A DNA stretch of 64,000 nt from Eubacteriales bacterium (GTDB lineage Bacteria > Bacillota > Clostridia > Lachnospirales > Lachnospiraceae): assembly GCA_030524715.1 (NCBI GenBank), contig JAUNGB010000018.1, forward strand, positions 1 to 64,000. The letters run 5' to 3'. The translations under genes were made by a program, and so were the position numbers. The notes under the pieces were generated by a model that was given only the letters and a program-made list of their open reading frames with translations, was not told the DNA's origin and searched no databases. The first letter of the stretch is position 1. Every line of letters begins with the position of its first letter. Shown one piece after another: positions 1 through 64,000 of this stretch.

Positions 1-73
1 TTTAAAATTAAAATTGCATTAAGTAAAATATTTATATATAGAAGCTTGCGAAAGAAGGTTTTGGAGGAATGCG

Positions 74-1591
74 GTGAACAGTTTAAGAAACCAGTGGATG
101 AAAATGTCTCTTTATAAAAAAATAGCTCTTTTTGTTGCGGGAGTGATCGCTGTGATGGTGCTCTCTGTTGTCTTTACCATGCAGGTAATGAATTATTCTC
201 TTGGCAAATTTGATTCTATACTGACGGATAATTCCAGATGTTATAATCTTTATCGTGCAATGGAAACAGAGATCAGCGCTTTTGAAACGCATATGCTGGC
301 GCCTGCCGAAGGAACAAAGCAGAAGGTAATGGAAGCCTGCGTTGATACGGAATTCTGTCTGGAGCAGCTTCCCATGGAGTATAAAAAGATCAAAGAAGAG
401 CGGTATGGGAGAACCTGGAATCTGATAAACGGATATGCGGGATATCGGGAACACAGAGATGCCGTCCTGGAAATGGATCCGGAGAAAGAAGCTTATGTGA
501 CAGAGCTGTATAAGGTGTATGAAATGCAGGAGATGCTCCTGAAATACGCTCTCCGTCTGGAACAGGAGACGCTGAAAGCCGGCAACGACGAATATATGGA
601 ACGGGCAGACATGTTTCGTTATATCCATTGGCTTATCGCCGCATCAGCGGTTGTGATGGGAGTGGTCTTGTTTATGCTTGCAAGACTTTTTGCCAGAACA
701 TTGATCTATCCGCTGATCGAGATGGCAAAAAATTCACGGAAGCTGGCGGAGAATGACTTTGCCGTGGAGGAACTTTACGTAGAGAATCAGGATGAACTGG
801 GAGAACTTGTACATGCTTTTAACTATATGGTGCGGGCGACCAGGAACTCGATCAGTCTTTTGGAGGAAAAAAACAGGGTGGAGGAGCTTTTACATAAGAA
901 GGAAGTTGAAAAAATAGACATGATGCGCCGGATGGACGCCGCCCAGCTGGAGCTTTTGAAAAGTCAGGTAAATCCGCATTTTCTGTTTAATACGCTGAGT
1001 ATGATCTCAGGTATGGCAAAGCTGGAGGAAGCGAGAGTGACGGAAAAAATGATTGAGAATCTCAGCAATCTTTTCCGGTATAATCTGCGGACAAAAGCCC
1101 AAATCGTTCCTATTTGTAAGGAGCTTCAGGTGATCGAGAGCTATATGTATATCCAGCAGATGCGCTTTGAACCGAGGATCCAGTACAGGCTGATTCAGGA
1201 AGCTGATCCGGAGGCAGTGATGATTCCGGCGTTTACTCTGCAGCCTCTGGTAGAAAACGCGGTAATACACGGACTTTCCAGGAAGGAAGAGGGCGGAAGG
1301 CTGACCATACACATCTGGGAGAAACAGGGAACGGCGTGGATCACAGTGGCCGATACCGGAAGAGGCATGAGCAGAGAACAACTGGAAGAAGTAAGAAAAC
1401 GGCTGGAAGCCGGGGAGATGGCAGCCAGAGGTATCGGGCTTGGAAATATTTATGAAAGAATGAAAAAGCTTTATCCGGATGGCTCATGCAGGATTTACAG
1501 CAGAGAGAACGCAGGTACAGTTGTGAAGCTGGAGATCCCGCAGCTTTCGGCAGACAAAGGGAAGGAAATGGTTGAGAAAGGATATGTATAA
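74..1591 (+). CDS. LytS/YesM-type sensor histidine kinase
   Basis: This is a membrane sensor kinase of 505 aa that should phosphorylate the response regulator encoded directly after it. A membrane segment lies near residues 16-38, an extracytoplasmic region follows to about 182, and a second membrane segment spans about 183-206, then a HAMP linker. The His_kinase (PF06580) block carries the phospho-acceptor histidine in NPHFLFNTL, and the C-terminal ATPase has the N box LQPLVENAVIHG and the glycine motif DTGRGMS. The start is GTG with GGAGG about 6 bases upstream. It lies in one direction with a response regulator, a DctP-like lipoprotein and an HD-type protein, which suggests it senses a TRAP substrate presented by that lipoprotein. 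The ligand is unknown. Confidence 0.93.
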   Translation: MNSLRNQWMKMSLYKKIALFVAGVIAVMVLSVVFTMQVMNYSLGKFDSILTDNSRCYNLYRAMETEISAFETHMLAPAEGTKQKVMEACVDTEFCLEQLPMEYKKIKEERYGRTWNLINGYAGYREHRDAVLEMDPEKEAYVTELYKVYEMQEMLLKYALRLEQETLKAGNDEYMERADMFRYIHWLIAASAVVMGVVLFMLARLFARTLIYPLIEMAKNSRKLAENDFAVEELYVENQDELGELVHAFNYMVRATRNSISLLEEKNRVEELLHKKEVEKIDMMRRMDAAQLELLKSQVNPHFLFNTLSMISGMAKLEEARVTEKMIENLSNLFRYNLRTKAQIVPICKELQVIESYMYIQQMRFEPRIQYRLIQEADPEAVMIPAFTLQPLVENAVIHGLSRKEEGGRLTIHIWEKQGTAWITVADTGRGMSREQLEEVRKRLEAGEMAARGIGLGNIYERMKKLYPDGSCRIYSRENAGTVVKLEIPQLSADKGKEMVEKGYV

Positions 1592-2357
1592 GTTACTTGT
1601 GGCGGATGATGAGACAATCGAACGGATCGTTGTGTGCAAAACCCTGGAACAGAATTTTGGCGAAGAGTGCGTGGTTTTCCAGGCAAAAAACGGAAGGGAA
1701 GCGCTGGAAATCTATGAGAAGGAGAAATGCCAGATCGCGATTCTGGATATTGAGATGCCGGGAATCACAGGCTTGGAAGCGGCGCGGCGGATCCGAAGCC
1801 AGGACGAAGATTGCGTGATTATTTTTCTCACGGCCTATGATGAGTTTTCCTATGCAAAGCAGGCGATTTCTATCCGGGTTCTGGATTATCTTTTGAAGCC
1901 GTGCAGCGGAAAAGAATTACTTTTTACTGTGGAAGCCGCTATGCAGCAGGTTCAAGGCAAGGCTCGGCTGGTTCAGAGCGCGGCGGGAGAGGAAGACAGT
2001 GAAGAAGAGCCGGATAATGAAAAGCTGGCTATGGTGAAGAAAGCCGCGGAAGAATACATTCGGAAAAATTATGGGAAGGATATCTCCATGCAGAGCCTTG
2101 CCGCGCGGATGAACTACTCGGAGGCGTATTTCTGTAAGCTGTTTAAGCAGTGCTTTCATATGAATTTCATGGCGTATCTGGTGGATTACCGGATGGCGGC
2201 AGCACGGGAAATGTTGGAAAATACGGCGAAAACCATCAAGGAGATCGGCAGGGAGGTGGGATATCAGGATCCTAATTATTTTACGAAGGTTTTTAAGCGT
2301 ACAGTGGGGATGAAACCGTCTGAGTACAGGCTGAAGGCAGTACAGAAGAATTCGTGA
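1584..2357 (+). CDS. AraC-family response regulator (YesN type)
   Basis: A DNA-binding response regulator of 257 aa, the partner of the kinase that overlaps its first 8 bases. The receiver domain has the acidic pair in VADDET, the phospho-acceptor aspartate in ILDIEMPG, and the conserved lysine in LLKPC. An acidic linker (about residues 135-148) leads to a C-terminal AraC double helix-turn-helix ending in GYQDPNYFTKVFKRTVGMKP. I chose the ATG at 1584, with GAGAAAGG upstream, over a TTG at 1572. Its likely targets are the nearby dctP-dctQ-dctM genes, which is inference from position only. Confidence 0.93.
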   Translation: MYKLLVADDETIERIVVCKTLEQNFGEECVVFQAKNGREALEIYEKEKCQIAILDIEMPGITGLEAARRIRSQDEDCVIIFLTAYDEFSYAKQAISIRVLDYLLKPCSGKELLFTVEAAMQQVQGKARLVQSAAGEEDSEEEPDNEKLAMVKKAAEEYIRKNYGKDISMQSLAARMNYSEAYFCKLFKQCFHMNFMAYLVDYRMAAAREMLENTAKTIKEIGREVGYQDPNYFTKVFKRTVGMKPSEYRLKAVQKNS

Positions 2358-2403
2358 AAGCAGGGGTGCCCGGCGGAAGCCGGAACAGGTTGGGGGTGTT
2401 GGT

Positions 2404-3414
2404 TTGAAGAAAAAAGTAGCGTCGGCTGTCGTTTTTCTGGTACTGGTTGTTCTGATCGCAGGCTGTCTGGGAAAAAGAAAAGCGGCGGAGATCATACCGG
2501 AATATGTGTTTACCTATGCGGAAAACCAGGCGGAGGATTATCCGACGACCATGGGAGCGAAAAAATTCTCGGAGCTTGTGTATGAGAGGACAAACGGAAA
2601 GATAATAATTCAGATTAAGTCGGGCGGAGAATTGGGCGAGGAAGGACAGGTGATCAGGCAGATGCAGTTTGGAGGAATTGACTTTGCCAGAATTTCCCTT
2701 ACTACCATGTCGGATGTCATCCCCCGCATGAATGTGCTGCAGATGCCGTATCTGTATGAGGACTCGGAGCATATGTGGAGGGTTCTGGACGGTGAGATCG
2801 GAGAAGAATTTCTCGGGCTATTTACGGCGGTGGATCTGGTGGCGTTGTCCTGGTATGACGCCGGGGCCAGAAGCTTTTACAGTAAATCCAAAAGGATCCG
2901 TAAGCTGGAGGACCTTCAGGGGATGGTCGTCCGTGTACAGGAGTCCGCCCTTATGAAGGATATGGTAAGGGCTCTTGGGGGGATTCCCTATACCAATGCA
3001 TTTTCTGCAGTTTACTCGGCATTTGAGACAGGGAAGATCGACGCGGCGGAAAATAACTGGCCCTCGTATGAGTCAACCGGACACTGGAAGGTTGCCGGAT
3101 ATTTTACGGTGGACGAGCATACCCGTGTGCCTGAGGTACAGCTATGTTCAGCCAGAACCTGGAAGCAGCTTTCCACGGAATATCAGGACATTATCCGGGA
3201 ATGCGCCCGGGAATCGGCGCTGTACGAGCGGGAACTCTGGAATGAGAGAGAAGAAGAGGCCAGACGGAAGGTGCTGGAGCAGGGCTGCGAGGAAATTTTG
3301 CCGGATGCGGAAGAAATCCGGAAATTTCAGGAGGCAGTGGAGCCGATCTATGAGAAATATTGCTCCGACTATATGGACGACATAAATAAGATAAAAAACA
3401 GTTCTTATAAATAA
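2404..3414 (+). CDS. DctP-like TRAP solute-binding lipoprotein (sensor-linked)
   Basis: A 336-aa member of the DctP family of periplasmic-type binding proteins, which bind organic acids for TRAP transporters. It starts with TTG and a lipoprotein signal peptide with lipobox IAGC, so it should be anchored to the outer face of the membrane. The family pattern is clear: GAKKFSELVYERTNGKI, the GGIDFARIS turn, and the GKIDAAENN segment. It is not followed by permease genes; instead it sits in the kinase/regulator operon while a complete TRAP set with its own DctP is 1.7 kb downstream. This suggests a role as a ligand-presenting co-sensor rather than as a transport component, though it might also serve the downstream permease. 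Confidence 0.88.
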   Translation: MKKKVASAVVFLVLVVLIAGCLGKRKAAEIIPEYVFTYAENQAEDYPTTMGAKKFSELVYERTNGKIIIQIKSGGELGEEGQVIRQMQFGGIDFARISLTTMSDVIPRMNVLQMPYLYEDSEHMWRVLDGEIGEEFLGLFTAVDLVALSWYDAGARSFYSKSKRIRKLEDLQGMVVRVQESALMKDMVRALGGIPYTNAFSAVYSAFETGKIDAAENNWPSYESTGHWKVAGYFTVDEHTRVPEVQLCSARTWKQLSTEYQDIIRECARESALYERELWNEREEEARRKVLEQGCEEILPDAEEIRKFQEAVEPIYEKYCSDYMDDINKIKNSSYK

Positions 3415-3457
3415 GATAAAAAACAGCTCCTGCGGGAATGAATTTTCAAACACGCTC
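3409..3457. repeat. MITE solo end next to a short duplication
   Basis: A short stretch beginning AATAAGATAAAAAACAG is duplicated across the end of the DctP-like gene. Directly after it, 3433-3457 matches one end of the MITE-like family found at 36748 and 55701 (GGGAATGAATTTTCAAACACGCTC). Only this one end is present, so it is a solo remnant. Confidence 0.7.
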
Positions 3458-3488
3458 GAACGTAATAAAAGTATAGGAAGGTGAGAGA

Positions 3489-4100
3489 ATGCAGCTTGCG
3501 GCAATCAATATGGTACAGGAAAATGCGGAAAAGACGCGCGGCATTTTGATGCGGATGACAGATCTGCTGGAGTGCTGGGAGCTTGGACTGGGACAGCATT
3601 CCAGGCGGACAGCGGCTTATGTGGAACTGCTTGTGGAGAAAATGAGGGAAATGGGCGTTTATGGGGATGTATTGACTCCGGAGTGTGCAGAGCGTCTGAA
3701 AAGAGGCGCCTGTATGCATGAAATAGGCAGGCTGGCGTCCGTACCCGCTATGGCAGGAATTGATACGGTCTCCGGGAATAACTGTGCACAGGCGGGAGAA
3801 CGGCTTATGGGCAGAAATCTGGAATACCTGAGCGATGACAGGCTTGCACGGATCATTCAGGAAATGATCTCTTGCCAGCAGGAGAAGTGGGACGGCACCG
3901 GCTTCCCCCGAGGCTTAAAGGGCGAAGAAATTCCGTTGTCAGCAAGGATCCTGGCGGTAGCGGACATGTATGACTGTCTTTTGGAACAAAATCCCGGTGA
4001 AAAAGAGGCGGCATCCGGGAAGGCGGCTGACGCCATGAAAAAAGAGTGCGGCCAGCGCTTTGACCCGGAAATTCTTAACGCCTTCCTGGCGTGTGTTTAA
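3489..4100 (+). CDS. Degenerate HD-GYP-type domain protein
   Basis: A 203-aa soluble protein built on an HD-GYP fold, the family that hydrolyses cyclic di-GMP. The C-terminal signature EKWDGTGFPRGLKGEEIPL followed by ARILAVADMYD is well preserved. However, the metal-binding HD pair reads MHEIGRL (HE in place of HD), and the following histidine pair is replaced in CQQEKW. Key ligands therefore look lost, so it is probably a regulatory or binding protein and not an active phosphodiesterase. It comes 74 bases after the DctP-like lipoprotein with an AAGGTGAGAG ribosome site, and may belong to the same operon. Its 3' end overlaps the opposing gene by 26 bases. Confidence 0.8.
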   Translation: MQLAAINMVQENAEKTRGILMRMTDLLECWELGLGQHSRRTAAYVELLVEKMREMGVYGDVLTPECAERLKRGACMHEIGRLASVPAMAGIDTVSGNNCAQAGERLMGRNLEYLSDDRLARIIQEMISCQQEKWDGTGFPRGLKGEEIPLSARILAVADMYDCLLEQNPGEKEAASGKAADAMKKECGQRFDPEILNAFLACV

Positions 4101-4617
4101 AAGCGCCGGGGCAGTTCTCTTCCAGGAGGCGAACTGCCTCGGCGGAAGCATCCAGCCGGAAAGGAAGCAGATATGCTCTGCCATTGTCTGTATAAACATA
4201 AGCGCAGTTTTTTCTGGAATAGACCCGGCAGATGCGTTCCCAGGAATAGTGCATCCTCTCTTTCGCGCTGGAGGCGCTGAAGCCGTTTGGAGAGAAGGAC
4301 AGCGTATAGACGGTGGGGGTTGATGAGAGCTTCATACGCTTTGCCTGCTCACGCACAGAAGAGAGAAAATTGAGGAAATAAACGGCGGGCAGTCCCAGGC
4401 CGATGATGAGAAGGATCGTGCCGAGAAGCTCCGCCTGCTGGGCATGTCTGCGGAAAATAAAGCAGACTGACGCAAAGCCGCACATGATGATTGCAAAAGC
4501 CAGAGGCGCCAGTATGCGTCTTTGGCGGATAAAGGTGTCAAAAAGAGCAAAGGAACGAAATTCCTGTTCTTTCATGGTTACGGGGATGCGGATCGTTTCA
4601 GCTTTTGATTTTTTCAT
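4075..4617 (-). CDS. YcxB-like membrane protein
   Basis: A 180-aa protein read leftward. Two membrane segments lie near residues 38-57 and 65-84, and a soluble C-terminal part of YcxB type follows (YTLSFSPNGFSASSAKER, then HYSWERICRVYSRKNCAYVY). The family is common in Clostridia and its function is not established. The gene converges with the HD-GYP-like gene and overlaps it by 26 bases. It stands alone, with no partner suggesting a role. Confidence 0.72.
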   Translation of the reverse strand: MKKSKAETIRIPVTMKEQEFRSFALFDTFIRQRRILAPLAFAIIMCGFASVCFIFRRHAQQAELLGTILLIIGLGLPAVYFLNFLSSVREQAKRMKLSSTPTVYTLSFSPNGFSASSAKERMHYSWERICRVYSRKNCAYVYTDNGRAYLLPFRLDASAEAVRLLEENCPGAFKHTPGRR

Positions 4618-4663
4618 TGTTATCGTCTCTTTCTGTTTGGTATATCTGATATATGCTTCACGA

Positions 4664-4745
4664 GGATGTACAGGGATTCGGTTTGGAATTATGTCAGCAT
4701 AGCTGACCCGGATCCCGCATCAGGACTCGCGAGCGAGTCTTGAAC
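4664..4745 (+). repeat. REP-like palindromic repeat, copy 1
   Basis: First complete copy of a dispersed element of about 80 bp. It contains TATGTCAGCATAGCTGAC, a GATTCGG...CCGGATCCCGC inverted pair and the palindrome ACTCGCGAGCGAGT. Close relatives lie at 10611, 54531 and, reversed, 55621. The rest of 4618-4890 holds no gene that I can support. Confidence 0.85.
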
Positions 4746-4890
4746 GTAGGGATCATTCCTGTGTTTTCAGACATTTCATCATAAGAAATATCATACACGG
4801 AAACGAAAAAAAAGCAATCTTTTTATAACGGATTTTTTGTCTGCGGACGTATTTTCGTGAATTTGCACAGAAATCGTACTCTAAATTTAT

Positions 4891-4933
4891 ACTAGTATAC
4901 TAGTGGACAAATATACAGGAGATGTGCTATACT
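4891..4933 (+). promoter_or_regulatory. Promoter and candidate operator of the TRAP operon
   Basis: A perfect 14-bp palindrome, ACTAGTATACTAGT, lies at 4891-4904. It touches a -35 box TGGACA (4904-4909), with an 18-bp spacer and a -10 box TATACT (4928-4933). Many FCD-type GntR regulators bind GTATAC-centred palindromes, so this is a plausible site for the regulator at 7990. The regulator-site pairing is inferred. Confidence 0.7.
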
Positions 4934-4964
4934 GACAGTATCAAGAACAGAGAACAAAACAGTC

Positions 4965-5051
4965 AGAGCGTATTTGGAAATTGCTTTCTGCAAGATGTAT
5001 TCCACAAATTGGAGGATGCAGATTACGGGAATGAATTTTCAAACACATTCT
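4965..5051 (-). repeat. Internally deleted MITE in the dctP leader
   Basis: An 87-bp derivative of the MITE-like family seen in full at 36748, in reverse orientation. It keeps both ends (AGAGCGTATTTGGAAATTGC and GAATGAATTTTCAAACACATTCT) but lacks the centre. It lies between the promoter at 4904-4933 and dctP, so it is transcribed as part of the 5' leader and could fold as a hairpin. Confidence 0.8.
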
Positions 5052-5084
5052 GGTGTTTAAAGTTCGGAATCAGGAGGAAATAAG

Positions 5085-6089
5085 ATGAGAAAGACCATGA
5101 AAAAAATGATGGCAGCAATGTTGACGGCAGCGATGACGCTCCCTATGGCCGCAGTACCTGCAATGGCAGACGATGAGGTAACTCTTGTTTACGCAGAGGT
5201 AAATCCGGAGGATTCCCTGATGGGCAGAACCGCCGCCGCCTTTAAGGAAAAAGTAGAAGAACTGACAGACGGCTCCGTAAAGATTGACATCCAGTACAGC
5301 GGCGTACTTGGCGACGAGGCGACGGTACTTGATACCATGATCGGCGGAGGCGGTACCATCGATCTTGCACGTGTGGCAACCTTCAGCCTCACCAACTATG
5401 GAGCGAAGCGTACGTCTCTGTTAAGTGTTCCCTACACCTTCTCCGGACGTGAGCATTTCTGGAAATTTGCGGACAGCGAGCTTGGCGCAGAGCTTTTGAA
5501 GGAGCCGGAAGAGACCGGGCTTGGAGTGCAGGGCCTGTTTTATGTGGAAGAGGGCTTCCGTCATTTCTTCCTGACAGAAGAGGTGAGCGGCCTGGAAGAT
5601 CTGGCAGGCAAAAAGCTCCGTGTATCAAATGACCCGATCATGACCGGTATGGTAGACGGCTTGAAGGCTTCCGCCACGGTGGTTGCCTTTGGAGAACTGT
5701 ATTCCGCATTGTCCTCAGGCGTGGTTGACGGTGCTGAACAGCCGATCGTAAATTATCAGTCCAACGCATTTAATGAAGTCGCTCCATACATGATCAAGGA
5801 CGGACATACACTGGGATGCGCCGAGGTTCTGATCACTGACGCGGCAATGGCGAAGCTTTCTGAAGAACAGGCGGCAGCAGTAGCAGAAGCAGGAAAGTAT
5901 GCGAGCGAATTTAACGCGGATCTTTCCGAAGAGATTGAGAATGAATGTATTGCGGAACTGGAAGAAGCCGGTGTGAAATTTACAGAGGTAGAGGACCTGA
6001 CTGAGTGGCAGGAGGCATGCGCAGACATTATCAACAGCAGCATTGAAGGAATGGAAGAGGACTATCAGGCAATTCTTGATATGCAGTAA
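5085..6089 (+). CDS. dctP: TRAP transporter solute-binding protein
   Basis: A 334-aa extracytoplasmic binding protein of the DctP family, which delivers an organic acid to the DctQM permease. A typical signal peptide (MRKTMKKMMAAMLTAAMT to about residue 28) ends near AMADDE. There is no lipobox, so it is secreted or processed differently from the lipoprotein paralogue at 2404. Family features include AAAFKEKVEELTDGSVKI, GTIDLARV and the binding-site region LRVSNDPIM. It begins a dctP-dctQ-dctM-GntR run and has a strong AGGAGG ribosome site. The substrate cannot be told; sugar acids or C4-dicarboxylates are usual for this family. Confidence 0.93.
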   Translation: MRKTMKKMMAAMLTAAMTLPMAAVPAMADDEVTLVYAEVNPEDSLMGRTAAAFKEKVEELTDGSVKIDIQYSGVLGDEATVLDTMIGGGGTIDLARVATFSLTNYGAKRTSLLSVPYTFSGREHFWKFADSELGAELLKEPEETGLGVQGLFYVEEGFRHFFLTEEVSGLEDLAGKKLRVSNDPIMTGMVDGLKASATVVAFGELYSALSSGVVDGAEQPIVNYQSNAFNEVAPYMIKDGHTLGCAEVLITDAAMAKLSEEQAAAVAEAGKYASEFNADLSEEIENECIAELEEAGVKFTEVEDLTEWQEACADIINSSIEGMEEDYQAILDMQ

Positions 6090-6103
6090 AGAACATAAGA
6101 GGA

Positions 6104-6637
6104 ATGAGTATGAATGGAGTTTTTGAAAAGCTGGATCGTTTGAAACCGGTTTATGACGCGGTTTATAAGGCTACCATGTTTTTGTGTAAGCTGTTGTTGA
6201 TCGCGGACGTGGGGATCACCAGTATGGCAGTGCTTGGACGTTATGTTTCGTTTGTGCCGGATCCGGCGTGGAGTGAGGAAATCGTATTGACGCTGATGGT
6301 ATACATGGCGGTTCTGAGCGCGTCTATGGCGCTGCGCAGGAACGCGCATATCCGTATGACAGCCCTTGATACCTTTCTGCCGAAGAAGGTGATACAGGTT
6401 CTGGATATTCTGGCAGACCTTGCGGTTCTGGCGTTCGGCGTTATTATGATCGTGGAGGGATGGAAATACGCCAGCGGGATCGGCTCCAAGGGATTTTACA
6501 CAAGTATCCCCACTTTGTCCAAGTTCTGGATGTATTTCCCGGTACCTCTGGCGGGAGTGACTATGGTGGTATTTGAGATTGAGACATTTTATAATCATGT
6601 AAAGGTACTTGCAGGAAAGGGGGAAGACAACAGATGA
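6104..6637 (+). CDS. dctQ: TRAP transporter small permease
   Basis: A 177-aa membrane protein of the DctQ family, the small subunit that pairs with DctM and docks the loaded binding protein. Four hydrophobic segments are visible, and the family motif region around DPAWSEEIVLTLMVYM, with the arginines of ALRRNAHIRM, is conserved. It starts 14 bases after dctP and its stop overlaps the dctM start in an ATGA arrangement, so the two are translationally coupled. Confidence 0.92.
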   Translation: MSMNGVFEKLDRLKPVYDAVYKATMFLCKLLLIADVGITSMAVLGRYVSFVPDPAWSEEIVLTLMVYMAVLSASMALRRNAHIRMTALDTFLPKKVIQVLDILADLAVLAFGVIMIVEGWKYASGIGSKGFYTSIPTLSKFWMYFPVPLAGVTMVVFEIETFYNHVKVLAGKGEDNR

Positions 6638-7926
6638 CTCCGGAGAATATGGCGATAGCTATTTTACTTGGAAGCTTTTTTGTTATGATTTTTCTTCGGT
6701 TCCCCATTGCATATGCGGTAGGAATTTCATCAGTCCTTTGCCTTTTGTATCTGGGGCTGCCCCTTAGCAGCGTGTGCCAGCAAATGGTAAAGGGCGTGAG
6801 CTCTTTCAGCCTGATGGCGGTGCCGTTCTTTATCACCATGGGCTGTCTGATGGGCTCCGGAGGGATCAGCGAGAAGCTGATCGCGCTGGCGAATGCACTG
6901 GTAGGATGGATGCGGGGCGGCATGGCTATGGTAAACATTGTGGCTTCGTACTTCTTTGGCGGAATTTCCGGTTCAGCGGCAGCGGACACGGCGTCTCTCG
7001 GCTCGATCCTGATTCCTATGATGGTGGAACAGGGATATGACGATGATTTTTCCACTGCTGTCACGATTACGTCCTCCTGTGAGGGACTTCTGGTTCCTCC
7101 CAGCCACAATATGGTCATCTATGCCACAACCGCAGGCGGGATTTCCGTGGGAAGTCTGTTTCTTGCCGGATATGTGCCGGGCGCTTTACTGGCGGTATCC
7201 CTGATGATCGGCTCCTACATCATCTCCGTAAAACGAAATTATCCAAAGGGAGAGAAGTTCAGCCTGAAGAATTTTATCAAGCAGGTTTCCGTATCCTTCT
7301 GGGCGCTGGCGGCTGTTCTGATCGTGGTATTCGGCGTGGTAGGAGGGGTGTTTACCGCTACGGAATCTGCGGCTATTGCCGTAATCTACAGCCTGATCGT
7401 CAGTGTGTTTATTTACAAAGGACTGGACTGGAAAGGGGTTTGGCGTGTTCTGGGAGAGTGTGTGGACACGTTGGCGATCGTGCTGATCCTGATTGCAACC
7501 TCCAATGTGTTCGGCTACTGTCTGACCTACCTTCATGTGCCCAGCCTTGCCGCCAATGCAATTACAAACATCACAGATAATCCGATTATTCTGGCTTTGC
7601 TTCTGAACCTGATCCTTCTGGTTCTGGGATGCATCATGGATATGGCGCCCATCATTCTGATCGCTACGCCGATCCTTCTTCCTCTGGCCACGTCAATCGG
7701 TATCGATCCGATCCAGTTCGGGATCATGATCGTCCTGAACTGCGGCATCGGCCTTTTGACACCGCCTGTGGGCGCGGTATTATTTATCGGTTCCGCCGTA
7801 TCCAAGGTATCAATGGAAAGGATTGTGAAAGCGACCCTGCCGTTTTATCTGTGTATGCTCGTTACTCTGCTGCTGATTACGTTTATTCCGCAGATTTCTC
7901 TGTGGCTTCCGGGACTGTTCAGCTAA
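6634..7926 (+). CDS. dctM: TRAP transporter large permease
   Basis: A 430-aa polytopic membrane protein of the DctM family, the sodium-coupled transport subunit. Conserved features include FGGISGSAAADTASLGSI and the second inverted repeat with CGIGLLTPPVGAVLF. The length matches the family norm (about 425-435). It overlaps dctQ by 4 bases and is followed 63 bases later by a GntR regulator that has its own promoter. Confidence 0.95.
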   Translation: MTPENMAIAILLGSFFVMIFLRFPIAYAVGISSVLCLLYLGLPLSSVCQQMVKGVSSFSLMAVPFFITMGCLMGSGGISEKLIALANALVGWMRGGMAMVNIVASYFFGGISGSAAADTASLGSILIPMMVEQGYDDDFSTAVTITSSCEGLLVPPSHNMVIYATTAGGISVGSLFLAGYVPGALLAVSLMIGSYIISVKRNYPKGEKFSLKNFIKQVSVSFWALAAVLIVVFGVVGGVFTATESAAIAVIYSLIVSVFIYKGLDWKGVWRVLGECVDTLAIVLILIATSNVFGYCLTYLHVPSLAANAITNITDNPIILALLLNLILLVLGCIMDMAPIILIATPILLPLATSIGIDPIQFGIMIVLNCGIGLLTPPVGAVLFIGSAVSKVSMERIVKATLPFYLCMLVTLLLITFIPQISLWLPGLFS

Positions 7927-7932
7927 TGGATG

Positions 7933-7976
7933 TTGCTTTTTGCCGGGAAATCCTGTAAAATAGATTCATGTGAATC
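7933..7976 (+). promoter_or_regulatory. Promoter and operator of the GntR regulator
   Basis: A promoter with -35 TTGCTT (7933-7938), a 17-bp spacer and -10 TAAAAT (7956-7961) starts 7 bases after the dctM stop codon. Immediately downstream is the inverted repeat GATTCATGTGAATC (7963-7976), overlapping the expected start of transcription. This fits autorepression by the regulator that follows. Its sequence differs from the palindrome at 4891. Confidence 0.65.
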
Positions 7977-7989
7977 AGGAGGCGGAAAC

Positions 7990-8667
7990 ATGTATCTTAC
8001 AGAAAGACTTCCCAGAGAAACAGGAAGGGAATATGCACTTCGCGTAATTAAGGAGAATATCATTAACCTGGAGCTTGCGCCGGGCAGTATGGTCAGCGAA
8101 AAGGACCTGGCGGCGGAGATGGGTCTTTCCAGGACGCCTGTGCGGGAAGCCCTCATTGAACTTGCAAAGGGAAAGATTGTGGAGATTTATCCTCAGAAGG
8201 GCAGCGCTGTGGCTAAGATCGATTATAACCTGGTGGAAGAGGCCCGGTTTATGAGGGGAATTCTGGAAGACGCGGTCGTTCAGCTTGTCTGTACAACAGC
8301 AGCGCCGGAACAGATCCATAAGCTGGAAGAGAATGTAAAGCTGCAGGAATTTTACCTTGTAAATGAGGATGACCGCATGCTTCTGGAGTTGGATAACCAG
8401 TTCCATGAGATGCTGTTTGAGATCGCCAGGAAGAGGCAGGTCTACGAACTCATGCAGAATATTACGATTCACTTTGACCGGGTGCGGAGTATGTCCTTAC
8501 AGGTGGTGAAGGATACGAAGGTTGTCCAGGATCATCAGGTCATTCTGGAGGCTATCCGGCAGCAGAGTCCGGAAGAGGCCAGCAAGGCCATGGAAAGGCA
8601 TCTTTCCAGGTATATTGTGGACGAAGCCGCCCTTCGGGAAAAATATGAAGAAAGCTATTTTAAATAA
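7990..8667 (+). CDS. GntR-family regulator (FCD subfamily)
   Basis: A 225-aa repressor-type regulator with an N-terminal winged helix (LAAEMGLSRTPVREALIEL) and a helical FCD ligand domain. The FCD metal or ligand residues appear in LELDNQFHEMLF and in the C-terminal DHQVILEAI and MERHLSRY. The start was set at the ATG behind AGGAGGCGG; an upstream ATG at 7930 lies before the promoter and is unlikely. Its position after dctPQM suggests it controls that operon in response to the transported acid or a metabolite of it. Confidence 0.9.
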   Translation: MYLTERLPRETGREYALRVIKENIINLELAPGSMVSEKDLAAEMGLSRTPVREALIELAKGKIVEIYPQKGSAVAKIDYNLVEEARFMRGILEDAVVQLVCTTAAPEQIHKLEENVKLQEFYLVNEDDRMLLELDNQFHEMLFEIARKRQVYELMQNITIHFDRVRSMSLQVVKDTKVVQDHQVILEAIRQQSPEEASKAMERHLSRYIVDEAALREKYEESYFK

Positions 8668-8678
8668 AAGATGAACGA

Positions 8679-8718
8679 ACACAAAAAAGGAAGTTGGAGA
8701 CAACTTCCTTTTTTGTGT
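8679..8718 (+). terminator. Rho-independent terminator
   Basis: An 18-bp perfect stem (ACACAAAAAAGGAAGTTG and its complement) closes a GAGA tetraloop and carries a T-rich arm. It ends the TRAP/GntR unit. The following 166 bases up to 8884 are AT-rich and show nothing else clear. Confidence 0.93.
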
Positions 8719-8884
8719 TTGAAAAAAGTATGCATATTTTATGTTGTAAGAGCATATGTTGAACGTAGATATGTAATGAAATTTTACATAAATATGGCTC
8801 TGATTTAATGTAAGGAATTTATAATCAGATATCAGGAAAAAGCAGGAAATCAAAAGAAAGAGAAAAGAAAGTAGGAAATGGAAT

Positions 8885-9508
8885 TTGAAACAGAGAAATG
8901 AACTACAGACAGAACTGGCTGGCAGCGAGTTTGGCATTAAGGGTGAGTGTGTCATCAGCCTGATGCTGACGAAGCTTGATATTATTAATACTGTGCTTTT
9001 TATGAAACTGCACCGGAATGTGATCCAGATGAAGACCGGAAGGCTGAAATCCTATGAGAGCGTATGTAAGAAGCTGGAAAAAAAGGGACTGGAACTCAGT
9101 TTCCCTGTGGCATTGGAAAAAATCAATGACCTGATCGGAGTACGGGCAATCTGCGCTTATGTGGACGATATTTATCAAGTGGCCGAGATGATAGAAAAGC
9201 AAAAAGATATCAGAATTATAAAAGTAAAGGATTATATCAGGAATCCCAAGAAATCCGGCTATCAGAGCCTCCATCTGATATTGGAGGCAGCTATTGCATT
9301 CCAGGACGGGATTCAGTGGATAAAGATCGAACTGCAGCTTCGCACCGCAGCAATGGATTACTGGGCGAATCTGGATCATCAGCTTCGCTATAAGAGAGGG
9401 GCTAAAGAGGCGGAGAGCATTGACGGTGAATTGAGGCAATGTGCGGAAGTGATCGCGGATCTGGATCAGAAAATGCTTAAAATAAGAAAGAAAATTGATA
9501 AGATATAA
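8885..9508 (+). CDS. Small alarmone synthetase (RelA/SpoT domain)
   Basis: A 207-aa protein consisting of a single RelA/SpoT synthetase domain, which makes (p)ppGpp from ATP and GDP or GTP. Visible motifs are GRLKSYESVCKKL, INDLIGVRAICAY, the GYQSLH loop after RNPKKS, and ELQLRTAAMDYWANLDH. There is no HD hydrolase domain and no TGS or ACT domain, so it is of the small synthetase (YjbM/YwaC) class. The start is a TTG with a weak ribosome site (AGTAGGAAATGG). It stands alone between two terminators. Confidence 0.88.
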   Translation: MKQRNELQTELAGSEFGIKGECVISLMLTKLDIINTVLFMKLHRNVIQMKTGRLKSYESVCKKLEKKGLELSFPVALEKINDLIGVRAICAYVDDIYQVAEMIEKQKDIRIIKVKDYIRNPKKSGYQSLHLILEAAIAFQDGIQWIKIELQLRTAAMDYWANLDHQLRYKRGAKEAESIDGELRQCAEVIADLDQKMLKIRKKIDKI

Positions 9509-9530
9509 AAATAATGGCAGAGTATATACG

Positions 9531-9600
9531 AAAGCTCCTGCCGCAGGAAGCGCTTATACGGGATTTCCCGCAGGCGTCGTCTGCGGCAGGAGCTTTTTTG
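9531..9600 (+). terminator. Branched terminator hairpin
   Basis: Outer arms AAAGCTCCTGCCGCAG (9531-9546) and CTGCGGCAGGAGCTTT (9581-9596) form a perfect 16-bp stem followed by T residues. The 34-base interior can form a second hairpin around ACGGGATTTCCCG, so the structure is larger than a plain terminator. Confidence 0.85.
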
Positions 9601-9602
9601 TA

Positions 9603-9662
9603 TATATTAGGAAAGTGCTCCGTTTTGCTCTGAAGTGTACAACACTGAACTTTCCTAATATA
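9603..9662. repeat. Long inverted repeat after the terminator
   Basis: Perfect 14-bp arms TATATTAGGAAAGT (9603-9616) and ACTTTCCTAATATA (9649-9662) enclose 32 bases. The element abuts the terminator at 9531-9600, giving two stacked hairpins of unknown role. Confidence 0.75.
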
Positions 9663-9724
9663 CAAAAGCGCTTAGCACAGGATGTGGTTTTATCAAATGC
9701 GAAAAGCAGGTTTCTTTTTTAACT

Positions 9725-9785
9725 TTAATATTTTTTTAACGCAGATTTCTTTATCCTTTCCCCCTTTTAATTTGCCCCGTACTAT
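9725..9785 (+). promoter_or_regulatory. Candidate KdpE box and promoter 1
   Basis: A direct repeat TTAAT (9725-9729) and TTAAC (9736-9740) with 11-bp spacing, continuing to GC, matches the arrangement at 10177 and 17496. A -10-like TACTAT lies at 9780-9785, 44 bases from the second half-site. The assignment to KdpE is inferred from spacing and from the genes it precedes. Confidence 0.55.
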
Positions 9786-9849
9786 GATTACAGCATAGAA
9801 AGCGCAGGGATAAGCGGAATTACCCCTGAAAGCAGGGAGAAAGGAAAAC

Positions 9850-9894
9850 GATCGTTACTGTTTGTACCGTAGGTGTGAACAGTGCCAAACGATC
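9850..9894. repeat. GTTACTG-type palindromic repeat
   Basis: CGATCGTTACTGTTTGTACC pairs with GGTGTGAACAGTGCCAAACG. It belongs to a dispersed family (other copies at 22443, 25495, 25745, 27276, 28145, 28950, 36702 and 57530). Here it lies in the leader of the small gene at 9914. Confidence 0.7.
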
Positions 9895-9913
9895 TGTATT
9901 TAAGGATTGGATT

Positions 9914-10117
9914 ATGGCGGAGAATATGAATATTATAAGAAGCGTTAAAAAAATTGAAACAAAGCTGGATTTAAAAGCCGGGAAATTTGTCTGGCATCAC
10001 CCGTTTCTTGGGTTTCTTTTTATTTTTATAGGAATGCCTGTGTTTATTCTGGCATGTGTCAGCGTCAGTACCGTTGTCATTGCTTTTCCGATAGCATGGC
10101 TGTTTGGGTGGCTGTAG
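9914..10117 (+). CDS. Small membrane protein at the head of the potassium locus
   Basis: A 67-aa protein with a charged N-terminus (SVKKIETKLDLKAGKF) and two closely spaced hydrophobic segments (about residues 29-48 and 51-66). I do not recognise a family. The ATG at 9914 has AAGGA 7 bases upstream; a GTG at 9875 lies inside a palindromic repeat and was not used. The gene has a candidate KdpE box upstream, so it may be induced with the Kdp system. A role in potassium uptake or its control is only inferred. Confidence 0.6.
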   Translation: MAENMNIIRSVKKIETKLDLKAGKFVWHHPFLGFLFIFIGMPVFILACVSVSTVVIAFPIAWLFGWL

Positions 10118-10176
10118 ATTTTGGGGCGGCCTGAAGGTATTATATGTGTCAAAATCCCCTTTTGATGCCCTCAGCA

Positions 10177-10240
10177 TTAATATTGTTTTAATGCAAAAGC
10201 GCTCACCTTAACGCCATATTTTTATTTCGTATGTTAGTAT
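10177..10240 (+). promoter_or_regulatory. Candidate KdpE box and promoter 2 (kdp operon)
   Basis: Direct repeats TTAAT at 10177-10181 and 10188-10192 are 11 bp apart, followed by GC. A -10-like TAGTAT lies at 10235-10240, 47 bases from the second half-site, the same distance as in the trk promoter at 17496-17559. It would drive the kdp operon beginning at 10271. Confidence 0.6.
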
Positions 10241-10270
10241 CTCTGCAGCTATTCGGAAGGAGGGATTATT

Positions 10271-10381
10271 ATGATGGATTTAGCTATGGTGGGAACACTG
10301 CTTATCTGCTTCGGGCTGATGAAATTGTTTACCGACTGGTGTGACGCACAGATCCTGCCCCGGGAAGATAAGAAGAAATGA
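10271..10381 (+). CDS. Short hydrophobic peptide preceding kdpF
   Basis: A 36-aa peptide with one membrane segment (residues about 4-20) and a charged tail ending in PREDKKK. It has a strong GGAAGGAGG ribosome site. A pair of small hydrophobic peptides before kdpA is, from memory, described for the Clostridium acetobutylicum kdp region (orfZ, orfY), and this would be the first of such a pair. Its function is unknown. Confidence 0.7.
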   Translation: MMDLAMVGTLLICFGLMKLFTDWCDAQILPREDKKK

Positions 10382-10468
10382 CGTTACTGCGGCCAGGTTA
10401 CCGGGAGCGGGCAGTGGAGCCAGCAGTAATCTGGAGAATGGCAAATTGATGATAACGGAGGTATCAAA

Positions 10469-10546
10469 ATGATCATTTTAGGGATTATAATTGTCGCTCT
10501 GGCAGCTTATCTGACTTATGCGCTGGTACATCCTGAGCACTTTTGA
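10469..10546 (+). CDS. kdpF: KdpF, small subunit of the potassium ATPase
   Basis: A 25-aa single-span peptide with GGAGGTATC upstream. Its C-terminal TYALVHPEHF closely follows the KdpF pattern (YAL-I-x-x-E-x-F) of other bacteria. KdpF stabilises the KdpABC complex in the membrane. It is separated from kdpA by 190 bases that hold a REP-like repeat and a GCCGCC/GGCGGC hairpin (10699-10714). Confidence 0.9.
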   Translation: MIILGIIIVALAAYLTYALVHPEHF

Positions 10547-10610
10547 GTTTTGTATAAGTTAACTCGTTGTGCTGCTTGTATCATTAGGTTAAAGTTGCGG
10601 CTTATATCAG

Positions 10611-10688
10611 ATGTGCAGGGATTTAGTTTGAATTATGTCAGCATAGCTGAATCGAATCCTGCACCAGAATTCGCCAGAGAGTCTTGAA
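10611..10688 (+). repeat. REP-like palindromic repeat, copy 2
   Basis: A diverged copy of the element at 4664, sharing GATGTGCAGGGATT and GAATTATGTCAGCATAGCTG and ending in GAGTCTTGAA. It lies inside the kdp operon between kdpF and kdpA, where its hairpins may affect message stability. Confidence 0.8.
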
Positions 10689-10736
10689 TAATGGCGATGC
10701 CGCCGTTAGGCGGCACGTATGTTTAGGAGGAAAGTT

Positions 10737-12485
10737 ATGTTACAGATAATTTTGATTTTGGCTGTTTTCGTGCTGTGCGTGATCCCCATGGGACGATACA
10801 TGTATCACATCGCGTCCGGCAGGAAAACTTTTGCGGACCCTCTGTTCGACAGGGTGGATAATGGAATTTACAGAATCTGCCGTATTGACAGAACGGGGAT
10901 GGATTGGAAACAATACACGCTGAATCTTTTAATGACCAATGGGGTGATGGTATTTGCGGGATATGCGGTGCTGAGGCTGCAGGAAATCCTGTTCCTGAAT
11001 CCTAACGGTATTGAAGGTATGGAATCCACGCTTTCTTTTAATACGATCATCAGCTTTATGACAAACACAAACCTGCAGCATTATTCCGGCGAGTCGGGTC
11101 TTTCTTATTTAAGCCAGATGGCCGTCATTATTTTTATGATGTTTACATCCGCTGCGTCCGGTTATGCGGCATGTATGGCGCTTTGCCGGGGATTTGCAGG
11201 CAGGAAAAAGGATCTGGGCAATTTTTATGAGGATATGATTCGTATCACTACGCGTATTTTTCTTCCATGGTGCTTGGTTTTTGGCCTGGTTTTGATCTGG
11301 CAGGGTTCTCCATGTACATTTGGAGGAAACTTTACGGTAGAAACGATTCAGGATAAGTTTCAGAGCTTTGCCGTAGGGCCTATCGCAGCCCTTGAAATCA
11401 TCAAGCATCTTGGAACAAACGGCGGCGGTTTTCTTGGGGCAAACTCTGCCACACCATTTGAAAACCCGACCATCGTCACAAACCTGATTGAACTGATTTC
11501 TATGATGATTCTGCCGGGCGCATGCGTGCTGACCTTTGGCAAGATGACAATGGAGAGAAGGAAAGAAATCAAACAGGCGGCGGCAGCTTCCAATATGCCC
11601 GTACCTGTAAAAGAAAAGGAACCCTTATTCGGAAAACAGGGAAGAACTGTTTTTGCCGCAATGGCCGTTATTTTCCTGATTGGACTCACTGTGTGCTATT
11701 TCTCTGAAAAAGCGGGAAATCCACGGCTGGAAGAGGTGGGGCTTAACCAGGATATGGGAAGTATGGAAGGAAAAGAGGTCCGCTTCGGTATTGATCAGTC
11801 GGCGTTGTTTACTACGGTGACCACTTCCTTTACAACGGGTACAGTAAACAATATGCACGATACGCTGACGCCTCTGGGCGGCATGATCCCGCTGTTACAT
11901 ATGATGCTGAATAACGTATTCGGCGGAATCGGAGTTGGCCTTATGAATATGCTGATGTACGCGATCCTGACTGTATTTATCTGCGGTCTGATGGTAGGGC
12001 GTACGCCTGAATATCTGGGAAAGAAGATCGAAGGAAAGGAGATGAAGCTGGTGGCCATTGTTATTTTGATCCATCCGCTTCTGATCCTGGGCTTTTCCGC
12101 GCTGGCTGTTTCCACACAGGCAGGCCTTTCAGGCATCACGAATCCCACCTTTCACGGATTATCTCAGGTATTATATGAGTATTCATCGGCTGCCGCAAAT
12201 AACGGTTCCGGATTTGAAGGACTGGCAGATAACAGTTATTTCTGGAATATCACAGCAGGGCTGGCGATGTTCTTCGGACGCTATATAGCGATTGTGGCGC
12301 AGCTTGCCATCGCGGGCTCCCTTCTTGCGAAAAAGCGGGTTACAGAGTCTGTTGGCACTATGCGTACAGATAACGTAATGTTTACGGTGCTTCTTGTATT
12401 TATCGTATATATTTTTGCGGCTCTGACCTTCTTCCCGGCGCTGGCCCTTGGACCGATCGCAGAGCATTTGACTTTATGGTTTTAA
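10737..12485 (+). CDS. kdpA: Potassium-transporting ATPase subunit A
   Basis: The potassium-binding, channel-like subunit of KdpFABC, 582 aa, with about ten membrane segments. It has the four selectivity-filter-like regions, including NTNLQHYSGESGLSYLSQ, GTNGGGFLGANSATPFENP and TTSFTTGTVNNMHDTLTPL. The ATG at 10737 has AGGAGG placed correctly. It is followed by kdpB after 137 bases containing an 8-bp hairpin. Confidence 0.97.
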   Translation: MLQIILILAVFVLCVIPMGRYMYHIASGRKTFADPLFDRVDNGIYRICRIDRTGMDWKQYTLNLLMTNGVMVFAGYAVLRLQEILFLNPNGIEGMESTLSFNTIISFMTNTNLQHYSGESGLSYLSQMAVIIFMMFTSAASGYAACMALCRGFAGRKKDLGNFYEDMIRITTRIFLPWCLVFGLVLIWQGSPCTFGGNFTVETIQDKFQSFAVGPIAALEIIKHLGTNGGGFLGANSATPFENPTIVTNLIELISMMILPGACVLTFGKMTMERRKEIKQAAAASNMPVPVKEKEPLFGKQGRTVFAAMAVIFLIGLTVCYFSEKAGNPRLEEVGLNQDMGSMEGKEVRFGIDQSALFTTVTTSFTTGTVNNMHDTLTPLGGMIPLLHMMLNNVFGGIGVGLMNMLMYAILTVFICGLMVGRTPEYLGKKIEGKEMKLVAIVILIHPLLILGFSALAVSTQAGLSGITNPTFHGLSQVLYEYSSAAANNGSGFEGLADNSYFWNITAGLAMFFGRYIAIVAQLAIAGSLLAKKRVTESVGTMRTDNVMFTVLLVFIVYIFAALTFFPALALGPIAEHLTLWF

Positions 12486-12500
12486 GAGGAAAGCGTGAAT

Positions 12501-12526
12501 TACCCATTATCTGAAGGCAATGGGTA
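12501..12526 (+). other. Hairpin between kdpA and kdpB
   Basis: TACCCATT (12501-12508) pairs with AATGGGTA (12519-12526). It has no T-run, so it is more likely a processing or stability element inside the operon than a terminator. Confidence 0.5.
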
Positions 12527-12622
12527 TCTAAGGGGCTTAGTTCTTATTTAAAAAGGAAATCATCCGCTTTCATTTACAGAAATTTAATACGGAGATTTAA
12601 ACTTTAGAAAGGGTGTAAGGAA

Positions 12623-14698
12623 ATGTCTAAGAAACAGCAAAAAACCAGGTTCATAACAAGGGACATTCTGAAAAGCTCTGTCATCGGCGCTTTTCAGAAG
12701 CTGGATCCCAGATATATGATAAAAAATCCGGTTATGTTCGTAGTTGAAATCGGTTTTATTCTGACGTTGGTCATGACGGTTGTTCCCACTGTTTTCGGGG
12801 ACAGCGCCAGGACAGTCGCGGATAATAACCTGAGATTGTACGACGGAATCGTATGTGTGATTTTGTTTATTACGGTATTGTTTGCGAATTTTGCGGAATC
12901 GGTGGCGGAAGGCCGGGGAAAGGCCCAGGCTGAGTCCCTGAAAAAGACCAAGCAGGATACAAAGTCCCGCCTTCTGAATGCCGACGGAACGGAAACCATC
13001 GTAAGCGCTTCTCAATTAAAAAAGGACGACGTTGTACTTGTAAAAGCAGGCGAGGTGATTCCCAATGACGGCGAAGTCATCGAGGGAATCGCTTCTGTGG
13101 ACGAATCCGCGATTACCGGAGAGTCCGCTCCTGTAACAAGAGAGGCCGGCACGGATTTCTCTTCCGTGACCGGAGGGACGACGGTAGTCAGCGACTGGCT
13201 GAAGATCAGGATTACGTCAAAACCGGGTGAATCCTTCCTGGATAAGATGATCTCACTGGTAGAAGGCGCTTCCAGGCAGAAAACGCCCAATGAGATCGCT
13301 CTGAACACGCTGCTGGTTGTCCTGACGATCATCTTTTTGATCGTAGTCGTATGTATGTATCCTTTTGCGCGATATCTTGAAGTTGAGATTCCGGTTTCCA
13401 CTATGATCGCTCTTCTGGTATGCCTGATTCCCACCACCATCGGCGGCCTGCTTTCGGCCATCGGTATTGCCGGAATGGATCGTGTAACAAGATTTAATGT
13501 GATCGCTATGTCCGGTAAAGCTGTAGAAGCCTGCGGAGATGTGGATACTATGATTCTTGACAAGACAGGTACGATTACTTTCGGCAACCGTCTCGCGGCA
13601 GAATTTTACCCGGTAAAGGGAAAGAAGAAAGAGGATCTGATCGATTATTCCGTCATGTGTTCTCTGTGCGATCCCACGCCCGAAGGAAAATCTACGGTGG
13701 AACTGGGCCGGAGTATGGGAACCAGAATTGACGACAGCGTAAGGGATCAGATGGAATTTATTGAATTTACCGCACAGTCCAAAATGTCGGGCGTAAATCT
13801 GCCGGACGGCTCCAAAGTCAGAAAAGGAGCGTCCGAGGCCATTAAGGCTATGGTAAAGGCGGGAGGCGGAAGCATTCCGGCGGATCTGGACGGCATTGTG
13901 GCAGAAATCTCCGGCCTTGGAGGAACACCGCTGGTGGTTACGGCCGACAACGTTATTTATGGCGTCATTTATCTGAAGGATACGGTAAAACCGGGTCTGG
14001 TGGAACGTTTTCAACGACTTCGGGATATTGGAATTAAAACCATCATGTGTACGGGCGACAACCCGCTGACAGCCGCAACCATTGCCAGAGAAGCCGGGGT
14101 GGACGGATTTATTGCGGAATGTAAGCCGGAGGATAAGATCGAGGCGATCAGGAAGGAGCAGGCGGAAGGCAAGCTGGTAGCCATGACCGGCGACGGCACC
14201 AATGACGCTCCGGCCCTTGCCCAGGCGGATGTAGGGCTTGCCATGAATTCCGGTACTTCAGCGGCAAAAGAGGCTGCAAACATGGTTGACCTGGATTCTG
14301 ACCCCACGAAAATTCTCGAGGTAGTAGAAATCGGCAAACAGCTTCTGATCACCCGGGGTTCGCTGACAACCTTCAGTATCGCAAACGATATTGCGAAATA
14401 TTTTGCGATTATTCCGGCAATGTTTACGATCGTGCTGCCGCAGATGCAGATACTGAATATTATGAAGCTTACAACGCCTACTTCGGCCATTTTGTCGGCA
14501 CTTATTTTTAATGCGATCATTATTCCCTGCCTGATTCCCATTGCCATGCGGGGAGTTAAGTACAAGCCCATGAGCGCGGAGAAGATGCTTCTTAAGAACA
14601 TGGGGGTCTATGGCCTGGGCGGTATTATTGTACCTTTCGTCGGAATTAAGATCATTGACTGTATTGTGGCGCCTTTGCTGGCACTGCTGGGGATGTAA
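12623..14698 (+). CDS. kdpB: Potassium-transporting ATPase subunit B
   Basis: The P-type ATPase subunit, 691 aa, that hydrolyses ATP to drive uptake through KdpA. The phosphorylated aspartate is in DKTGTIT, the actuator loop is TGES, and the hinge motif is TGDGTNDAP. Length and order match the family. The serine in TGES that is used for inhibitory phosphorylation in other bacteria is present. Confidence 0.98.
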
Positions 14699-14710
14699 GG
14701 AGGAATTTCC

Positions 14711-15349
14711 ATGAAATCATTTCTTAAATATTTAAAAAGCGGAGTGATTCTGACCGTGCTGATGCTTGTGATCTGCGGCTTCGCCTATCCGGCGGCGCTG
14801 ACCGGGCTTGGGCAGCTTATTTTCCCAAATCAGGCCAACGGAAGCCTGATTACCGCAGAAGGTAAAAAAACATCAGATCCTGATGAGGCGGTTGGCTCCG
14901 CAATCGTAGGGCAGGATTTTTCGGGAGACGAAAGGTATTTTCAGGGGCGTGTCTCCAGCATCAATTATAACACCTATGACAATGAGGAAGAAGCGTTGGC
15001 TAACGTTTCTTCCGGAAACACGAACTATGGAGCGACCAATGAAGAGTTAAAGGCCCGTGTAAAAGAGGATGTGGAGGAATTTATAAAAACCCATCCGGAT
15101 GTTGAGAAAGGAGAGATTCCCGCGGATCTTCTGACAGCGTCGGGCTCCGGTATGGATCCGGATATCACACCGGAATCAGCAGAGATCCAGATTCCGGCAA
15201 TCGCAAAGGCTTCCGGTTTAAGCGAAGAAGAGCTTCATACGATCGTTGAGAACAATACACAGGGAAAGCTTTTCGGTATATTCGGACATGAAAGAGTGAA
15301 CGTTCTGAAATGTAATCTGGAGATCGCGGCAGCAATCGGTGAAATATAG
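14711..15349 (+). CDS. kdpC: Potassium-transporting ATPase subunit C
   Basis: The 212-aa single-span subunit of KdpFABC. One membrane segment lies near residues 12-34, then an extracytoplasmic domain with the family motifs FQGRVSS and ASGSGMDPDITP and the helix IPAIAKASGLSEEEL. It starts 12 bases after kdpB with GTAAGGAGG upstream. Confidence 0.96.
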   Translation: MKSFLKYLKSGVILTVLMLVICGFAYPAALTGLGQLIFPNQANGSLITAEGKKTSDPDEAVGSAIVGQDFSGDERYFQGRVSSINYNTYDNEEEALANVSSGNTNYGATNEELKARVKEDVEEFIKTHPDVEKGEIPADLLTASGSGMDPDITPESAEIQIPAIAKASGLSEEELHTIVENNTQGKLFGIFGHERVNVLKCNLEIAAAIGEI

Positions 15350-15448
15350 AATAAAGCAGCATCAGGCAAAAGGAAACTCCGTCGGACGTCGCGTCAGAGG
15401 TGAGATGCATCCTTTATCAGAGTGTGTTTTGTGCATAAGGAGGAACCA

Positions 15449-17461
15449 ATGGGGGAAGAAAGACCGAGTCCGGAGCAGCTTCTGGCACGGATTCATGCGG
15501 AGAATGAGCGGATCCAGAAGAAGGAACGTGGAAAATTAAAAATTTTTCTGGGATTTGCGGCGGGAACAGGCAAAACCTATGCTATGCTGCAGGCGGCTCA
15601 GGATCTTTTGCGGCACAAGGTGGATGTGGCCGCGGGCTATGTGGAACCCCATGCCAGGCCCGACACCAGCGCAATGATGAAAGGCCTGGAAACGATTCCG
15701 TTTCTGATGGTGGAATATAAAGGGATCAGGATACGTGAGTTTGATCTTGACGCTGCCCTTAAAAGGCGTCCCCGTGTCCTTCTGGTGGATGAACTGGCGC
15801 ACACCAACGCGCCCGGATGCCGTCATCAAAAGCGTTACCAGGATATCGAAGAACTGTTGGAGCACGGAATTAATGTTTATACAACAGTTAATATTCAGCA
15901 TTTGGAGAGCCTGAACGATATTGTGGAAAGTATTACCGGTATTGAGGTAAAGGAGAGAATTCCGGATCGGATCTTTGACAGTGCCGACCAGGTTAAGTTG
16001 GTGGATATTGAGGCTGAGGAACTGATCGAGCGTATGCGTGACGGGAAAATTTATCAGGAAATTCAGGCTCAGCGGGCTCTTCAGAATTTTTTTACCAGGG
16101 ATAAGCTTGTGGCGCTCAGGGAAATTGCGCTGCGCCGGATGGCGGATCGTGTGAACTATCTGGCGGAAGAGGAAAGAAAAACCATGGGTACGGGAGAATT
16201 TTCATCCGGGGAACATGTCCTCACCTGCGTTTCCCCTTCTCCGACGAACGCAAAGGTAATACGGACTGCGGCGAGGCTGGCATATGCGTTTCATGCAGAG
16301 TTTACGGCTCTTTATGTGGAAAACAGGAATTTACGGAATATGGACGAAAAAACAAAGAAACGCCGTGATGAGAACCTGCGTCTTGCAAGAACGTTGGGGG
16401 CTAAAGTCGCGACCGTGTACGGAGAAGATGTAGCCCGCCAGATCGCTGAGTATGCCAAGATAGAAAACGCCACAAAGCTGGTGATAGGAAGAACGAATCA
16501 CCGGCTGTTTCTGGGACAGAAAAAAGGCACGCTGGCAGACGGCATTAATCAGTATGCCCCGAATCTGGATGTTTATATTATTCCGGATCTGAAAAACAGG
16601 GAAAAATGCGGATCTTATAAACCGGGAAGAGCTTCCGTGACAAAAGTGACAAAATCCATAGGGAAACTCAGCAGAGAAGATTTCCTTATCATGGCAGTTC
16701 TAATGGCCGTTTGTACATCGGCGGGATTTTTGATGAGGAAACTGGGATTGACGGAATCGAATATTATCATGATTTACCTTTTGGGCGTTATGGCGACAGC
16801 GGCTATGACAGAAGGATATATTTGTTCTGTTTTTGCATCTTTAAGCAGTGTACTTCTGTTTAATTATTTTTTTACCCGGCCAAGATTCAGCCTGAGAGCT
16901 TACGGACACAGTTATCCAATAACCTTTGTAATGATGCTTCTGGTGGGCTTTTTCAGTTCATACATGATGACAAAAATTCAGAGGCAAAGCCAGGAGAACG
17001 CAAAGCGGGCTTACCGTACGGAGATTCTGCTGACAAACAGCCGCAAACTGAGGCGTGCGTATACCATGGAGGCCGTAAGCAATGAAATAGCCGCTCAGAT
17101 TCAGAAGCTGCTCAATCTTACCGTGATCGTATACCTGAAAAAAGATGATCGCATTCAGCGGCCCCAAATCTATCTGCGCAAGGGAATCCATGAGGCGCAG
17201 CGCGATGAGCTGGCGCTGGATTATACGGCCAAAACGGAACAGGCGGTTGCAGCATGGGTATTTGGCAACGGACACAGGGCGGGCTGCACTACTCATACGC
17301 TTCCCGGAGCAAAGGCTATTTATCTTCCTGTTATGGGCGGAGAAAATGTGACGGCGGTTGTAGGAATCGTATTGGAAGAAAAGCGGGAAATTGATGTTTT
17401 CGAGTATGACATTATTATGGCAATGCTGGATGAAGCCGCACTGGTGTTAGAGCGCGTTTGA
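15449..17461 (+). CDS. KdpD-like sensor lacking a kinase domain
   Basis: A 670-aa protein that covers only the sensory part of KdpD. In order it has the N-terminal KdpD P-loop domain (FAAGTGKTYAML; LLVDELAHTN), a USP domain (about 255-380), four membrane segments of the DUF4118 type (about 410-510), and a GAF-like domain with GAKAIYLPV and AVVGIVLEE. It stops where the histidine kinase core should begin. The USP domain shows SPS at 262-264, exactly 20 residues, then FTALY, which is the c-di-AMP motif described for Staphylococcus aureus KdpD. The ATG at 15449 follows AAGGAGGAACC. It probably works with the separate kinase at 20181. A similar split is, from memory, possible for KdpX of Clostridium acetobutylicum. 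Confidence 0.9.
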   Translation: MGEERPSPEQLLARIHAENERIQKKERGKLKIFLGFAAGTGKTYAMLQAAQDLLRHKVDVAAGYVEPHARPDTSAMMKGLETIPFLMVEYKGIRIREFDLDAALKRRPRVLLVDELAHTNAPGCRHQKRYQDIEELLEHGINVYTTVNIQHLESLNDIVESITGIEVKERIPDRIFDSADQVKLVDIEAEELIERMRDGKIYQEIQAQRALQNFFTRDKLVALREIALRRMADRVNYLAEEERKTMGTGEFSSGEHVLTCVSPSPTNAKVIRTAARLAYAFHAEFTALYVENRNLRNMDEKTKKRRDENLRLARTLGAKVATVYGEDVARQIAEYAKIENATKLVIGRTNHRLFLGQKKGTLADGINQYAPNLDVYIIPDLKNREKCGSYKPGRASVTKVTKSIGKLSREDFLIMAVLMAVCTSAGFLMRKLGLTESNIIMIYLLGVMATAAMTEGYICSVFASLSSVLLFNYFFTRPRFSLRAYGHSYPITFVMMLLVGFFSSYMMTKIQRQSQENAKRAYRTEILLTNSRKLRRAYTMEAVSNEIAAQIQKLLNLTVIVYLKKDDRIQRPQIYLRKGIHEAQRDELALDYTAKTEQAVAAWVFGNGHRAGCTTHTLPGAKAIYLPVMGGENVTAVVGIVLEEKREIDVFEYDIIMAMLDEAALVLERV

Positions 17462-17495
17462 ACGCGGATAAGCATTCCCACGCTTCAGGTTAATC

Positions 17496-17559
17496 TTTAT
17501 ACAGTCTTAATGCGGATGAAAAGACTCTTTTACTTTCTTTATTTTGTATGACGTATATT
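17496..17559 (+). promoter_or_regulatory. Candidate KdpE box and promoter 3 (trk operon)
   Basis: TTTAT (17496-17500) and TTAAT (17507-17511) lie 11 bp apart and continue to GC, as at 10177. A -10-like TATATT is at 17554-17559, 47 bases from the second half-site. It would place the TrkH/TrkA genes under the same control as kdp. A fragment of a small dispersed repeat (GATAAGCATTCC) is just upstream. Confidence 0.6.
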
Positions 17560-17596
17560 AAGATTTAATAAAGAAGTATAAAGGAGTCTCTTACAA

Positions 17597-18979
17597 ATGG
17601 ACAGGCTTTTATATCTGAACAGGCTTTTGCAAAGAACCAGGGTTTTTACCAGGCTTTTTCGTAAAAAGAGAAAGCTGTCATCCTCTCAGATCATCATACT
17701 GGGCTTTTCCAGCGTGATCCTGCTGGGAACCGGGCTTTTGATGCTGCCGTTTTCCAGCAGGCAGGGAACTGCAACGCCCTTTTTTGACGCTTTGTTTACC
17801 TCTACGTCGGCTGTCTGCGTGACAGGGCTTGTGATCTATGATACGGCTTCCTATTGGTCCGATTTTGGGCAGATGATCCTGATGCTTCTGATCCAGGTGG
17901 GAGGTATGGGGGTAATCACGGTAGCGGCTTTATTTTCCATTCTTTCAGGACGGAAGATATCCCTGATGCAGCGCAGCACCATGCAGGAGGCGATCTCCGC
18001 TCCCAAGGTAGGAGGGATTGTTCGGCTGACGGGATTTATTGTAAAAACAGCGTTAGTGACCGAATTTTTAGGAGCCGCCGTCATGTCGCCCGTTTTTGTC
18101 CGTGATTTTGGAATCAGGGGTTTTTGGATGGCGCTGTTCCATTCCGTATCCGCTTTCTGCAATGCTGGATTTGATCTTATGGGAGTCAGGAGCCGCTTTT
18201 CTTCTTTGACGGGTTATTCCTCTGAGCCTGTGATTAATCTGGTTATAATGCTCCTGATTATCATTGGCGGCATTGGCTTTCTTACCTGGGATGATATCAG
18301 GACAAAGCGGTGGCATTTACATAAATACCGGATGCAGAGTAAGGTGATTCTTGGGACGACAGCCATTTTACTTCTTATACCGGCTCTGTTTTTTTATTTT
18401 TATGAATTTAAGGCCCTGGAACCGGTGGAACGTTTTTGGGCTTCCGTGTTTCAGGCTGTTACGCCCCGTACGGCGGGCTTTAATACCGTGAATTTGTCTG
18501 ATATGAGTGAGGCCGGGCTTTCCATCGTCATTGTGCTGATGCTGATTGGAGGTTCGCCGGGTTCTACTGCAGGAGGTATGAAGACCACGACGGTTGCCGT
18601 GCTTTTTGCTGCCGCTGTATCCACGTTTTCCAGAAATGAGGATACGCATCTGTTCGGACGCCGGGTGGAGCAGGAAGTAGTAAAAAATGCGGCGACAATT
18701 CTGATCATGTATGCCGTGTTGTTTTTTACAGGGGGATTGGTCATCAGCATTGCAGAGGGCCTTCCCATGCTGGATTGTCTGTTTGAGGCGGCTTCGGCAA
18801 TCGGTACGGTCGGCCTGTCTATGGGGATTACAGCAGAGCTTGGGGGATTATCAAGAGGCATTTTGATTTTGCTGATGTTTTTGGGACGTGTAGGAGGTCT
18901 TACGCTTGTGTTTGCGGCGATGTCCGGTACACGTACGAATGTGTCAAAATTGCCCAGGGAAAAAATAACGGTCGGATAA
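17597..18979 (+). CDS. TrkH/KtrB-type potassium channel subunit
   Basis: A 460-aa membrane protein of the TrkH/KtrB superfamily with four channel-like repeats. The filter segments are visible as TSAVCVTGL, SAFCNAGFD, TPRTAGFNT and SAIGTVGLS; each carries the conserved glycine. The length suits KtrB. It is followed 16 bases later by its regulatory partner, so the two form a sodium- or proton-linked potassium uptake system beside the ATP-driven Kdp. Confidence 0.95.
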   Translation: MDRLLYLNRLLQRTRVFTRLFRKKRKLSSSQIIILGFSSVILLGTGLLMLPFSSRQGTATPFFDALFTSTSAVCVTGLVIYDTASYWSDFGQMILMLLIQVGGMGVITVAALFSILSGRKISLMQRSTMQEAISAPKVGGIVRLTGFIVKTALVTEFLGAAVMSPVFVRDFGIRGFWMALFHSVSAFCNAGFDLMGVRSRFSSLTGYSSEPVINLVIMLLIIIGGIGFLTWDDIRTKRWHLHKYRMQSKVILGTTAILLLIPALFFYFYEFKALEPVERFWASVFQAVTPRTAGFNTVNLSDMSEAGLSIVIVLMLIGGSPGSTAGGMKTTTVAVLFAAAVSTFSRNEDTHLFGRRVEQEVVKNAATILIMYAVLFFTGGLVISIAEGLPMLDCLFEAASAIGTVGLSMGITAELGGLSRGILILLMFLGRVGGLTLVFAAMSGTRTNVSKLPREKITVG

Positions 18980-18995
18980 AGGAGGATGCGATACT

Positions 18996-19643
18996 ATGAA
19001 ATCAATTTTATTAATAGGACTCGGACGATTTGGAAAGCATATTGCCATGGAGCTGAATGCGCTTGGGCATCAGGTTATGGCAGTTGACCATGTGGAAGAA
19101 CGTGTGGAAGATGTAATGCCATTTGTGACAAACGGACAGATCGGGGACAGTACGAATGCTGATTTTCTGGAGTCTCTTGGGATTCGTAACTATGATGTGT
19201 GCATTGTGGCCATCGGAAATGATTTTCAAAGTTCCCTGGAAACAACCTCCCTCTTAAAAGAACTGGGAGCAGAACTGGTCGTGGCCAGAGCCGCCAGGGA
19301 TGTGCAGGCAAAGTTTTTGCTTCGGAACGGGGCGGATGAGGTAGTATATCCCGAAAAGCAGCTTGCCAAATGGACGGCCATCCGCTACAGCGCCGACCAT
19401 ATCCTTGATTATATAGAGCTTGATAAGGAACACGCCATGTTTGAAATACTCGTCCCGCCGGAATGGGCAGGAAGGTCTGTGGGGCAGATCGATATCCGGA
19501 AAAAATATCATATTAATATTATGGGAATTAAGAAAAACGGAAGGCTGGAGCTGGCTGTCTCTCCCGAGACTGTACTGGAAAAAGATGAAACGATGCTGGT
19601 TCTCGGGAGAAACAGAGATTTGCAGAAGTGCTTCCATATATAG
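18996..19643 (+). CDS. TrkA/KtrA-type regulatory subunit
   Basis: A 215-aa cytoplasmic RCK protein that gates the channel encoded upstream. The Rossmann motif GLGRFGKHIAMEL is at the N-terminus, with the acidic end of strand two in VDHVEERV. A C-terminal RCK_C domain follows (KKYHINIMGIKKNGRLELA). In related KtrA proteins the RCK_C domain binds c-di-AMP; whether this one does cannot be read directly. Confidence 0.95.
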   Translation: MKSILLIGLGRFGKHIAMELNALGHQVMAVDHVEERVEDVMPFVTNGQIGDSTNADFLESLGIRNYDVCIVAIGNDFQSSLETTSLLKELGAELVVARAARDVQAKFLLRNGADEVVYPEKQLAKWTAIRYSADHILDYIELDKEHAMFEILVPPEWAGRSVGQIDIRKKYHINIMGIKKNGRLELAVSPETVLEKDETMLVLGRNRDLQKCFHI

Positions 19644-19685
19644 AATACAGATACAGGAAAGTACCTTTGGAAGGAGGGGATAACT

Positions 19686-20042
19686 ATGCGGGATATGCTG
19701 CTGTTGGCGCCTCTGGCAATGATATTTATTTTGGGATGGTTTATTGTCAAAAAGGTTGATTATTTTCTGGAAAACAATCAGGAGATTCAGCCGCAGGATG
19801 TCGGCAGAAGACTGCGGATCGGATTTTCTGATCCATTGGCCGCCGAAAGTATTTCAGATATTCTGGAAAAATATTCGGCAAAATATCCCGATATTCCCGT
19901 CAGCCTTTTTTATGGAACAGAAGAGGAATTGGTGAGAAAGCTGTCAGCGGATAAACTGGACATTATCTTTCTGGCGGAATATGGGAAACTACCTTCTGAT
20001 AAAGAAGTTGCAGATAAAGAAATTACAGACCGGAAAGCTTAG
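19686..20042 (+). CDS. Membrane-anchored truncated binding-fold protein
   Basis: A 118-aa protein with one N-terminal membrane segment (about residues 4-22) and a domain that looks like the first lobe of a type 2 periplasmic binding fold (RLRIGFSDPLAAESISDIL, then DKLDIIFLAEYG). The second lobe is missing. It has an AAGGAGGGG ribosome site and lies 42 bases after the TrkA-like gene, so it is probably co-transcribed. I know of no named potassium component of this form; it may be a regulatory anchor or a decayed gene. The stretch 20043-20180 after it shows no clear gene. Confidence 0.6.
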   Translation: MRDMLLLAPLAMIFILGWFIVKKVDYFLENNQEIQPQDVGRRLRIGFSDPLAAESISDILEKYSAKYPDIPVSLFYGTEEELVRKLSADKLDIIFLAEYGKLPSDKEVADKEITDRKA

Positions 20043-20180
20043 AGTTTTGAAGTAGCGGGAAACAACGGAACGTGATATGATAATAGGCGTTGATATTTCA
20101 CTCTGCAGCGGAAAGGGACAGAGCTGTCCGGAGCAGTTCCCCAGACTTTTGCAGAGGCGGTAAAGCAGGAGGAAAACCTA

Positions 20181-21746
20181 ATGTCAGGAGAGCAAATGTC
20201 CTGTGAAAAAAGAAGATGGTTCCGTGTGTCAGCAATGCCTGTCCGGGATATCGGGAAGACGATTCTTGTACTGTTGGCGGCGACCCTGGTCAGCTATCTG
20301 TTTTACGGGCTTGGTTTTACAGAGGCAAATATTATATCGGTTTATATTTTTGGGGTGCTTGTGGTTTCTGTCATAACAACCAGCCGGCTTTGCAGTATTG
20401 TTTCGTCCATTGTAAGCGTGCTGGTGTTTAATTTCTTTTTTACCATACCCCGGTTTACCTTTCGGTTTTATGACTCGGCATATTTTGTAACCTTTATTAT
20501 CATGTTTATGATCGCTATTCTGACAGGCTCCCTTGCCGCCAGGCTCAAGGATAATGCCAGGCAGTTTGCCAGATCGGCATTTCGTACTAAAATTTTGTTT
20601 GAAACAAACCAGCTTCTGCAGAAAGAAGACGATGAACAGTCTGTTGTTAATGCCACGGCAGAACAGATCCTGAAATTGCTGAACAGGGACATTGTGATCT
20701 ATCTGCCGGAGGGAGACGCTCTGTCAAAGGCAGGCGTATACAGAACGGAAGACAGCAGTTATGAGGAATTGACATCAGAGGACGAAAAAGCTGCGGCAGT
20801 CTGGGCTTTTCATAACAATAATCACGCAGGAGCTACAACGGATACTTTTTCCGGCGCCAAATGCCTGTATCTGGCTATCCGGATGAATCAAAAGGTATAC
20901 GGCGTGGTGGGAATTGTCATGGACAGTGTTCCCCTGGAAGCTTTTGAAAACAGCGTGGTTCTGTCCATACTTGGGGAGTGTGCGCTGGCCATCGAGAACA
21001 TTAAAAATGCCCGGGAAAAAGAAGAGGCTGCGATTTTTGCGAAAAATGAGCAGCTCCGGGCAAATCTGCTCCGGACGATCTCTCACGATCTGCGTACGCC
21101 GCTGACCTCCATTTCCGGAAATGCCAGCAATCTGATGTCCAATTACCAGAAGCTGGATGATACGGCAAGGAATCGTATTTTTACAGATATTTACGACGAT
21201 TCCATGTGGCTGATCAATCTGGTCGAAAATCTGTTATCGGTTACCAGGCTGGAAGAAGGACAGGTCAGATTAAAGCAGTCCGTAGAGCTGATGGATGAAG
21301 TTGTGGCAGAGGCGCTGCGCCATGTAAACAGGCAAAGTAAGGAGCATACCATCCATGCCGCCAGCGCAGAGGATCTGATACTTGTGAAAATTGACGCCAA
21401 GCTGGTGGTTCAGGTGTTGATCAATCTTGTGGACAATGCGATTAAATATACACAGGCGGGTTCCTGCATTGAAATCTTTACTGAGAAAAGGGACGGATGG
21501 GTCTGGGTATCTGTTTCCGACAATGGCCCGGGAATTTCAGACGAACAGAAGCTTCATGTATTTGATATGTTCTACAGCGGTGCAAATAAGATCGCGGACA
21601 GCCGGAGAAGCCTGGGGCTTGGCCTGTCTCTCTGCAAGTCCATCGTTACGGCTCACGGCGGGATCATCACAGTGTCCGACAACAAACCAGAAGGAACTGT
21701 ATTTACATTTACATTACCGGCAGGGGAGGTTGAACTGCATGAATAA
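20181..21746 (+). CDS. kdpD: KdpD-type histidine kinase without the N-terminal sensor
   Basis: A 521-aa membrane kinase. It has a DUF4118 membrane unit (about residues 28-120), a GAF-like domain with FSGAKCLYLA and GVVGIVMD, the dimerisation domain with the phospho-acceptor histidine at residue 302 (ISHDLRTPLTSISG), and an ATPase with LVDNAIKYT and SLGLGLSL. It lacks the P-loop and USP domains found in ordinary KdpD, which are supplied by the protein at 15449; both proteins keep their own DUF4118 and GAF units. The gene overlaps kdpE by 8 bases. Confidence 0.93.
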   Translation: MSGEQMSCEKRRWFRVSAMPVRDIGKTILVLLAATLVSYLFYGLGFTEANIISVYIFGVLVVSVITTSRLCSIVSSIVSVLVFNFFFTIPRFTFRFYDSAYFVTFIIMFMIAILTGSLAARLKDNARQFARSAFRTKILFETNQLLQKEDDEQSVVNATAEQILKLLNRDIVIYLPEGDALSKAGVYRTEDSSYEELTSEDEKAAAVWAFHNNNHAGATTDTFSGAKCLYLAIRMNQKVYGVVGIVMDSVPLEAFENSVVLSILGECALAIENIKNAREKEEAAIFAKNEQLRANLLRTISHDLRTPLTSISGNASNLMSNYQKLDDTARNRIFTDIYDDSMWLINLVENLLSVTRLEEGQVRLKQSVELMDEVVAEALRHVNRQSKEHTIHAASAEDLILVKIDAKLVVQVLINLVDNAIKYTQAGSCIEIFTEKRDGWVWVSVSDNGPGISDEQKLHVFDMFYSGANKIADSRRSLGLGLSLCKSIVTAHGGIITVSDNKPEGTVFTFTLPAGEVELHE

Positions 21747-22440
21747 ATCTTTAATACTGGTCGTAGAGGACGACGCTCCTGTACGCAATTTAATTACCAC
21801 TACATTAAAAACAAATGATTACCGTTATCTTGCGGCTACCAGCGGAGAGACTGCGATCCTGGAGGCTTCCTCCCATAATCCTGATATCATTCTTCTGGAT
21901 CTGGGGCTGCCGGATATGGACGGTGTGGAAGTGATCCAAAATATTCGATCCTGGTCAAATCTTCCGATTATCGTAATCAGCGCCAGAAGCGAGGATGCGG
22001 ATAAGATCAGAGCTCTTGACGCCGGAGCAGATGATTATCTGACAAAGCCGTTTTCAGTGGAAGAACTGTTAGCCAGAATTCGCGTGACCCAGCGCAGGCT
22101 TTCTTTTATGAGCGCGGAAATGCTTGCCACCAGTTCGGTATTTGAAAATGGAAAGCTCCGGGTGGATTATGTGGGCGGCTGTGCCTATCTGGACGGACAT
22201 GAGCTGCATCTGACTCCCATTGAATATAAACTGCTGTGCCTTTTGTCTAAAAACGTAGGGAAGGTTCTGACGCACACATTTATCACACAGAATATCTGGG
22301 GAAGGAGCTGGGATAATGATGTGGCGTCTCTCAGGGTTTTTATGGCGACGCTGCGTAAGAAGCTGGAACCCAATGCGGATTCACCCCAGTATATTCAGAC
22401 ACATATCGGAGTCGGTTACCGCATGCTGAAGGTGGAGTAA
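21739..22440 (+). CDS. kdpE: OmpR-type response regulator KdpE
   Basis: A 233-aa response regulator and partner of the kinase that it overlaps. The receiver has VVEDDAPVRNL, the phospho-acceptor aspartate in ILLDLGLPDMDG, and the lysine in YLTKPF. The winged-helix C-terminal domain includes LTPIEYKLLCLL and the recognition region DVASLRVFMATLRKKLE. The ATG at 21739 is the natural start; an in-frame extension upstream would run back into the kinase. It probably binds the boxes at 9725, 10177 and 17496. Confidence 0.95.
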   Translation: MNKSLILVVEDDAPVRNLITTTLKTNDYRYLAATSGETAILEASSHNPDIILLDLGLPDMDGVEVIQNIRSWSNLPIIVISARSEDADKIRALDAGADDYLTKPFSVEELLARIRVTQRRLSFMSAEMLATSSVFENGKLRVDYVGGCAYLDGHELHLTPIEYKLLCLLSKNVGKVLTHTFITQNIWGRSWDNDVASLRVFMATLRKKLEPNADSPQYIQTHIGVGYRMLKVE

Positions 22441-22442
22441 TA

Positions 22443-22500
22443 CCGTTACTGTTCACGCCCGGATGGCCAGTGTAAGGTTCGGGCCTGTGACTGATAATGT
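22443..22500. repeat. GTTACTG-type palindromic repeat
   Basis: CCGTTACTGTTCACGCCCGG is followed by GTTCGGGCCTGTGAC. It begins 2 bases after the kdpE stop codon, the typical position of this family. Confidence 0.6.
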
Positions 22501-22526
22501 ATAATGTGTCCCACCCTCTTCCACAA

Positions 22527-22556
22527 AAAAATGGCATGGTATTCCATGCCATTTTT
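22527..22556. terminator. Bidirectional terminator between kdpE and typA
   Basis: AAAAATGGCATGG pairs with CCATGCCATTTTT around a 4-base loop. A-runs and T-runs on both sides let it stop transcription from kdpE and from the opposing typA. Confidence 0.9.
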
Positions 22557-22569
22557 CGTGATTCTTTTC

Positions 22570-24402
22570 TTATTCTTTTCGGAAGGAAGCTCTCTTTCTG
22601 TCTCTTGCATCCAGAATGCGCTTGCGGATACGAAGGCTCTTGGGCGTTACCTCCAGAAGCTCGTCCCGGTCGATAAATTCTATCGCCTGCTCAAGGCTTA
22701 ATACCTTGGGCGGCGTCAGCTTTAATGCTTCATCTGCAGAAGAAGAACGGGTATTGGTCAGATGCTTTGTTTTGCAGACATTCAGTTCGATATCCTCGGC
22801 CTTTCCATTCTGGCCGATGACCATACCGCTGTATACTTTTGTTCCCGGCCCGATAAATAAAACACCGCGTTCCTGAGCGGAAAACAGGCCGTAGGTTACG
22901 GCTTCCCCTGCCTCAAAGGCGATAAGAGAGCCCTGTTTGCGATACTGGAAATCTCCCTTATATGGAGAATATCCGTCAAAAATGGTGTTCAGAATCCCGG
23001 TTCCCTTGGTGGAGGTCAGAAATTCCCCGCGGAAACCGATAAGCCCTCTGGACGGAATGTGGAATTCCAGACGGACGGAGCCATCGCTTGCAGTACTCAT
23101 CCCCTGAAGCTCGCCTTTGCGTTCGCTTAATTTCTGAATGACGGTGCCTGAAAACTCCTCAGGAACATCCACATATGCGATTTCCATGGGCTCCAGCTTT
23201 TTGCCGCGCTCATCAAAATGGTAGAGGACTTCCGGTTTGCTGACTGCAAATTCATAGCCCTCACGGCGCATATTTTCGATCAGGACGGAGAGATGAAGCT
23301 CGCCCCGGCCGGATACCTTGAAGCATTCGGTGGATTCCGTGTCCTCTACACGCAGGCTGACGTCTGTGTTCAGCTCCCGGTAAAGACGGTCGCGCAGGTG
23401 GCGGGAGGTGACATATTTTCCCTCCTGGCCGGCAAGGGGGCTGTCGTTGACCATAAAATTCATGGCAATGGTAGGCTCGGAAATTTTCTGGAAGGGGATT
23501 GCCTCGGGATTCTCACCGCTGCAGAGAGTATCGCCGATATGAATTTCGGAAATACCGGAAATTGCTACAATGGAGCCTACAGAGGCTTCCTGTACTTCTA
23601 CTTTGTTCAGGCCGTCAAATTCGTACAGCTTACTGATCTTTACCTTCATGCGCTTATCCATATCGTGGTGGTTCAGAAGGGTCAGTTCCTGATTTACGGA
23701 AATTTTGCCGTTTTCTACCTTACCAACGCCGATTCTTCCCACATATTCGTTGTAGTCGATGGTACTGATCAGAACCTGGGTATCCGCGTCGGGATCTCCT
23801 TCGGGAGCGGGGATATACTTCAGGATGGTTTCAAACAATGGAGCCATATTTTCCGGGGTATCCTGAAGGTCAAGGACTGCATGGCCCGCCTTGGCGGAAG
23901 CGTACAGGAACGGGCAGTCAAGCTGCTCGTCAGAGGCCTCCAGATCCATGAGCAGTTCCAGAACCTCGTCGATCACTTCGTCCGGACGTGCCTCCGGGCG
24001 GTCGATCTTATTGATACAGACAATGACATGGAGGTCAAGCTCAAGGGCCTTTTTCAGGACAAATTTGGTCTGGGGCATAGCGCCTTCAAAGGCGTCTACC
24101 AGAAGAATGACGCCGTCCACCATTTTCAGCACACGTTCCACCTCGCCGCCGAAGTCCGCGTGTCCGGGGGTGTCGATGATGTTGATCTTTACACCTTTGT
24201 AGTGTACGGCAGTGTTTTTGGATAAAATGGTAATCCCACGTTCGCGTTCGATATCATTGGAGTCCATGACCCGTTCCTGAACCTCCTGGTTTTCGCGGAA
24301 AACGCCGCTCTGGCGGAGGAGCTGATCCACCAGTGTGGTTTTGCCGTGGTCTACATGGGCGATAATGGCTACGTTGCGAACATCTTCACGTTTGGTTTTC
24401 AT
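22570..24402 (-). CDS. typA: Translational GTPase TypA/BipA
   Basis: A 610-aa ribosome-binding GTPase read leftward. GTP-binding motifs are [10 protein letters not shown] (P-loop), [15 protein letters not shown] and INKIDR. Elongation-factor domains follow, and the C-terminal TypA-specific domain contains [12 protein letters not shown] and a lysine/arginine-rich end. Length is that of the family. Family members act in ribosome assembly and stress adaptation. It stands alone, with a repeat block upstream of its start. Confidence 0.97.
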
Positions 24403-24430
24403 AAAAATCGAAATCCTTTCTTCTATTTAA

Positions 24431-24732
24431 TCCATGCTTCCACAAGCGAGCTTGCGCCAGCATGTCTTTATTTATGGTGTACATACGCAGTGCCAGCTCA
24501 ATTACGCTGCGCTTCATTTCGCTGAGGGCGGGACCGCCCTATACATTGAAACAAAGTCATCCTTCCACAAGCAAGCTTGTTCCAGGCTGCCTTTATTATG
24601 ATGTACATACGCAGTGCCAGCTCAATTACGCTGCGCTTCATTTCGCTGAGGGCGGGACCGCCCTATACAACAAAATAAATCCATGCTTCTGCAAGCGAGC
24701 TTGCGCCAGCATGTCTTTACTTTGTTGTGCAC
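24431..24732. repeat. Tandem repeat block upstream of typA
   Basis: Two nearly identical units (24431-24556, 126 bp; 24557-24679, 123 bp) and a third partial unit (24680-24732). Each begins with TCCATGCTTCCACAAGCGAG or a close variant and carries the hairpin-forming GGGCGGGACCGCCC. Across the core (for example GTACATACGCAGTGCCAGCT) the two full units are identical. The block separates typA from the divergent SSB-like gene and would be in the typA leader or promoter region. Confidence 0.92.
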
Positions 24733-24864
24733 TGCTGTTCAGTTTATCACATTTTGGGCAGATTACAAGGAGTTGAAAAAAATTTTGTAATTTTGGTTCT
24801 AAAGCAGTCTGTTTCTTCATAGGCTATATAGACAAAATACCCAAAGAGGAAGGAGAACTGTATT

Positions 24865-25491
24865 ATGGCAGACAAAATTATTGAAAACAATCAGGTATCG
24901 ATCATGGGGAAGATTGATACGGGCTTTACGTTCAGTCACCAGGTTTTTGGCGAGGGGTTCTATACCATGGAACTTCTTGTAAAGAGGCTGAGCGATTCCG
25001 AGGACAGGATTCCGGTAATGGTATCGGAGCGTCTGGTGGATGTTACACAGGATTATGTGGGGGAATATATTGAGATTAACGGGCAATTCCGCTCTTATAA
25101 CCGCCACGAGGAAAGGCGTAACCGTCTGGTGCTGTCCGTGTTTGCGCGGGAACTGAAATTTGTGGAGGAAGAGGATGAATCTGTTCCGGTGAACCAGATC
25201 TTTCTGGACGGCTATATCTGTAAACCGCCTGTTTACCGCAAAACGCCTCTTGGCAGGGAAATCGCGGATCTTCTGCTTGCCGTAAACCGTCCATACGGAA
25301 AATCTGATTACATACCGTGTATCTGCTGGGGCCGGAATGCCCGCTTTGCATCCGCTTTTGCGGTGGGAGGACATGTTCTGATCTGGGGACGTATCCAAAG
25401 CAGGGAATACATGAAAAAGATCGGTGAAAATGAGACTGAAAAACGTACAGCCTACGAGGTTTCTGTCAGCAAATTGGAATATATTGAATGA
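24865..25491 (+). CDS. SSB-like OB-fold DNA-binding protein
   Basis: A 208-aa protein that resembles single-strand DNA-binding proteins but has two OB-fold-like halves. The first half is about residues 8-100 and the second about 110-208; the second carries the SSB-like pattern IFLDGYICKPPVYRKTPLG, LAVNRPYGK and YIPCICWGRNARFA. There is no acidic SSB tail ending in phenylalanine. It is therefore probably an accessory SSB paralogue (YdbL/PriB-like role unknown) and not the main SSB. The ribosome site is AAAGAGGAAGGAG. Confidence 0.75.
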   Translation: MADKIIENNQVSIMGKIDTGFTFSHQVFGEGFYTMELLVKRLSDSEDRIPVMVSERLVDVTQDYVGEYIEINGQFRSYNRHEERRNRLVLSVFARELKFVEEEDESVPVNQIFLDGYICKPPVYRKTPLGREIADLLLAVNRPYGKSDYIPCICWGRNARFASAFAVGGHVLIWGRIQSREYMKKIGENETEKRTAYEVSVSKLEYIE

Positions 25492-25494
25492 TCA

Positions 25495-25580
25495 GTTACT
25501 GTTTACACCCTGGATATGAACAGTAATGATGCTCAGCAGGCTTGTCTCCGGTTACCGCGCCGACTGCAAGGCTATAGGAT
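25495..25580. repeat. GTTACTG-type repeat, extended copy
   Basis: CAGTTACTGTTTACACCCTG with ATGAACAGTAATG, then a longer tail (CCGGTTACCGCGCCGACTGC). It begins 4 bases after the SSB-like stop codon. The rest of 25581-25744 shows an inverted pair AAATACAAATACTTGCATTT but no gene. Confidence 0.6.
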
Positions 25581-25744
25581 GATAACTTATAATGGTTGGG
25601 AATTTTGCCGAAAGTAGGGAGGAAGAAATACAAATACTTGCATTTCTTCCGAATCTGCGGTAAGATAAGCGTATTCAAAGAAGCGCAAGGAATCCGTACG
25701 TCTTCAGATGTGCGGTCAAAAAGCTTATATCGGCATGATTCAAA

Positions 25745-25812
25745 CAACGTTACTGCTCATACCAAGCCCTGCACTGGCTGCCCGGGCTTGCGGCCGGTAA
25801 CAGACAATAACG
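25745..25812. repeat. GTTACTG-type repeat with CCCGGGCTTG core
   Basis: AACGTTACTGCTCATACCAAG, then GCACTGGCTGCCCGGGCTTG, and a closing GTAACAGACAATAACG. The core is shared with the copies at 28950 and 36702. It lies just before the CobO-like gene. Confidence 0.65.
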
Positions 25813-25827
25813 ATAAGAGGAATTGTT

Positions 25828-26325
25828 ATGGAAAAGGAATTAACAGAGGTATACTGCGGCACAGGAAGAGGGAAGACTACTATGGCGATCGGCCAGATGC
25901 TCCGTGCTTCCGCGCAGGGGAAAAGCGTCATCGTAATCCAGTTCCTTAAAGGAAAAGAGCACCGGGAAATGGATTTCCTGGAAGAGATGGACAACCTGGA
26001 TATTAAGATTTTTCGGTTTGAGAAACAGGGAAGCTGCTATGCAGAGCTGAGTGAGCAGGAAAAATCCGAAGAGAGGCTGAATATACTGAATGGCCTGAAT
26101 TTTGCCAGGAAGGTGGTAGCCACTCAGGAATGCGATTTTTTGGTTCTGGATGAGATTCTTGGGCTTTTGGACTGCGGAATTACCACAGAGGATACAATTG
26201 AGGAGATTCTTAAGCTGAAGGATAAATCAATGCATATCATCATGACAGGGAGGAAACTTCCGCAGGGACTCCGGAGTTATGTTGACAGTGTTACAACATT
26301 GACGACAGAAGAAACCGGTAATTAA
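25828..26325 (+). CDS. CobO/CobA-type corrinoid adenosyltransferase
   Basis: A 165-aa P-loop protein of the CobO family, which transfers an adenosyl group from ATP to cob(I)yrinate diamide or cobalamin. The P-loop is CGTGRGKTTMAIG, with the family pattern VIVIQFLKG and the Walker B-like DFLVLDEILGLLDCG. It ends at MTGRKLPQGLRSYVDSVTTL; the family norm of about 170-200 aa is nearly reached. No other cobalamin genes are nearby. It precedes dapA by 43 bases and may be co-transcribed, which is unexplained. Confidence 0.85.
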   Translation: MEKELTEVYCGTGRGKTTMAIGQMLRASAQGKSVIVIQFLKGKEHREMDFLEEMDNLDIKIFRFEKQGSCYAELSEQEKSEERLNILNGLNFARKVVATQECDFLVLDEILGLLDCGITTEDTIEEILKLKDKSMHIIMTGRKLPQGLRSYVDSVTTLTTEETGN

Positions 26326-26368
26326 GAATAAGCATATAATGATACAGAAGAGTTAAGGAGGAATGCAA

Positions 26369-27262
26369 ATGGCAATTTTTAAAGGCGCGGGCGTTGCGAT
26401 CGTGACCCCAATGTATGAAGACGGAAAGGTGAACTATGATAAACTTGCGGAATTAATCGAGTTCCAGATTGCCAACAGCACAGATGCGATCATCATCTGC
26501 GGAACAACAGGTGAGTCTTCCACCATGACCCATGGGGAGCACCTTCAGACAATCAAATTCGCAATTGATAAGGTGGCGAAACGTGTACCGGTAATCGCAG
26601 GCACAGGTTCCAACTGTACAGAAACTGCAATTATGATGTCAAAGGAGGCTGCTTCTTACGGGGCAGACGCTTTATTGCTGGTAACTCCTTATTATAACAA
26701 GGCAACTCAGAACGGTCTGATCGCGCATTACACTGCGATTGCCGAATCAGTTCCGGAAACACCGATCATTATGTACAATGTACCAAGCCGTACGGGATGT
26801 AATATCCAGCCGGCGACAGCCGTAACTCTGGCAAGGAACGTGAAGAACATTGTTGGTATCAAGGCCGCAAGCGGCGATCTGTCCCAGATTGCAAAGATGA
26901 TGTCCATGGCGGACGGATGTCTGGAATTATACTCCGGTAATGACGACCAGGTGCTTCCGATTCTTTCTCTGGGCGGCGTGGGCGTTATTTCCGTATTGTC
27001 CAATGTCGCTCCTAAAGAAACCCATGACATGGTTATGAAATTCCTGGAGGGAGATATCCAGGGAGCGGCTAAGATCCAGCTTGATGCCATTCCGCTGATA
27101 AGCGCGTTGTTCTGCGAAGTAAACCCGATTCCGGTAAAAGCCGCCCTGAACCTTATGGGAATGGAGGTAGGACCGCTCCGTATGCCTCTTACCGAGATGG
27201 AAGAGGCAAATAAGGCTGTTCTTGCCAAGGCAATGAAGGACTTTGGAATTAAGCTTGCATAA
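26369..27262 (+). CDS. dapA: 4-hydroxy-tetrahydrodipicolinate synthase
   Basis: A 297-aa aldolase-type enzyme that condenses pyruvate with aspartate semialdehyde, the first step of the lysine and diaminopimelate branch. Motifs include CGTTGESSTM, the tyrosine region LLVTPYYNKATQNGL, YNVPSRTG, and the Schiff-base lysine in VGIKAASGD. I chose the ATG at 26369, 7 bases after AAGGAGG; a closer ATG at 26363 is too near. dapB follows after a palindromic repeat. Confidence 0.97.
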   Translation: MAIFKGAGVAIVTPMYEDGKVNYDKLAELIEFQIANSTDAIIICGTTGESSTMTHGEHLQTIKFAIDKVAKRVPVIAGTGSNCTETAIMMSKEAASYGADALLLVTPYYNKATQNGLIAHYTAIAESVPETPIIMYNVPSRTGCNIQPATAVTLARNVKNIVGIKAASGDLSQIAKMMSMADGCLELYSGNDDQVLPILSLGGVGVISVLSNVAPKETHDMVMKFLEGDIQGAAKIQLDAIPLISALFCEVNPIPVKAALNLMGMEVGPLRMPLTEMEEANKAVLAKAMKDFGIKLA

Positions 27263-27275
27263 CAGCAGAGAACGA

Positions 27276-27310
27276 AGTTACTGTTCGCACCTACGGTGTA
27301 AACAGTAACG
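27276..27310. repeat. GTTACTG-type palindromic repeat
   Basis: AGTTACTGTTCGCACCTACG pairs with GGTGTAAACAGTAACG. It is a nearly perfect palindrome lying between dapA and dapB, 14 bases after the dapA stop. Confidence 0.85.
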
Positions 27311-27350
27311 AGAACGAATACTGATAAAATACCGATAAGGAAGAGATACG

Positions 27351-28106
27351 ATGGTTAAAATTATTATGCATGGCTGCAACGGGTATATGGGCCAGGTGAT
27401 TTCCGGACTGGTGGATAAGGATCCCGAAGCGGAGATCGTTGCAGGGATTGATATAGTGGATCAGGGCAAAAACAGCTATCCGGTATTTACGGATATCAAG
27501 GCATGTCAGACAGAGGCGGACGCCATTATTGATTTTTCCTCTGCCAAGGCAGTGGACGCTCTTTTGGATTACAGTGTGGAAAGACAGATCCCGGTGATCG
27601 TCTGTACCACCGGCCTGAGCGAAGAGCAGCTTGCCAGAATAGAAGAGGCTTCCGGAAAGGTGGCCGTACTGAGATCCGCAAATATGTCCCTGGGCATTAA
27701 TACCCTGCTGAAGCTGGTTCAGGATGCGGCGAAGGTTTTTGCTACTGCAGGCTTTGATATGGAGATCGTAGAACGTCATCACCGCCTTAAGGTAGACGCG
27801 CCCAGCGGAACGGCTATTGCGCTGGCTGACAGCCTGAATGAGGCAATGGGAAATTCCTATGAATATGTCTATGACCGCAGCCAGAAGCGTGAGAAACGTT
27901 CAGACAAGGAAATCGGTATTTCCGCAGTTCGCGGAGGCACCATTGTAGGCGAGCATGAAGTGATCTTTGCAGGCCCGGATGAGGTCATCGAATTTAAGCA
28001 CACCGCATACTCCAAGGCTGTTTTCGGCAAGGGAGCCATTGAGGCGGCGAAATTTCTGGCCGGTAAGCCTGCGGGAAGATACGATATGAGCGATGTTATT
28101 GGCTGA
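27351..28106 (+). CDS. dapB: 4-hydroxy-tetrahydrodipicolinate reductase
   Basis: A 251-aa NAD(P)H-dependent enzyme that follows DapA in the pathway to lysine and diaminopimelate. The nucleotide loop is HGCNGYMGQVI, the active site carries EIVERHHRLKVDAPSGTA, and the C-terminal EVIFAGPDEVIEFKHTAYS is typical. The standard GRMG-like motif is slightly altered, as in many Clostridia. It starts 88 bases after dapA. Confidence 0.97.
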   Translation: MVKIIMHGCNGYMGQVISGLVDKDPEAEIVAGIDIVDQGKNSYPVFTDIKACQTEADAIIDFSSAKAVDALLDYSVERQIPVIVCTTGLSEEQLARIEEASGKVAVLRSANMSLGINTLLKLVQDAAKVFATAGFDMEIVERHHRLKVDAPSGTAIALADSLNEAMGNSYEYVYDRSQKREKRSDKEIGISAVRGGTIVGEHEVIFAGPDEVIEFKHTAYSKAVFGKGAIEAAKFLAGKPAGRYDMSDVIG

Positions 28107-28144
28107 CAGGGAGTTTTGTCTGTTTTGGTGGCGTCGGTCACAGA

Positions 28145-28270
28145 TTACAACTGATTATTGTTTACACCTGCGGCGCAGGTAGAACACACTCTGACACAGC
28201 AATAAAAGAGTATAAAGTGAGAAATACCCCGGTTTTTTGGCAGGAAACTGTGAAAGCCGGGGGATTTTAT
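28145..28270 (+). terminator. Repeat fragment and terminator after dapB
   Basis: A weak GTTACTG-family fragment (TTATTGTTTACACCTGCGG) at 28145-28185 is followed by a likely terminator: CCCCGG (28227-28232) pairs with CCGGGG (28257-28262), then ATTTTATTT. Between 28271 and 28456 I see no gene. Confidence 0.6.
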
Positions 28271-28456
28271 TTATACGGGGTAATTCATTTCCGTAACCTG
28301 CCTTCATTTCGTCTGATTTTGTAAAGCGGATATTCGTATTCCGCTTTGCTGCATGTTTATAGTCGTCTAACCATTTAATTCCAGAATAGGATTTTTGAAA
28401 GTGTGCATATTAGGAGTACAGGTAATTAAAATTCCATGGAAAAGGAGATTGACAGA

Positions 28457-28945
28457 ATGAAAAAAGTAAAAACAATTCTGACAGGCGCTTTACTTGTGCT
28501 TACCTTATGTATGTTCACTGCCTGCGGTGAGGATAATACTGACAACGCGGCAGATGAATCCGGTACGGTTACGGAGGATAACGCCAACGATAATGTTGAT
28601 GACAACACAGATAATAATGCCAATGATGCTGCGGCTGATGACGGCGGTATGACGGATAATGCAGATGACAGGGCGGATACCGATGATGTGGATAATAACG
28701 GCAATGCCGCCGATAACACATCAAATGATAATCCGGACGGTACGGTCATTGACGGAGATACCGCAGACGACGGTATTATGGATGATAATACTGCGGATAC
28801 CACAGATAATGCCAGAGACGGCAGCAGAGACGACGATACTGTATCCGGCGAATTAGGAAACAGTGTCAAAGACTTAGGCGACGGCGTCGGCGACGCTGTA
28901 GAGGATGTGGGCGACGCGGCACGAAATGCCGTAGATGGAAGATGA
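28457..28945 (+). CDS. Acidic low-complexity lipoprotein
   Basis: A 162-aa lipoprotein. The signal peptide MKKVKTILTGALLVLTLC ends at the lipobox FTAC, so it should be anchored on the outer face. The rest is almost wholly Asp, Asn, Ala, Gly and Thr, with many DN and DD pairs, and ends in a repeated pattern DLGDGVGDAVEDVGDAARNA. No catalytic domain is visible. It might bind cations or act as a spacer in the cell wall. The start chosen has AAAGGAG upstream. Confidence 0.75.
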   Translation: MKKVKTILTGALLVLTLCMFTACGEDNTDNAADESGTVTEDNANDNVDDNTDNNANDAAADDGGMTDNADDRADTDDVDNNGNAADNTSNDNPDGTVIDGDTADDGIMDDNTADTTDNARDGSRDDDTVSGELGNSVKDLGDGVGDAVEDVGDAARNAVDGR

Positions 28946-28949
28946 TCCT

Positions 28950-29010
28950 GAGTTACTGTTCATGCCCAAGCCTTGCACTGGCCGCCCGGGCTTGTGAACA
29001 GTAACTTATA
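28950..29010. repeat. GTTACTG-type palindromic repeat
   Basis: GAGTTACTGTTCATGCCCAAG, GCACTGGCCGCCCGGGCTTG and GTGAACAGTAACTT. It starts 5 bases after the lipoprotein stop codon and is the best-preserved copy of the version with the CCCGGGCTTG core. Confidence 0.85.
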
Positions 29011-29105
29011 ACTGCCAATCCTGAAATTATGGCAGGCGGAGAATTTTGCGAAACTTGCGAAAACTGAAAAAAAATGTTATTATCAATGCATGAAGGGGTG
29101 AGAAA

Positions 29106-29876
29106 ATGAAATTCCGTCCATGCATTGATATACATAATGGAAAAGTAAAACAGATCGTCGGAGGGAGCCTGAAGGACGCAGGCAACCAGGCGCAGGAAAA
29201 TTTTGTGTCGGAACAGGACGCGGCTTTTTATGCGGCTCTCTATCGGAACGCGGGAATAAAAGGGGGCCATGTGATCCTGCTCAATGGCATTGATTCCGCC
29301 TATTATGACGCCACAAGAGAGCAGGCGCTTCTGGCTCTTAAGACCTATCCGGGAGGGCTGCAGATAGGAGGCGGCATCAGTCCCGAAAATGCAGCGGCTT
29401 ATCTGGATGCAGGCGCAAGCCACGTGATCGTGACCTCCTATGTGTTCCGGAACGGGCAGCTATCCTGGGAAAACCTGGAAAAAATAGAACGGGCAGCAGG
29501 CCGCGAACGCCTTGTGCTGGATTTGAGCTGCCGCAAAAAAGACGGGCAGTATTATATTGTTACGGATCGCTGGCAGAAATTTACCCGGGTTCCGGTAACT
29601 TTGGAAACAATGTCGCGGCTTGGCAGCCATTGTGATGAATTTCTCGTCCATGCGGTGGATGTGGAGGGAAAGGCGAAGGGCATTGAGACAGAGCTTGTAT
29701 CCCTTCTCAGTGAATATACGGAGCGCCCTGTTACCTATGCGGGGGGAGTGGGCAGCAAAAAGGATATTGAGCTTCTGCGTAAATACGGAAAAGGCCGTCT
29801 GGATGTTACCGTAGGAAGTGCGTTGGATCTGTTCGGAGGTCCGATTCCGTTTGAAGAACTGCGGCGGCTTTACTGA
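29106..29876 (+). CDS. hisA: Eukaryote-type HisA isomerase
   Basis: A 256-aa TIM-barrel enzyme of histidine synthesis, which isomerises ProFAR to PRFAR. It begins KFRPCIDIHNGKVKQIVGGS and has LQIGGGIS and HAVDVEGKAKG, the pattern I associate with the fungal and plant HIS6/HISN3 type and not with the usual bacterial HisA. The active-site aspartates in CIDIH and AVDVEG are present. It stands outside any his operon, between an acidic lipoprotein and a TetR regulator. The ribosome site is AAGGGGTG. Confidence 0.88.
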   Translation: MKFRPCIDIHNGKVKQIVGGSLKDAGNQAQENFVSEQDAAFYAALYRNAGIKGGHVILLNGIDSAYYDATREQALLALKTYPGGLQIGGGISPENAAAYLDAGASHVIVTSYVFRNGQLSWENLEKIERAAGRERLVLDLSCRKKDGQYYIVTDRWQKFTRVPVTLETMSRLGSHCDEFLVHAVDVEGKAKGIETELVSLLSEYTERPVTYAGGVGSKKDIELLRKYGKGRLDVTVGSALDLFGGPIPFEELRRLY

Positions 29877-29919
29877 TTCAAGACTCGCTCGCGAGTCTTG
29901 GTGTGGGATTCGGGTCAGA
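29877..29919 (-). repeat. REP-like repeat, half copy
   Basis: ATTCAAGACTCGCTCGCGAG and TCTTGGTGTGGGATTCGGGTC match the right half of the element at 4664 and 54531 in reverse. It begins directly after the hisA stop codon region. Confidence 0.8.
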
Positions 29920-29936
29920 GGGTTTGAGGTGAATCT

Positions 29937-30494
29937 ATGTCAAATATGACAAAAAAAGCGCTGGCTGCTTCTTTAAAAAAAATGATGGAACAGAAGCCGC
30001 TGGCCAAAATTACAGTAACAGATATTACAGAGGACTGCGGACTCAACAGGCATACGTTCTATTATCACTTTCAGGATATTTACGATCTGGTGGAGTGGAT
30101 ATATCTGACAGAATCAGAAAATGCCGTGGGTGGCGAGATCACTGCGGATACGTGGGAGGAAGGAATGAGAAAGCTGCTCATGTACGCGCAGGAAAATAAA
30201 AAATTCATTATTGGAACTTATAAATCTATGAGCAGGGACTATCTGCAGAAGTTTCTGCACAGGCAGATGGTTGCGTTGGTTAGTCTCGTTATAGACGGGG
30301 ATGCGCAGGATATCCAGGTATCGGAAGAGTGTAAGAGCTTTGTTATAAACTTCTATGCGTATGCATTTGAAGGGGTGTTTCTCTCATGGATCGACAGCGA
30401 TATGAAACAGGATCCTGAGAAGCTGCTGTCCATGCTGGTTACCATGGTGCAGGGAGAGGGCAGAGCCGCCCTGAGGAAATTTGAAGGCAGATAA
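29937..30494 (+). CDS. TetR-family regulator (DhaS-like)
   Basis: A 185-aa regulator with an N-terminal helix-turn-helix (ITVTDITEDCGLNRHTFYYHF) and a C-terminal domain of the TetR_C_8 / DhaS type. It lies 188 bases before a radical SAM gene, so it may control that gene, though a terminator-like hairpin lies between them. The ribosome site is TTGAGGTGAATC. Confidence 0.87.
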   Translation: MSNMTKKALAASLKKMMEQKPLAKITVTDITEDCGLNRHTFYYHFQDIYDLVEWIYLTESENAVGGEITADTWEEGMRKLLMYAQENKKFIIGTYKSMSRDYLQKFLHRQMVALVSLVIDGDAQDIQVSEECKSFVINFYAYAFEGVFLSWIDSDMKQDPEKLLSMLVTMVQGEGRAALRKFEGR

Positions 30495-30569
30495 AGCATG
30501 CAGCAAAGCGGAATGGGAATGTCCGTTTTGTTACAGATAAGGCTTGTTATAAATTTAACCAATTTTGGG

Positions 30570-30605
30570 TCGGTGGCGAAAATTTTGCCATCGTCCTTTT
30601 TTTGG
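30570..30605 (+). terminator. Terminator after the TetR gene
   Basis: GGTGGCGAAAATTTTGCCATC is nearly self-complementary and is followed by GTCCTTTTTTTGG. It separates the TetR gene from the radical SAM gene. Confidence 0.65.
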
Positions 30606-30682
30606 TTATGGTAAGGAGCCGCGGAAAAGCATACACTGTTATGATAGCAATGGCTGACATTACACGAAGGAGGGGCTTTATC

Positions 30683-32047
30683 ATGAATAAATTAGCACAT
30701 ACAGCCGGAAGGAAGCTGTTTTCCGGCCTGGCAGACCATTTATTAAACCAGATAGACAAGAACAGAGAAACAGAATACGTGAAACTCATCAATGCGGCAG
30801 AAAAATACATGTCTGATACCGATGTAGGAGTCAACTGGGACTACCTTCGGGAAATGGTGAGCAGTCCGGAGTATACTCTGAACAAGTATATCAACTCTAT
30901 TGCTGATGAAGTGGATGCCCGGGTGATCAGGAAATCTATCGTGAATCTTTTGTATGAGGCGCTGTTTTATGGTACGAAGACCATTCGTGAAATGAGAAAA
31001 ATACATAACTGCAATATTCCCTGGATCATCCTGATGGATCCTACCAGCGCCTGCAACCTGCACTGTACGGGGTGCTGGGCGGCAGAGTATGGGAACAGGC
31101 TGAATCTTACCTTTGATGAAATGGATTCTGTCATTAAACAGGGCAAGGAACTGGGCGTTTATTTTTATATGCTTACGGGAGGGGAGCCTCTGGTACGCAA
31201 AAAAGACGTGATCGAACTGTGCCGGAAGCATAATGACTGTGTATTTTTGGCATATACCAACGGAACTCTTGTAGACGATGAGTTGTGCAGGCAAATGCAG
31301 GAGGTCGGAAATCTGTTTCTTGCCATCAGCCTGGAGGGAACTCCGGAGGTCAATGATCTGAGAAGGGGAGAAGGCGTATACGGAAAGGTTATGCAGGCTA
31401 TGAGCCTCTTAAAATCTTATGGCCTTGTGTTCGGAACTTCCATTTGTTATACCAGACAGAATATTGAAAGTGTTACAAGTGATGAATTTATTCAGATGAT
31501 CATAGAGAAAGGCTGCCGGTATTCCCTGTATTTCCATTATATGCCTGTGGGAAACGATGCGTCAGTAGATCTTCTTCCTACAGTAGAGCAGAGACTTTAT
31601 ATGCATGACAGAGTCAGAGAACTTCGGAATATGAAAACAGGACCGGGTATCTTTACCATGGACTTCCAGAATGACGGAGAATTTGTAGGCGGCTGTATCG
31701 CAGGCGGCAGAAATTATTTTCATATTAATGCCAATGGAGATGCGGAACCATGCGTGTTTATCCACTATTCCAATGGCAATATCCGTGAGAATACTGTTCT
31801 GGAAATATTGAAGCAGCCGTTATTTATGGCGTATCATGAAAACCAGCCGTTTAACGATAACCATCTGCGGCCCTGCCCGATGCTGGAAAATCCGGAAATC
31901 CTCCAGAGGATCGTGAAGGAATCCGGCGCACATTCCACCGACCTTCAGTCCCCGGAATCAGCAGAGCATCTTTGCGGAAAATGCGTCGAATATGCGCAGA
32001 ACTGGGCGCCCGCAGCGGATAAATTATGGAAAGAGAAGAAAAAATAA
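30683..32047 (+). CDS. Radical SAM protein
   Basis: A 454-aa enzyme of the radical SAM superfamily. The iron-sulfur motif is CNLHCTGC (about residue 119), preceded by DPTSA, and the SAM-binding motif is LTGGEPL. Extra cysteines lie further on, in GGCIAGG, EPCVF, LRPCPML and HLCGKCVEY, which suggests a second cluster. A long N-terminal helical region (about 110 aa) is unusual. The substrate is unknown. I chose the ATG at 30683 behind GAAGGAGGGG; upstream in-frame starts lie inside the terminator region. Confidence 0.88.
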   Translation: MNKLAHTAGRKLFSGLADHLLNQIDKNRETEYVKLINAAEKYMSDTDVGVNWDYLREMVSSPEYTLNKYINSIADEVDARVIRKSIVNLLYEALFYGTKTIREMRKIHNCNIPWIILMDPTSACNLHCTGCWAAEYGNRLNLTFDEMDSVIKQGKELGVYFYMLTGGEPLVRKKDVIELCRKHNDCVFLAYTNGTLVDDELCRQMQEVGNLFLAISLEGTPEVNDLRRGEGVYGKVMQAMSLLKSYGLVFGTSICYTRQNIESVTSDEFIQMIIEKGCRYSLYFHYMPVGNDASVDLLPTVEQRLYMHDRVRELRNMKTGPGIFTMDFQNDGEFVGGCIAGGRNYFHINANGDAEPCVFIHYSNGNIRENTVLEILKQPLFMAYHENQPFNDNHLRPCPMLENPEILQRIVKESGAHSTDLQSPESAEHLCGKCVEYAQNWAPAADKLWKEKKK

Positions 32048-32104
32048 GCTGCTTATAGTATAAGTATGGAGTTTATCAAAAGAATTTAATATGAGGTTTT
32101 ATGA

Positions 32105-32136
32105 AGGGACAGCCGGAATCGGCTGTCCCTGTTTTC
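32105..32136 (+). terminator. Rho-independent terminator
   Basis: AGGGACAGCCG and CGGCTGTCCCT form an 11-bp stem with a GAAT loop, followed by GTTTTC. It ends the radical SAM gene. Confidence 0.9.
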
Positions 32137-32249
32137 TGTTGATAATACCAAAATTTCTGCAAATCTTTGATTGCAGGGATTGCGGAAAAATCTTGTACAT
32201 TTTTGAATAATTTCTAAAGGTCAGGAGACTAATCAATACCCACAGAGGG

Positions 32250-32271
32250 ATATTCCAACCGCACAGGTGGA
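32250..32271. repeat. 22-bp dispersed repeat
   Basis: ATATTCCAACCGCACAGGTG plus GA occurs identically at 41828-41849. The core CCAACC...GGTGG can form a small hairpin. The remainder of 32137-32373 shows no gene. Confidence 0.75.
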
Positions 32272-32373
32272 TATTTTTTCTGCTTAAAGCAAAAGAGGGA
32301 GAGACTCGCAGATTCTGCGAACAGTGGTATAGAAAAATCCCTGCGCATCCTCGCCGGCGAGTCATGAAAATGC

Positions 32374-32413
32374 TTGACAAAAATAAGTATTATTTGTATT
32401 ATTATAAATAATA
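32374..32413 (+). promoter_or_regulatory. Promoter with embedded operator (YtrA-type regulator 1)
   Basis: -35 TTGACA (32374-32379), a 17-bp spacer and -10 TATTAT (32397-32402) are close to consensus. The inverted repeat GTATTATTT (32387-32395) and AAATAATAC (32405-32413) surrounds the -10 box, so a bound regulator would block the promoter. Autorepression by the gene that follows is likely. Confidence 0.8.
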
Positions 32414-32449
32414 CAATAACTCATGATTTGTGAAAAGGAGGTGGAGCAG

Positions 32450-32851
32450 ATGATCATTTCATTGGATATGAGCAGCAGCGTTCCTATTTATGTACAACTG
32501 CGCAATCAGATTGTCATGGGAATTGCCAGAGGCGAACTGAAAGCAGGAGAAAATCTGCCGACGGTGCGCCAACTGGCGGCAGATGCAGGTGTAAATACCA
32601 TGACGGTAAATAAAACCTACCAGATATTGAAAACAGAAGGATTTATTGAAATGGACCGCAGAAAAGGCGCTACGGTATGCCCGGTGCAGGATCAGGCAGC
32701 GGCCTGCAGGGAGAAGCTGGAGTATGAGCTTGAGCTTTTGTCAGCGGAGGCATGTCTGAAGGGGGTAAGTAAGCAGGAGTTCCTGGAAATCTGTGATGAG
32801 ATGTTTTCTAATATGAACGCAGGTAAGCATTCCCCTGCTTCAAGTGTGTAG
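32450..32851 (+). CDS. GntR-family regulator (YtrA subfamily)
   Basis: A 133-aa regulator with the N-terminal winged helix (YVQLRNQIVMGIARGELKAG, then LPTVRQLAADAGVNTMTVNK) and a short C-terminal helical tail, as in YtrA. These regulators usually control adjacent membrane transport or stress genes. The start has AAAAGGAGGTGG upstream; the following gene encodes a membrane protein. Confidence 0.92.
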   Translation: MIISLDMSSSVPIYVQLRNQIVMGIARGELKAGENLPTVRQLAADAGVNTMTVNKTYQILKTEGFIEMDRRKGATVCPVQDQAAACREKLEYELELLSAEACLKGVSKQEFLEICDEMFSNMNAGKHSPASSV

Positions 32852-32887
32852 TACAGATTGCAGAAACGAATTTTCAAACATGCTTTA
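32822..32887. repeat. Small dispersed repeat and MITE end
   Basis: GGTAAGCATTCCCCTGCTTC (with AAGTG) resembles sequences at 49833 and 17465. It overlaps the end of the regulator gene, so it encodes its last residues. CAGAAACGAATTTTCAAACA at 32862 onwards matches one end of the MITE-like family. Confidence 0.6.
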
Positions 32888-32915
32888 AGTGAGGGGCATG
32901 GGGAGGTTTAGCGCT

Positions 32916-34322
32916 ATGGATATTGTGATGTTTTTTATATTTTTGGTGACCGACCTGTTTATGATACTGATCTGTATGTTCTACTATGGAAAAATTGAAA
33001 AGTATTCTGCAGGAATGATCCTGGGGGTACATATCCCCAGGGAAGAGGTTGAGAATGCAGATGTACAGGATATCTGTAATAAAAGCCGGAAAGCCTGGAA
33101 GTTATTTAATCGGATAAATCTTGCGGCAGGCATTCTGGTATGTTTTTTCTGTCTTCTGGGAGTGGAAATTTTTCTGGTGATATGGCTTGTCTGGCTGGTA
33201 GAGTATATAGGAGGGATGGAATATCTGACAATTGTTCCTCACCGGAAAATGTACCGTTTGAAAGTCGCAAACCAATGGATGGACACTAAGACTGCGCGTA
33301 TGGCGTATATTGATACGGCTGTTTCCGTAATGGCAGAGCAGATGGCAGTAAGCTGGCAGTGGCATATTCCTGTTCTTTTGTTGGTGGCCGTGACGGGAAT
33401 ACTGCCCGGGATGAAAACATTTCTGACAGACGAAAGCGGATTCAGGTACCTTTATTTTATGACACTGGGTATCAGTATGCTGTTTCTGTTTCTTCATGTC
33501 CGGCTGACAAAGCGTTCCCATACGGTGTACAGTAAGGATACGGATATTAATTATGCGGTAAACCGGATGATAAAACGCGCCTGGTCCCTGACGCTTTTGG
33601 GAGCAAGCTCTTTTAATGGAATTGCCTGGTGCTTTCTTGTTTTTGAGGCGGTACGGAATAAGTGGCTCAGTGGAATGGATTATGGGATATATTGTATCAT
33701 TCAGGCGGCGGCCGCCTTATTTTTCCTTACGGTCATTCAGGCTTACAGAAAAAAAGATGAGATTTTATCCGGAGACAGGGAGGCGTTGTATGTGGATGAT
33801 GACGAGTACTGGAAGGACGGCTGGTATAACAATCCCAACGATAAACGGATCGTGGTGCAGAACCGTATGAATACCATGAATTATACCTTTAATATGGGGC
33901 GTCCTGCCGGCAGGGCGATCTGTATTGGCCTTTTTATCTTTACTGCTGCAGTGATTCTGTGGGTTGTAGTGATCATGTTACGGTTCCATTATGTAAGGGT
34001 GATTTTTACGTACAGTGACACGCATGCGCAGTTTGAGGCGGCAGGATACAAATGCTCCTTCGACCTGTCTGAAATAGAGTCCGCAGAGCTTCTTACGGAG
34101 ATGCCGGAGGAAGGTTTCATTAAGACAAACGGCGGGGCTACAGACGATTACAGTATCGGGTATTTTACAGGAAGAGAGAGCGGGAAATGTATGTTGTTTC
34201 TTACGGAGGATTGTAAGCCGATATTGAAGGTTACGCTTCCGGATATGGTGATATTTGCGAACAGCGAGGAGTCAGGAGAAGTAAAGGAGTGGTATCGGAT
34301 ATTGAGGCAGGAAAATCTGTAA
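32916..34322 (+). CDS. DUF1648/DUF5808-type membrane protein
   Basis: A 468-aa membrane protein with about eight hydrophobic segments. The DUF5808 signature is seen in WKDGWYNNPNDKRIVVQNR and MNYTFNMGRP (about residues 300-330). An extracytoplasmic or cytoplasmic PH-like domain closes the protein after a last membrane segment. Proteins of this kind commonly follow YtrA-type regulators, as here. The ATG at 32916 has GGGAGG 9 bases upstream. Function is unknown; a role in cell-envelope stress is a guess. Confidence 0.75.
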   Translation: MDIVMFFIFLVTDLFMILICMFYYGKIEKYSAGMILGVHIPREEVENADVQDICNKSRKAWKLFNRINLAAGILVCFFCLLGVEIFLVIWLVWLVEYIGGMEYLTIVPHRKMYRLKVANQWMDTKTARMAYIDTAVSVMAEQMAVSWQWHIPVLLLVAVTGILPGMKTFLTDESGFRYLYFMTLGISMLFLFLHVRLTKRSHTVYSKDTDINYAVNRMIKRAWSLTLLGASSFNGIAWCFLVFEAVRNKWLSGMDYGIYCIIQAAAALFFLTVIQAYRKKDEILSGDREALYVDDDEYWKDGWYNNPNDKRIVVQNRMNTMNYTFNMGRPAGRAICIGLFIFTAAVILWVVVIMLRFHYVRVIFTYSDTHAQFEAAGYKCSFDLSEIESAELLTEMPEEGFIKTNGGATDDYSIGYFTGRESGKCMLFLTEDCKPILKVTLPDMVIFANSEESGEVKEWYRILRQENL

Positions 34323-34487
34323 ACAGCTAAAGAAATGATTTACAGATCCACAATATAGGATATTGCCGTGAAAGATGATATGGAATAAAATGTTATACTG
34401 TCACCTTGTAAATAAATACTGGCTGGTATATACTATTCTTAAAAATCGGAGACGGTTTTATGTGTATAAAAGCAGTAAGAGGACTCT

Positions 34488-34785
34488 ATGATAAAAAAGA
34501 CGATAGATAATTTTTGCATAGCTCAGATCTGCCGGTCAGGGCAATGCTTCCGCATGAAGAAAAAAGATGAACACACCTACAGTATCATTGCGGGCTCCGG
34601 ATATCTGGAGATCCGGCAGGATGGAAAGGAGTGCTTTTCCGGTTGATACGCATATCAGTCAGGCATTGCAGAAGCACTATAAAAAAGGTTTTCCTAACCG
34701 GCGTTACCATGGCATACAGGGTGTCATGCAGCAATACATATTTTACTATGAACTGTTTGGGGATAAGAAGGAGATAGATACATGA
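34488..34785 (+). pseudogene. 8-oxoguanine DNA glycosylase remnant
   Basis: Two pieces of an AlkA/OGG-like DNA glycosylase are joined out of frame. The first, from the ATG at 34488, keeps the N-terminal pattern ICRSGQCFRM, then YSIIAGSGYLEIRQDG, and stops at TGA. The second, in the next frame, keeps the C-terminal SAFPVDTHISQAL and GVMQQYIFYYEL. The helix-hairpin-helix region and catalytic lysine between them are gone, a loss of roughly 130 residues. The join lies near 34625-34640. The catalytic aspartate in FPVDTH survives. The remnant's end overlaps the next start by 4 bases. It is almost certainly inactive. Confidence 0.85.
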
Positions 34786-35345
34786 AGCTGATATATAAAG
34801 GAAAATTTGACGGAAATCAGGATTCTCTGCCATGCAGGGAGCATATGCCAGGAGCTGTGAAGTTTAAGGAATGCGATGATATTAAGAAATTCTCTATTTT
34901 TATTAATGTGTTTGCCTGCGTCGTTACGATCGCCCTTGTGTGTACTCTTTTTATACGGGGCGGAAGGTATAGCTACAGCTTTCTGGGACTGGCTCTTGCC
35001 CTTTTGAGCCTGTTTCCGCACGAGATTTTACACGCGTCCTGTTTTCGGGAAGAGGTTTATTTATATACGAACTGGGAACAGGGAATGCTGTTCGTGGTAG
35101 GTCCGGAAACTATGAGTAAAGGCCGTTTTATCCTTATGAGCATGCTTCCGAATCTTGTATTCGGCTTTGTTCCGTATTTGCTGTTTCTGATCCATCCGGA
35201 CTGGAATGTGTTGGGAACTATGGGCGCTTTTGCAATCGGTATGGGGGTTGGAGATTACTATAATGTATTTAATGCCCTGACCCAGATGCCCAAAGGTGCG
35301 AGGACATACTTATATAAATTTAATTCCTATTGGTATATGCCTTGA
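34782..35345 (+). CDS. DUF3267 putative metalloprotease
   Basis: A 187-aa membrane protein with the zinc-protease-like HEILH (HExxH) motif inside a hydrophobic segment and a later aspartate in GDYYNVFNAL that could be a third ligand. Three to four membrane segments are visible. The family is DUF3267, found widely in Firmicutes. It probably was coupled to the glycosylase now broken upstream. The substrate is unknown. Confidence 0.8.
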   Translation: MKLIYKGKFDGNQDSLPCREHMPGAVKFKECDDIKKFSIFINVFACVVTIALVCTLFIRGGRYSYSFLGLALALLSLFPHEILHASCFREEVYLYTNWEQGMLFVVGPETMSKGRFILMSMLPNLVFGFVPYLLFLIHPDWNVLGTMGAFAIGMGVGDYYNVFNALTQMPKGARTYLYKFNSYWYMP

Positions 35346-35575
35346 AAGAATAGAAGAAATTGCATATGCGCGGTTCAGGAAACAATAGATATTGAACGCT
35401 TTACAAAGGTATCGGAGAAGTTTATAGCTGATTCTTTTTATTTTAGGATTGTTTATAAAGTTTTAATAGAATTTGAGTGCTTGTGATGTTATAATCCAGA
35501 TAGATATTGATTACATGTCTGATAACAAGTCTGATTTTTCTAAATTCAATTCTATGAGTAAAGGAGTTTATCTTT

Positions 35576-36592
35576 ATGAACAATTCTGTGACAACAAACA
35601 TGAAACTGAAAAAAGCGTTTTCTTTGGAGGAAAAACTGAAAGTTATTGAGAATACCAGAAGCGGTATTGTTGAATATGGTTTTACAAATGATTATATGTT
35701 TCGGGCTGTATTACAGAACAGTCCTGTGGTGTTGACCGAAATTGTGCGCATATTATTAAAGATTCCAAGAGATAAAGAGGTTATCTGTGAAATTAAAAAT
35801 CCTATACTGTTGGGAAAAACATTGGAAAGCAAAGATTGCATTTTAGATATCCGTGTGCTTGTAAACGGAGAAGTGCAGATTAATATGGAGATGCAGATGA
35901 GTATAGCTCTTGATTGGGTAAAACGTTCAATGTATTATGGATTCGGCATGTACCTTGATCTAAAGTCAGGGCAGGATTATGGAGACTGCAGGCCAAGCTA
36001 TCATTTTGGCTTTGTAAAGAAATCACCGTTTATGGATGATGATCGTTTTTTCAGTACATATCTTTTGAGAGAATTAACGACAGGAAGGATTTACTCTGGT
36101 GATTTTCAGATAAATATGATAAACTTAAGTAAAATTGAGAATGCAACAAAAGAGGACAGGGAGAGCGGTCTGTACGAGTGGGTGCGTCTGTTCATAGCAA
36201 CGGAATGGGAGGAGCTGATGGAATTGGCAAGAAGGACGGAAGCATTGGGGAATGCGGTAGTTACACTGGCAGAGTTAAGTGCAGATGAAAAGATCCGGCA
36301 GCAGTGTGATGCCCGGAAAAAATATGAAATGGACCAGAATGCGTTAGAAAAGCGTTTCCGGAAGCTGACCAGTGAGTTGGAAGCTAAAAGAAGTCAGTTG
36401 CAGGAGCAGGAGGTGCAGTTGCAGGAGCAGGAGATTCGGCTTCAAGACCAAGCCAATCAGCTTCAATTGTCTGCGTTTTTAGTAGAGGCAGGGCGATATG
36501 AGGATTTGCAGCGTGCAGTTACAGATCCTGATTACCAAAAGATTTTGCTGGAGGAATATGGACTTGTCAGAGATTCCGAAAAAAGAAAGTGA
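35576..36592 (+). CDS. Rpn/PD-(D/E)XK nuclease-family protein
   Basis: A 338-aa protein of the recombination-promoting nuclease (Rpn, YhgA-like) family, sometimes labelled transposase. The nuclease core has GFTNDYMFRAVLQN, the aspartate in CILDIRV and the E-x-Q triad in NMEMQM. The C-terminus holds a short coiled coil of seven-residue repeats (LQEQEVQ, LQEQEIR, LQDQANQ) followed by LVEAGRYEDLQRAVTDP. AT-rich codon use is a little different from its neighbours. No partner transposition gene is present. Confidence 0.87.
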   Translation: MNNSVTTNMKLKKAFSLEEKLKVIENTRSGIVEYGFTNDYMFRAVLQNSPVVLTEIVRILLKIPRDKEVICEIKNPILLGKTLESKDCILDIRVLVNGEVQINMEMQMSIALDWVKRSMYYGFGMYLDLKSGQDYGDCRPSYHFGFVKKSPFMDDDRFFSTYLLRELTTGRIYSGDFQINMINLSKIENATKEDRESGLYEWVRLFIATEWEELMELARRTEALGNAVVTLAELSADEKIRQQCDARKKYEMDQNALEKRFRKLTSELEAKRSQLQEQEVQLQEQEIRLQDQANQLQLSAFLVEAGRYEDLQRAVTDPDYQKILLEEYGLVRDSEKRK

Positions 36593-36701
36593 ATAAATTC
36601 ATATGGAATAAAATTTGCCGTAAAATGCAGAGACTTTTTGCTGACAAAAAGATATGGAAAGGTATCAGAGAAGTTATATGGCTTCTTTGGTACCTTTTTT
36701 G

Positions 36702-36746
36702 TTGCTGTTCATTCCCAAGCCTTGCACTGGCTGCCCGGGCTTGTAG
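36702..36746. repeat. GTTACTG-type repeat, partial
   Basis: TTGCTGTTCATTCCCAAGCC and CACTGGCTGCCCGGGCTTG match the core of the copies at 25745 and 28950. It abuts the MITE that follows. Confidence 0.7.
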
Positions 36747-36747
36747 C

Positions 36748-36911
36748 TAGAGCGTGTTTGAAAATTCATTCCCGCAATCTGCATCCCCCACTTTGCGGTA
36801 TATTTGCCCCGCATTCGGTCGCCGTAGCCCGCTACGCCTCCCTCATTTGTGACAAATCTCCCACAAATTGTGGAATACATCTTGCAGAAAGCAATTTTCA
36901 AACACGCTCTA
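36748..36911. mobile_element. MITE-like element, 164 bp
   Basis: A non-coding element with perfect 19-bp inverted ends, TAGAGCGTGTTTGAAAATT and AATTTTCAAACACGCTCTA. The TA at each tip may be the target duplication, as for Tc1/IS630-like transposons. Internally it has CCCACTTTGCGG and GCCCCGCATTCGG, shared with the copy at 55701. Smaller copies lie at 4965 and 46723. Confidence 0.85.
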
Positions 36912-36959
36912 ATGTATAACTGTCAGTAACTATAAATGGGATTAATGAGTAAAAATATA

Positions 36960-36990
36960 TTGACAAATAACTATATTAGTGATATAGTTA
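36960..36990 (+). promoter_or_regulatory. Promoter with embedded operator (YtrA-type regulator 2)
   Basis: -35 TTGACA (36960-36965), a 17-bp spacer and -10 TATAGT (36983-36988). The 9-bp perfect inverted repeat TAACTATAT / ATATAGTTA (36968-36976, 36982-36990) fills the spacer and covers the -10 box. It should be the operator of the regulator at 37078. Confidence 0.85.
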
Positions 36991-37077
36991 ATTACATAAG
37001 TAACCAACTAAATAACTAAGCTAAAACAGAATAAAAAGGACAGTGTCAAAATAAGACCTGAAAGGAAGTGGCACAGA

Positions 37078-37461
37078 GTGAATGAAATCCTGACACAGGA
37101 GAAATCCATTTACATTCAGATTAAAGAAATGATCGAGAACGATATTTTACGGGACATTCTTCTGGAGGAAGAACGAGTCCCGAGCACAAATGAACTGGCG
37201 AAGCTTTTTGCCATTAACCCGGCCACAGCGGCGAAAGGAGTCAACCTGCTGGTGGACGAGGGAATACTGTATAAGAAACGGGGAATTGGAATGTTTGTAG
37301 CAGAGGGGGCCAGGAAGAAGATCATGGAAAAAAGAAAGAAACATTTTTACGACGACTATGTAAAAAGCCTGCTGGCTGAGGCGGCGAGCCTTGGAATCAC
37401 AAAGGAAGAACTGATCGCAATGATAAAAGAATCACAGGATGGAGGGACAGAGTATGAGTAG
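37078..37461 (+). CDS. GntR-family regulator (YtrA subfamily)
   Basis: A 127-aa regulator beginning with GTG. The winged helix is seen in YIQIKEMIENDIL and VPSTNELAKLFAINPATAAK. It overlaps the ABC transporter gene behind it by 8 bases, and it should control that transporter operon through the operator at 36968-36990. Confidence 0.92.
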   Translation: MNEILTQEKSIYIQIKEMIENDILRDILLEEERVPSTNELAKLFAINPATAAKGVNLLVDEGILYKKRGIGMFVAEGARKKIMEKRKKHFYDDYVKSLLAEAASLGITKEELIAMIKESQDGGTEYE

Positions 37462-38326
37462 TCTGACTGCAAAGGGAATCACAAAAACATATGGGGGCAA
37501 AGAGGTGCTTCATGATATAGACCTGAATCTGGAACATGGGAAAATTTACGGCTTGATAGGAAGAAACGGCGCGGGAAAAACAACGCTGATCTCCATCCTG
37601 ACGGCTCAGAATCCCGCAACCGCGGGAACCGTTACATATGACGGACAGCCTGTATGGGAGAATCCGGAGGCGCTGCGGCATCTCTGTTTTTCCAGAGAAC
37701 TGAACCAGATGAACAGGAGCGCCGCCAATACTATGAAGGTAAAGGAGTATCTGAGAATCGCGGCGCTGTTTTTTCCCTATTGGGATAAGGAGATGGCACA
37801 ACGTCTGGTGAAGGAATTCGGTCTGGATGTGAAGAAAAGGATTAACAAGCTGTCTAAAGGAATGGTTTCCATGGTGACGATTATTGTCGCTCTGGCAAGC
37901 AAAGCGGAATTTACCTTTCTGGATGAGCCTGTGTCAGGCCTGGATGTGGTTGCCCGGGAAAAATTCTACGCCCTTCTGGTAGAGGAATTTACTGAGACAG
38001 GAAGAACCTTTGTGGTGTCCACCCATATCATTGAGGAAGCTTCAGACATTTTTGAAGAGGTGATCATTGTAGATAAGGGGAAAATCCTGCTGAAGGAAAA
38101 TACACAGGAGCTGCTTGAGCGGAGCTGCCGAATCAGCGGGCATGAGGATGAAGTAAACAGGGCGGTTGCCTCTCTGAAGGTATATCACGAAGAGCATTTC
38201 GGACGCAGCAAGGGTGTGACTGTTCTTTTAGATCCGGGACAATCTATACCTGACGGGTATGATGTGAGCGTTCAGAAGCTGAACCTGCAGAAGGTATTTG
38301 CAGCGCTTTGCGGGGAGGAATCTTAA
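37454..38326 (+). CDS. ABC transporter ATP-binding protein
   Basis: A 290-aa ATPase. Walker A is GRNGAGKTTLI, the signature is LSKGMVSMV, and Walker B is FTFLDEPVSGLD, followed by the switch histidine in STHIIEEA. The signature serine-glycine is varied (SKG). The ATG at 37454 follows GGAGGG by 7 bases. Together with the two membrane genes that follow, it forms a small exporter of the type linked to YtrA regulators, often for peptides or antibiotics. Confidence 0.93.
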   Translation: MSSLTAKGITKTYGGKEVLHDIDLNLEHGKIYGLIGRNGAGKTTLISILTAQNPATAGTVTYDGQPVWENPEALRHLCFSRELNQMNRSAANTMKVKEYLRIAALFFPYWDKEMAQRLVKEFGLDVKKRINKLSKGMVSMVTIIVALASKAEFTFLDEPVSGLDVVAREKFYALLVEEFTETGRTFVVSTHIIEEASDIFEEVIIVDKGKILLKENTQELLERSCRISGHEDEVNRAVASLKVYHEEHFGRSKGVTVLLDPGQSIPDGYDVSVQKLNLQKVFAALCGEES

Positions 38327-38327
38327 G

Positions 38328-39005
38328 ATGAATATGACAGTGAGAAACATAAAATTCTGGGGAATGCTCTGCCTTGAAACGCTGGGACTGTCCATAGGAG
38401 CTTCTTTTGTATGGCTTTTGTTTATGGGGGCGGGCTCCAGTGGAGTTTTCACAGCAGACAGTGCGGGCTGGGCAGGGATTTTATCCTTGTATCCCTATTA
38501 CCTGCTGATCGTAGGAGCGTTGATTGTATTGGTCATGGGAATCAGCTATATTCAGGCGTATCTGCCTGTTGTGCTGTCCATGAATGCAACGAGAAAAAGC
38601 ATTGCGGGAGGGATTTTCGGGTGCTTATCCGGAATGGTGATCGGCATATTGCTGATTTCTGCGGCATTCTGGAGGCTGATACCGGGAGATATCTCAGCCT
38701 CCGGATGGAAGCTGATGCCAATGTTTACAGGAATATTTTTTATCATAGCTGCTGTCGGCCTTTTGTTGGGGATAGCTGCTGTAAGATGGGGAAAGGTTGG
38801 GATCATTGTGGCGACCATTATGTGTGCGCTTGCAGGGGCTGGCGTGGGGATGTCGGTTGCTCTTTCTGATAAAGGTCTTATAGAATTTGTGGTTTCTGCT
38901 GCGGATGGAGACTTCAGGCTTCTTGTGGTCGTCGGGATCGCCCTGTATCTGGCAGTGGGGGCGTTTGCCGCTAAGGCCCTGCAGAAACTGGAAGTTGGGG
39001 CGTAA
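38328..39005 (+). CDS. ABC transporter membrane subunit (first)
   Basis: A 225-aa integral membrane protein with six hydrophobic segments. It starts one base after the ATPase stop codon with GGGGAGGAATC upstream. No family is certain; position and topology fit the permease of the adjacent ATPase. It is rich in Gly, Ala and Ile. Confidence 0.82.
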   Translation: MNMTVRNIKFWGMLCLETLGLSIGASFVWLLFMGAGSSGVFTADSAGWAGILSLYPYYLLIVGALIVLVMGISYIQAYLPVVLSMNATRKSIAGGIFGCLSGMVIGILLISAAFWRLIPGDISASGWKLMPMFTGIFFIIAAVGLLLGIAAVRWGKVGIIVATIMCALAGAGVGMSVALSDKGLIEFVVSAADGDFRLLVVVGIALYLAVGAFAAKALQKLEVGA

Positions 39006-39016
39006 GGGGGGAGCAT

Positions 39017-39736
39017 ATGTTGGAAGCGTTAAAAAAACAATTTTCTGTACAATGGAAGGACTGGATGATGATGTCTCTGCTTCTTCCGGGAGTATGGGCA
39101 CTGGGAGCAGGGCTACATTACGTGCTTATAAGGATGGATTCCGAGGTGACAAGTTATTTTCCCATGGGGACATTGATGGCGGCTCTTACAGCAGGCGTTT
39201 GTGCTGCAATCATGGGAATACTCCAGCTTGGATTCTATTTTAATATGGAGATCTCCCTGGGATTTACAAGAGCAGGTTTTTTTCTGTCTTATTACGCAGT
39301 TTCCTTTGTGTTTTCTGCCTTTTATACGGGAATCCTCATTCTTCTTAATCTGATAGAACGAATACTGGAAAAATATTTATATCCGGATCTGAGTTGTGAG
39401 ATTGATTTTTTGCCGTATCTTCTGAAAGGGGGAATTCCGGCGGCGGCAGCCGTATGTCTCGTATCCGGTTTTTGCGGCGTATTGATCCTGCGCTTTGGAA
39501 AAAAGGCCTCGTGGGGGATATGGGCATTGTGGATGATCTGCTGCGTTGGCGGTCCGCAGATCTTCAATGCAGCCGAAGCCGCGCCTGATTCGCTTTTTGG
39601 ATGGATAGGAAATAAAATCGGCTGGATGTTCAGCGGTTTTACCGTAAAAGAAGTAATTGCCGCCGTGGCGGTATTGAGTGTTCTTAGTTTGGCGGGGGCA
39701 TGGGGATATCTCAGAAAGCAGCAGGTGACATCATAA
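39017..39736 (+). CDS. ABC transporter membrane subunit (second)
   Basis: A 239-aa membrane protein with six hydrophobic segments, 11 bases after the first permease. A short extracytoplasmic loop contains RILEKYLYPDLSCEIDFLP. It likely pairs with the first subunit to form a heterodimeric channel. Confidence 0.8.
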   Translation: MLEALKKQFSVQWKDWMMMSLLLPGVWALGAGLHYVLIRMDSEVTSYFPMGTLMAALTAGVCAAIMGILQLGFYFNMEISLGFTRAGFFLSYYAVSFVFSAFYTGILILLNLIERILEKYLYPDLSCEIDFLPYLLKGGIPAAAAVCLVSGFCGVLILRFGKKASWGIWALWMICCVGGPQIFNAAEAAPDSLFGWIGNKIGWMFSGFTVKEVIAAVAVLSVLSLAGAWGYLRKQQVTS

Positions 39737-39835
39737 GAATGAAACTCCCCACAGCAGATCTGTGGAGAATCGAAACCTAAGAGATTAAAACATAAAATTA
39801 AAATGAATATAGCTGCTGTACAGGACTTTTACAGC

Positions 39836-39880
39836 AAAAATTTACCGGGGAAAACATAGGTCTTCTCCGGTAAATTTTAT
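39836..39880. terminator. Bidirectional terminator
   Basis: AAAAATTTACCGG pairs with CCGGTAAATTTTA around an 18-base loop. It lies between the ABC transporter operon and the convergent flavodiiron gene. Confidence 0.85.
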
Positions 39881-39903
39881 GCTTCAGGATGCAGGACTCC
39901 GGG

Positions 39904-41691
39904 TCAGCCGATCGGTTCAAAATCGGCAACGCCATGCTTGCAGAGCGGGCAGATGTAGTCGTCCGGAAGCTCGTCGCCTTCATAGATAAATCCGCAAACC
40001 TTGCATACAAAGCCTTTCTTGCCTTCTGTCTCAGGCTTCGGCTTTACATTATTCTGGTAGTAGGTGTAGGTCATTGTATCAACAGAAGAAATAACTCGTG
40101 CTTCTGTGATCGTGCAGACAAACAATCCGTGAGTGTCAAAGTCGATATACTGCTCTACCTTCAGGGACATGAAGGAGTTGATATATCTTGGCAGGAATGC
40201 CAGCCCGTTATCGGAACGGAGCGGAGTGATATTGGCAAACTTGTCCGCATTTCTTCCGCTCTGGAAACCAAAGGTTTCGAATACGCTGAACGGAGCTTCT
40301 GTAGACAGGCAGTTTACGTTCATGATACCGGTCTGTTTGATAACGTGATGGGAATAGTTAGCCTTGTTGATGGCAACAGCCACGCGGTTCGGCGTATTGG
40401 TAAGCTGTGTAACTGTATTCACAATCAGGCCGTTGTCTTTCTTGCCGTCATTGGAGGTAACCACATAAAGTCCGTATCCGATATTAAACAGTGCGGTCAG
40501 GTCGTTCTTGTCAGCGCTGTCGCTCTGAGCCACATAGTCGCGGCAAAGCTCGTCAGCCATAGCCTCTAACTGAGCGGTGCTTTCTTCGTTTAAAGCGGAT
40601 TTTACATGAACGGTAGTGTTGGTGAAGGTCAGCTTCTTGCAGCCTTCAAACATGTTTTTCATAACCTTGGCGGCAAGAGGAGCCCATGTGCCGTTCTCGA
40701 TCAGGCCGATAGTACGGTTCTGGTAATTTCTTTCTGTCAGGTGGTCGATAAAGTCACGCATGAACGGGAAAATACCTGCGTTGTAGGTGGTGGTGGCAAG
40801 CACCAGTTTACCGTAACGGAAGGCGTCTTCCACAGCCTTTGCCATGTCGCAGCGCGCCAGGTCGTGTACGACTACCTTCGGGCAGCCTTTGGCGCGGAGC
40901 TTTTCTTCCAGAACCTCTACAGCTTTTTTGGTATGTCCGTAAACGGAGGTATAAGCAATTACGATTCCTTCCGTTTCTATAGAATAGGAAGACCATGTGT
41001 TGTAAAGTCCAAGATAATATCCCAGGTTTTCTTTCAGGACCGGGCCGTGCAGCGGGCAGATGGTCTGGATGTCCAGTCCGGCAGCCTTTTTCAGAAGGTT
41101 CTGCACCTGTGCGCCGTACTTGCCTACGATACCGATATAGTAGCGGCGTGCTTCGTCAGCCCATTCCTCTTCTACATCCAGAGCGCCGAATTTGCCGAAG
41201 CCGTCGGCGGAAAACAGGACTTTATCATAAGTATCATAAGTAACGATAACTTCCGGCCAGTGTACCATAGGCGCAGCTACAAAGGCAAGGGTATGCTTGC
41301 CGAGAGAAAGAGTGTCGCCTTCTTTTACAACAATCTGTCTGTCCGCGAAATCCGTGCCGAAGAACTGAGTCATCATGGCAAACGCCTTAGCAGAGGATAC
41401 GATAGTAGTATCAGTGTAGGTCTGCATGAAATTATAAATATTGGCGGAATGGTCAGGCTCCATATGCTGGACGATTAAATAATCCGGATGACGGGAACCA
41501 AGAACCTCCTGGATATTGTCAAGCCATTCATGTGTGAAATGAGCGTCTACGGTGTCCATGACAGCAACCTTGTCGTCAAGGATGACATAGGAATTGTAGG
41601 CCATACCATTTTTTACAACATACTGTCCTTCAAACAAATCTACGTTGTGGTCATTGACGCCCACGTATTTGATATCGTTTGTAATCTGCAT
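39904..41691 (-). CDS. Flavodiiron protein with flavin reductase and rubredoxin domains
   Basis: A 595-aa fusion read leftward, used by anaerobes to reduce oxygen or nitric oxide. The diiron ligands appear as HMEPDHS and later histidines in MVHWPEV and CPLHGP. A flavodoxin domain follows (IAYTSVYGHTKKAV), then a flavin-reductase-like domain (about residues 400-535), and a C-terminal rubredoxin with CKVCG and CPLCKHG. The ATG at 41691 has the correct distance from AAAGGAGA; the ATG at 41700 is too close. All electron-transfer modules are in one chain. Confidence 0.95.
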   Translation of the reverse strand: MQITNDIKYVGVNDHNVDLFEGQYVVKNGMAYNSYVILDDKVAVMDTVDAHFTHEWLDNIQEVLGSRHPDYLIVQHMEPDHSANIYNFMQTYTDTTIVSSAKAFAMMTQFFGTDFADRQIVVKEGDTLSLGKHTLAFVAAPMVHWPEVIVTYDTYDKVLFSADGFGKFGALDVEEEWADEARRYYIGIVGKYGAQVQNLLKKAAGLDIQTICPLHGPVLKENLGYYLGLYNTWSSYSIETEGIVIAYTSVYGHTKKAVEVLEEKLRAKGCPKVVVHDLARCDMAKAVEDAFRYGKLVLATTTYNAGIFPFMRDFIDHLTERNYQNRTIGLIENGTWAPLAAKVMKNMFEGCKKLTFTNTTVHVKSALNEESTAQLEAMADELCRDYVAQSDSADKNDLTALFNIGYGLYVVTSNDGKKDNGLIVNTVTQLTNTPNRVAVAINKANYSHHVIKQTGIMNVNCLSTEAPFSVFETFGFQSGRNADKFANITPLRSDNGLAFLPRYINSFMSLKVEQYIDFDTHGLFVCTITEARVISSVDTMTYTYYQNNVKPKPETEGKKGFVCKVCGFIYEGDELPDDYICPLCKHGVADFEPIG

Positions 41692-41827
41692 TGAAATCAT
41701 CTCCTTTGAGTTAGTTTTGAAGTTTAGTATCTGTTCCGTGAAGCATGGAGGATACCCGATTTATATATTATACTATTTCTTTCTTTAAGAAAATAGTTTT
41801 TTGTGTAAATAAAAAATAAAATTTTTG

Positions 41828-41966
41828 ATATTCCAACCGCACAGGTGGAAACTTTCAATGTCAGAACGCTGCCCGATAAATATTTATTGAAATAAACTGT
41901 CGATTTTGATAGATTATATATCAGATGTGGGATGACTTCCGCACAAGGACTCGCTTGCGGGTCTTA
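41828..41966. repeat. Dispersed repeats upstream of the flavodiiron gene
   Basis: 41828-41849 repeats exactly the 22-bp element at 32250. 41925-41966 (GATGTGGGATGACTTCCGC, then AAGGACTCGCTTGCGGGTCT) is a weak, diverged piece of the REP-like family. No gene was seen between 41701 and 42030. Confidence 0.55.
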
Positions 41967-42030
41967 ATCAGAGAAACCGTCAACAGGAACAGCATTAACA
42001 GGATTGTGGAAGGGAGGAGTCTCTGGTACA

Positions 42031-42396
42031 ATGGATTTCTACAAGCGAATGCAGTATGTCTGCGACAGGATCCCCCGGGGAAGGGCCGCTACCTACGGCC
42101 AGATCGCGCTTCTGTGCGGAAAGCCGAAAAATTCCCGCCAGGTGGGCTATGCCCTGCGTAACGGGCTGGCCGGAAAACAGGTTCCGGCTCACAGGATCGT
42201 AAATGCGAACGGTATCTTAATCGGCGCCGCCGCTTTTGAATTTCCGGATATGCAGCGGCTTCTTCTGCAGGAAGAGGGCGTTTTGGCCACAAAAACAGAT
42301 GCCGGATGGAAGGTGGATCTGAAGCAGTACGGATGGAAAAATACGCTGGCGGAAGCGGAAGAGCTGCTGCGGATTTTTGAAGAGAATCATATATAG
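42031..42396 (+). CDS. Alkyltransferase-like protein (ATL)
   Basis: A 121-aa protein of the MGMT DNA-binding family. The fold is clear (IPRGRAATYGQIA, then RQVGYALRNG), but the methyl-accepting cysteine of PCHR is replaced: the sequence reads VPAHRIVNANG. It therefore cannot repair by alkyl transfer and should act as an ATL, which flags O6-alkylguanine for excision repair. Endonuclease III follows 45 bases downstream. The ATG at 42031 is the natural start; AGGAG lies 11 bases upstream. Confidence 0.9.
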   Translation: MDFYKRMQYVCDRIPRGRAATYGQIALLCGKPKNSRQVGYALRNGLAGKQVPAHRIVNANGILIGAAAFEFPDMQRLLLQEEGVLATKTDAGWKVDLKQYGWKNTLAEAEELLRIFEENHI

Positions 42397-42441
42397 GTAA
42401 AATACAGGATCAGAAGAAATAGTTTACAGAGAGGATAAACA

Positions 42442-43080
42442 ATGACAAAGGAAGAACTGGCCCTTGAGGTCATAAAACGCTTAAAAGAGGAATACCCGGA
42501 TGCAGATTGTACGCTGGATTATGATCAGGCGTGGAAGCTTCTGGTAAGCGTCCGTCTTGCCGCGCAGTGTACGGACGCAAGAGTAAATGTGGTGGTACAG
42601 GATTTATATGCAAAATATCCAAGCGTGGAGGCTCTTGCAAACGCCGGGGTGGAGGACATTGAGGCGATCGTAAAGCCGTGCGGTCTCGGACGCAGCAAGG
42701 CAAGGGATATCAGCGCGTGTATGAAAATTCTCAATGAGCAGTACGGCGGGAAAATTCCCCGTACCTTTGACGAGCTGCTGAAGCTTCCCGGAGTGGGAAG
42801 GAAAAGCGCGAACCTTATCATGGGGGACGTATTCGGCGAGCCGGCCATTGTGACGGATACCCACTGTATCCGCCTGACAAACAGAATAGGACTGGTAGAT
42901 AATATTAAGGAACCCAAAAAAGTAGAAATGGCGTTGTGGAAGATCATTCCGCCAAAGGAAGGAAGCGATTTTTGCCATCGTCTGGTTTACCACGGACGGG
43001 ACGTCTGTACAGCCAGGACCAAGCCTCATTGCGATAAATGCTGCCTGAATGATATCTGCGCCAAAAATGGAGTGGAGTAA
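42442..43080 (+). CDS. nth: Endonuclease III
   Basis: A 212-aa base-excision repair glycosylase/AP lyase. The helix-hairpin-helix is LPGVGRKSANLIMG with the catalytic lysine, and the catalytic aspartate is in VTDTHCIRL. The C-terminal cluster loop has four cysteines (CTARTKPHCDKCCLNDIC). Length matches the family. It follows the ATL gene and may be co-transcribed. 43081-43240 holds short AT-rich direct repeats (CGAAATAAAGAA) but no gene. Confidence 0.97.
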   Translation: MTKEELALEVIKRLKEEYPDADCTLDYDQAWKLLVSVRLAAQCTDARVNVVVQDLYAKYPSVEALANAGVEDIEAIVKPCGLGRSKARDISACMKILNEQYGGKIPRTFDELLKLPGVGRKSANLIMGDVFGEPAIVTDTHCIRLTNRIGLVDNIKEPKKVEMALWKIIPPKEGSDFCHRLVYHGRDVCTARTKPHCDKCCLNDICAKNGVE

Positions 43081-43240
43081 TACAGAAAAGAGTCATACCG
43101 CGCAGAATCATACAGAATAGAGTAATACTACACAGCAGAGCAGGGAATAACAGGCAATACGAAATAAAGAAATAATACGAAATAAAGAAGTACAGCATAC
43201 AGTAAATGAACAGCATAAGCATGGAAGGACGGAAAATTTC

Positions 43241-45352
43241 ATGACAAGAAGAGATATGACGGCATTGGGAATTGAAGAAAAGCAGATGATACCCGTAGAC
43301 AGGATCAACGGATTTGATGTACGGCCCGGATTTTACGAGATATACGGGGCAACGGCGCTGACAAACGGGGTGAATTTTACTATTCATTCTAATAATGCGG
43401 TTTCCTGCGAGCTGCTTTTGTTCCGCAGAGGCGAAAAGGAGCCGTATGCGGTTTTGCCCTTCCCGGACAGCTATCGGATCGGGAAGGTTTATTCTATGAT
43501 CGTATTCGGATTGAAAATCGCGGAATTTGAATATGCGTTCCGTATGGACGGTCCCTATGACCCTAAGAGGGGGTTGTTGTTTGATAAAAATAAGATTCTT
43601 CTCGATCCCTATGCCCGTGCGGTGACAGGGCAGAGTGAGTGGGGCAATAACCCTAACAAAGATATAGGATACCGCGCCAGAGTGGTGGTCAATAACTTTG
43701 ACTGGGGCAAGTCAGGCCAACTGAGATATCCGATGCATGATCTGATTATTTATGAACTGCATGTGAGGGGATTTACCAGACACCCGAGCTCAGGGGTAAA
43801 GAATCCCGGAACCTTTGACGGACTTAAGGAAAAGATCCCTTATCTGAAAGAACTGGGAATTACCGCGGTTGAGCTGATGCCTATCTTTGAATTTGACGAA
43901 ACTGTGGGAAAAAGAGAGGTCAACGGGCGTACGCTTCTGGATTACTGGGGATACAATACTGTGAGTTTTTTTGCCCCTAACAGCAGCTATGCGGCAAAAA
44001 CGGAATTTAACCATGAGGGAGAGGAACTGAAGTCCCTGATCAGGGAACTTCATGCCAACGGTATAGAAGTGATCCTGGACGTGGTATTTAATCATACTGC
44101 GGAGGGAAATGAATTCGGACCGTTTTTCTCCTTTAAGGGCATTGACAATAATATTTACTATATGCTGACTCCGGATGGAAAGTATTATAATTTCAGCGGC
44201 TGCGGAAACACGCTGAACTGCAATCATCCGATCGTACAGCAGATGATACTGGAATGTCTGCGCTACTGGACGGTGACCTATCGGATTGATGGTTTCCGGT
44301 TTGATCTGGCGAGCATTCTGGGAAGAAATGAAGATGGTTCCCCCATGAACCAGCCGCCTCTTCTGAAAAATCTGGCGGCGGATCCGGTGCTTGGGGATGT
44401 AAAGCTTATCGCGGAGGCATGGGATGCAGGCGGTCTTTACCAGGTGGGGAGCTTTCCGGCGTGGAACCGCTGGGCGGAGTGGAACGGGAGATACCGGGAT
44501 GATATGCGCAGCTTTCTCAAGGGAGACTACTGGTTTGCCCCGGAGGCGGCAAAGCGTATGTACGGTTCTCCGGATCTGTATTCAGGGCAATATCGGGGAT
44601 ATAATTCTTCCATTAATTTTATTACCTGCCATGACGGCTTTTCCTTATATGACCTGTATTCTTATAATGAAAAACATAATCTGGACAACGGCTGGAACAA
44701 CACGGACGGAGCGGATGATAACAGGAGCTGGAACTGTGGGGAAGAAGGCGAAACGGATAATATTGAGGTGAAAAAGCTTCGCAGAAGGCTTATCAGGAAC
44801 GCCTGCGCAGTCTTATTCTGCAGCAGGGGAACGCCGATGTTTCTGGCGGGCGACGAGTTTTGCAGCACCAGATTCGGAAATAATAATCCTTACTGTCAGG
44901 ACAACGAAATTTCCTGGGAGGACTGGTCGCTGCTTGAGAAAAACAGGGATATTTTTGAATTTTTCAAATATATGATCGCTTTCCGCAAGAAGCATCCTGC
45001 CATTCGCAGGGACACCATTCCGGCACAGATCGGATTTCCGTTTATCAGCGTCCATACAGAACGTCCGTGGCAGGGAAAGGTCACTGGGGACAGCAAAGTG
45101 ATCGGGGTATTGTTTGCGGGATATATCCAGGAGCAGGACAGAGACGATCTGGTATATATTGCGGTGAACGTCCATTGGGAAGAGCATGAGATCTACCTTC
45201 CGAAGCTTGGGGATGGAATGGGCTGGAAGCTTTGCGTAAATACCGGCGCGGATAAGGAGGAAAACTGTCTCTATGATGAAAATAAAGGGATGCCCCATAT
45301 TAAAGAGCGTTTCCGGATGAAGGCGCGCTCCGTGGCGGTGTTTGAAGTATAA
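43241..45352 (+). CDS. glgX: Glycogen debranching enzyme (GlgX/isoamylase type)
   Basis: A 703-aa GH13 enzyme that cleaves alpha-1,6 branches of glycogen. It has an N-terminal CBM48-like domain, then the catalytic barrel with DVVFNHTAEG, the nucleophile in DGFRFDLAS, the acid in AEAWDAGG, and the transition-state residue in FITCHDGFS. A GH13 C-terminal domain closes it. It has no signal peptide, so it acts in the cytoplasm. The other glycogen genes are not in this window. Confidence 0.95.
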   Translation: MTRRDMTALGIEEKQMIPVDRINGFDVRPGFYEIYGATALTNGVNFTIHSNNAVSCELLLFRRGEKEPYAVLPFPDSYRIGKVYSMIVFGLKIAEFEYAFRMDGPYDPKRGLLFDKNKILLDPYARAVTGQSEWGNNPNKDIGYRARVVVNNFDWGKSGQLRYPMHDLIIYELHVRGFTRHPSSGVKNPGTFDGLKEKIPYLKELGITAVELMPIFEFDETVGKREVNGRTLLDYWGYNTVSFFAPNSSYAAKTEFNHEGEELKSLIRELHANGIEVILDVVFNHTAEGNEFGPFFSFKGIDNNIYYMLTPDGKYYNFSGCGNTLNCNHPIVQQMILECLRYWTVTYRIDGFRFDLASILGRNEDGSPMNQPPLLKNLAADPVLGDVKLIAEAWDAGGLYQVGSFPAWNRWAEWNGRYRDDMRSFLKGDYWFAPEAAKRMYGSPDLYSGQYRGYNSSINFITCHDGFSLYDLYSYNEKHNLDNGWNNTDGADDNRSWNCGEEGETDNIEVKKLRRRLIRNACAVLFCSRGTPMFLAGDEFCSTRFGNNNPYCQDNEISWEDWSLLEKNRDIFEFFKYMIAFRKKHPAIRRDTIPAQIGFPFISVHTERPWQGKVTGDSKVIGVLFAGYIQEQDRDDLVYIAVNVHWEEHEIYLPKLGDGMGWKLCVNTGADKEENCLYDENKGMPHIKERFRMKARSVAVFEV

Positions 45353-45381
45353 AAAATGTAAAAAGAAGGAAGGCGAAGAAG

Positions 45382-46437
45382 ATCAGAGAATCTGTTATAA
45401 AAAAGTTGCTGCCGTATATTTTGCTTCCGGGAGTTTTATGTCTGCTTTCCGGATGTGCAGGCGGCACAGAACAGGAAGAAGAGAGCAGCGTCTGTACCAG
45501 GCAGTTGTTTGCTATGGATACCTATATGGATTTTACCGCTTACGGAGAAAACGGCGGGAAGGCTGTGAATGAGGCAATGGAGGAAGTAGAAAGGCTGGAC
45601 GCCCTGTTATCCACCGGGAGCGCTTCCAGTGAAATTTCACGGCTTAATTCCGCAGGCAGTATGGAAGTTTCCGAAGATACGGCTTTTATTTTTAAAAAGG
45701 CTATGGAGATTTATGAAAAAACAGGAGGTTTCTTTGACTTTACTGTTTATCCTCTGATGAAATTATGGGGATTTCCTGACAAAAACTATCATGTGCCCTC
45801 CGAAGAAGAACTGGAACAGGTTCTTCCTCTTGTGGATGCCTCAAAGGTACAGTTTACGGACAAAGAGGACGGCGGAGCCGCAGTAACTCTGGGCGAGGGG
45901 CAGCAGGTGGATTTCGGAGGGATTGCCAAGGGTTATACCTCTTCTGTTGTTATGGATATTTTCCGGAAAAACGGAGTCCGCTCAGGACTCGTTTCTCTGG
46001 GAGGTAATGTACAGGCTTTGAATACGAAGCCGGACGGAACCAAATGGCGTGTGGGGATCCGTGACCCACAGGGGGACGACAGCAGCTATCTGGCCGTTGT
46101 TTCCATAGACGATCAGGCAGTAGTCACCTCCGGAGGCTATGAACGTTTTTTTGAAGAAAACGGAAAAAAATATATCCATATCCTGAACCCGGAGACAGGA
46201 TACCCTGTGGAAAATGATTTGGCTTCCGTTACCGTGGTTTCCGGGGACGGTACGCTGGCAGATGCGCTGTCTACCTCATTATATATTATGGGAAAGGAAG
46301 AGGCAGGGGAATACTGGAAAGCGTACGGCGAGGAATTTGAAATGATCCTTCTGGATACGGACGGGGAATTTGTGATCACAGAGGGGCTTCAGGACAGCTT
46401 TCAGTCGGAGAACCGGACGGTTGTGCTTGAAAAATAA
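45382..46437 (+). CDS. apbE: FAD:protein FMN transferase (lipoprotein ApbE)
   Basis: About 350 aa. ApbE attaches FMN to threonine of target flavoproteins. Motifs are DFGGIAKGYT, VSLGGNVQAL, VTSGGYERFF and HILNPETGYP; the lipobox is LLSGC. The start is unclear: no in-frame ATG or GTG precedes the signal peptide. A TTG at 45406 gives a signal peptide with no positive charge, whereas an ATC at 45382 behind AAGGAAGG would restore RESVIKK. Either is unusual. It follows glgX by only a few bases. No RnfG or NqrC partner is in the window. Confidence 0.88.
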   Translation: MRESVIKKLLPYILLPGVLCLLSGCAGGTEQEEESSVCTRQLFAMDTYMDFTAYGENGGKAVNEAMEEVERLDALLSTGSASSEISRLNSAGSMEVSEDTAFIFKKAMEIYEKTGGFFDFTVYPLMKLWGFPDKNYHVPSEEELEQVLPLVDASKVQFTDKEDGGAAVTLGEGQQVDFGGIAKGYTSSVVMDIFRKNGVRSGLVSLGGNVQALNTKPDGTKWRVGIRDPQGDDSSYLAVVSIDDQAVVTSGGYERFFEENGKKYIHILNPETGYPVENDLASVTVVSGDGTLADALSTSLYIMGKEEAGEYWKAYGEEFEMILLDTDGEFVITEGLQDSFQSENRTVVLEK

Positions 46438-46470
46438 ATCAAAAAAGGGAGAAGAAAAAAGGAGAAGAAA

Positions 46471-46692
46471 ATGTTTGGAAGAAGGAAAAAGGAGCAGGTA
46501 CTGGCGTATGATAAAGAACGGCAGCAGCCAGCAGTCAGGGCAAGTATCTGCACAGGGGAGAGAGTGGCTGGTTTTGTAGACCGGGACAGCGGAAAATTTG
46601 AGGAGGTCACGCTTATCCGAAATAACGGGGAGCTTGCGCAGTTTTGCGCAAAATACGGGATAACGGAAAGCGATCTTAAAAAAATCTGGTAG
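46471..46692 (+). CDS. Small hypothetical protein
   Basis: A 73-aa soluble protein, strongly charged at the N-terminus (FGRRKKEQVLAYDKERQQP). Its middle contains an alternating pattern ending in RDSGKFEEVTLI, and its C-terminus is helical. No family was recognised. AAAAAGGAGAAG lies upstream. It follows apbE by 33 bases and may be in its transcript. Confidence 0.65.
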   Translation: MFGRRKKEQVLAYDKERQQPAVRASICTGERVAGFVDRDSGKFEEVTLIRNNGELAQFCAKYGITESDLKKIW

Positions 46693-46722
46693 ATATACCG
46701 GAATGTCCGCTTGATAACTTAT

Positions 46723-46768
46723 TAGAGTGTGTTTGAAAATTCATTGCCGCAATTTTCAAATACACTCC
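46723..46768. repeat. Minimal MITE derivative, 46 bp
   Basis: TAGAGTGTGTTTGAAAATTC runs into GCAATTTTCAAATACACTCCA with almost no interior. It is the smallest member of the family at 36748 and should fold into a single hairpin. Confidence 0.85.
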
Positions 46769-46807
46769 AGTGAAATCAACTATTCCGTAAGAAGAAAGGA
46801 AATTAAT

Positions 46808-47290
46808 ATGTCGACAAAAGTAGGAATTATTTCAGATACCCATGGCCTGCTCCGGCCGCAGGTCCTGGATATCCTGAAAACCTGCGACTGTATTTTACAC
46901 GCAGGAGATGTAACCCGGCCGGAGCTTCTGGATAAGATCCGGTATCTGGGAAATTTATATGTGGTACGGGGGAATAACGACAGGGACTGGGCGTCAAACC
47001 TGTCCGTGTCTTTAAGGTTTACCATAGAAGGCGTGAAATTTTTTATGGTGCATAACAAAAAAGATGCAGACTGGAATCTGGGAGACACGCAGGTTGTTAT
47101 TTTCGGCCATTCCCACAGATACTCCGAAAAAATCATAGACGGCCGTCTGTGGCTCAATCCCGGAAGCTGCGGAATACGCAGATTTGGTCAGGAGCTTACC
47201 ATGGCTGTTATGACCATAGACAACGGAACCTGGCAGACAGAAAAAATTTCAGTGACGGATTCGGCCAGGGGTGGTAAGGAGACATCATGA
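46808..47290 (+). CDS. YfcE-family metallophosphoesterase
   Basis: A 160-aa phosphodiesterase of the YfcE type. Metal ligands are visible as IISDTHG, HAGDV, RGNND, FGHSH and NPGSCG. The substrate is unknown. The start has AAGAAAGGAAA upstream. Its stop overlaps the lrgA start by 4 bases, so the three genes here form one unit. Confidence 0.93.
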   Translation: MSTKVGIISDTHGLLRPQVLDILKTCDCILHAGDVTRPELLDKIRYLGNLYVVRGNNDRDWASNLSVSLRFTIEGVKFFMVHNKKDADWNLGDTQVVIFGHSHRYSEKIIDGRLWLNPGSCGIRRFGQELTMAVMTIDNGTWQTEKISVTDSARGGKETS

Positions 47291-47643
47291 AATATATAAA
47301 GCAGTTTTGCATTATTATACTTGTGTCATTTTTGGGAGAAGCTCTGTATGTTCTGCTTCCCTTGCCGATCCCGGCAAGCGTTTACGGGTTGGTGCTGATG
47401 CTTCTTGCTCTTACAACAGGGATCTTAAAGCTTAGTCAGGTTAAAGAAACGGCAGTTTTTCTGGTGGAGATCATGCCGGTCATGTTTATCCCGGCAGGCG
47501 TGGGCCTGATGGATTCCTGGGGGATTCTCAGGCCCATATGCATTCCGGTGTTCATCATTACCGCAGCCACAACGGTTATCGTAATGGCAGTGACCGGAAG
47601 GGTTACTCAGCATGTTATCCGCAGAGAGAAAGGAAAAAAATAG
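47287..47643 (+). CDS. CidA/LrgA holin-like protein
   Basis: A 118-aa protein with four hydrophobic segments and the family motif region IPASVYGLVLMLLAL and VEIMPVMFIPAGVGLMD. It pairs with the LrgB-like protein behind it, in a system linked to murein hydrolase control and, in some bacteria, pyruvate uptake. Confidence 0.9.
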   Translation: MKYIKQFCIIILVSFLGEALYVLLPLPIPASVYGLVLMLLALTTGILKLSQVKETAVFLVEIMPVMFIPAGVGLMDSWGILRPICIPVFIITAATTVIVMAVTGRVTQHVIRREKGKK

Positions 47644-47644
47644 G

Positions 47645-48337
47645 ATGAAGGAATTTTTGGAAGCTTCGGTATTCTGGGGAGCAGTGATCAGCCTGCTCGC
47701 CTATGAGCTTGGCCTGCTCTTAAAAAAGAAATTCAAAATGGCTATATTTAATCCTCTGCTGATCTCCATTATTTGTGTGATCGGGGTGCTTGCGGTTCTG
47801 GATGTGGACTATGAACGCTATAATGAAGGCGCCAAATATTTAAGCTATCTTCTGACGCCTGCCACCGTATGTCTTGCCGTTCCTCTGTATGAACAGCTCA
47901 CGCTTTTGAAGAAAAACCTGAAAGCCGTTGCGGCGGGAATCATTTCAGGAGTTCTGGCAAGCCTGGTAAGTGTTTTTTTGCTGGCAAAGCTGTTCAGGCT
48001 TTCCCATGAGCAATATGTGACTCTTTTGCCGAAATCCATTACAACGGCTATCGGTATGGGAGTTTCTGAGGAATTGGGCGGCATTGTGACGATTACTGTC
48101 GCCGTTATCATTATTACCGGAGTTCTGGGCAATATGTTCGGGGAAGTGATCTGTAAGCTGTTCCATATTGAGGAACCCATTGCAAAAGGACTTGCCCTTG
48201 GAACCTCTGCCCACGCCATCGGGACCGCCAAAGCTATGGAGCTGGGCCAGGTGGAGGGCGCTATGAGCAGTCTGGCGATCGCTGTGGCAGGACTTTTGAC
48301 GGTTATCGCCGCTTCCGTATTTGCACAGCTTATGTGA
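47645..48337 (+). CDS. CidB/LrgB family membrane protein
   Basis: A 230-aa membrane protein of the LrgB family, beginning one base after the lrgA-like stop. Conserved features are [39 protein letters not shown] and [16 protein letters not shown]. An upstream in-frame ATG at 47612 lies in the preceding gene and was not used. Confidence 0.93.
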
Positions 48338-48338
48338 G

Positions 48339-48372
48339 AGAATTATGTCAGCGTAGCTGACCTGAATGCGGG
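48339..48372 (+). repeat. REP-like repeat, partial
   Basis: AGAATTATGTCAGCGTAGCT and GACCTGAATGCGGGG match the centre of the REP-like family. It begins right after the lrgB-like stop codon. Confidence 0.75.
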
Positions 48373-48480
48373 GCAATATACCGCAAAGCATTTCTATTTT
48401 AATTTTTAAAACAAATGTTCGAGAAAATTTGATTCGTCCCGTTTTATTGGACTGAATATATGAGATACTACCCATGTAAA

Positions 48481-48524
48481 GAAAATACGTTCGGAAAAAA
48501 TGTTCTGAAAATACGTTCGTATTT
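48481..48524 (+). promoter_or_regulatory. Direct repeats before a small membrane gene
   Basis: GAAAATACGTTCG occurs at 48481-48493 and again at 48507-48519, 26 bp apart; ATACG-TT-CGTAT in the second copy is an inverted repeat. A related AAATGTTCGAG lies further upstream. It may be a regulator site; no match to a known box is clear. Confidence 0.45.
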
Positions 48525-48540
48525 CAGGGAGGTGTCTTAT

Positions 48541-48804
48541 ATGCGGAGTTCCAATGAAGAAATCAGAAACAGCAAGATTATCGTGTTGTCAGAGCGCGAC
48601 GGTTCCCGGTCTCAGCAGCGGCGGAGGGGAGAGAAGCTTTCTTCCTCCATGGCAATGCTTCTGGGAGGGATCGCGACGCTGGAGATTATGACTGCGGCGG
48701 CCATGCTTTTAAATATTGATATCCATACCGCGGACAGAATTGCACTTGTGTTTGCTTTTGTGGTATTATATTTTGCAGTAGTAGCTTTCCTGACAGACAA
48801 ATAG
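48541..48804 (+). CDS. Small membrane protein before the WYL regulator
   Basis: An 87-aa protein with a charged, probably cytoplasmic N-terminus (SSNEEIRNSKIIVL, RSQQRRRGEK) and two hydrophobic segments (about residues 37-57 and 64-83). AGGGAGGTG lies 7 bases upstream of the chosen start. No family was recognised. The WYL gene follows after 18 bases. Confidence 0.65.
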   Translation: MRSSNEEIRNSKIIVLSERDGSRSQQRRRGEKLSSSMAMLLGGIATLEIMTAAAMLLNIDIHTADRIALVFAFVVLYFAVVAFLTDK

Positions 48805-48822
48805 GAAACAGGAGAAAAATTT

Positions 48823-49827
48823 ATGCCCAGATCCTTTCACCAAAAACTAAAAATTTTATATCTGATGCGCGCCTTTCAGGAAAAATCCGACGAGCAGCAT
48901 CCTTTGACGGTAAAGGAACTGATCTCCTATTTGCAGGAGTATGGGATCAGCGTGGAGCGCAAGACGATTTATGACGATATAGAAGCGCTCCGGGTTTTCG
49001 GCATGGATATCGTAAGCCGCAGGGAGAAGCCATCGGGCTTTTATCTGGCGTCCAGAAGCTTTGAACTGGCGGAATTAAAGCTTCTGGTAGATGCCGTACA
49101 GTCGTCCAAATTTATCACCCATAAGAAATCCCGGCAGCTTATCCATAAGCTGGAGGGCCTTGCAAGCAAATACGAGGCCAGGAAGCTCCAGCGGCAGGTA
49201 TTTGTAGAATCCCGTGTAAAGACTATCAATGAGAGTATCTACAATAATATTGACTGTATTCATACCGCCTTATCCGAAAACCGCCAGATCAGCTTTCAGT
49301 ATTATGAGTGGACCATTTCCAAAAAAATGCGCCTGAAAAAGAACGGCGAGCGTTACCGCCTGAGCCCCTGGGGGCTTATTTGGAAGGATGAGAATTATTA
49401 TCTGATCGGCCTGGATGAAAAAAGCGGAACCGTGAAACACTACCGTGTGGACAAAATGCTGAAAATTGCTGTGGAAAAGGAGCGGCGTAACGGAGAAGAG
49501 CTCTTCCGGAACTTTGATACCGCCCGGTTTGCTTCCGGAACCTTCGGGATGTTCGGGGGAAGGGAGGAAGCTGTCCGTCTGGAATTTGAAAATCATTTTG
49601 TCGGGGTGGTCATAGACCGTTTTGGTCAGGATGTTATGCTTCACCGTGTTGACGAGGGACATTTTTCCGTTCTGGTGCACGTCAATGTCAGCAACCAGTT
49701 TTTTGGATGGGTGGCAGGGCTTGGCTCAGGGGTTGTGGTCATTTCACCGTCAGACGTCCGGCACGAATACGTCGCATTCCTTAAAAAGTCCCTGAAAAAC
49801 TATGAAAGCGCCACGAAAATCATCTGA
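48823..49827 (+). CDS. WYL-domain transcriptional regulator
   Basis: A 334-aa regulator with an N-terminal winged helix (YLQEYGISVERKTIYDDIEAL) and a WYL ligand domain (about residues 140-220), followed by a C-terminal WCX-type extension. The WYL-like triplet lies in RYRLSPWGLIWKDENYYLIG. Such proteins sense nucleic acids or nucleotides in some systems. It has no defence genes beside it; the nearest is the small membrane gene upstream. Confidence 0.9.
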   Translation: MPRSFHQKLKILYLMRAFQEKSDEQHPLTVKELISYLQEYGISVERKTIYDDIEALRVFGMDIVSRREKPSGFYLASRSFELAELKLLVDAVQSSKFITHKKSRQLIHKLEGLASKYEARKLQRQVFVESRVKTINESIYNNIDCIHTALSENRQISFQYYEWTISKKMRLKKNGERYRLSPWGLIWKDENYYLIGLDEKSGTVKHYRVDKMLKIAVEKERRNGEELFRNFDTARFASGTFGMFGGREEAVRLEFENHFVGVVIDRFGQDVMLHRVDEGHFSVLVHVNVSNQFFGWVAGLGSGVVVISPSDVRHEYVAFLKKSLKNYESATKII

Positions 49828-49832
49828 ACACA

Positions 49833-49856
49833 GATAAGCATTCCCTGCTTCAAGTG
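49833..49856. repeat. Small dispersed repeat
   Basis: GATAAGCATTCCCTGCTTCA (with AGTG) is shared with 32822-32846 and partly with 17465-17488. It lies just after the WYL gene. The inner AAGCA...TGCTT is a small palindrome. Confidence 0.6.
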
Positions 49857-49888
49857 AGTACAGAACCGGAGTATAGGAGATCATAGAT

Positions 49889-50863
49889 ATGACTGTAAAA
49901 TCAAGACTCTTGGAACTTCTTGAAAAGAATAAAGGAGAAACCGTTTCCGGGGAAGCTGTGGCCCAGGAGCTGCAATGCACCAGGGCTGCGGTCTGGAAAG
50001 CGGCCAAATCCCTCCGCGAGGAAGGATATACCATAGAAGCAGGCCCTAACAAGGGATACAGGCTTTTAAAAGATAACAACAGGCTGTCGGCTGAGGGAAT
50101 ACGTTCGTATCTTAACAACCGGGACGTTTTTCTTAAGATATATAAAGAGGCGGAATCAACCAATCAGGCTGCCAAGCAGGCTGCAGTCAGTAAACAGGCC
50201 GGACATGGCTCCATGATCCTTGCAGAGCGCCAGACAGAAGGGCGCGGCAGGCGCGGACGCGCCTTCTACTCCCCGGAGGGCGCAGGCCTGTATCTGAGTA
50301 TCATTCTGGAACCCGGCGAGACTTTGCAGGAAAGCCTGCTTCTTACCACTGCCGCAGCCGTAGCTGTTCACAAGGCAGTCCAAAGGCTTTGCAATATCTC
50401 CCTGGATATCAAATGGGTGAATGACCTGTATCTGAATAACAAAAAAGTCTGCGGCATCCTGACGGAGGCGATCACAGACTTTGAAAGCGGTAATATTGAA
50501 TTTGCCGTTGTGGGTATCGGTCTGAACCTCTATGAAGTCAAAGGGGGCTATCCCCCGGAGCTTCAGGGAATTGCCGGAGCCCTTTACCCGAATGAAGAGG
50601 CCGCTTCCGGTGTGAACCGGAATCACCTGGCTGCTGAGATCCTGAATACTCTGCTGGAAGAAACCCGGAATCTGTCGCTGTCTCCCTACTATATCCGGCA
50701 TAATATCATACCGGGTAAGCATATTCAGATTCTGGACGGAACCAGGACGCGCAGAGCTTACGCCAGGGCTATCCATCCGGACGGCCGCCTTCTGGTAGAG
50801 GAAGAGGACGGCACGGAGACTCTTCTTTCCTACGGAGAGGTTTCTGTTTGTCCGGAATCCTGA
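49889..50863 (+). CDS. birA: Bifunctional biotin ligase/repressor BirA
   Basis: A 324-aa enzyme that makes biotinyl-AMP and attaches biotin to carboxylases, with an N-terminal helix-turn-helix (VSGEAVAQELQCTRAAVWKA) for control of biotin genes. The ligase motifs are AERQTEGRGRRGRAF and DIKWVNDLYLNNKKVCG, and a C-terminal SH3-like domain follows. The biotin genes it would control are not in the window. Confidence 0.95.
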   Translation: MTVKSRLLELLEKNKGETVSGEAVAQELQCTRAAVWKAAKSLREEGYTIEAGPNKGYRLLKDNNRLSAEGIRSYLNNRDVFLKIYKEAESTNQAAKQAAVSKQAGHGSMILAERQTEGRGRRGRAFYSPEGAGLYLSIILEPGETLQESLLLTTAAAVAVHKAVQRLCNISLDIKWVNDLYLNNKKVCGILTEAITDFESGNIEFAVVGIGLNLYEVKGGYPPELQGIAGALYPNEEAASGVNRNHLAAEILNTLLEETRNLSLSPYYIRHNIIPGKHIQILDGTRTRRAYARAIHPDGRLLVEEEDGTETLLSYGEVSVCPES

Positions 50864-50930
50864 TTTCCGGGATTATTGCTCGAGTGTGTTGGGCGCAGGC
50901 TGAAATTTATCCTGCTATGTGTGACCGAAG

Positions 50931-50961
50931 AAGAAAGCTCCGGGATTCCCGGGGCTTTCTT
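50931..50961 (+). terminator. Terminator after birA
   Basis: AAGAAAGCTCCGGG pairs with CCCGGGGCTTTCTT with one G-T pair, around a short loop. Confidence 0.75.
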
Positions 50962-51000
50962 CCAAATACCATATGTGGTTTAATTCGCTCATGGGTCTAA

Positions 51001-51066
51001 TACCCCGCTGCTTGCAGCGTTCTAAAAAAGAAACTAGGAGCGGATACCCCGTTGCTTGCAGCGGGG
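51001..51066. repeat. Duplicated hairpin between birA and the TM2 gene
   Basis: TACCCCGCTGCTTGCAGCG (51001-51019) and ATACCCCGTTGCTTGCAGCG (51045-51064, followed by GGGT) are imperfect copies. Each folds on TTGC. On the minus strand the second is followed by a T-rich stretch, so it may end the sigma operon. Confidence 0.6.
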
Positions 51067-51070
51067 TGGT

Positions 51071-51847
51071 TCATTGCCCGTCGTCGACTGGAACCTGCGG
51101 TTCCAGAGTCAGATTAATTTCCGGTTTCTCTGTATATGGCTGCTGCGGCCATGATGGATGCGCTTCGGAGGCTGTCTGAGACGGGGTATCCTTCTGGATG
51201 GGATTAGCTGTATCTGGCTGCTGCTGCGCCGTTTGACCGGCATCAGGCTGCGGTTTTATTTCCTCCTGGGCCTGCTGGAAGGGGCGGTATGGTTCCCAGT
51301 AATGCTCATCCTCTGTTGTCTGAGACTGCATATCCTCTATGGAGTATTTTTTACCGGACAGGATCCGAAATCCCAGGATAAGGATTAAAAGGGCTATGAT
51401 GATCTGTGGAAGCCTGTATGTGAATTCCTGCAGCATCCCTGCCAGAGCAGAAGGAAGAATCCAGAACAGAATATCCACAAAGCTATTTAACAGAATGGAG
51501 GCTCCGAACACGACCATCAGAAGAGCCACAATCACTCTGTACTTTCCGATAAAGTCATCCATATCCCCTAACAGCCGATCCAAATGCAGAACATATCCGT
51601 CCTCCAGAGAATAAAATTCCTCCTCTGAGAGAGATTTTAAGTTGTGCACATTAAAGAAGCTATAAAACCAGATAATGGGAAGAAACATCAAAAGCCATCC
51701 CATTCCTGTACCGGCGCCCAGCGCAATTACTGACCAGAAGATCAGCATAATGCTGATTCCCTGCTTGCGGAAGCCCATATACATTTCTCCCGCTCCGGGG
51801 ATCAGGGACGCGATAAAAAGCCAGAAACCTCGTTTTTGTTTTGTCAT
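51071..51847 (-). CDS. TM2-like membrane protein of the sigma operon
   Basis: A 258-aa protein read leftward. The N-terminal half has TM2-like hairpins (WLFIASLIPGAGEMYMGF) and four or five membrane segments; the C-terminal third is a Pro/Gln-rich cytoplasmic or extracellular tail. It is the last gene after an ECF sigma and anti-sigma pair, separated by 2 bases from the anti-sigma gene, so it may be a third component of that signalling system. Confidence 0.72.
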   Translation of the reverse strand: MTKQKRGFWLFIASLIPGAGEMYMGFRKQGISIMLIFWSVIALGAGTGMGWLLMFLPIIWFYSFFNVHNLKSLSEEEFYSLEDGYVLHLDRLLGDMDDFIGKYRVIVALLMVVFGASILLNSFVDILFWILPSALAGMLQEFTYRLPQIIIALLILILGFRILSGKKYSIEDMQSQTTEDEHYWEPYRPFQQAQEEIKPQPDAGQTAQQQPDTANPIQKDTPSQTASEAHPSWPQQPYTEKPEINLTLEPQVPVDDGQ

Positions 51848-51849
51848 AT

Positions 51850-52371
51850 TTATTTGCCTCCATTGATTAATTTATTTGAAAGTTTGTTTAGACAGTCGGT
51901 CATTTTTCGGGAACCGTCGGAAAGTCCGTTGCTCAGCTCCTTAGAGAAATCATGAAGATAATTCCTGTGTTCCATCCTGTTGTCCATTCTGCTGTCCGGA
52001 GTCCTCTGCACTTCTCTCTGTATAACAAGATGCGGCTGTACCTCGGCAAAATCCACCTGTCCTATGGTGAACAAAAGAAACAGAGCGGCAATGATTCCCG
52101 TGGCTGTACGCAGTCCGTGGTAAAATCTCTGCATTCGGTAAGAAGCTGCCGAAGCCGCTTTAGATGCCTGTATCTCTGCCGAAGCCGCTTTATTCAGGAT
52201 CTGCTCCTTCAGATAAGCCGGAGTGGCGATGTCAGGCAGTTGGCGCTCCTTGCTGAGCATTTCTTCCAAACAGAAATCACAGTTATCTAAATGTTCCAGA
52301 AATGCGATCATTTCATCTGTGTCCATGGTATTTTCCGTGAATGCTTTTAAATCGTTGTCCTGAATATGCAT
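51850..52371 (-). CDS. Zinc-finger anti-sigma factor
   Basis: A 173-aa membrane-bound anti-sigma factor. The N-terminal zinc-binding pattern is EHLDNCDFCLEEM (His-x3-Cys-x2-Cys), one membrane segment lies at about residues 88-105, and the rest is an extracytoplasmic part. It starts immediately where the sigma gene stops (TAGATG), so translation is coupled. It should hold the sigma factor inactive until a surface signal arrives. Confidence 0.87.
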   Translation of the reverse strand: MHIQDNDLKAFTENTMDTDEMIAFLEHLDNCDFCLEEMLSKERQLPDIATPAYLKEQILNKAASAEIQASKAASAASYRMQRFYHGLRTATGIIAALFLLFTIGQVDFAEVQPHLVIQREVQRTPDSRMDNRMEHRNYLHDFSKELSNGLSDGSRKMTDCLNKLSNKLINGGK

Positions 52372-52947
52372 CTAATCACTCCTTTCTATAAAGCGTTTTT
52401 CTTTAAGCTTTATTTGTTTGAGGGCGTTGGCAGGCAATGCTGCCTGCGGCGGGGCGGCAAGCATTTTTTTCAGCATGGATTTTGCCCGGTAAAGCTGTGT
52501 CTGGATCGTTTTGGCATTTTTATTCTGACGTCTGGCAATTTCGGTAACTGACAGCTCTTCGCAGAAATGGGCTATGGCTACCTCCCTGTAGGGACTCTTC
52601 AGCCTTTCGCAGAGAAGCCTTACCTGAGTGTTGGAATCCTTTGTCAGCAGGGCTTCCTCCGGAGAAGAACTGCGATCCGGGATCTGTGTAAAATAAGTAT
52701 CCTCTGTCGGAATCGTACGTCTTCCGGCAGATTTCAGATAATCCAGACATTTTCTGACTGCAATTTTGCTCAGCCAGGCTTTTTCATACGCGCCGTCAAA
52801 TCGGGAAAGGTTTTTGTATGCAGATAAAAATACTTCCTGTGTCAGATCCTCGGCATCAAAGGGGTTACCAATGGATTTCAGACAGATGGAATATATTAAA
52901 TTTTGATACTGGTCTATTAAATATTCCAGATATTGCTCCTGCGAAAT
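52372..52947 (-). CDS. ECF sigma factor with a non-AUG start
   Basis: A 191-aa ECF sigma factor read leftward. Region 2 is NLIYSICLKSIGNPFDAEDL, then TQEVFLSAYKNLSRF, and region 4 is AIAHFCEELSVTEIARRQNK followed by KTIQTQLYRAKSMLKKML. The reading frame is open and clean throughout but has no ATG, GTG, TTG or CTG between the upstream stop (TAA) and the first conserved residues. The likely start is ATT at 52947, 8 bases after AGGAAGGGGG; this gives M-SQEQYLEYLI, a natural start for the family. ATC at 52950 is an alternative. Confidence 0.88.
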   Translation of the reverse strand: MSQEQYLEYLIDQYQNLIYSICLKSIGNPFDAEDLTQEVFLSAYKNLSRFDGAYEKAWLSKIAVRKCLDYLKSAGRRTIPTEDTYFTQIPDRSSSPEEALLTKDSNTQVRLLCERLKSPYREVAIAHFCEELSVTEIARRQNKNAKTIQTQLYRAKSMLKKMLAAPPQAALPANALKQIKLKEKRFIERSD

Positions 52948-52998
52948 GATATCAGCCCCCTTCCTGATCTTAACGGCAAGATGTTTACTTGCTTAATA

Positions 52999-53004
52999 AT
53001 TATA
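52999..53004 (-). promoter_or_regulatory. -10 box of the sigma operon
   Basis: TATAAT on the minus strand, within CGTTATAATTATTAAGC, about 50 bases upstream of the sigma gene start. A TGAAACTGAA upstream resembles an ECF -35 box, but the spacing of 23 is too long for a usual ECF promoter. Confidence 0.45.
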
Positions 53005-53187
53005 ACGAGATTCCGCCTGGAATGCATTCAGTTTCATACAAAAAATTAAATTTTTATAAAAAAGAGCCGCTCTGTGTTTATGAGCGTGTAGTAAAGTGGA
53101 ATGTAAATGTTCGCTTTACATAAGAGGCCGAAAGGGCTATAATCAGAGCGGAAATGGTAAGCAGCATGCTCAATGGAACAGGGCAGC

Positions 53188-53286
53188 GGAATGAAGCAGC
53201 AGAATCGGGCTACAGAATAAAATTGCGGAATGAAACGGCAGAATCGGGCTACAGAAAAAAAATGCTGAATGAAATGGCAGAATAGG
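53188..53286 (+). repeat. 39-bp tandem repeat
   Basis: Two full units and part of a third begin with GGAATGAAGCAGCAGAATCG, GGAATGAAACGGCAGAATCG and TGAATGAAATGGCAGAATAG at 53188, 53227 and 53266, an exact period of 39. It lies between the divergent sigma and AlaX-like genes. No other feature was seen in 53005-53367. Confidence 0.85.
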
Positions 53287-53367
53287 AGAACAAAACAAAA
53301 ACAGCGGCATAGACCACAGAAAAGAATCCGTACAAAATACGATAAAACAGATTGGAGAATAAGAACG

Positions 53368-54525
53368 ATGACAGAAACACGGCGGTTATATTATGAGGAT
53401 GTATACCGGAAAGAATTTCAGGCAACGGTGCTGGAGTGCAGGGAAGCGAAAAAAGGATATCACATCCTTCTGGATGAGAGCGCATTTTATCCGGAAGGAG
53501 GCGGACAGCCAAGCGATATTGGATATCTGGGAAACGTAAAGGTGAATGAGGTTCATGAAAAGAATGGGGAGCTGCTTCATTACACTTCTGAACCTCTGGA
53601 AGCAGGCACAGTGGTAACAGGTACGATCGATTGGGACAGGCGTTTTGACCTGATGCAGCAGCATTCGGGAGAACATATGGTAAGCGGTCTTGTCCATGAG
53701 GCTTACGGATATGATAATGTAGGCTTTCACATGGGAAGCGATGTGATCACCATTGATTTTAACGGGATGCTGGACGAGAAGCAGCTATCAGAGATCGAAG
53801 CAAAGGTGAACCGGAAGATCTGGGAGGATACGGAGGTGGAGATCACTTATCCGACGCCGGAGGAACTGGCAGTCCTTCCTTACAGGAGTAAAAAGGAACT
53901 GACAGGTAAGGTGCGCATTGTGCGGTTTCCGGGCGCGGATATCTGCGCGTGCTGCGGAACCCATGTAACGCATACGGGGGAAATCGGTATCGTTAAGCTT
54001 CTTTCTGTGGAGAAATTCCGCGAGGGAGTCAGGGTAGAAATGATCTGCGGAAAAAGAGTTCTTGAGTATCTGAATATGGTCAGAACCCAGAACCATCAGG
54101 TATCTGTGCAGCTTTCCGCCAAAGAGGGAAATACCGCGGAGGCTGTAGCTCGGCTGGCAGAAGAAAACTTCCGGTTAAAGGGGCGTGTACTAAGGCTGGA
54201 GGAACAACTGTTTACCAGTGAAGCTGAGAAATGGGCATGTATCGGAAATCTGACGCTTTTCCAGGAGGGAATGGAAGCGGACAGTGTGCGAAAACTGGCG
54301 GATGCGGTTATGCAGAACTGCGGAGGCAGGTGCGCTGTGTTTTCAAAGAACCCGGACGGCAGCTATAAATATGCGATCGGTGAAAAGAACGGAGATCTTC
54401 GTCAGTTTGTCAAAGAAATGAATGCGGCATTAAACGGGCGCGGCGGCGGCAAACCGTTTTTTGTACAGGGCTCGGTGCAGGCTTCAGAAGAGGAAATCAG
54501 GAAATTTTTTGAGAATCGGGACTGA
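53368..54525 (+). CDS. AlaX-type alanyl-tRNA editing protein
   Basis: A 385-aa enzyme that clears mischarged Ser- or Gly-tRNA(Ala). The zinc ligands are in QQHSGEHMVSG and CACCGTHVTHTG, and the family pattern GGGQPSDIGY is present. A coiled-coil region (about residues 260-300) and a DHHA1-like C-terminus (GRGGGKPFFVQGSV) follow. This is the long, stand-alone editing type. A distant in-frame ATG upstream lies inside the tandem repeat and was not used. Confidence 0.93.
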   Translation: MTETRRLYYEDVYRKEFQATVLECREAKKGYHILLDESAFYPEGGGQPSDIGYLGNVKVNEVHEKNGELLHYTSEPLEAGTVVTGTIDWDRRFDLMQQHSGEHMVSGLVHEAYGYDNVGFHMGSDVITIDFNGMLDEKQLSEIEAKVNRKIWEDTEVEITYPTPEELAVLPYRSKKELTGKVRIVRFPGADICACCGTHVTHTGEIGIVKLLSVEKFREGVRVEMICGKRVLEYLNMVRTQNHQVSVQLSAKEGNTAEAVARLAEENFRLKGRVLRLEEQLFTSEAEKWACIGNLTLFQEGMEADSVRKLADAVMQNCGGRCAVFSKNPDGSYKYAIGEKNGDLRQFVKEMNAALNGRGGGKPFFVQGSVQASEEEIRKFFENRD

Positions 54526-54530
54526 TGAAG

Positions 54531-54609
54531 GATGTGCAGGGATTCGGTTTGGAATTATGTCAGCGTAGCTGACCCGAATCCCGCACCAAGACTCGCGAGC
54601 AAGTCTTGA
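54531..54609 (+). repeat. REP-like palindromic repeat, copy 3
   Basis: A clean copy: GATGTGCAGGGATTCGGTTT, TATGTCAGCGTAGCTGACC and CAAGACTCGCGAGCAAGTC. It starts 5 bases after the AlaX-like stop codon. Confidence 0.88.
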
Positions 54610-54688
54610 ATTGATTTACAGACAGGCAGAAAACAAAAGGAATAATAAGCCGGAAAATAATTGAAAAGAAATGATTGAGGGAAAGAAA

Positions 54689-55558
54689 ATGTTTGGTGAG
54701 TGTCATGCCCATGTGATTATGGACGGAATGAATTACCGCAAAGCGGTAGACCTTCATAGGGATGGCGTAAAGGATGAGGTGATCCGTGCGCATTTTGAAG
54801 CCTACAAAAAGCGGGGAGTAACCTTTGTCCGGGACGGCGGAGACGCCCTGGGAGTTTCCAAAAGAGCGAAGGAACTGGCTGCGGAATACGGGATTGACTA
54901 TCGTTCCCCAATATTTGCCATTCATAAAGAAGGGCATTACGGCGGCATTGTAGGACGCGGCTTTCGGGATCTTCGGGATTTTCACAAAAGAGTGCTGGAA
55001 GCGAAGGCGGAAGGCGCTGATTTTATAAAAATTATGACGACAGGCCTGATGGATTTCAAAAATCACGGTCAGGTAACCGGAACTCCCCTTGAGGCCGGGG
55101 AGGTAAAGGAAATGGTGCATATCGCCCATGAGGAGGGCTTTGCGGTGATGAGCCACACTAATGGGATCTATGGCGTGCAGGCAGCGGTAGAAGCAGGCGT
55201 GGACAGTGTGGAGCACGGAAACTTTATAGACGAAGAAACCATTCAGATTCTTTCACAAAGCCGGACAGTGTGGGTTCCTACTCTTGTAACCGTGCGTAAT
55301 CTTCTGGGATGCGGCAGATACAGTGACGAGGTGATCAGGCCGATTATGGAAATCGGAGAAAGGAATCTTTCTCTTGCTTATGCAAAAAAGGCAAGAGTGG
55401 CTCTCGGAAGCGACGCCGGAGCTTATATGGTTCCCCATGGAAAGGGAATTGAGGATGAATATGATTCTTTCCGGCAAATTCTGGGAAATTCACCGGGTGT
55501 ACAACGATGGCTTGAGGACGGAGAGTGGGAAATAAAAGAGCGCTTCCGGAGACAATGA
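54689..55558 (+). CDS. Metal-dependent amidohydrolase
   Basis: A 289-aa hydrolase of the amidohydrolase superfamily. The first metal site is ECHAHVIMDG (His-x-His), further ligands are in VMSHTNGI and SVEHGNF, and the catalytic aspartate is in ALGSDAGAYMV. It lacks the usual beta-sandwich domains that imidazolonepropionase-like relatives have, so it is on the short side. The start at 54689 has GAGGGAAAG upstream and gives MFGECHAH; an ATG at 54671 is less well placed. The substrate is unknown. Confidence 0.87.
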   Translation: MFGECHAHVIMDGMNYRKAVDLHRDGVKDEVIRAHFEAYKKRGVTFVRDGGDALGVSKRAKELAAEYGIDYRSPIFAIHKEGHYGGIVGRGFRDLRDFHKRVLEAKAEGADFIKIMTTGLMDFKNHGQVTGTPLEAGEVKEMVHIAHEEGFAVMSHTNGIYGVQAAVEAGVDSVEHGNFIDEETIQILSQSRTVWVPTLVTVRNLLGCGRYSDEVIRPIMEIGERNLSLAYAKKARVALGSDAGAYMVPHGKGIEDEYDSFRQILGNSPGVQRWLEDGEWEIKERFRRQ

Positions 55559-55620
55559 AGCAGGGAAAATAAAAGGATTTTGCAGGCAATCTGGCTGCGG
55601 GACGAAGCTTGTCCCATTGG

Positions 55621-55701
55621 TTCAAGGCTCGCTCGCGAGTCCTGGCGCGGGATTCGGATCAGCTGCGCCGACATAATTCAAAACCGAATCCCTGCACATC
55701 C
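55621..55701 (-). repeat. REP-like palindromic repeat, copy 4
   Basis: The reverse of the copy at 54531 (TTCAAGGCTCGCTCGCGAGT, CGCGGGATTCGGATCAGC, ACCGAATCCCTGCACATCC). The MITE at 55701 abuts it exactly. Together with copy 3 it flanks the amidohydrolase gene in inverted order. Confidence 0.88.
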
Positions 55702-55917
55702 TAGAGCGTGTTTGAAAATTCATTCCAGCCATCTGTACGCCCCACTTTGCGGCATATTTGCCCCGCATTCGGTCAGCGGTCTCCGTTCCACTACGGTCGG
55801 CGCTTATCACTCGTCCACCGGACGAGCAGCGCCCCGCTATGCCTCCCTCATTTGTGTCAAATCTCCCACAAACTGTGACGCACATCTGACAGAAAGCAAT
55901 TTTCAAACACGCTCTAG
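55701..55917. mobile_element. MITE-like element, 217 bp
   Basis: The same perfect inverted ends as at 36748 (TAGAGCGTGTTTGAAAATT and its complement), but with an extra stretch of about 50 bases (GGTCTCCGTTCCACTACGG; TCGTCCACCGGACGAGCAG) in the middle. It has no gene of its own. It lies between the REP-like copy and the lipoprotein gene. Confidence 0.85.
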
Positions 55918-55936
55918 CGAAGCATATATCATAAGA

Positions 55937-57079
55937 TCATGCATCTTCGATTTTCAGTCCCACGTAGATATTGGACTCCCGCGACTGGGCAGGATGGAAG
56001 GTGATCTTCACAGAGCTTCCGCTTAAAAGTCCTCCCGTGGATGAATTGCGGGCATTATCAGTACGGAAGGTCACAGCGGCTCCATCAAAGGTGAGGATGG
56101 TTACCGTATTTGCCGTACTCCCCATGATCTCTCCGGTTACGGTAAAGGATACCTGTTTGTTATTCAGCGTATCCGGATCTTCTCCGGTGATTCCCAAAAC
56201 AGAAATCCCATCCAATGTGGCGCCGTTAAATTCTCCGGTGTAAGTGACCGTTGCATGAGAACCAGGACAAGGCCCTCCTGCAAAGTGACAGGGAATTGAC
56301 GACATATCAAATACCAGAGGCGTCTCCATTCCATCAAGAAGCACAGTGAGGGAATTTAGCTTTATATCCTGAATGATCCCGGACAGCTTTTTTTCTTCGG
56401 CTGTCTGCGTCTCATCCGCTGAAGGGGTCGGAGTCGGCGTTGGGTCAGGAACCTTTAGTGGGTCGATATCTGAAATACTCAGCACCTTTAAATGGCTGGC
56501 GTTTAATACGGTAGGATTGTCTGATTCCGTTTCCGGGAATTTTCCTTTAAAATGCAGATAAACCCAGTTATTGGCTTTAATTCCGTTTTGATAATATTGT
56601 TCCGTTCCTGTAATCGGATAAGTGGCAGTTTTTCCGGATTTGGCCTTGATTGTTATAGTATTTGCCGTCAGATCCTGTACCTGACCGTGAGCGGTACGGT
56701 CTTCTAACTGGCTTTTTTTATGATATTCATCAACGACCTTCAGCGCTCTGACTGTGCTGGTATCCGTATCGCTAAGCTGTCCTTCATAAATGATACTGAT
56801 CTCGTCTCCGGTGATCATGCCGTCTTCGCATTCCAGAGTTGCCTGGGATACATCAAAGACATACATATTGTCATCAGCTTTGATAGTAAGCTGGTTCCCG
56901 GTGAAATCCTGAAGGTTGCCGCGGATCTCATCCATATACACACGCGGCTGATGTTCCTCCTGATTCTGTGCGGGTTCCTCATCCGCAGGGAGAAATTGGT
57001 CTAAAAGTGTTCCGGGACTGCATCCGGTAATCGTAAAGGTAAGGCCGATGCAAAGGCATAGGGCAAGCTGTTTCTTCAT
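55937..57079 (-). CDS. Repeat-built lipoprotein
   Basis: A 380-aa surface lipoprotein read leftward. The signal peptide ends at the lipobox TITGC. After a short linker it has four copies of a domain of about 75 residues, each beginning like GNLQDFTGNQLTIKADD, GQVQDLTANTITIKAKS, GIIQDIKLNSLTVLLDG and GEIMGSTANTVTILTFD. The third linker is rich in Pro and Thr. The pattern resembles small beta-barrel (OB-like) repeats of unknown function. It may be a cell-wall binding or sensing protein. Confidence 0.8.
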   Translation of the reverse strand: MKKQLALCLCIGLTFTITGCSPGTLLDQFLPADEEPAQNQEEHQPRVYMDEIRGNLQDFTGNQLTIKADDNMYVFDVSQATLECEDGMITGDEISIIYEGQLSDTDTSTVRALKVVDEYHKKSQLEDRTAHGQVQDLTANTITIKAKSGKTATYPITGTEQYYQNGIKANNWVYLHFKGKFPETESDNPTVLNASHLKVLSISDIDPLKVPDPTPTPTPSADETQTAEEKKLSGIIQDIKLNSLTVLLDGMETPLVFDMSSIPCHFAGGPCPGSHATVTYTGEFNGATLDGISVLGITGEDPDTLNNKQVSFTVTGEIMGSTANTVTILTFDGAAVTFRTDNARNSSTGGLLSGSSVKITFHPAQSRESNIYVGLKIEDA

Positions 57080-57177
57080 GTATAGCCTCCGGTATGGAAA
57101 ATTCCCGGAATATATCAGGCGTCAGCCAAAGCTGATTTCCAATCCTGCACAAAACGGCAGGGGAGATTTGGAACAGA

Positions 57178-57372
57178 TCAGTTGCGTTTTTGGCTTTTCC
57201 CGGGAGCCTCGGGCATGAAATCAAAAACTTCATGATAGGTATCCCATTCCTCCCGATCTGAAGCCGGGCGATACATCAACCCTGTACATTCTGTGCAGGC
57301 ATTGGTTTCCAGGTAATTTTCGTATGAAACATGATAAAGATCTTCTTTTTTGTCAGTGCTTTTTTCGTCCAT
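57178..57372 (-). CDS. Small cysteine-containing protein
   Basis: A 64-aa acidic protein read leftward, with a CTEC pair in TNACTECTGLMYRPASDRE and no membrane segment. AAAGGAG lies 8 bases upstream. No family was recognised. 57080-57177 and 57373-57529 hold no other clear feature. Confidence 0.6.
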   Translation of the reverse strand: MDEKSTDKKEDLYHVSYENYLETNACTECTGLMYRPASDREEWDTYHEVFDFMPEAPGKSQKRN

Positions 57373-57529
57373 CATACACGCTCCTTTGCTTCTTTGAGTT
57401 AAAGTGAACAAAGTTAGTATATGAAAAAAGACGGGTTTTATACAGTTTCTGTTTATCGGATACATTATACCAAAAAATAACGGGGATTTCTATACTTTGT
57501 TGAATTGTGCAGCTACCGTTGGTTCGTTG

Positions 57530-57566
57530 CGGGTTACTGTTCACACCTATAGTGTAAACAGTAACG
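57530..57566. repeat. GTTACTG-type palindromic repeat
   Basis: GGGTTACTGTTCACACCTAT and GTGTAAACAGTAACG form a nearly perfect palindrome just after the end of the acetyltransferase gene. Confidence 0.85.
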
Positions 57567-57605
57567 AATTCGGCACGGTGAACAGCATCTTTTTATCAGC
57601 AACAA

Positions 57606-58352
57606 TTATGGCTGTACCCGGAACCAGTAGGTATAAAAATGATGGAAGCCCAGTGATTTATACAGGTTTCGGGCAGCGGTATTCCCTTCTACCACTTGAA
57701 GATAAGCGCTTTTGGCACCTTTATTCATGCCGTTTTTCAAAAGCCCTGTGCAGATTTGGCGTGCATAGCCATGCCCTCTGTAATCCTCCCTTACGTGGAT
57801 GGCATAAATACCGATATAATCCCTGTCCAGAATCCCAAGTCCCGTAGCGATGATCTTTCCTTCTTTTTTTATGGAAGCGCAGATGGTTTCTTTGGGAATA
57901 GCGCGGTACATAGAAGGAACAACGGTGCGGTGTATGGGATTTGTAGTCCCTTTTAATTCAAACAGGCTTTCGATCCATTCAGGAGGAATGGTGTCTGTAA
58001 AATCCACCTGTTCATAGGGAGCATATAACGCGGCGCCGGATAGGCCGGCGGTCATGACATTGGTCGTATGCTGGATTTCATAGCCCCTGTTTTCCAGAAC
58101 ATAATCGAAGTCAGGGGAAACTAAGGGACTGATCTTAAAAATGGCGGGAGTTCCCAGACGGCGGTAAACATTTTCACAGTAAGGGATCTTTTCACGCCAG
58201 GGCAGTGTTGAGGTTCCGAACTGTTCCACACTGTTAGTCCTGTGTGTATAAAAATAAGAAAAGCGCAGAATCCATCCGTCATAAAGCTCCATTTTATGAG
58301 ACGGCCAGGCATTCAGGGACATATCTTCGATTTTCTTGATATTTGTTTCCAT
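57606..58352 (-). CDS. GNAT-family N-acetyltransferase
   Basis: A 248-aa acetyltransferase read leftward. The acetyl-CoA loop is VREDYRGHGYARQIC and the C-terminal EGNTAARNLYKSLGFHH is typical of GNAT. The N-terminal half is a second, weaker GNAT-like domain, as in two-domain relatives. The substrate is unknown. It and the SGNH hydrolase gene upstream are 17 bases apart. Confidence 0.9.
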   Translation of the reverse strand: METNIKKIEDMSLNAWPSHKMELYDGWILRFSYFYTHRTNSVEQFGTSTLPWREKIPYCENVYRRLGTPAIFKISPLVSPDFDYVLENRGYEIQHTTNVMTAGLSGAALYAPYEQVDFTDTIPPEWIESLFELKGTTNPIHRTVVPSMYRAIPKETICASIKKEGKIIATGLGILDRDYIGIYAIHVREDYRGHGYARQICTGLLKNGMNKGAKSAYLQVVEGNTAARNLYKSLGFHHFYTYWFRVQP

Positions 58353-58369
58353 AGTAGTTAAACGCTCCT

Positions 58370-58990
58370 TTACATAAGGAATTTTCTGAGTACATGCAGT
58401 AATTCTTCCGCGAGGATTCTGTGCCCCTGTGAGGTAAGATGGATTCCGTCAACAGTAAGAAAATCCAATCCGTATTTTCGGGCTTCCTCATTCAGGCGGT
58501 CATGCAGTAAAATATACGGGAGGTGATAATTTTCTGCCAAAGCAGCAATGCCCTGTGACATAGTATGTAAATGAGGGAACCAGGTACGGTATTCGGCAGG
58601 ATACGGAAAAAGAAACGGTTCCATCAAAATAATACGGCGTTTGGGCGCGCTTAATTTTTGTAAAAGCCGTTCATAGTTCTGAAGGAAAGCCTTCATCATA
58701 TCATCCTTCTGCCGGGGAGTACGGTTAGTGCTCATCATTAAACCAATATCATTGATACCTATTAAAATTGTTATAATATCCGCCTGTAAAGGAAGATAAC
58801 GGCTTCGGGCATTCTCCAGAAGCCGTGCAACGGTGAATCCATCCACACCGCAGTTTGTGATCCGGAAATCTGCCCCCATGGATGTAAGTCTGTCATGCAG
58901 CATAGCCACATAACCGTTTCCATACGGCGGATGCCCGAAAAGCCGTCCGCAGTCTGTAATACTGTCTCCAATGCATAAAATATGTGTCAT
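58370..58990 (-). CDS. SGNH/GDSL-family hydrolase
   Basis: A 206-aa esterase-like enzyme read leftward. Block I is CIGDSITDCG with the catalytic serine, block III is IGINDIG, and block V is DGIHLTSQGH with the Asp-His pair. There is no signal peptide, so it acts inside the cell. The acetyltransferase gene follows in the same direction. Confidence 0.93.
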   Translation of the reverse strand: MTHILCIGDSITDCGRLFGHPPYGNGYVAMLHDRLTSMGADFRITNCGVDGFTVARLLENARSRYLPLQADIITILIGINDIGLMMSTNRTPRQKDDMMKAFLQNYERLLQKLSAPKRRIILMEPFLFPYPAEYRTWFPHLHTMSQGIAALAENYHLPYILLHDRLNEEARKYGLDFLTVDGIHLTSQGHRILAEELLHVLRKFLM

Positions 58991-59096
58991 AGTAGCCTCT
59001 ATTCATAAAAATGTATAATTATACAATTGCATGTTTATCAATTACTCTACCACTGCGGATTGTACAGGTCAAGAGAGAAAAAAATAAAAAAAGGAC

Positions 59097-59271
59097 TGGA
59101 CAAACTCTCCAAATTGTTCTATAATAACAATCACCAGAAATCATCTGGTGTCTAAGCCGTCAGATCAGACGGCGGAATCCCATTTTTACGAAACACACAT
59201 ACTATCCGTGAAATCCCTCCGCTGCACCGGATGGTTCAGGGATAGAACCCAAAAGGAAAGCGGGTGATAAA
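59097..59271 (+). promoter_or_regulatory. Promoter and structured leader of the Tad operon
   Basis: -35 TGGACA (59097-59102), a 17-bp spacer and a perfect -10 TATAAT (59120-59125). The leader of about 140 bases then has three hairpins: CACCAGA/TCTGGTG (59132-59150), GCCGTC/GACGGC (59156-59173) and a larger one ending in TCAGGGATAG. This could be an RNA-based control element. I could not match it to a c-di-GMP riboswitch. Confidence 0.65.
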
Positions 59272-59781
59272 ATGTCTGCATATGCGGTGCTGGCTTTAAT
59301 GATTGCCGGGACGGCTGTGGTTATGGATATCCGGAGCGCATGCGTAGATAACGGATGGATTTTGTTTTCTCTCTGTATCGGATTCGCATGGCGGCTTTTC
59401 AGGGAAGGGGCGCCTGGAATTCCTGATTTTATAGCGGGAGCAGTCCTTCCGGTTCTTCTTCTTTCCGGGTTATTTTATTTCCGGATGCTCGGAGCCGGTG
59501 ATATTAAGCTGTTTTGTGCGCTGGGCGGTGTGATGGGAGCTGCGGATGTGTGCAGATGTATTCTGATTTCCTTTTTTCTGGGAGCGGTCATTTCTTTGGC
59601 AATTCTGATTTTTTTCGGCGGTTTTTTCCGGCGAATCTGTTACCTTATCCATTATTTTGAGGAATATTTCCTTACAGGTCGGGTAAGACCCTACTACAGG
59701 CGGGGAATGTCCCTGGAAAATTTTCACTTTACGGTACCCATATTTTTAAGTGTCATGTTTTATGCAGGAGGTGTCTATTGA
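59272..59781 (+). CDS. Prepilin peptidase (TadV/CpaA type)
   Basis: A 169-aa membrane peptidase of the A24 family that processes the Flp prepilin. The two catalytic aspartates are in VMDIRS and GAGDIKLFCALGG. It lacks the N-methylation domain, as usual for TadV. It opens the Tad operon. Confidence 0.92.
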   Translation: MSAYAVLALMIAGTAVVMDIRSACVDNGWILFSLCIGFAWRLFREGAPGIPDFIAGAVLPVLLLSGLFYFRMLGAGDIKLFCALGGVMGAADVCRCILISFFLGAVISLAILIFFGGFFRRICYLIHYFEEYFLTGRVRPYYRRGMSLENFHFTVPIFLSVMFYAGGVY

Positions 59782-60791
59782 AAAAGAATATATTTGCAGT
59801 TTGTGACTTAGAGGCAGATTATGCCTATAACTTCATGGATTATCTGAACCAGAAGAAGAATATTCCTTTTGAGATTCAGGCGTTTACCAATGTAGAGAGT
59901 CTGCTTGCTTATGGGAAGGAAAAACATATTGAACTTCTGCTGATTTCCGGAAAGGCAATGTGTCAGGAGGTTCGGGAGCTGGATATCGGAAAGCTTGTGA
60001 TCCTTTCTGAAGGGGTGCATTCCCCGGGGCTGGATCAGTATCCCAGTGTCTATAAGTACCAGTCTTCTTCTGATGTTGTCCGTGAGGTGATGGCGTATTA
60101 CGGGGAAGAGAAGGCCGTTTTTCCGGTTCAGTTTCCGGTATTGAAGAAGACTACAGAGATACTGGGGGTGTATTCCCCTCTGGGGCGCTGCCTGAAAACC
60201 TCCTTTGCATTGACGCTTGGCCAGGTATTGGCAAGGGAACGGGCGGTATTGTATCTGAATCTGGAAGAGTATGCGGGATTTGAAGAGCTGATGGGGAAAT
60301 CCTTCCAATATAATTTAAGTGATCTTCTGTATTATGTACGTCAGGAGAACCAGAACCTGACTCTGAAAATGAACAGTATGATCCAGACTGTCAATAACCT
60401 GGATTATATCCCTCCGGTACAGGCGCCGTCTGATATTCTGGGAATTTCCTGGGAGGATCTGGAGAGACTTATTTCCGAGATCACTCTTCACAGCTCTTAC
60501 GAGGTGGTGGTGCTGGACATTGGGCATGGGATCGAGGAAACCTTTCAGCTTTTGGATCAGTGTAAGACTGTCTATATGCCGGTACTTTCAGATACGGTGT
60601 CCGCCTGTAAAATCGCGCAGTATGAAAATCTTCTGCGCATCTGGGATTATCCTCAGGTGCTTGCAAAAACGGTGAAAGTGAAGCTTCCTTTTCATGCAGG
60701 AACTGTTTGTGCCGGGAAATATGCAGAGCAGTTATTGTGGAGTGAACTGGGAGATTATGTAAGAGGTATGTTGAGAAAGGATACACAATGA
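59778..60791 (+). CDS. TadZ/CpaE-like pilus localisation protein
   Basis: A 337-aa protein with an N-terminal receiver-like domain and a MinD/ParA-like C-terminal domain. The ATP loop is degenerate (SPLGRCLKTSFALTLGQVLA). It starts with TTG overlapping the previous stop by 4 bases. It should help to position the Tad machine at the membrane. Confidence 0.82.
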   Translation: MKKNIFAVCDLEADYAYNFMDYLNQKKNIPFEIQAFTNVESLLAYGKEKHIELLLISGKAMCQEVRELDIGKLVILSEGVHSPGLDQYPSVYKYQSSSDVVREVMAYYGEEKAVFPVQFPVLKKTTEILGVYSPLGRCLKTSFALTLGQVLARERAVLYLNLEEYAGFEELMGKSFQYNLSDLLYYVRQENQNLTLKMNSMIQTVNNLDYIPPVQAPSDILGISWEDLERLISEITLHSSYEVVVLDIGHGIEETFQLLDQCKTVYMPVLSDTVSACKIAQYENLLRIWDYPQVLAKTVKVKLPFHAGTVCAGKYAEQLLWSELGDYVRGMLRKDTQ

Positions 60792-61978
60792 GCAGAGAAA
60801 ACTTCCGTATGATGCGGCAGCTTTTAATGGAAAAGCTGGATCTGTCCAGGGAGCTTACTGATGAAGAGATCCTGGACGAGATCGATGAGCTGATTATGAG
60901 CAGGATGCGGGAATCCTGTATTGCCCTGAAGGAAAAGGTTCAGCTTCGGCAGGAATTGTTTTATTCTGTGCGAAAGCTGGATGTACTTCAGGAGCTGATC
61001 GAGGATGAAGCCGTAACGGAAATTATGGTAAACGGACCGGATGCTATTTTTGTGGAACGTGACGGAAGGCTGACCCGATGGGGGAAAAGCTTTACTTCCA
61101 GAGAAAAGCTGGAGGATGTTATTCAGCAGATTGTCGGAAAGTGCAACCGTGTAGTAAATGAATCCATGCCTATTGTGGACGCGAGACTGGAAAACGGCGC
61201 CAGAGTCAACGCGGTTATTCAGCCGGTGGCGTTAAACGGACCGATTCTTACGATCCGGCGATTTCCTGACCAGCCGATCACCATGGAAAAGCTGATCGCA
61301 CTTGGAAGCCTGCCAGGGGAATGTGCAGATTTTCTGGCAGCGCTTGTAAAGGCGCGTTATTCCATGATCATCGGCGGAGGTACAGGAAGCGGCAAAACCA
61401 CCTTTCTGGGAGCGTTGTCTGAATATATTCCCGGAGACGAACGTCTGATCACCATTGAAGACAATGCCGAGCTGAAAATACAGGGGATTGAAAATCTGGT
61501 GCGCCTGGAGGCGAAAATGGCGAATATGGAGGGAGCGGCTTCCGTGACCATCCGTGATCTGATCAAGACAGCTTTGAGAATGCGTCCGGACAGGATTATT
61601 GTGGGAGAGGTGCGCGGAGGGGAAGCCGTGGATATGCTTCAGGCTCTCAATACAGGGCATGAAGGCTCTCTTTCCACTGCCCATGCAAATTCTGCCAGGG
61701 ATATGTTAAGCCGTCTGGAAACCATGACACTGATGGGAGTGGAACTGCCGCTGGAGGCTATCCGGAGGCAGATCGCTTCGGGGGTGGATATTCTGATCCA
61801 TCTGGGACGGATGCGGGATAAAACCAGAAAGGTTCTGGAAATCACAGAGGTTTGCGGATTTGAAAACAATGAAATAAAAATTCAGACACTTTACCGATGG
61901 CAGGAGGGCGAGGGCCTGGTGCAGACGGCTCCGCTCCTTTGCCGGGAAAAGCTGGAACGTGCGGGGGTCATTATATGA
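60788..61978 (+). CDS. TadA/CpaF pilus assembly ATPase
   Basis: A 396-aa secretion ATPase that powers pilus assembly. Walker A is GGGTGSGKTTFLGAL, the Asp box is LITIEDNAEL, and Walker B is RIIVGEVRGGEAVDML, followed by a conserved His box (GHEGSLSTAHANS). It overlaps its neighbours on both sides by ATGA. Confidence 0.96.
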   Translation: MSRENFRMMRQLLMEKLDLSRELTDEEILDEIDELIMSRMRESCIALKEKVQLRQELFYSVRKLDVLQELIEDEAVTEIMVNGPDAIFVERDGRLTRWGKSFTSREKLEDVIQQIVGKCNRVVNESMPIVDARLENGARVNAVIQPVALNGPILTIRRFPDQPITMEKLIALGSLPGECADFLAALVKARYSMIIGGGTGSGKTTFLGALSEYIPGDERLITIEDNAELKIQGIENLVRLEAKMANMEGAASVTIRDLIKTALRMRPDRIIVGEVRGGEAVDMLQALNTGHEGSLSTAHANSARDMLSRLETMTLMGVELPLEAIRRQIASGVDILIHLGRMRDKTRKVLEITEVCGFENNEIKIQTLYRWQEGEGLVQTAPLLCREKLERAGVII

Positions 61979-62718
61979 AGCAGGACTACGAAGTATATCA
62001 TTTTACAAAAAAAGAGGCGTTAAAATATCTGGCACAAAGCATTCTGCTGTGCGCGGCAGTGGACTATCTGTTTTACAAAAGTATGTGGGGGCTTATCTTT
62101 ATGATTCCGGTTCCGGCGCTTTTTATGAAGTGGAAGAAAAGACAGTTGATCCGGGAGAGAAAGAAGAAACTCAATTACCAGTTTAAGGATGCCCTGAATT
62201 CTTTAAGCGTAGCAGTACAGGCGGGATATTCCGTGGAAAATGCCGTATCAGCTTGCGCCAGAGATCTGGAACGGCTTTATGAGAAAAACGACGATATTAT
62301 GGAAGAGTTCCACTATATTGAAAGCCAGCAGAGGGTCAGCGTTCCTGTGGAAGAATTGTTTCTGGATCTTGGGGAGAGAAGCCGGGTAGAAGATATTGAA
62401 AATTTTGCCGCTGTCTTTTATACAGCCAAAAGGACTGGCGGAGATATGGATAAGGTAATCCAGAAGGTTGCCAGGATGCTTGGAGATAAGATTGATGTGA
62501 AGAAGGAAATCGAGGCAACCCTGGCTGCGAAAAAGTCAGAACAGATGATCATGAGCCTGATGCCCGCCGGAATCATTCTGTATTTACAGGTGACCTCTCC
62601 CGGATTTTTAAGCGTGCTGTACGGCAACCCCTTCGGTATATGCGCTATGACCATTTGTCTGGGGATTTATGGTCTGGCATACTGGATGGGAAGAAGGATT
62701 GTGGATATAGAAGTGTAG
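61975..62718 (+). CDS. TadB-like inner membrane protein
   Basis: A 247-aa protein with a type II secretion F domain (about residues 70-200, LNSLSVAVQAGYSVENAV), two N-terminal and two C-terminal membrane segments. Together with TadC it forms the platform of the Tad machine. Confidence 0.9.
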   Translation: MKQDYEVYHFTKKEALKYLAQSILLCAAVDYLFYKSMWGLIFMIPVPALFMKWKKRQLIRERKKKLNYQFKDALNSLSVAVQAGYSVENAVSACARDLERLYEKNDDIMEEFHYIESQQRVSVPVEELFLDLGERSRVEDIENFAAVFYTAKRTGGDMDKVIQKVARMLGDKIDVKKEIEATLAAKKSEQMIMSLMPAGIILYLQVTSPGFLSVLYGNPFGICAMTICLGIYGLAYWMGRRIVDIEV

Positions 62719-62743
62719 CAGAAGTGTAACGGATAGGAGCATT

Positions 62744-63772
62744 ATGTGGATACATATCATTATTTTTGCAGGAATTTTGGGAACCGCCGCCGCATGGAAG
62801 GCGGGGTGGCTCCGGTTGGAGGGCCTGGAGGAAAACGGAGGAAAAAAGCTGTTTCTTATAGTAGCATTGGCCGGAAATCTTCTTGGGCTTTTGGTGACGC
62901 TGGGAAGCGGAAACGGAACGGTTTACTCTGAGGGATACCGTCTGGAAAAGGAGGAGACCGGTTCCTATGAAGAAAAATTTATGGTATCTGTGGACGGGGA
63001 AGAGGCAGGAACGATGTATGTCCAGGTTCCTGAGAAAGAAGGCGGGGAGGAAGCTGAAGACAGCTCTTCACGGGAGCTTACGGACGAGGAACTGCAGGAA
63101 CAGAAGCTCCGTGAAGCAGTTGCCCGGTATAATCAGGAAAAAAATGATCCTGATTACTATTACCTCCCTGAGCAATGGGATGGAAAGCGTCTGGAATGGC
63201 AGCATCCGGACGATCATTCCGGAGCGTTGCTGTCAGCCTTAAGCCTGTTTGCCGCTCTGGCTTTGATGGTAAAAAAGGCCAGGGAGAGACAGGAGGCGCA
63301 GGCAAAGCGGTTTGAACAGCTTTTAATGGATTATCCGGGTCTTGTGATGAAATTTACCCTTCTTGTTCAGGCTGGGATGACGGTTCGGAAGGCTTTTCAG
63401 AAAATAGCTCTGGATTACCGCAAAAGGCGGCCGGATAAAGTACGGTATGCTTATGAAGAGATTCTGGCCGCCTGCTATGAAATGGACAGCGGCGTTTCTG
63501 AAGCGGAGGCATACAGACGTTTTGGAGAGCGGTGCGGGCAGATTCAGTATAAAACTTTTGCAACCCTGCTCATTCAGAACCTGCAGAAGGGCAGTAAACG
63601 TATGTCGGATATGCTGGAACAGGAATCCATGGAGGCCTGGGATGAGCGCAAGCGTAAAGCAAGGGTTCTGGGAGAGGCTGCGGCTACGAAGCTTTTGGTA
63701 CCGATGGTGATGATGCTTGGCGTTGTAATGGCGATTATTATGGTACCGGCGTTCCTGTCATTCTATGGATAA
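62744..63772 (+). CDS. TadC-like inner membrane protein
   Basis: A 342-aa protein with an N-terminal membrane pair, an unusual acidic extracytoplasmic insert (about residues 60-150, with VPEKEGGEEAEDSSS), and a type II secretion F domain (LVQAGMTVRKAFQKIAL). Length is above the family norm because of that insert. It follows TadB by 25 bases. Confidence 0.87.
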   Translation: MWIHIIIFAGILGTAAAWKAGWLRLEGLEENGGKKLFLIVALAGNLLGLLVTLGSGNGTVYSEGYRLEKEETGSYEEKFMVSVDGEEAGTMYVQVPEKEGGEEAEDSSSRELTDEELQEQKLREAVARYNQEKNDPDYYYLPEQWDGKRLEWQHPDDHSGALLSALSLFAALALMVKKARERQEAQAKRFEQLLMDYPGLVMKFTLLVQAGMTVRKAFQKIALDYRKRRPDKVRYAYEEILAACYEMDSGVSEAEAYRRFGERCGQIQYKTFATLLIQNLQKGSKRMSDMLEQESMEAWDERKRKARVLGEAAATKLLVPMVMMLGVVMAIIMVPAFLSFYG

Positions 63773-63833
63773 GACAAATAAATTATAGCAGATTATGCAG
63801 GGTTCTTTATCAGGACAGAAGGAGGTGAGGGAT

Positions 63834-63968
63834 ATGAGCAGATGGTGGCGGAATCTGGCAGGAGATTTTGTGAGAGAAGAGGACGCGGTGGGAGTCGTGG
63901 AAATCATCCTGATTCTTGTGGGAATATTCACCCCCTATTATGGGGTGGGTATAAGGTGTATGGCGTAA
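63834..63968 (+). pseudogene. Truncated Flp pilin gene
   Basis: The first 29 residues are a Gram-positive Flp prepilin (FVREEDAVGVVEIILILV), with a glutamate at +5 of the expected cleavage site after Ala. In place of the remaining hydrophobic helix and tail the frame changes to GIFTPYYGVGIRCMA and stops at 44 aa. The break coincides with a hairpin CACCCC-CTATTAT-GGGGTG (63929-63947), as found at the ends of IS200/IS605-like elements. AAGGAGGTGAGG lies upstream. Insertion of a mobile element that runs beyond the window is the likely cause. Confidence 0.7.
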
Positions 63969-64000
63969 AAATATGTGGATAAATAGTACGATAAATACAA

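Follow-up and report, generated by a model that had tools for sequence, protein, structure and literature searches.

Two KdpD-derived half-proteins in the potassium-pump operon of a gut bacterium

Introduction

According to Silberberg et al. 2024 (PMC11018627), the KdpD domain of the sensor KdpD acts on KdpB as an atypical serine kinase (ASK). KdpD residues 1-230 suffice for this reaction, and changes in Walker A, D109A, E110A and W39A/R190A abolish or nearly abolish it. E. coli KdpD combines both jobs, i.e., serine and histidine kinase (HK), in one protein. The same study also describes ASK and HK on separate chains, most commonly with a KdpD/Usp chain that has no TM/GAF part, and refers to a split kdpD in A. 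acidocaldarius (its reference 55). The short D. geothermalis protein (DgKdpD), i.e., a KdpD/Usp version, is described there to be stimulated by c-di-AMP. For a KdpD that has both K+-sensing domains and a c-di-AMP site, the authors pose the question whether c-di-AMP is the signal for the serine kinase and K+ that for the histidine kinase. In S. aureus, c-di-AMP bound to KdpD is described to inhibit kdpFABC upregulation in salt stress (PMC4686210). A published view sees full-length KdpD as a fusion of separate ASK and HK chains.

Here, we analysed a stretch of 64,000 nucleotides (the window) from a gut bacterium, in whose K+-pump operon two half-proteins of KdpD origin are encoded (Table 1). As in the split ASK/HK systems described by Silberberg et al. 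2024 (PMC11018627), the ASK chain adjoins the pump genes, and a separate TM/GAF/DHpCA histidine kinase as well as KdpE are present, though the GAF and KdpE models stay below their cut-offs. In contrast to the commonest split described there, the ASK chain retains a DUF4118-GAF part (DUF4118 with 105 bits), such that this part is present on both chains, and the kinase chain is encoded within a Trk module. The ASK chain resembles D. radiodurans kdpD-N (PMC5716572), which also adjoins pump genes and lacks a histidine kinase, and DgKdpD, whose ASK activity is the one stimulated by c-di-AMP and which likewise has no histidine kinase (PMC11018627); compared to the latter it is about 290 residues longer, i.e., by DUF4118 and a GAF-like part. 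It also matches NCBIfam NF038185 (KdpD-like non-kinase potassium sensor) over residues 5-380 with 349 bits, i.e., below the curated 550; this model has 373 positions and stops before DUF4118. A split of ASK and HK is already known; for the one described here, relatives indicate an origin via two trimmed genes. Since the two activities lie on different chains, either one can be deleted or assayed separately.

Gene order and domain content

Table 1. Features of the operon and its surroundings (window positions).
Feature	Position	Strand	Evidence or remark
kdpA	10719..12485	+	Pfam KdpA 766 bits; sole KdpA match in genome
kdpB	12623..14698	+	E1-E2 ATPase and hydrolase matches
kdpC	14711..15349	+	Pfam KdpC 219 bits
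670-aa KdpD without histidine kinase (ASK-USP-TM-GAF), P0001	15449..17461	+	ORF and Pfam
KdpD domain of 670-aa chain, predicted atypical serine kinase	15527..16153	+	PF02702 315 bits
USP domain of 670-aa chain, c-di-AMP-type residues	16214..16537	+	Pfam Usp 27.5 bits
DUF4118, copy 1 (670-aa chain)	16685..17008	+	Pfam
GAF-like region, copy 1 (670-aa chain)	17066..17455	+	GAF_3 20.2 bits, below cut-off
TrkH-type K+ transporter subunit	17597..18979	+	Pfam TrkH 200 bits
TrkA/KtrA-type gating subunit	18996..19643	+	TrkA_N and TrkA_C
118-aa ORF, partial LysR substrate-binding-like fold	19686..20042	+	LysR_substrate E 7.8e-10
Deletion scar, about 1.1 kb missing compared to relative L061	19933..20235	+	blastn blocks
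521-aa KdpD-type histidine kinase without ASK and USP, P0002	20181..21746	+	ORF and Pfam
KdpE-type response regulator, start taken at MNKSLILVVEDD	21739..22440	+	Response_reg and Trans_reg_C
Terminator-like hairpin 3' of kdpE	22527..22556	+	weak: such sites no commoner than in shuffles

The earlier note on this DNA had described a 670-aa chain with the P-loop domain of KdpD, USP and DUF4118 but no histidine kinase, and 2.7 kb away a 521-aa kinase with DUF4118 but no USP. Pfam confirms both descriptions. Within the 670-aa chain, the KdpD domain spans residues 27-235 and matches 2r8r with 246 bits, and the Usp match lies narrowly above the 24-bit cut-off. The 521-aa chain matches DUF4118, HisKA and HATPase_c, and the Pfam search reveals neither a KdpD nor a Usp domain there. 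That is, the domain sets are complementary and the functions divided between two chains, as had been proposed. The GAF domains assigned to both chains hold in part: a GAF-like match is found in each, but the GAF_3 model (PF13492) stays with 20.2 and 24.1 bits (670-aa and 521-aa chain, respectively) under its curated 27-bit cut-off. Among 11 aligned KdpDs, five show GAF_3 at an E-value of 0.01 or better, and we consider the GAF label weak but plausible.

We also sought a kinase core that might have been overlooked in the 670-aa gene. The Pfam search provides no HisKA or HATPase match within the chain, the three forward frames of the 135 bases between its stop codon and trkH contain no kinase remnant, and a tblastn search for the DHp/CA part over the whole window yields a sole match at 21033-21743, i.e., none in the 670-aa gene. 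The chain is thus a split form without histidine kinase. The term 'kinase-less' applies to this extent but not to the serine kinase: the KdpD domain keeps the ASK residues G30, G36-K37-T38, D109, E110 and R190 (E. coli numbering) and has an aromatic residue at position 39, namely Tyr where E. coli has Trp39, such that the G-X5-GKT motif, the aromatic/Arg adenine pair and the Walker B DE are all present. The N-terminal domain is likely a KdpB serine kinase, with the TGES serine as its predicted target. KdpB Ser168 is located within TGES, i.e., in the same motif as Ser162 of E. coli KdpB (positions computed). TGES is common to P-type ATPases in general, so that its presence in KdpB alone is no proof of regulation.

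For the response regulator, KdpE is the best NCBIfam model, yet its score is below the cut-off (216 of 325 bits). The 118-aa ORF shows a hydrophobic N-terminus (by eye) and has longer relatives of 164-186 aa. On the forward strand, no terminator-like hairpin is listed in the stretch from the 670-aa gene to trkH, and no c-di-AMP riboswitch emerges from a window-wide Rfam scan, where no family reaches its gathering score. The genome has one diadenylate cyclase match.

The c-di-AMP motif of the USP domain

The USP domain of the 670-aa chain matches 7JI4 with an E-value of 1.8e-13. The published consensus for c-di-AMP binding is (A/G/C)-X-S-X-S-X2-N plus Y/F at position 271 (PMC8214093). The strings CVSPSPTN (residues 260-267, with N267 as the equivalent of N249) and FTALY fit it with all five residues (C-S-S-N-Y), which makes binding a prediction, and exactly 20 residues separate SPS from FTALY, just as the earlier note had stated when it called the domain c-di-AMP-type. 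Thus, the five consensus residues as well as the 20-residue spacing of the older motif are shared with the USP of S. aureus KdpD (PDB 7JI4, PMC8214093), which is, unlike the 670-aa chain, a sensor histidine kinase. Among the 3847 distinct ORF translations collected, 20 contain the pattern S.S.{20}FTA.Y, and each of the 26 ORFs carrying it has a USP match, i.e., SPS-20-FTALY is no chance string. At the variable contacts of the S. aureus USP (K277, R279, Q280, Y281, H331), the window's domain differs in 5/5 positions when compared by eye over these five, L344 being outside the aligned stretch; its c-di-AMP affinity may be lower than that of S. aureus.

Within the group of kinase-less chains, the full set of five USP residues is kept in only 7/28, with N249 often being S or C, such that c-di-AMP binding as a general trait of the group is unsupported. 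On the other hand, a relaxed USP motif is kept in 18/23 rows with decayed ASK (18/21 of the full-length ones). The USP can therefore serve a histidine kinase too.

Origin of the two chains

The reading frame of the 521-aa chain is open and contains strings typical of the boxes of histidine kinases, which we take to be H, N, G1 and G2. Compared to L061, blastn blocks stop at 19932 and restart at 20235 (7610 and 9050 in L061), i.e., about 1.1 kb is lost, comprising the end of the small ORF and the second KdpD's ASK and USP. The 521-aa kinase is what this loss has left of the KdpD in a TrkH-TrkA-KdpD-KdpE module.

The TM-GAF parts of the two chains are 35% identical, and an AU test argues against their being sisters (p 6.6e-63). 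The respective tree covers 55 of 58 rows, leaving out the L036 kinase, L084 and L085 (long or near-duplicate). Here, the 521-aa kinase falls among whole Trk-linked KdpDs (77% to L061), and the 670-aa chain clusters with a further 11 KdpDs that are kinase-less. Of two relatives with identical gene order, G887 has a whole second KdpD and G813 a trimmed one. The trees, the G887 gene order and the deletion scar together imply two KdpD lineages with complementary loss, and these sequence comparisons indicate that the split arose by trimming two separate genes and not by breaking one.

Similar trimming is found elsewhere. Kinases without KdpD domain also occur in G119, G141, G149, G813, G833, G908, G946 and F. 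orotica. In our family survey, a kinase-less chain occurs in 12 genomes, each of which also encodes a further DUF4118 protein whose open frame measures 479 aa or more, and in G145, G202, G861, G887 and G903 the kinase-less chain is accompanied by a whole other KdpD. For the 55-row tree, a single clade is rejected both for the nine ASK-less kinases (p 0.0016) and for the 15 kinase-less KdpDs (p 4.8e-5), with eight and four state changes, respectively; in a 111-row tree, the kinase state changes six times. Under the tree model used, both trimmed forms are thus estimated to have arisen more than once.

Possible division of labour

Two K+-transport modules lie end to end. We consider it probable that they share one signalling system, in which the 670-aa chain is a membrane serine kinase that acts on KdpB and is sensitive to c-di-AMP, and in which the 521-aa chain serves as K+-sensing KdpE kinase. 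The first module would comprise kdpABC and the KdpD without histidine kinase, whose Walker domain would phosphorylate the TGES serine of KdpB and thereby shut the pump when K+ is sufficient. c-di-AMP bound to the USP would promote this phosphorylation, and K+ might do so too via the retained DUF4118-GAF part. The second module would be trkH-trkA-(small ORF)-kdpD-kdpE, whose KdpD would retain only the sensing of K+ and the histidine kinase acting on KdpE. This reading builds on what is shown above, namely the domains and residues of both chains, the order of the genes, an ancestry that is separate under the tree model, and like trimming in relatives. KdpB serine phosphorylation, its activation by c-di-AMP, K+ sensing and control of kdpABC by KdpE are transferred from other species and would have to apply here as well.

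The 670-aa chain might also do two things, i.e., phosphorylate KdpB and in addition modulate the kinase chain in trans. E. coli KdpD has both roles (PMC11018627), and the DUF4118 matches predict both chains to be in the membrane. We still regard this as unlikely: the 670-aa chain has no DHp/CA part, the TM-GAF parts are diverged non-sisters, kinase-less chains are found next to a whole other KdpD in the five genomes named above, and a target of its own is likely for the chain. The same four observations speak against the proposal that the c-di-AMP sensor heterodimerises with the 521-aa kinase via DUF4118-GAF and so alters KdpE phosphorylation, as a helper is not needed where the other KdpD is whole. 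DUF4118-GAF on both chains, the USP motif kept in ASK-decayed rows and the c-di-AMP effect on kdpFABC upregulation described for S. aureus (PMC4686210) are in its favour, and we judge it quite unlikely. The earlier note had considered action in trans a necessity for a kinase-less sensor; given the kept ASK residues and KdpB as likely direct target, action through the other chain is unnecessary. The note had also suggested pairing through duplicated DUF4118 units; in our data, the two DUF4118-GAF units are old and diverged, and no recent duplication that would have served to pair the chains.

An assembly error or a pseudogene remnant might account for the short second KdpD, and the scar has shortened the adjoining small ORF as well, but given the open 521-aa frame, its kinase boxes and the recurrence of such kinases in seven G-numbered relatives and F. 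orotica, we think this very improbable. Least credible is a split of one KdpD, which the earlier note had named, in the form of an internal TM-GAF duplication and subsequent loss: the 2.7 kb distance and the complementary domain sets would fit, but tree (AU test, grouping with Trk-linked and kinase-less KdpDs, respectively), the unsplit second KdpD of G887 and the scar reject it at this locus, given our tree model.

More tentatively, and with slightly less than even confidence, we propose that the split KdpD of Clostridia reflects subfunctionalisation, i.e., Kdp- and Trk-linked KdpDs that came together in one genome would have lost complementary halves, which would leave a membrane ASK responding to c-di-AMP and K+ as well as a K+-only HK for Trk and Kdp. 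One copy would lose its histidine kinase; the other would lose first the serine kinase and then the USP. If true, this is the reverse of the published fusion view, at least in these lineages.

ASK decay in relation to the pump

We finally compared 116 KdpD-domain proteins. Set 1 comprises 85 of 90 rows; the five dropped ones are E. coli, G395 at a contig edge, the stand-alone domain L065 of 230 aa and the two parts of L066 (the G046 gene interrupted by a stop). Set 2 comprises 31 rows after dropping one G795 fragment, and this second survey also left out G832 and G846, whose frames have 209 and 237 aa, respectively. A 'sole copy' is the genome's only KdpD-domain row in the table. Core ASK residues are lost in 0/78 pump-linked or sole copies compared to 15/38 copies that have no kdpA in the genome or reside beside another ASK (Fisher p 5.6e-9, relatedness ignored). 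This erosion provides independent comparative support that the KdpD domain serves the pump. Parsimony yields 10 changes for ASK decay, and an independent-pairs test, which is underpowered, falls short of significance, with zero wrong-way pairs in median pairings. The trees for this comparison have 81 and 111 rows, i.e., those with enough TM-GAF.

The outcome depends to some extent on the criterion. The strict one was in use before the second survey and shows 2/21 exceptions there (G833 and G890); the 'core' version, which drops position 39, was defined after seeing these two. Our earliest criterion counted Ser at position 38 as loss, which was later allowed, still before the second survey; with Ser38 as loss the values are 1/57 (G457) vs. 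14/28, and G401, read upstream, also has Ser. The decayed copy of G501 adjoins its own kdpA and was counted as an extra copy; recounted as pump-linked, it is one further exception to the strict criterion.

All eight ASK residues are intact in 14/26 copies from genomes without kdpA (11/20 in set 1, 3/6 in set 2) and in 3/12 extra copies (G085, G140, G179). That is, an ASK can persist though no pump needs one, and intact ASKs in pumpless genomes suggest either that the pump was lost recently or that the ASK has a possible second role.

Separate ancestry of the two chains

The earlier note had read the 670-aa protein and the 521-aa kinase as a single KdpD split in two. This claim did not hold, i.e., joint placement of the two TM-GAF parts (DUF4118 plus the GAF-like part) of the window is rejected, since forcing them to be sisters lowers the log-likelihood by 230 units (AU p 6.6e-63). 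The TM-GAF tree places the 670-aa chain among 11 further kinase-less chains; the 521-aa kinase clusters with six Trk-linked full-length KdpDs, the closest being locus L061 of genome G231. A careful version of this tree gives supports of 100/99, 100/100 and 100/98 for the sets of 12, 7 and 2 rows, respectively.

Coordinates of the Kdp-Trk locus and neighbouring features in the window
Feature	Coordinates	Strand
ORF like small alarmone (RelA/SpoT-type) synthetase	8885-9508	
GC-rich hairpin (7 bp)	10698-10715	
kdpA, kdpB, kdpC, 670-aa protein, trkH, trkA, 118-aa ORF, 521-aa kinase, KdpE-type regulator	10719-22440	all +
670-aa protein (KdpD without histidine kinase)	15449-17461	+
118-aa ORF (small ORF)	19686-20042	+
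521-aa kinase (KdpD-type)	20181-21746	+

Our family survey covered 299 genomes, and a count from the match listing gives 39 genomes in which the KdpD domain is matched strongly (E 1e-36 or lower). Of these, 12/39, the window's genome among them, have a kinase-less chain of 637-699 aa that includes TM-GAF, and each of the 12 has a further DUF4118 protein whose open frame measures 479 aa or more. The order trkH-trkA-KdpD-KdpE without a KdpA match occurs in eight or more of the 39 (G063, G102, G111, G169, G228, G231, G282, G289), in some of them with the small ORF.

The arrangement of G887 is the window order prior to trimming, i.e., kdpABC, a 669-aa KdpD, 1.9 kb, trkH, trkA, the small ORF, an 894-aa whole KdpD and kdpE. 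Compared with L061, about 1.1 kb is absent from the window between 19932 and 20235, such that the small ORF's end, the atypical serine kinase domain (ASK) and the USP are gone. The 652-aa kinase of G119, which kept the USP and lost the ASK, is a half-way state. G813 shows the same order with a 583-aa kinase and the small ORF not as a separate gene; the first residues of this kinase, which was outside the tree, are weakly similar to the small ORF's start (E 0.002), and a deletion separate from the window's would fit. Under the tree model used, neither the kinase-less KdpDs nor the kinases lacking the ASK have a single origin.

Relation to other split KdpDs

Split kdpD genes are already published for A. 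acidocaldarius (by title, in the references of PMC11018627) and D. radiodurans (PMC5716572), and a survey of 5495 species reports KdpD/Usp plus TM/GAF/DHpCA as the commonest split pair (PMC11018627). That survey may already include the form in which both chains carry TM-GAF; among the titles and abstract starts of our literature search, neither this form nor its emergence through complementary losses within a Trk-Kdp operon is described. While PMC11018627 proposes that separate chains fused into full-length KdpD, the lineages studied here appear to have gone the opposite way.

Other domain combinations were also observed. In Clostridia, L116 and L119 (G591, G562) encode a 641-aa ASK-USP-TM-GAF chain plus a separate 641-aa USP-TM-GAF-kinase, and L129-L131 (G425, G665, G360) a 563-571-aa ASK-USP-TM chain plus a TM-GAF-kinase of 493-518 aa. 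In L083 and L084 (Erysipelotrichaceae and a further Bacilli genome), the KdpD that comes after TrkH-TrkA has a USP and a kinase and lacks an ASK domain; the kinase of L084 is cut by the locus end. G282, a genome without KdpA, has a stand-alone 230-aa KdpD-domain protein with diverged Walker A (SGKTH; L065 8010-8702), whose frame overlaps an ORF that is GreA-like by eye. KdpD-domain frames of 209 and 237 aa are present in G832 and G846.

Predicted serine kinase of the 670-aa protein

The 670-aa chain shows KdpD, Usp and DUF4118 above the Pfam cut-offs and no histidine-kinase domains in the Pfam search; GAF_3 appears only below cut-off. It matches three solved chains, namely 2r8r (KdpD domain), 7JI4 (KdpD USP, in complex with c-di-AMP; PMC8214093) and 2ksf (membrane part). 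When its residues are mapped onto E. coli KdpD, G30, G36-K37-T38, a Tyr at 39, D109, E110 and R190 are present, i.e., the positions belonging to the atypical serine kinase (PMC11018627). According to the same source, KdpB Ser162 is phosphorylated by the KdpD domain on its own, removal of the histidine-kinase domains leaves this unaffected, and changes of Walker A, D109A, E110A or W39A/R190A abolish it or almost so. Since the published ASK domain thus works without histidine kinase, the premise that a chain lacking it has to act via a second one fails.

Drawing on other species for the phosphorylation of KdpB, activation by c-di-AMP, the sensing of K+ and the targets of KdpE, we propose that the 521-aa kinase would respond to low K+ by phosphorylating KdpE, such that expression increases. 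Once K+ is restored, c-di-AMP would rise and the pump would be stopped by the 670-aa chain, through phosphorylation of KdpB Ser168. The TM-GAF kept in the 670-aa chain may add K+ gating, an effect described in membrane discs for E. coli KdpD (PMC11018627).

Serine kinase residues and presence of the pump

We collected KdpD-domain proteins from three overlapping surveys (299, 393 and 395 genomes), looked for KdpA in the genomes having them and scored the eight ASK positions. Two groups were compared, namely pump-linked copies together with sole copies of kdpA genomes, and copies that have no kdpA in the genome or stand beside another ASK; the GKTC copy of G501 adjoins its own kdpA and was scored as an extra copy. 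With the aromatic residue included, set 1 (85 rows) shows loss of ASK residues in 0/57 pump-linked or sole copies vs. 14/28 pumpless or extra copies. The same criterion yields 2/21 vs. 7/10 in set 2 (31 rows; p 0.0013, relatedness ignored), where both exceptions (G833, G890) are from one genus and have Cys at 39. Without position 39, which was dropped post hoc after these two were seen, both sets together give 0/78 vs. 15/38 (p 5.6e-9, relatedness ignored). Parsimony counts 10 changes for this core criterion, and the independent-pairs test has a median of zero pairs in the wrong direction, with too few informative pairs.

On the other hand, all eight residues are kept in 14/26 pumpless copies (G102, G138, G169, G174, G191, G246, G282, G289, G375, G389 and G556 in set 1; G844, G905 and G920 in set 2), which counts against a simple reading. 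Four of these genomes (G102, G138, G191, G282) are closely related to each other, and in G191 there is a weak, partial match to KdpA. Completeness is only 76-77% for G174 and G246, a KdpB-like ORF adjoins the KdpD of G375, and G289, G844 and G920 show an altered stretch after R190. Extra copies keep all eight in 3/12 cases (G085, G140, G179). Trk-linked full-length KdpDs with intact residues occur in ten genomes that are at least 93% complete and have no full KdpA match (G102, G138, G169, G191, G282, G289, G389, G556, G844, G905); either recent pump loss or another substrate could account for them.

Predicted c-di-AMP site of the USP

The reported c-di-AMP motif SXS-X20-FTAXY (PMC4686210) was revised by a later structure, which places its F, T and A outside the interface and gives the consensus (A/G/C)-X-S-X-S-X2-N plus Y/F (PMC8214093). 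The 670-aa USP carries 5/5 of these residues (C, S, S, N, Y). It differs from the S. aureus KdpD USP at 5/5 variable contact residues, compared by eye on the alignment, and the relative affinity of the S. pneumoniae USP, which has the full five-residue consensus, is 6.2% (PMC8214093). Judged from these residues, the window USP therefore likely binds c-di-AMP, with an affinity that may be weak. One diadenylate cyclase match is found in the window's genome.

A c-di-AMP-type USP is not shown to be general for kinase-less chains, i.e., 7/28 have all five residues and 11/28 meet a relaxed version. The relaxed motif is present in 18/23 ASK-decayed rows (18/21 of the full-length ones) and in 53/93 ASK-intact rows; given its retention where the ASK decayed, the USP there probably serves the histidine kinase. 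The 521-aa kinase has lost its USP and thus has no visible direct c-di-AMP input.

Further observations at the locus

The window spans bases 1-64000 of contig 91 of a 5.28 Mb genome. Judged by this locus, Lachnospiraceae such as Faecalicatena orotica and Dorea sp. D27 are among its named relatives, and it therefore probably belongs to this family. A pattern scan places a terminator-like hairpin 3' of kdpE and none on the + strand from the 670-aa gene to trkH, which is weak evidence since shuffled sequences contain at least as many sites of this kind. Immediately 5' of the kdpA start codon lies the GC-rich hairpin, which could influence translation of this gene or have arisen by chance; the alarmone synthetase-like ORF upstream of kdpA was recognized by eye. 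The small ORF between trkA and kdpD is conserved (relatives in L061, L068, L069, L079 and L162), has a length of 164-186 aa in most relatives and is shortened in the window. It shows a hydrophobic start followed by part of a LysR substrate-binding-like fold and may serve as a ligand sensor of the Trk-KdpDE module.
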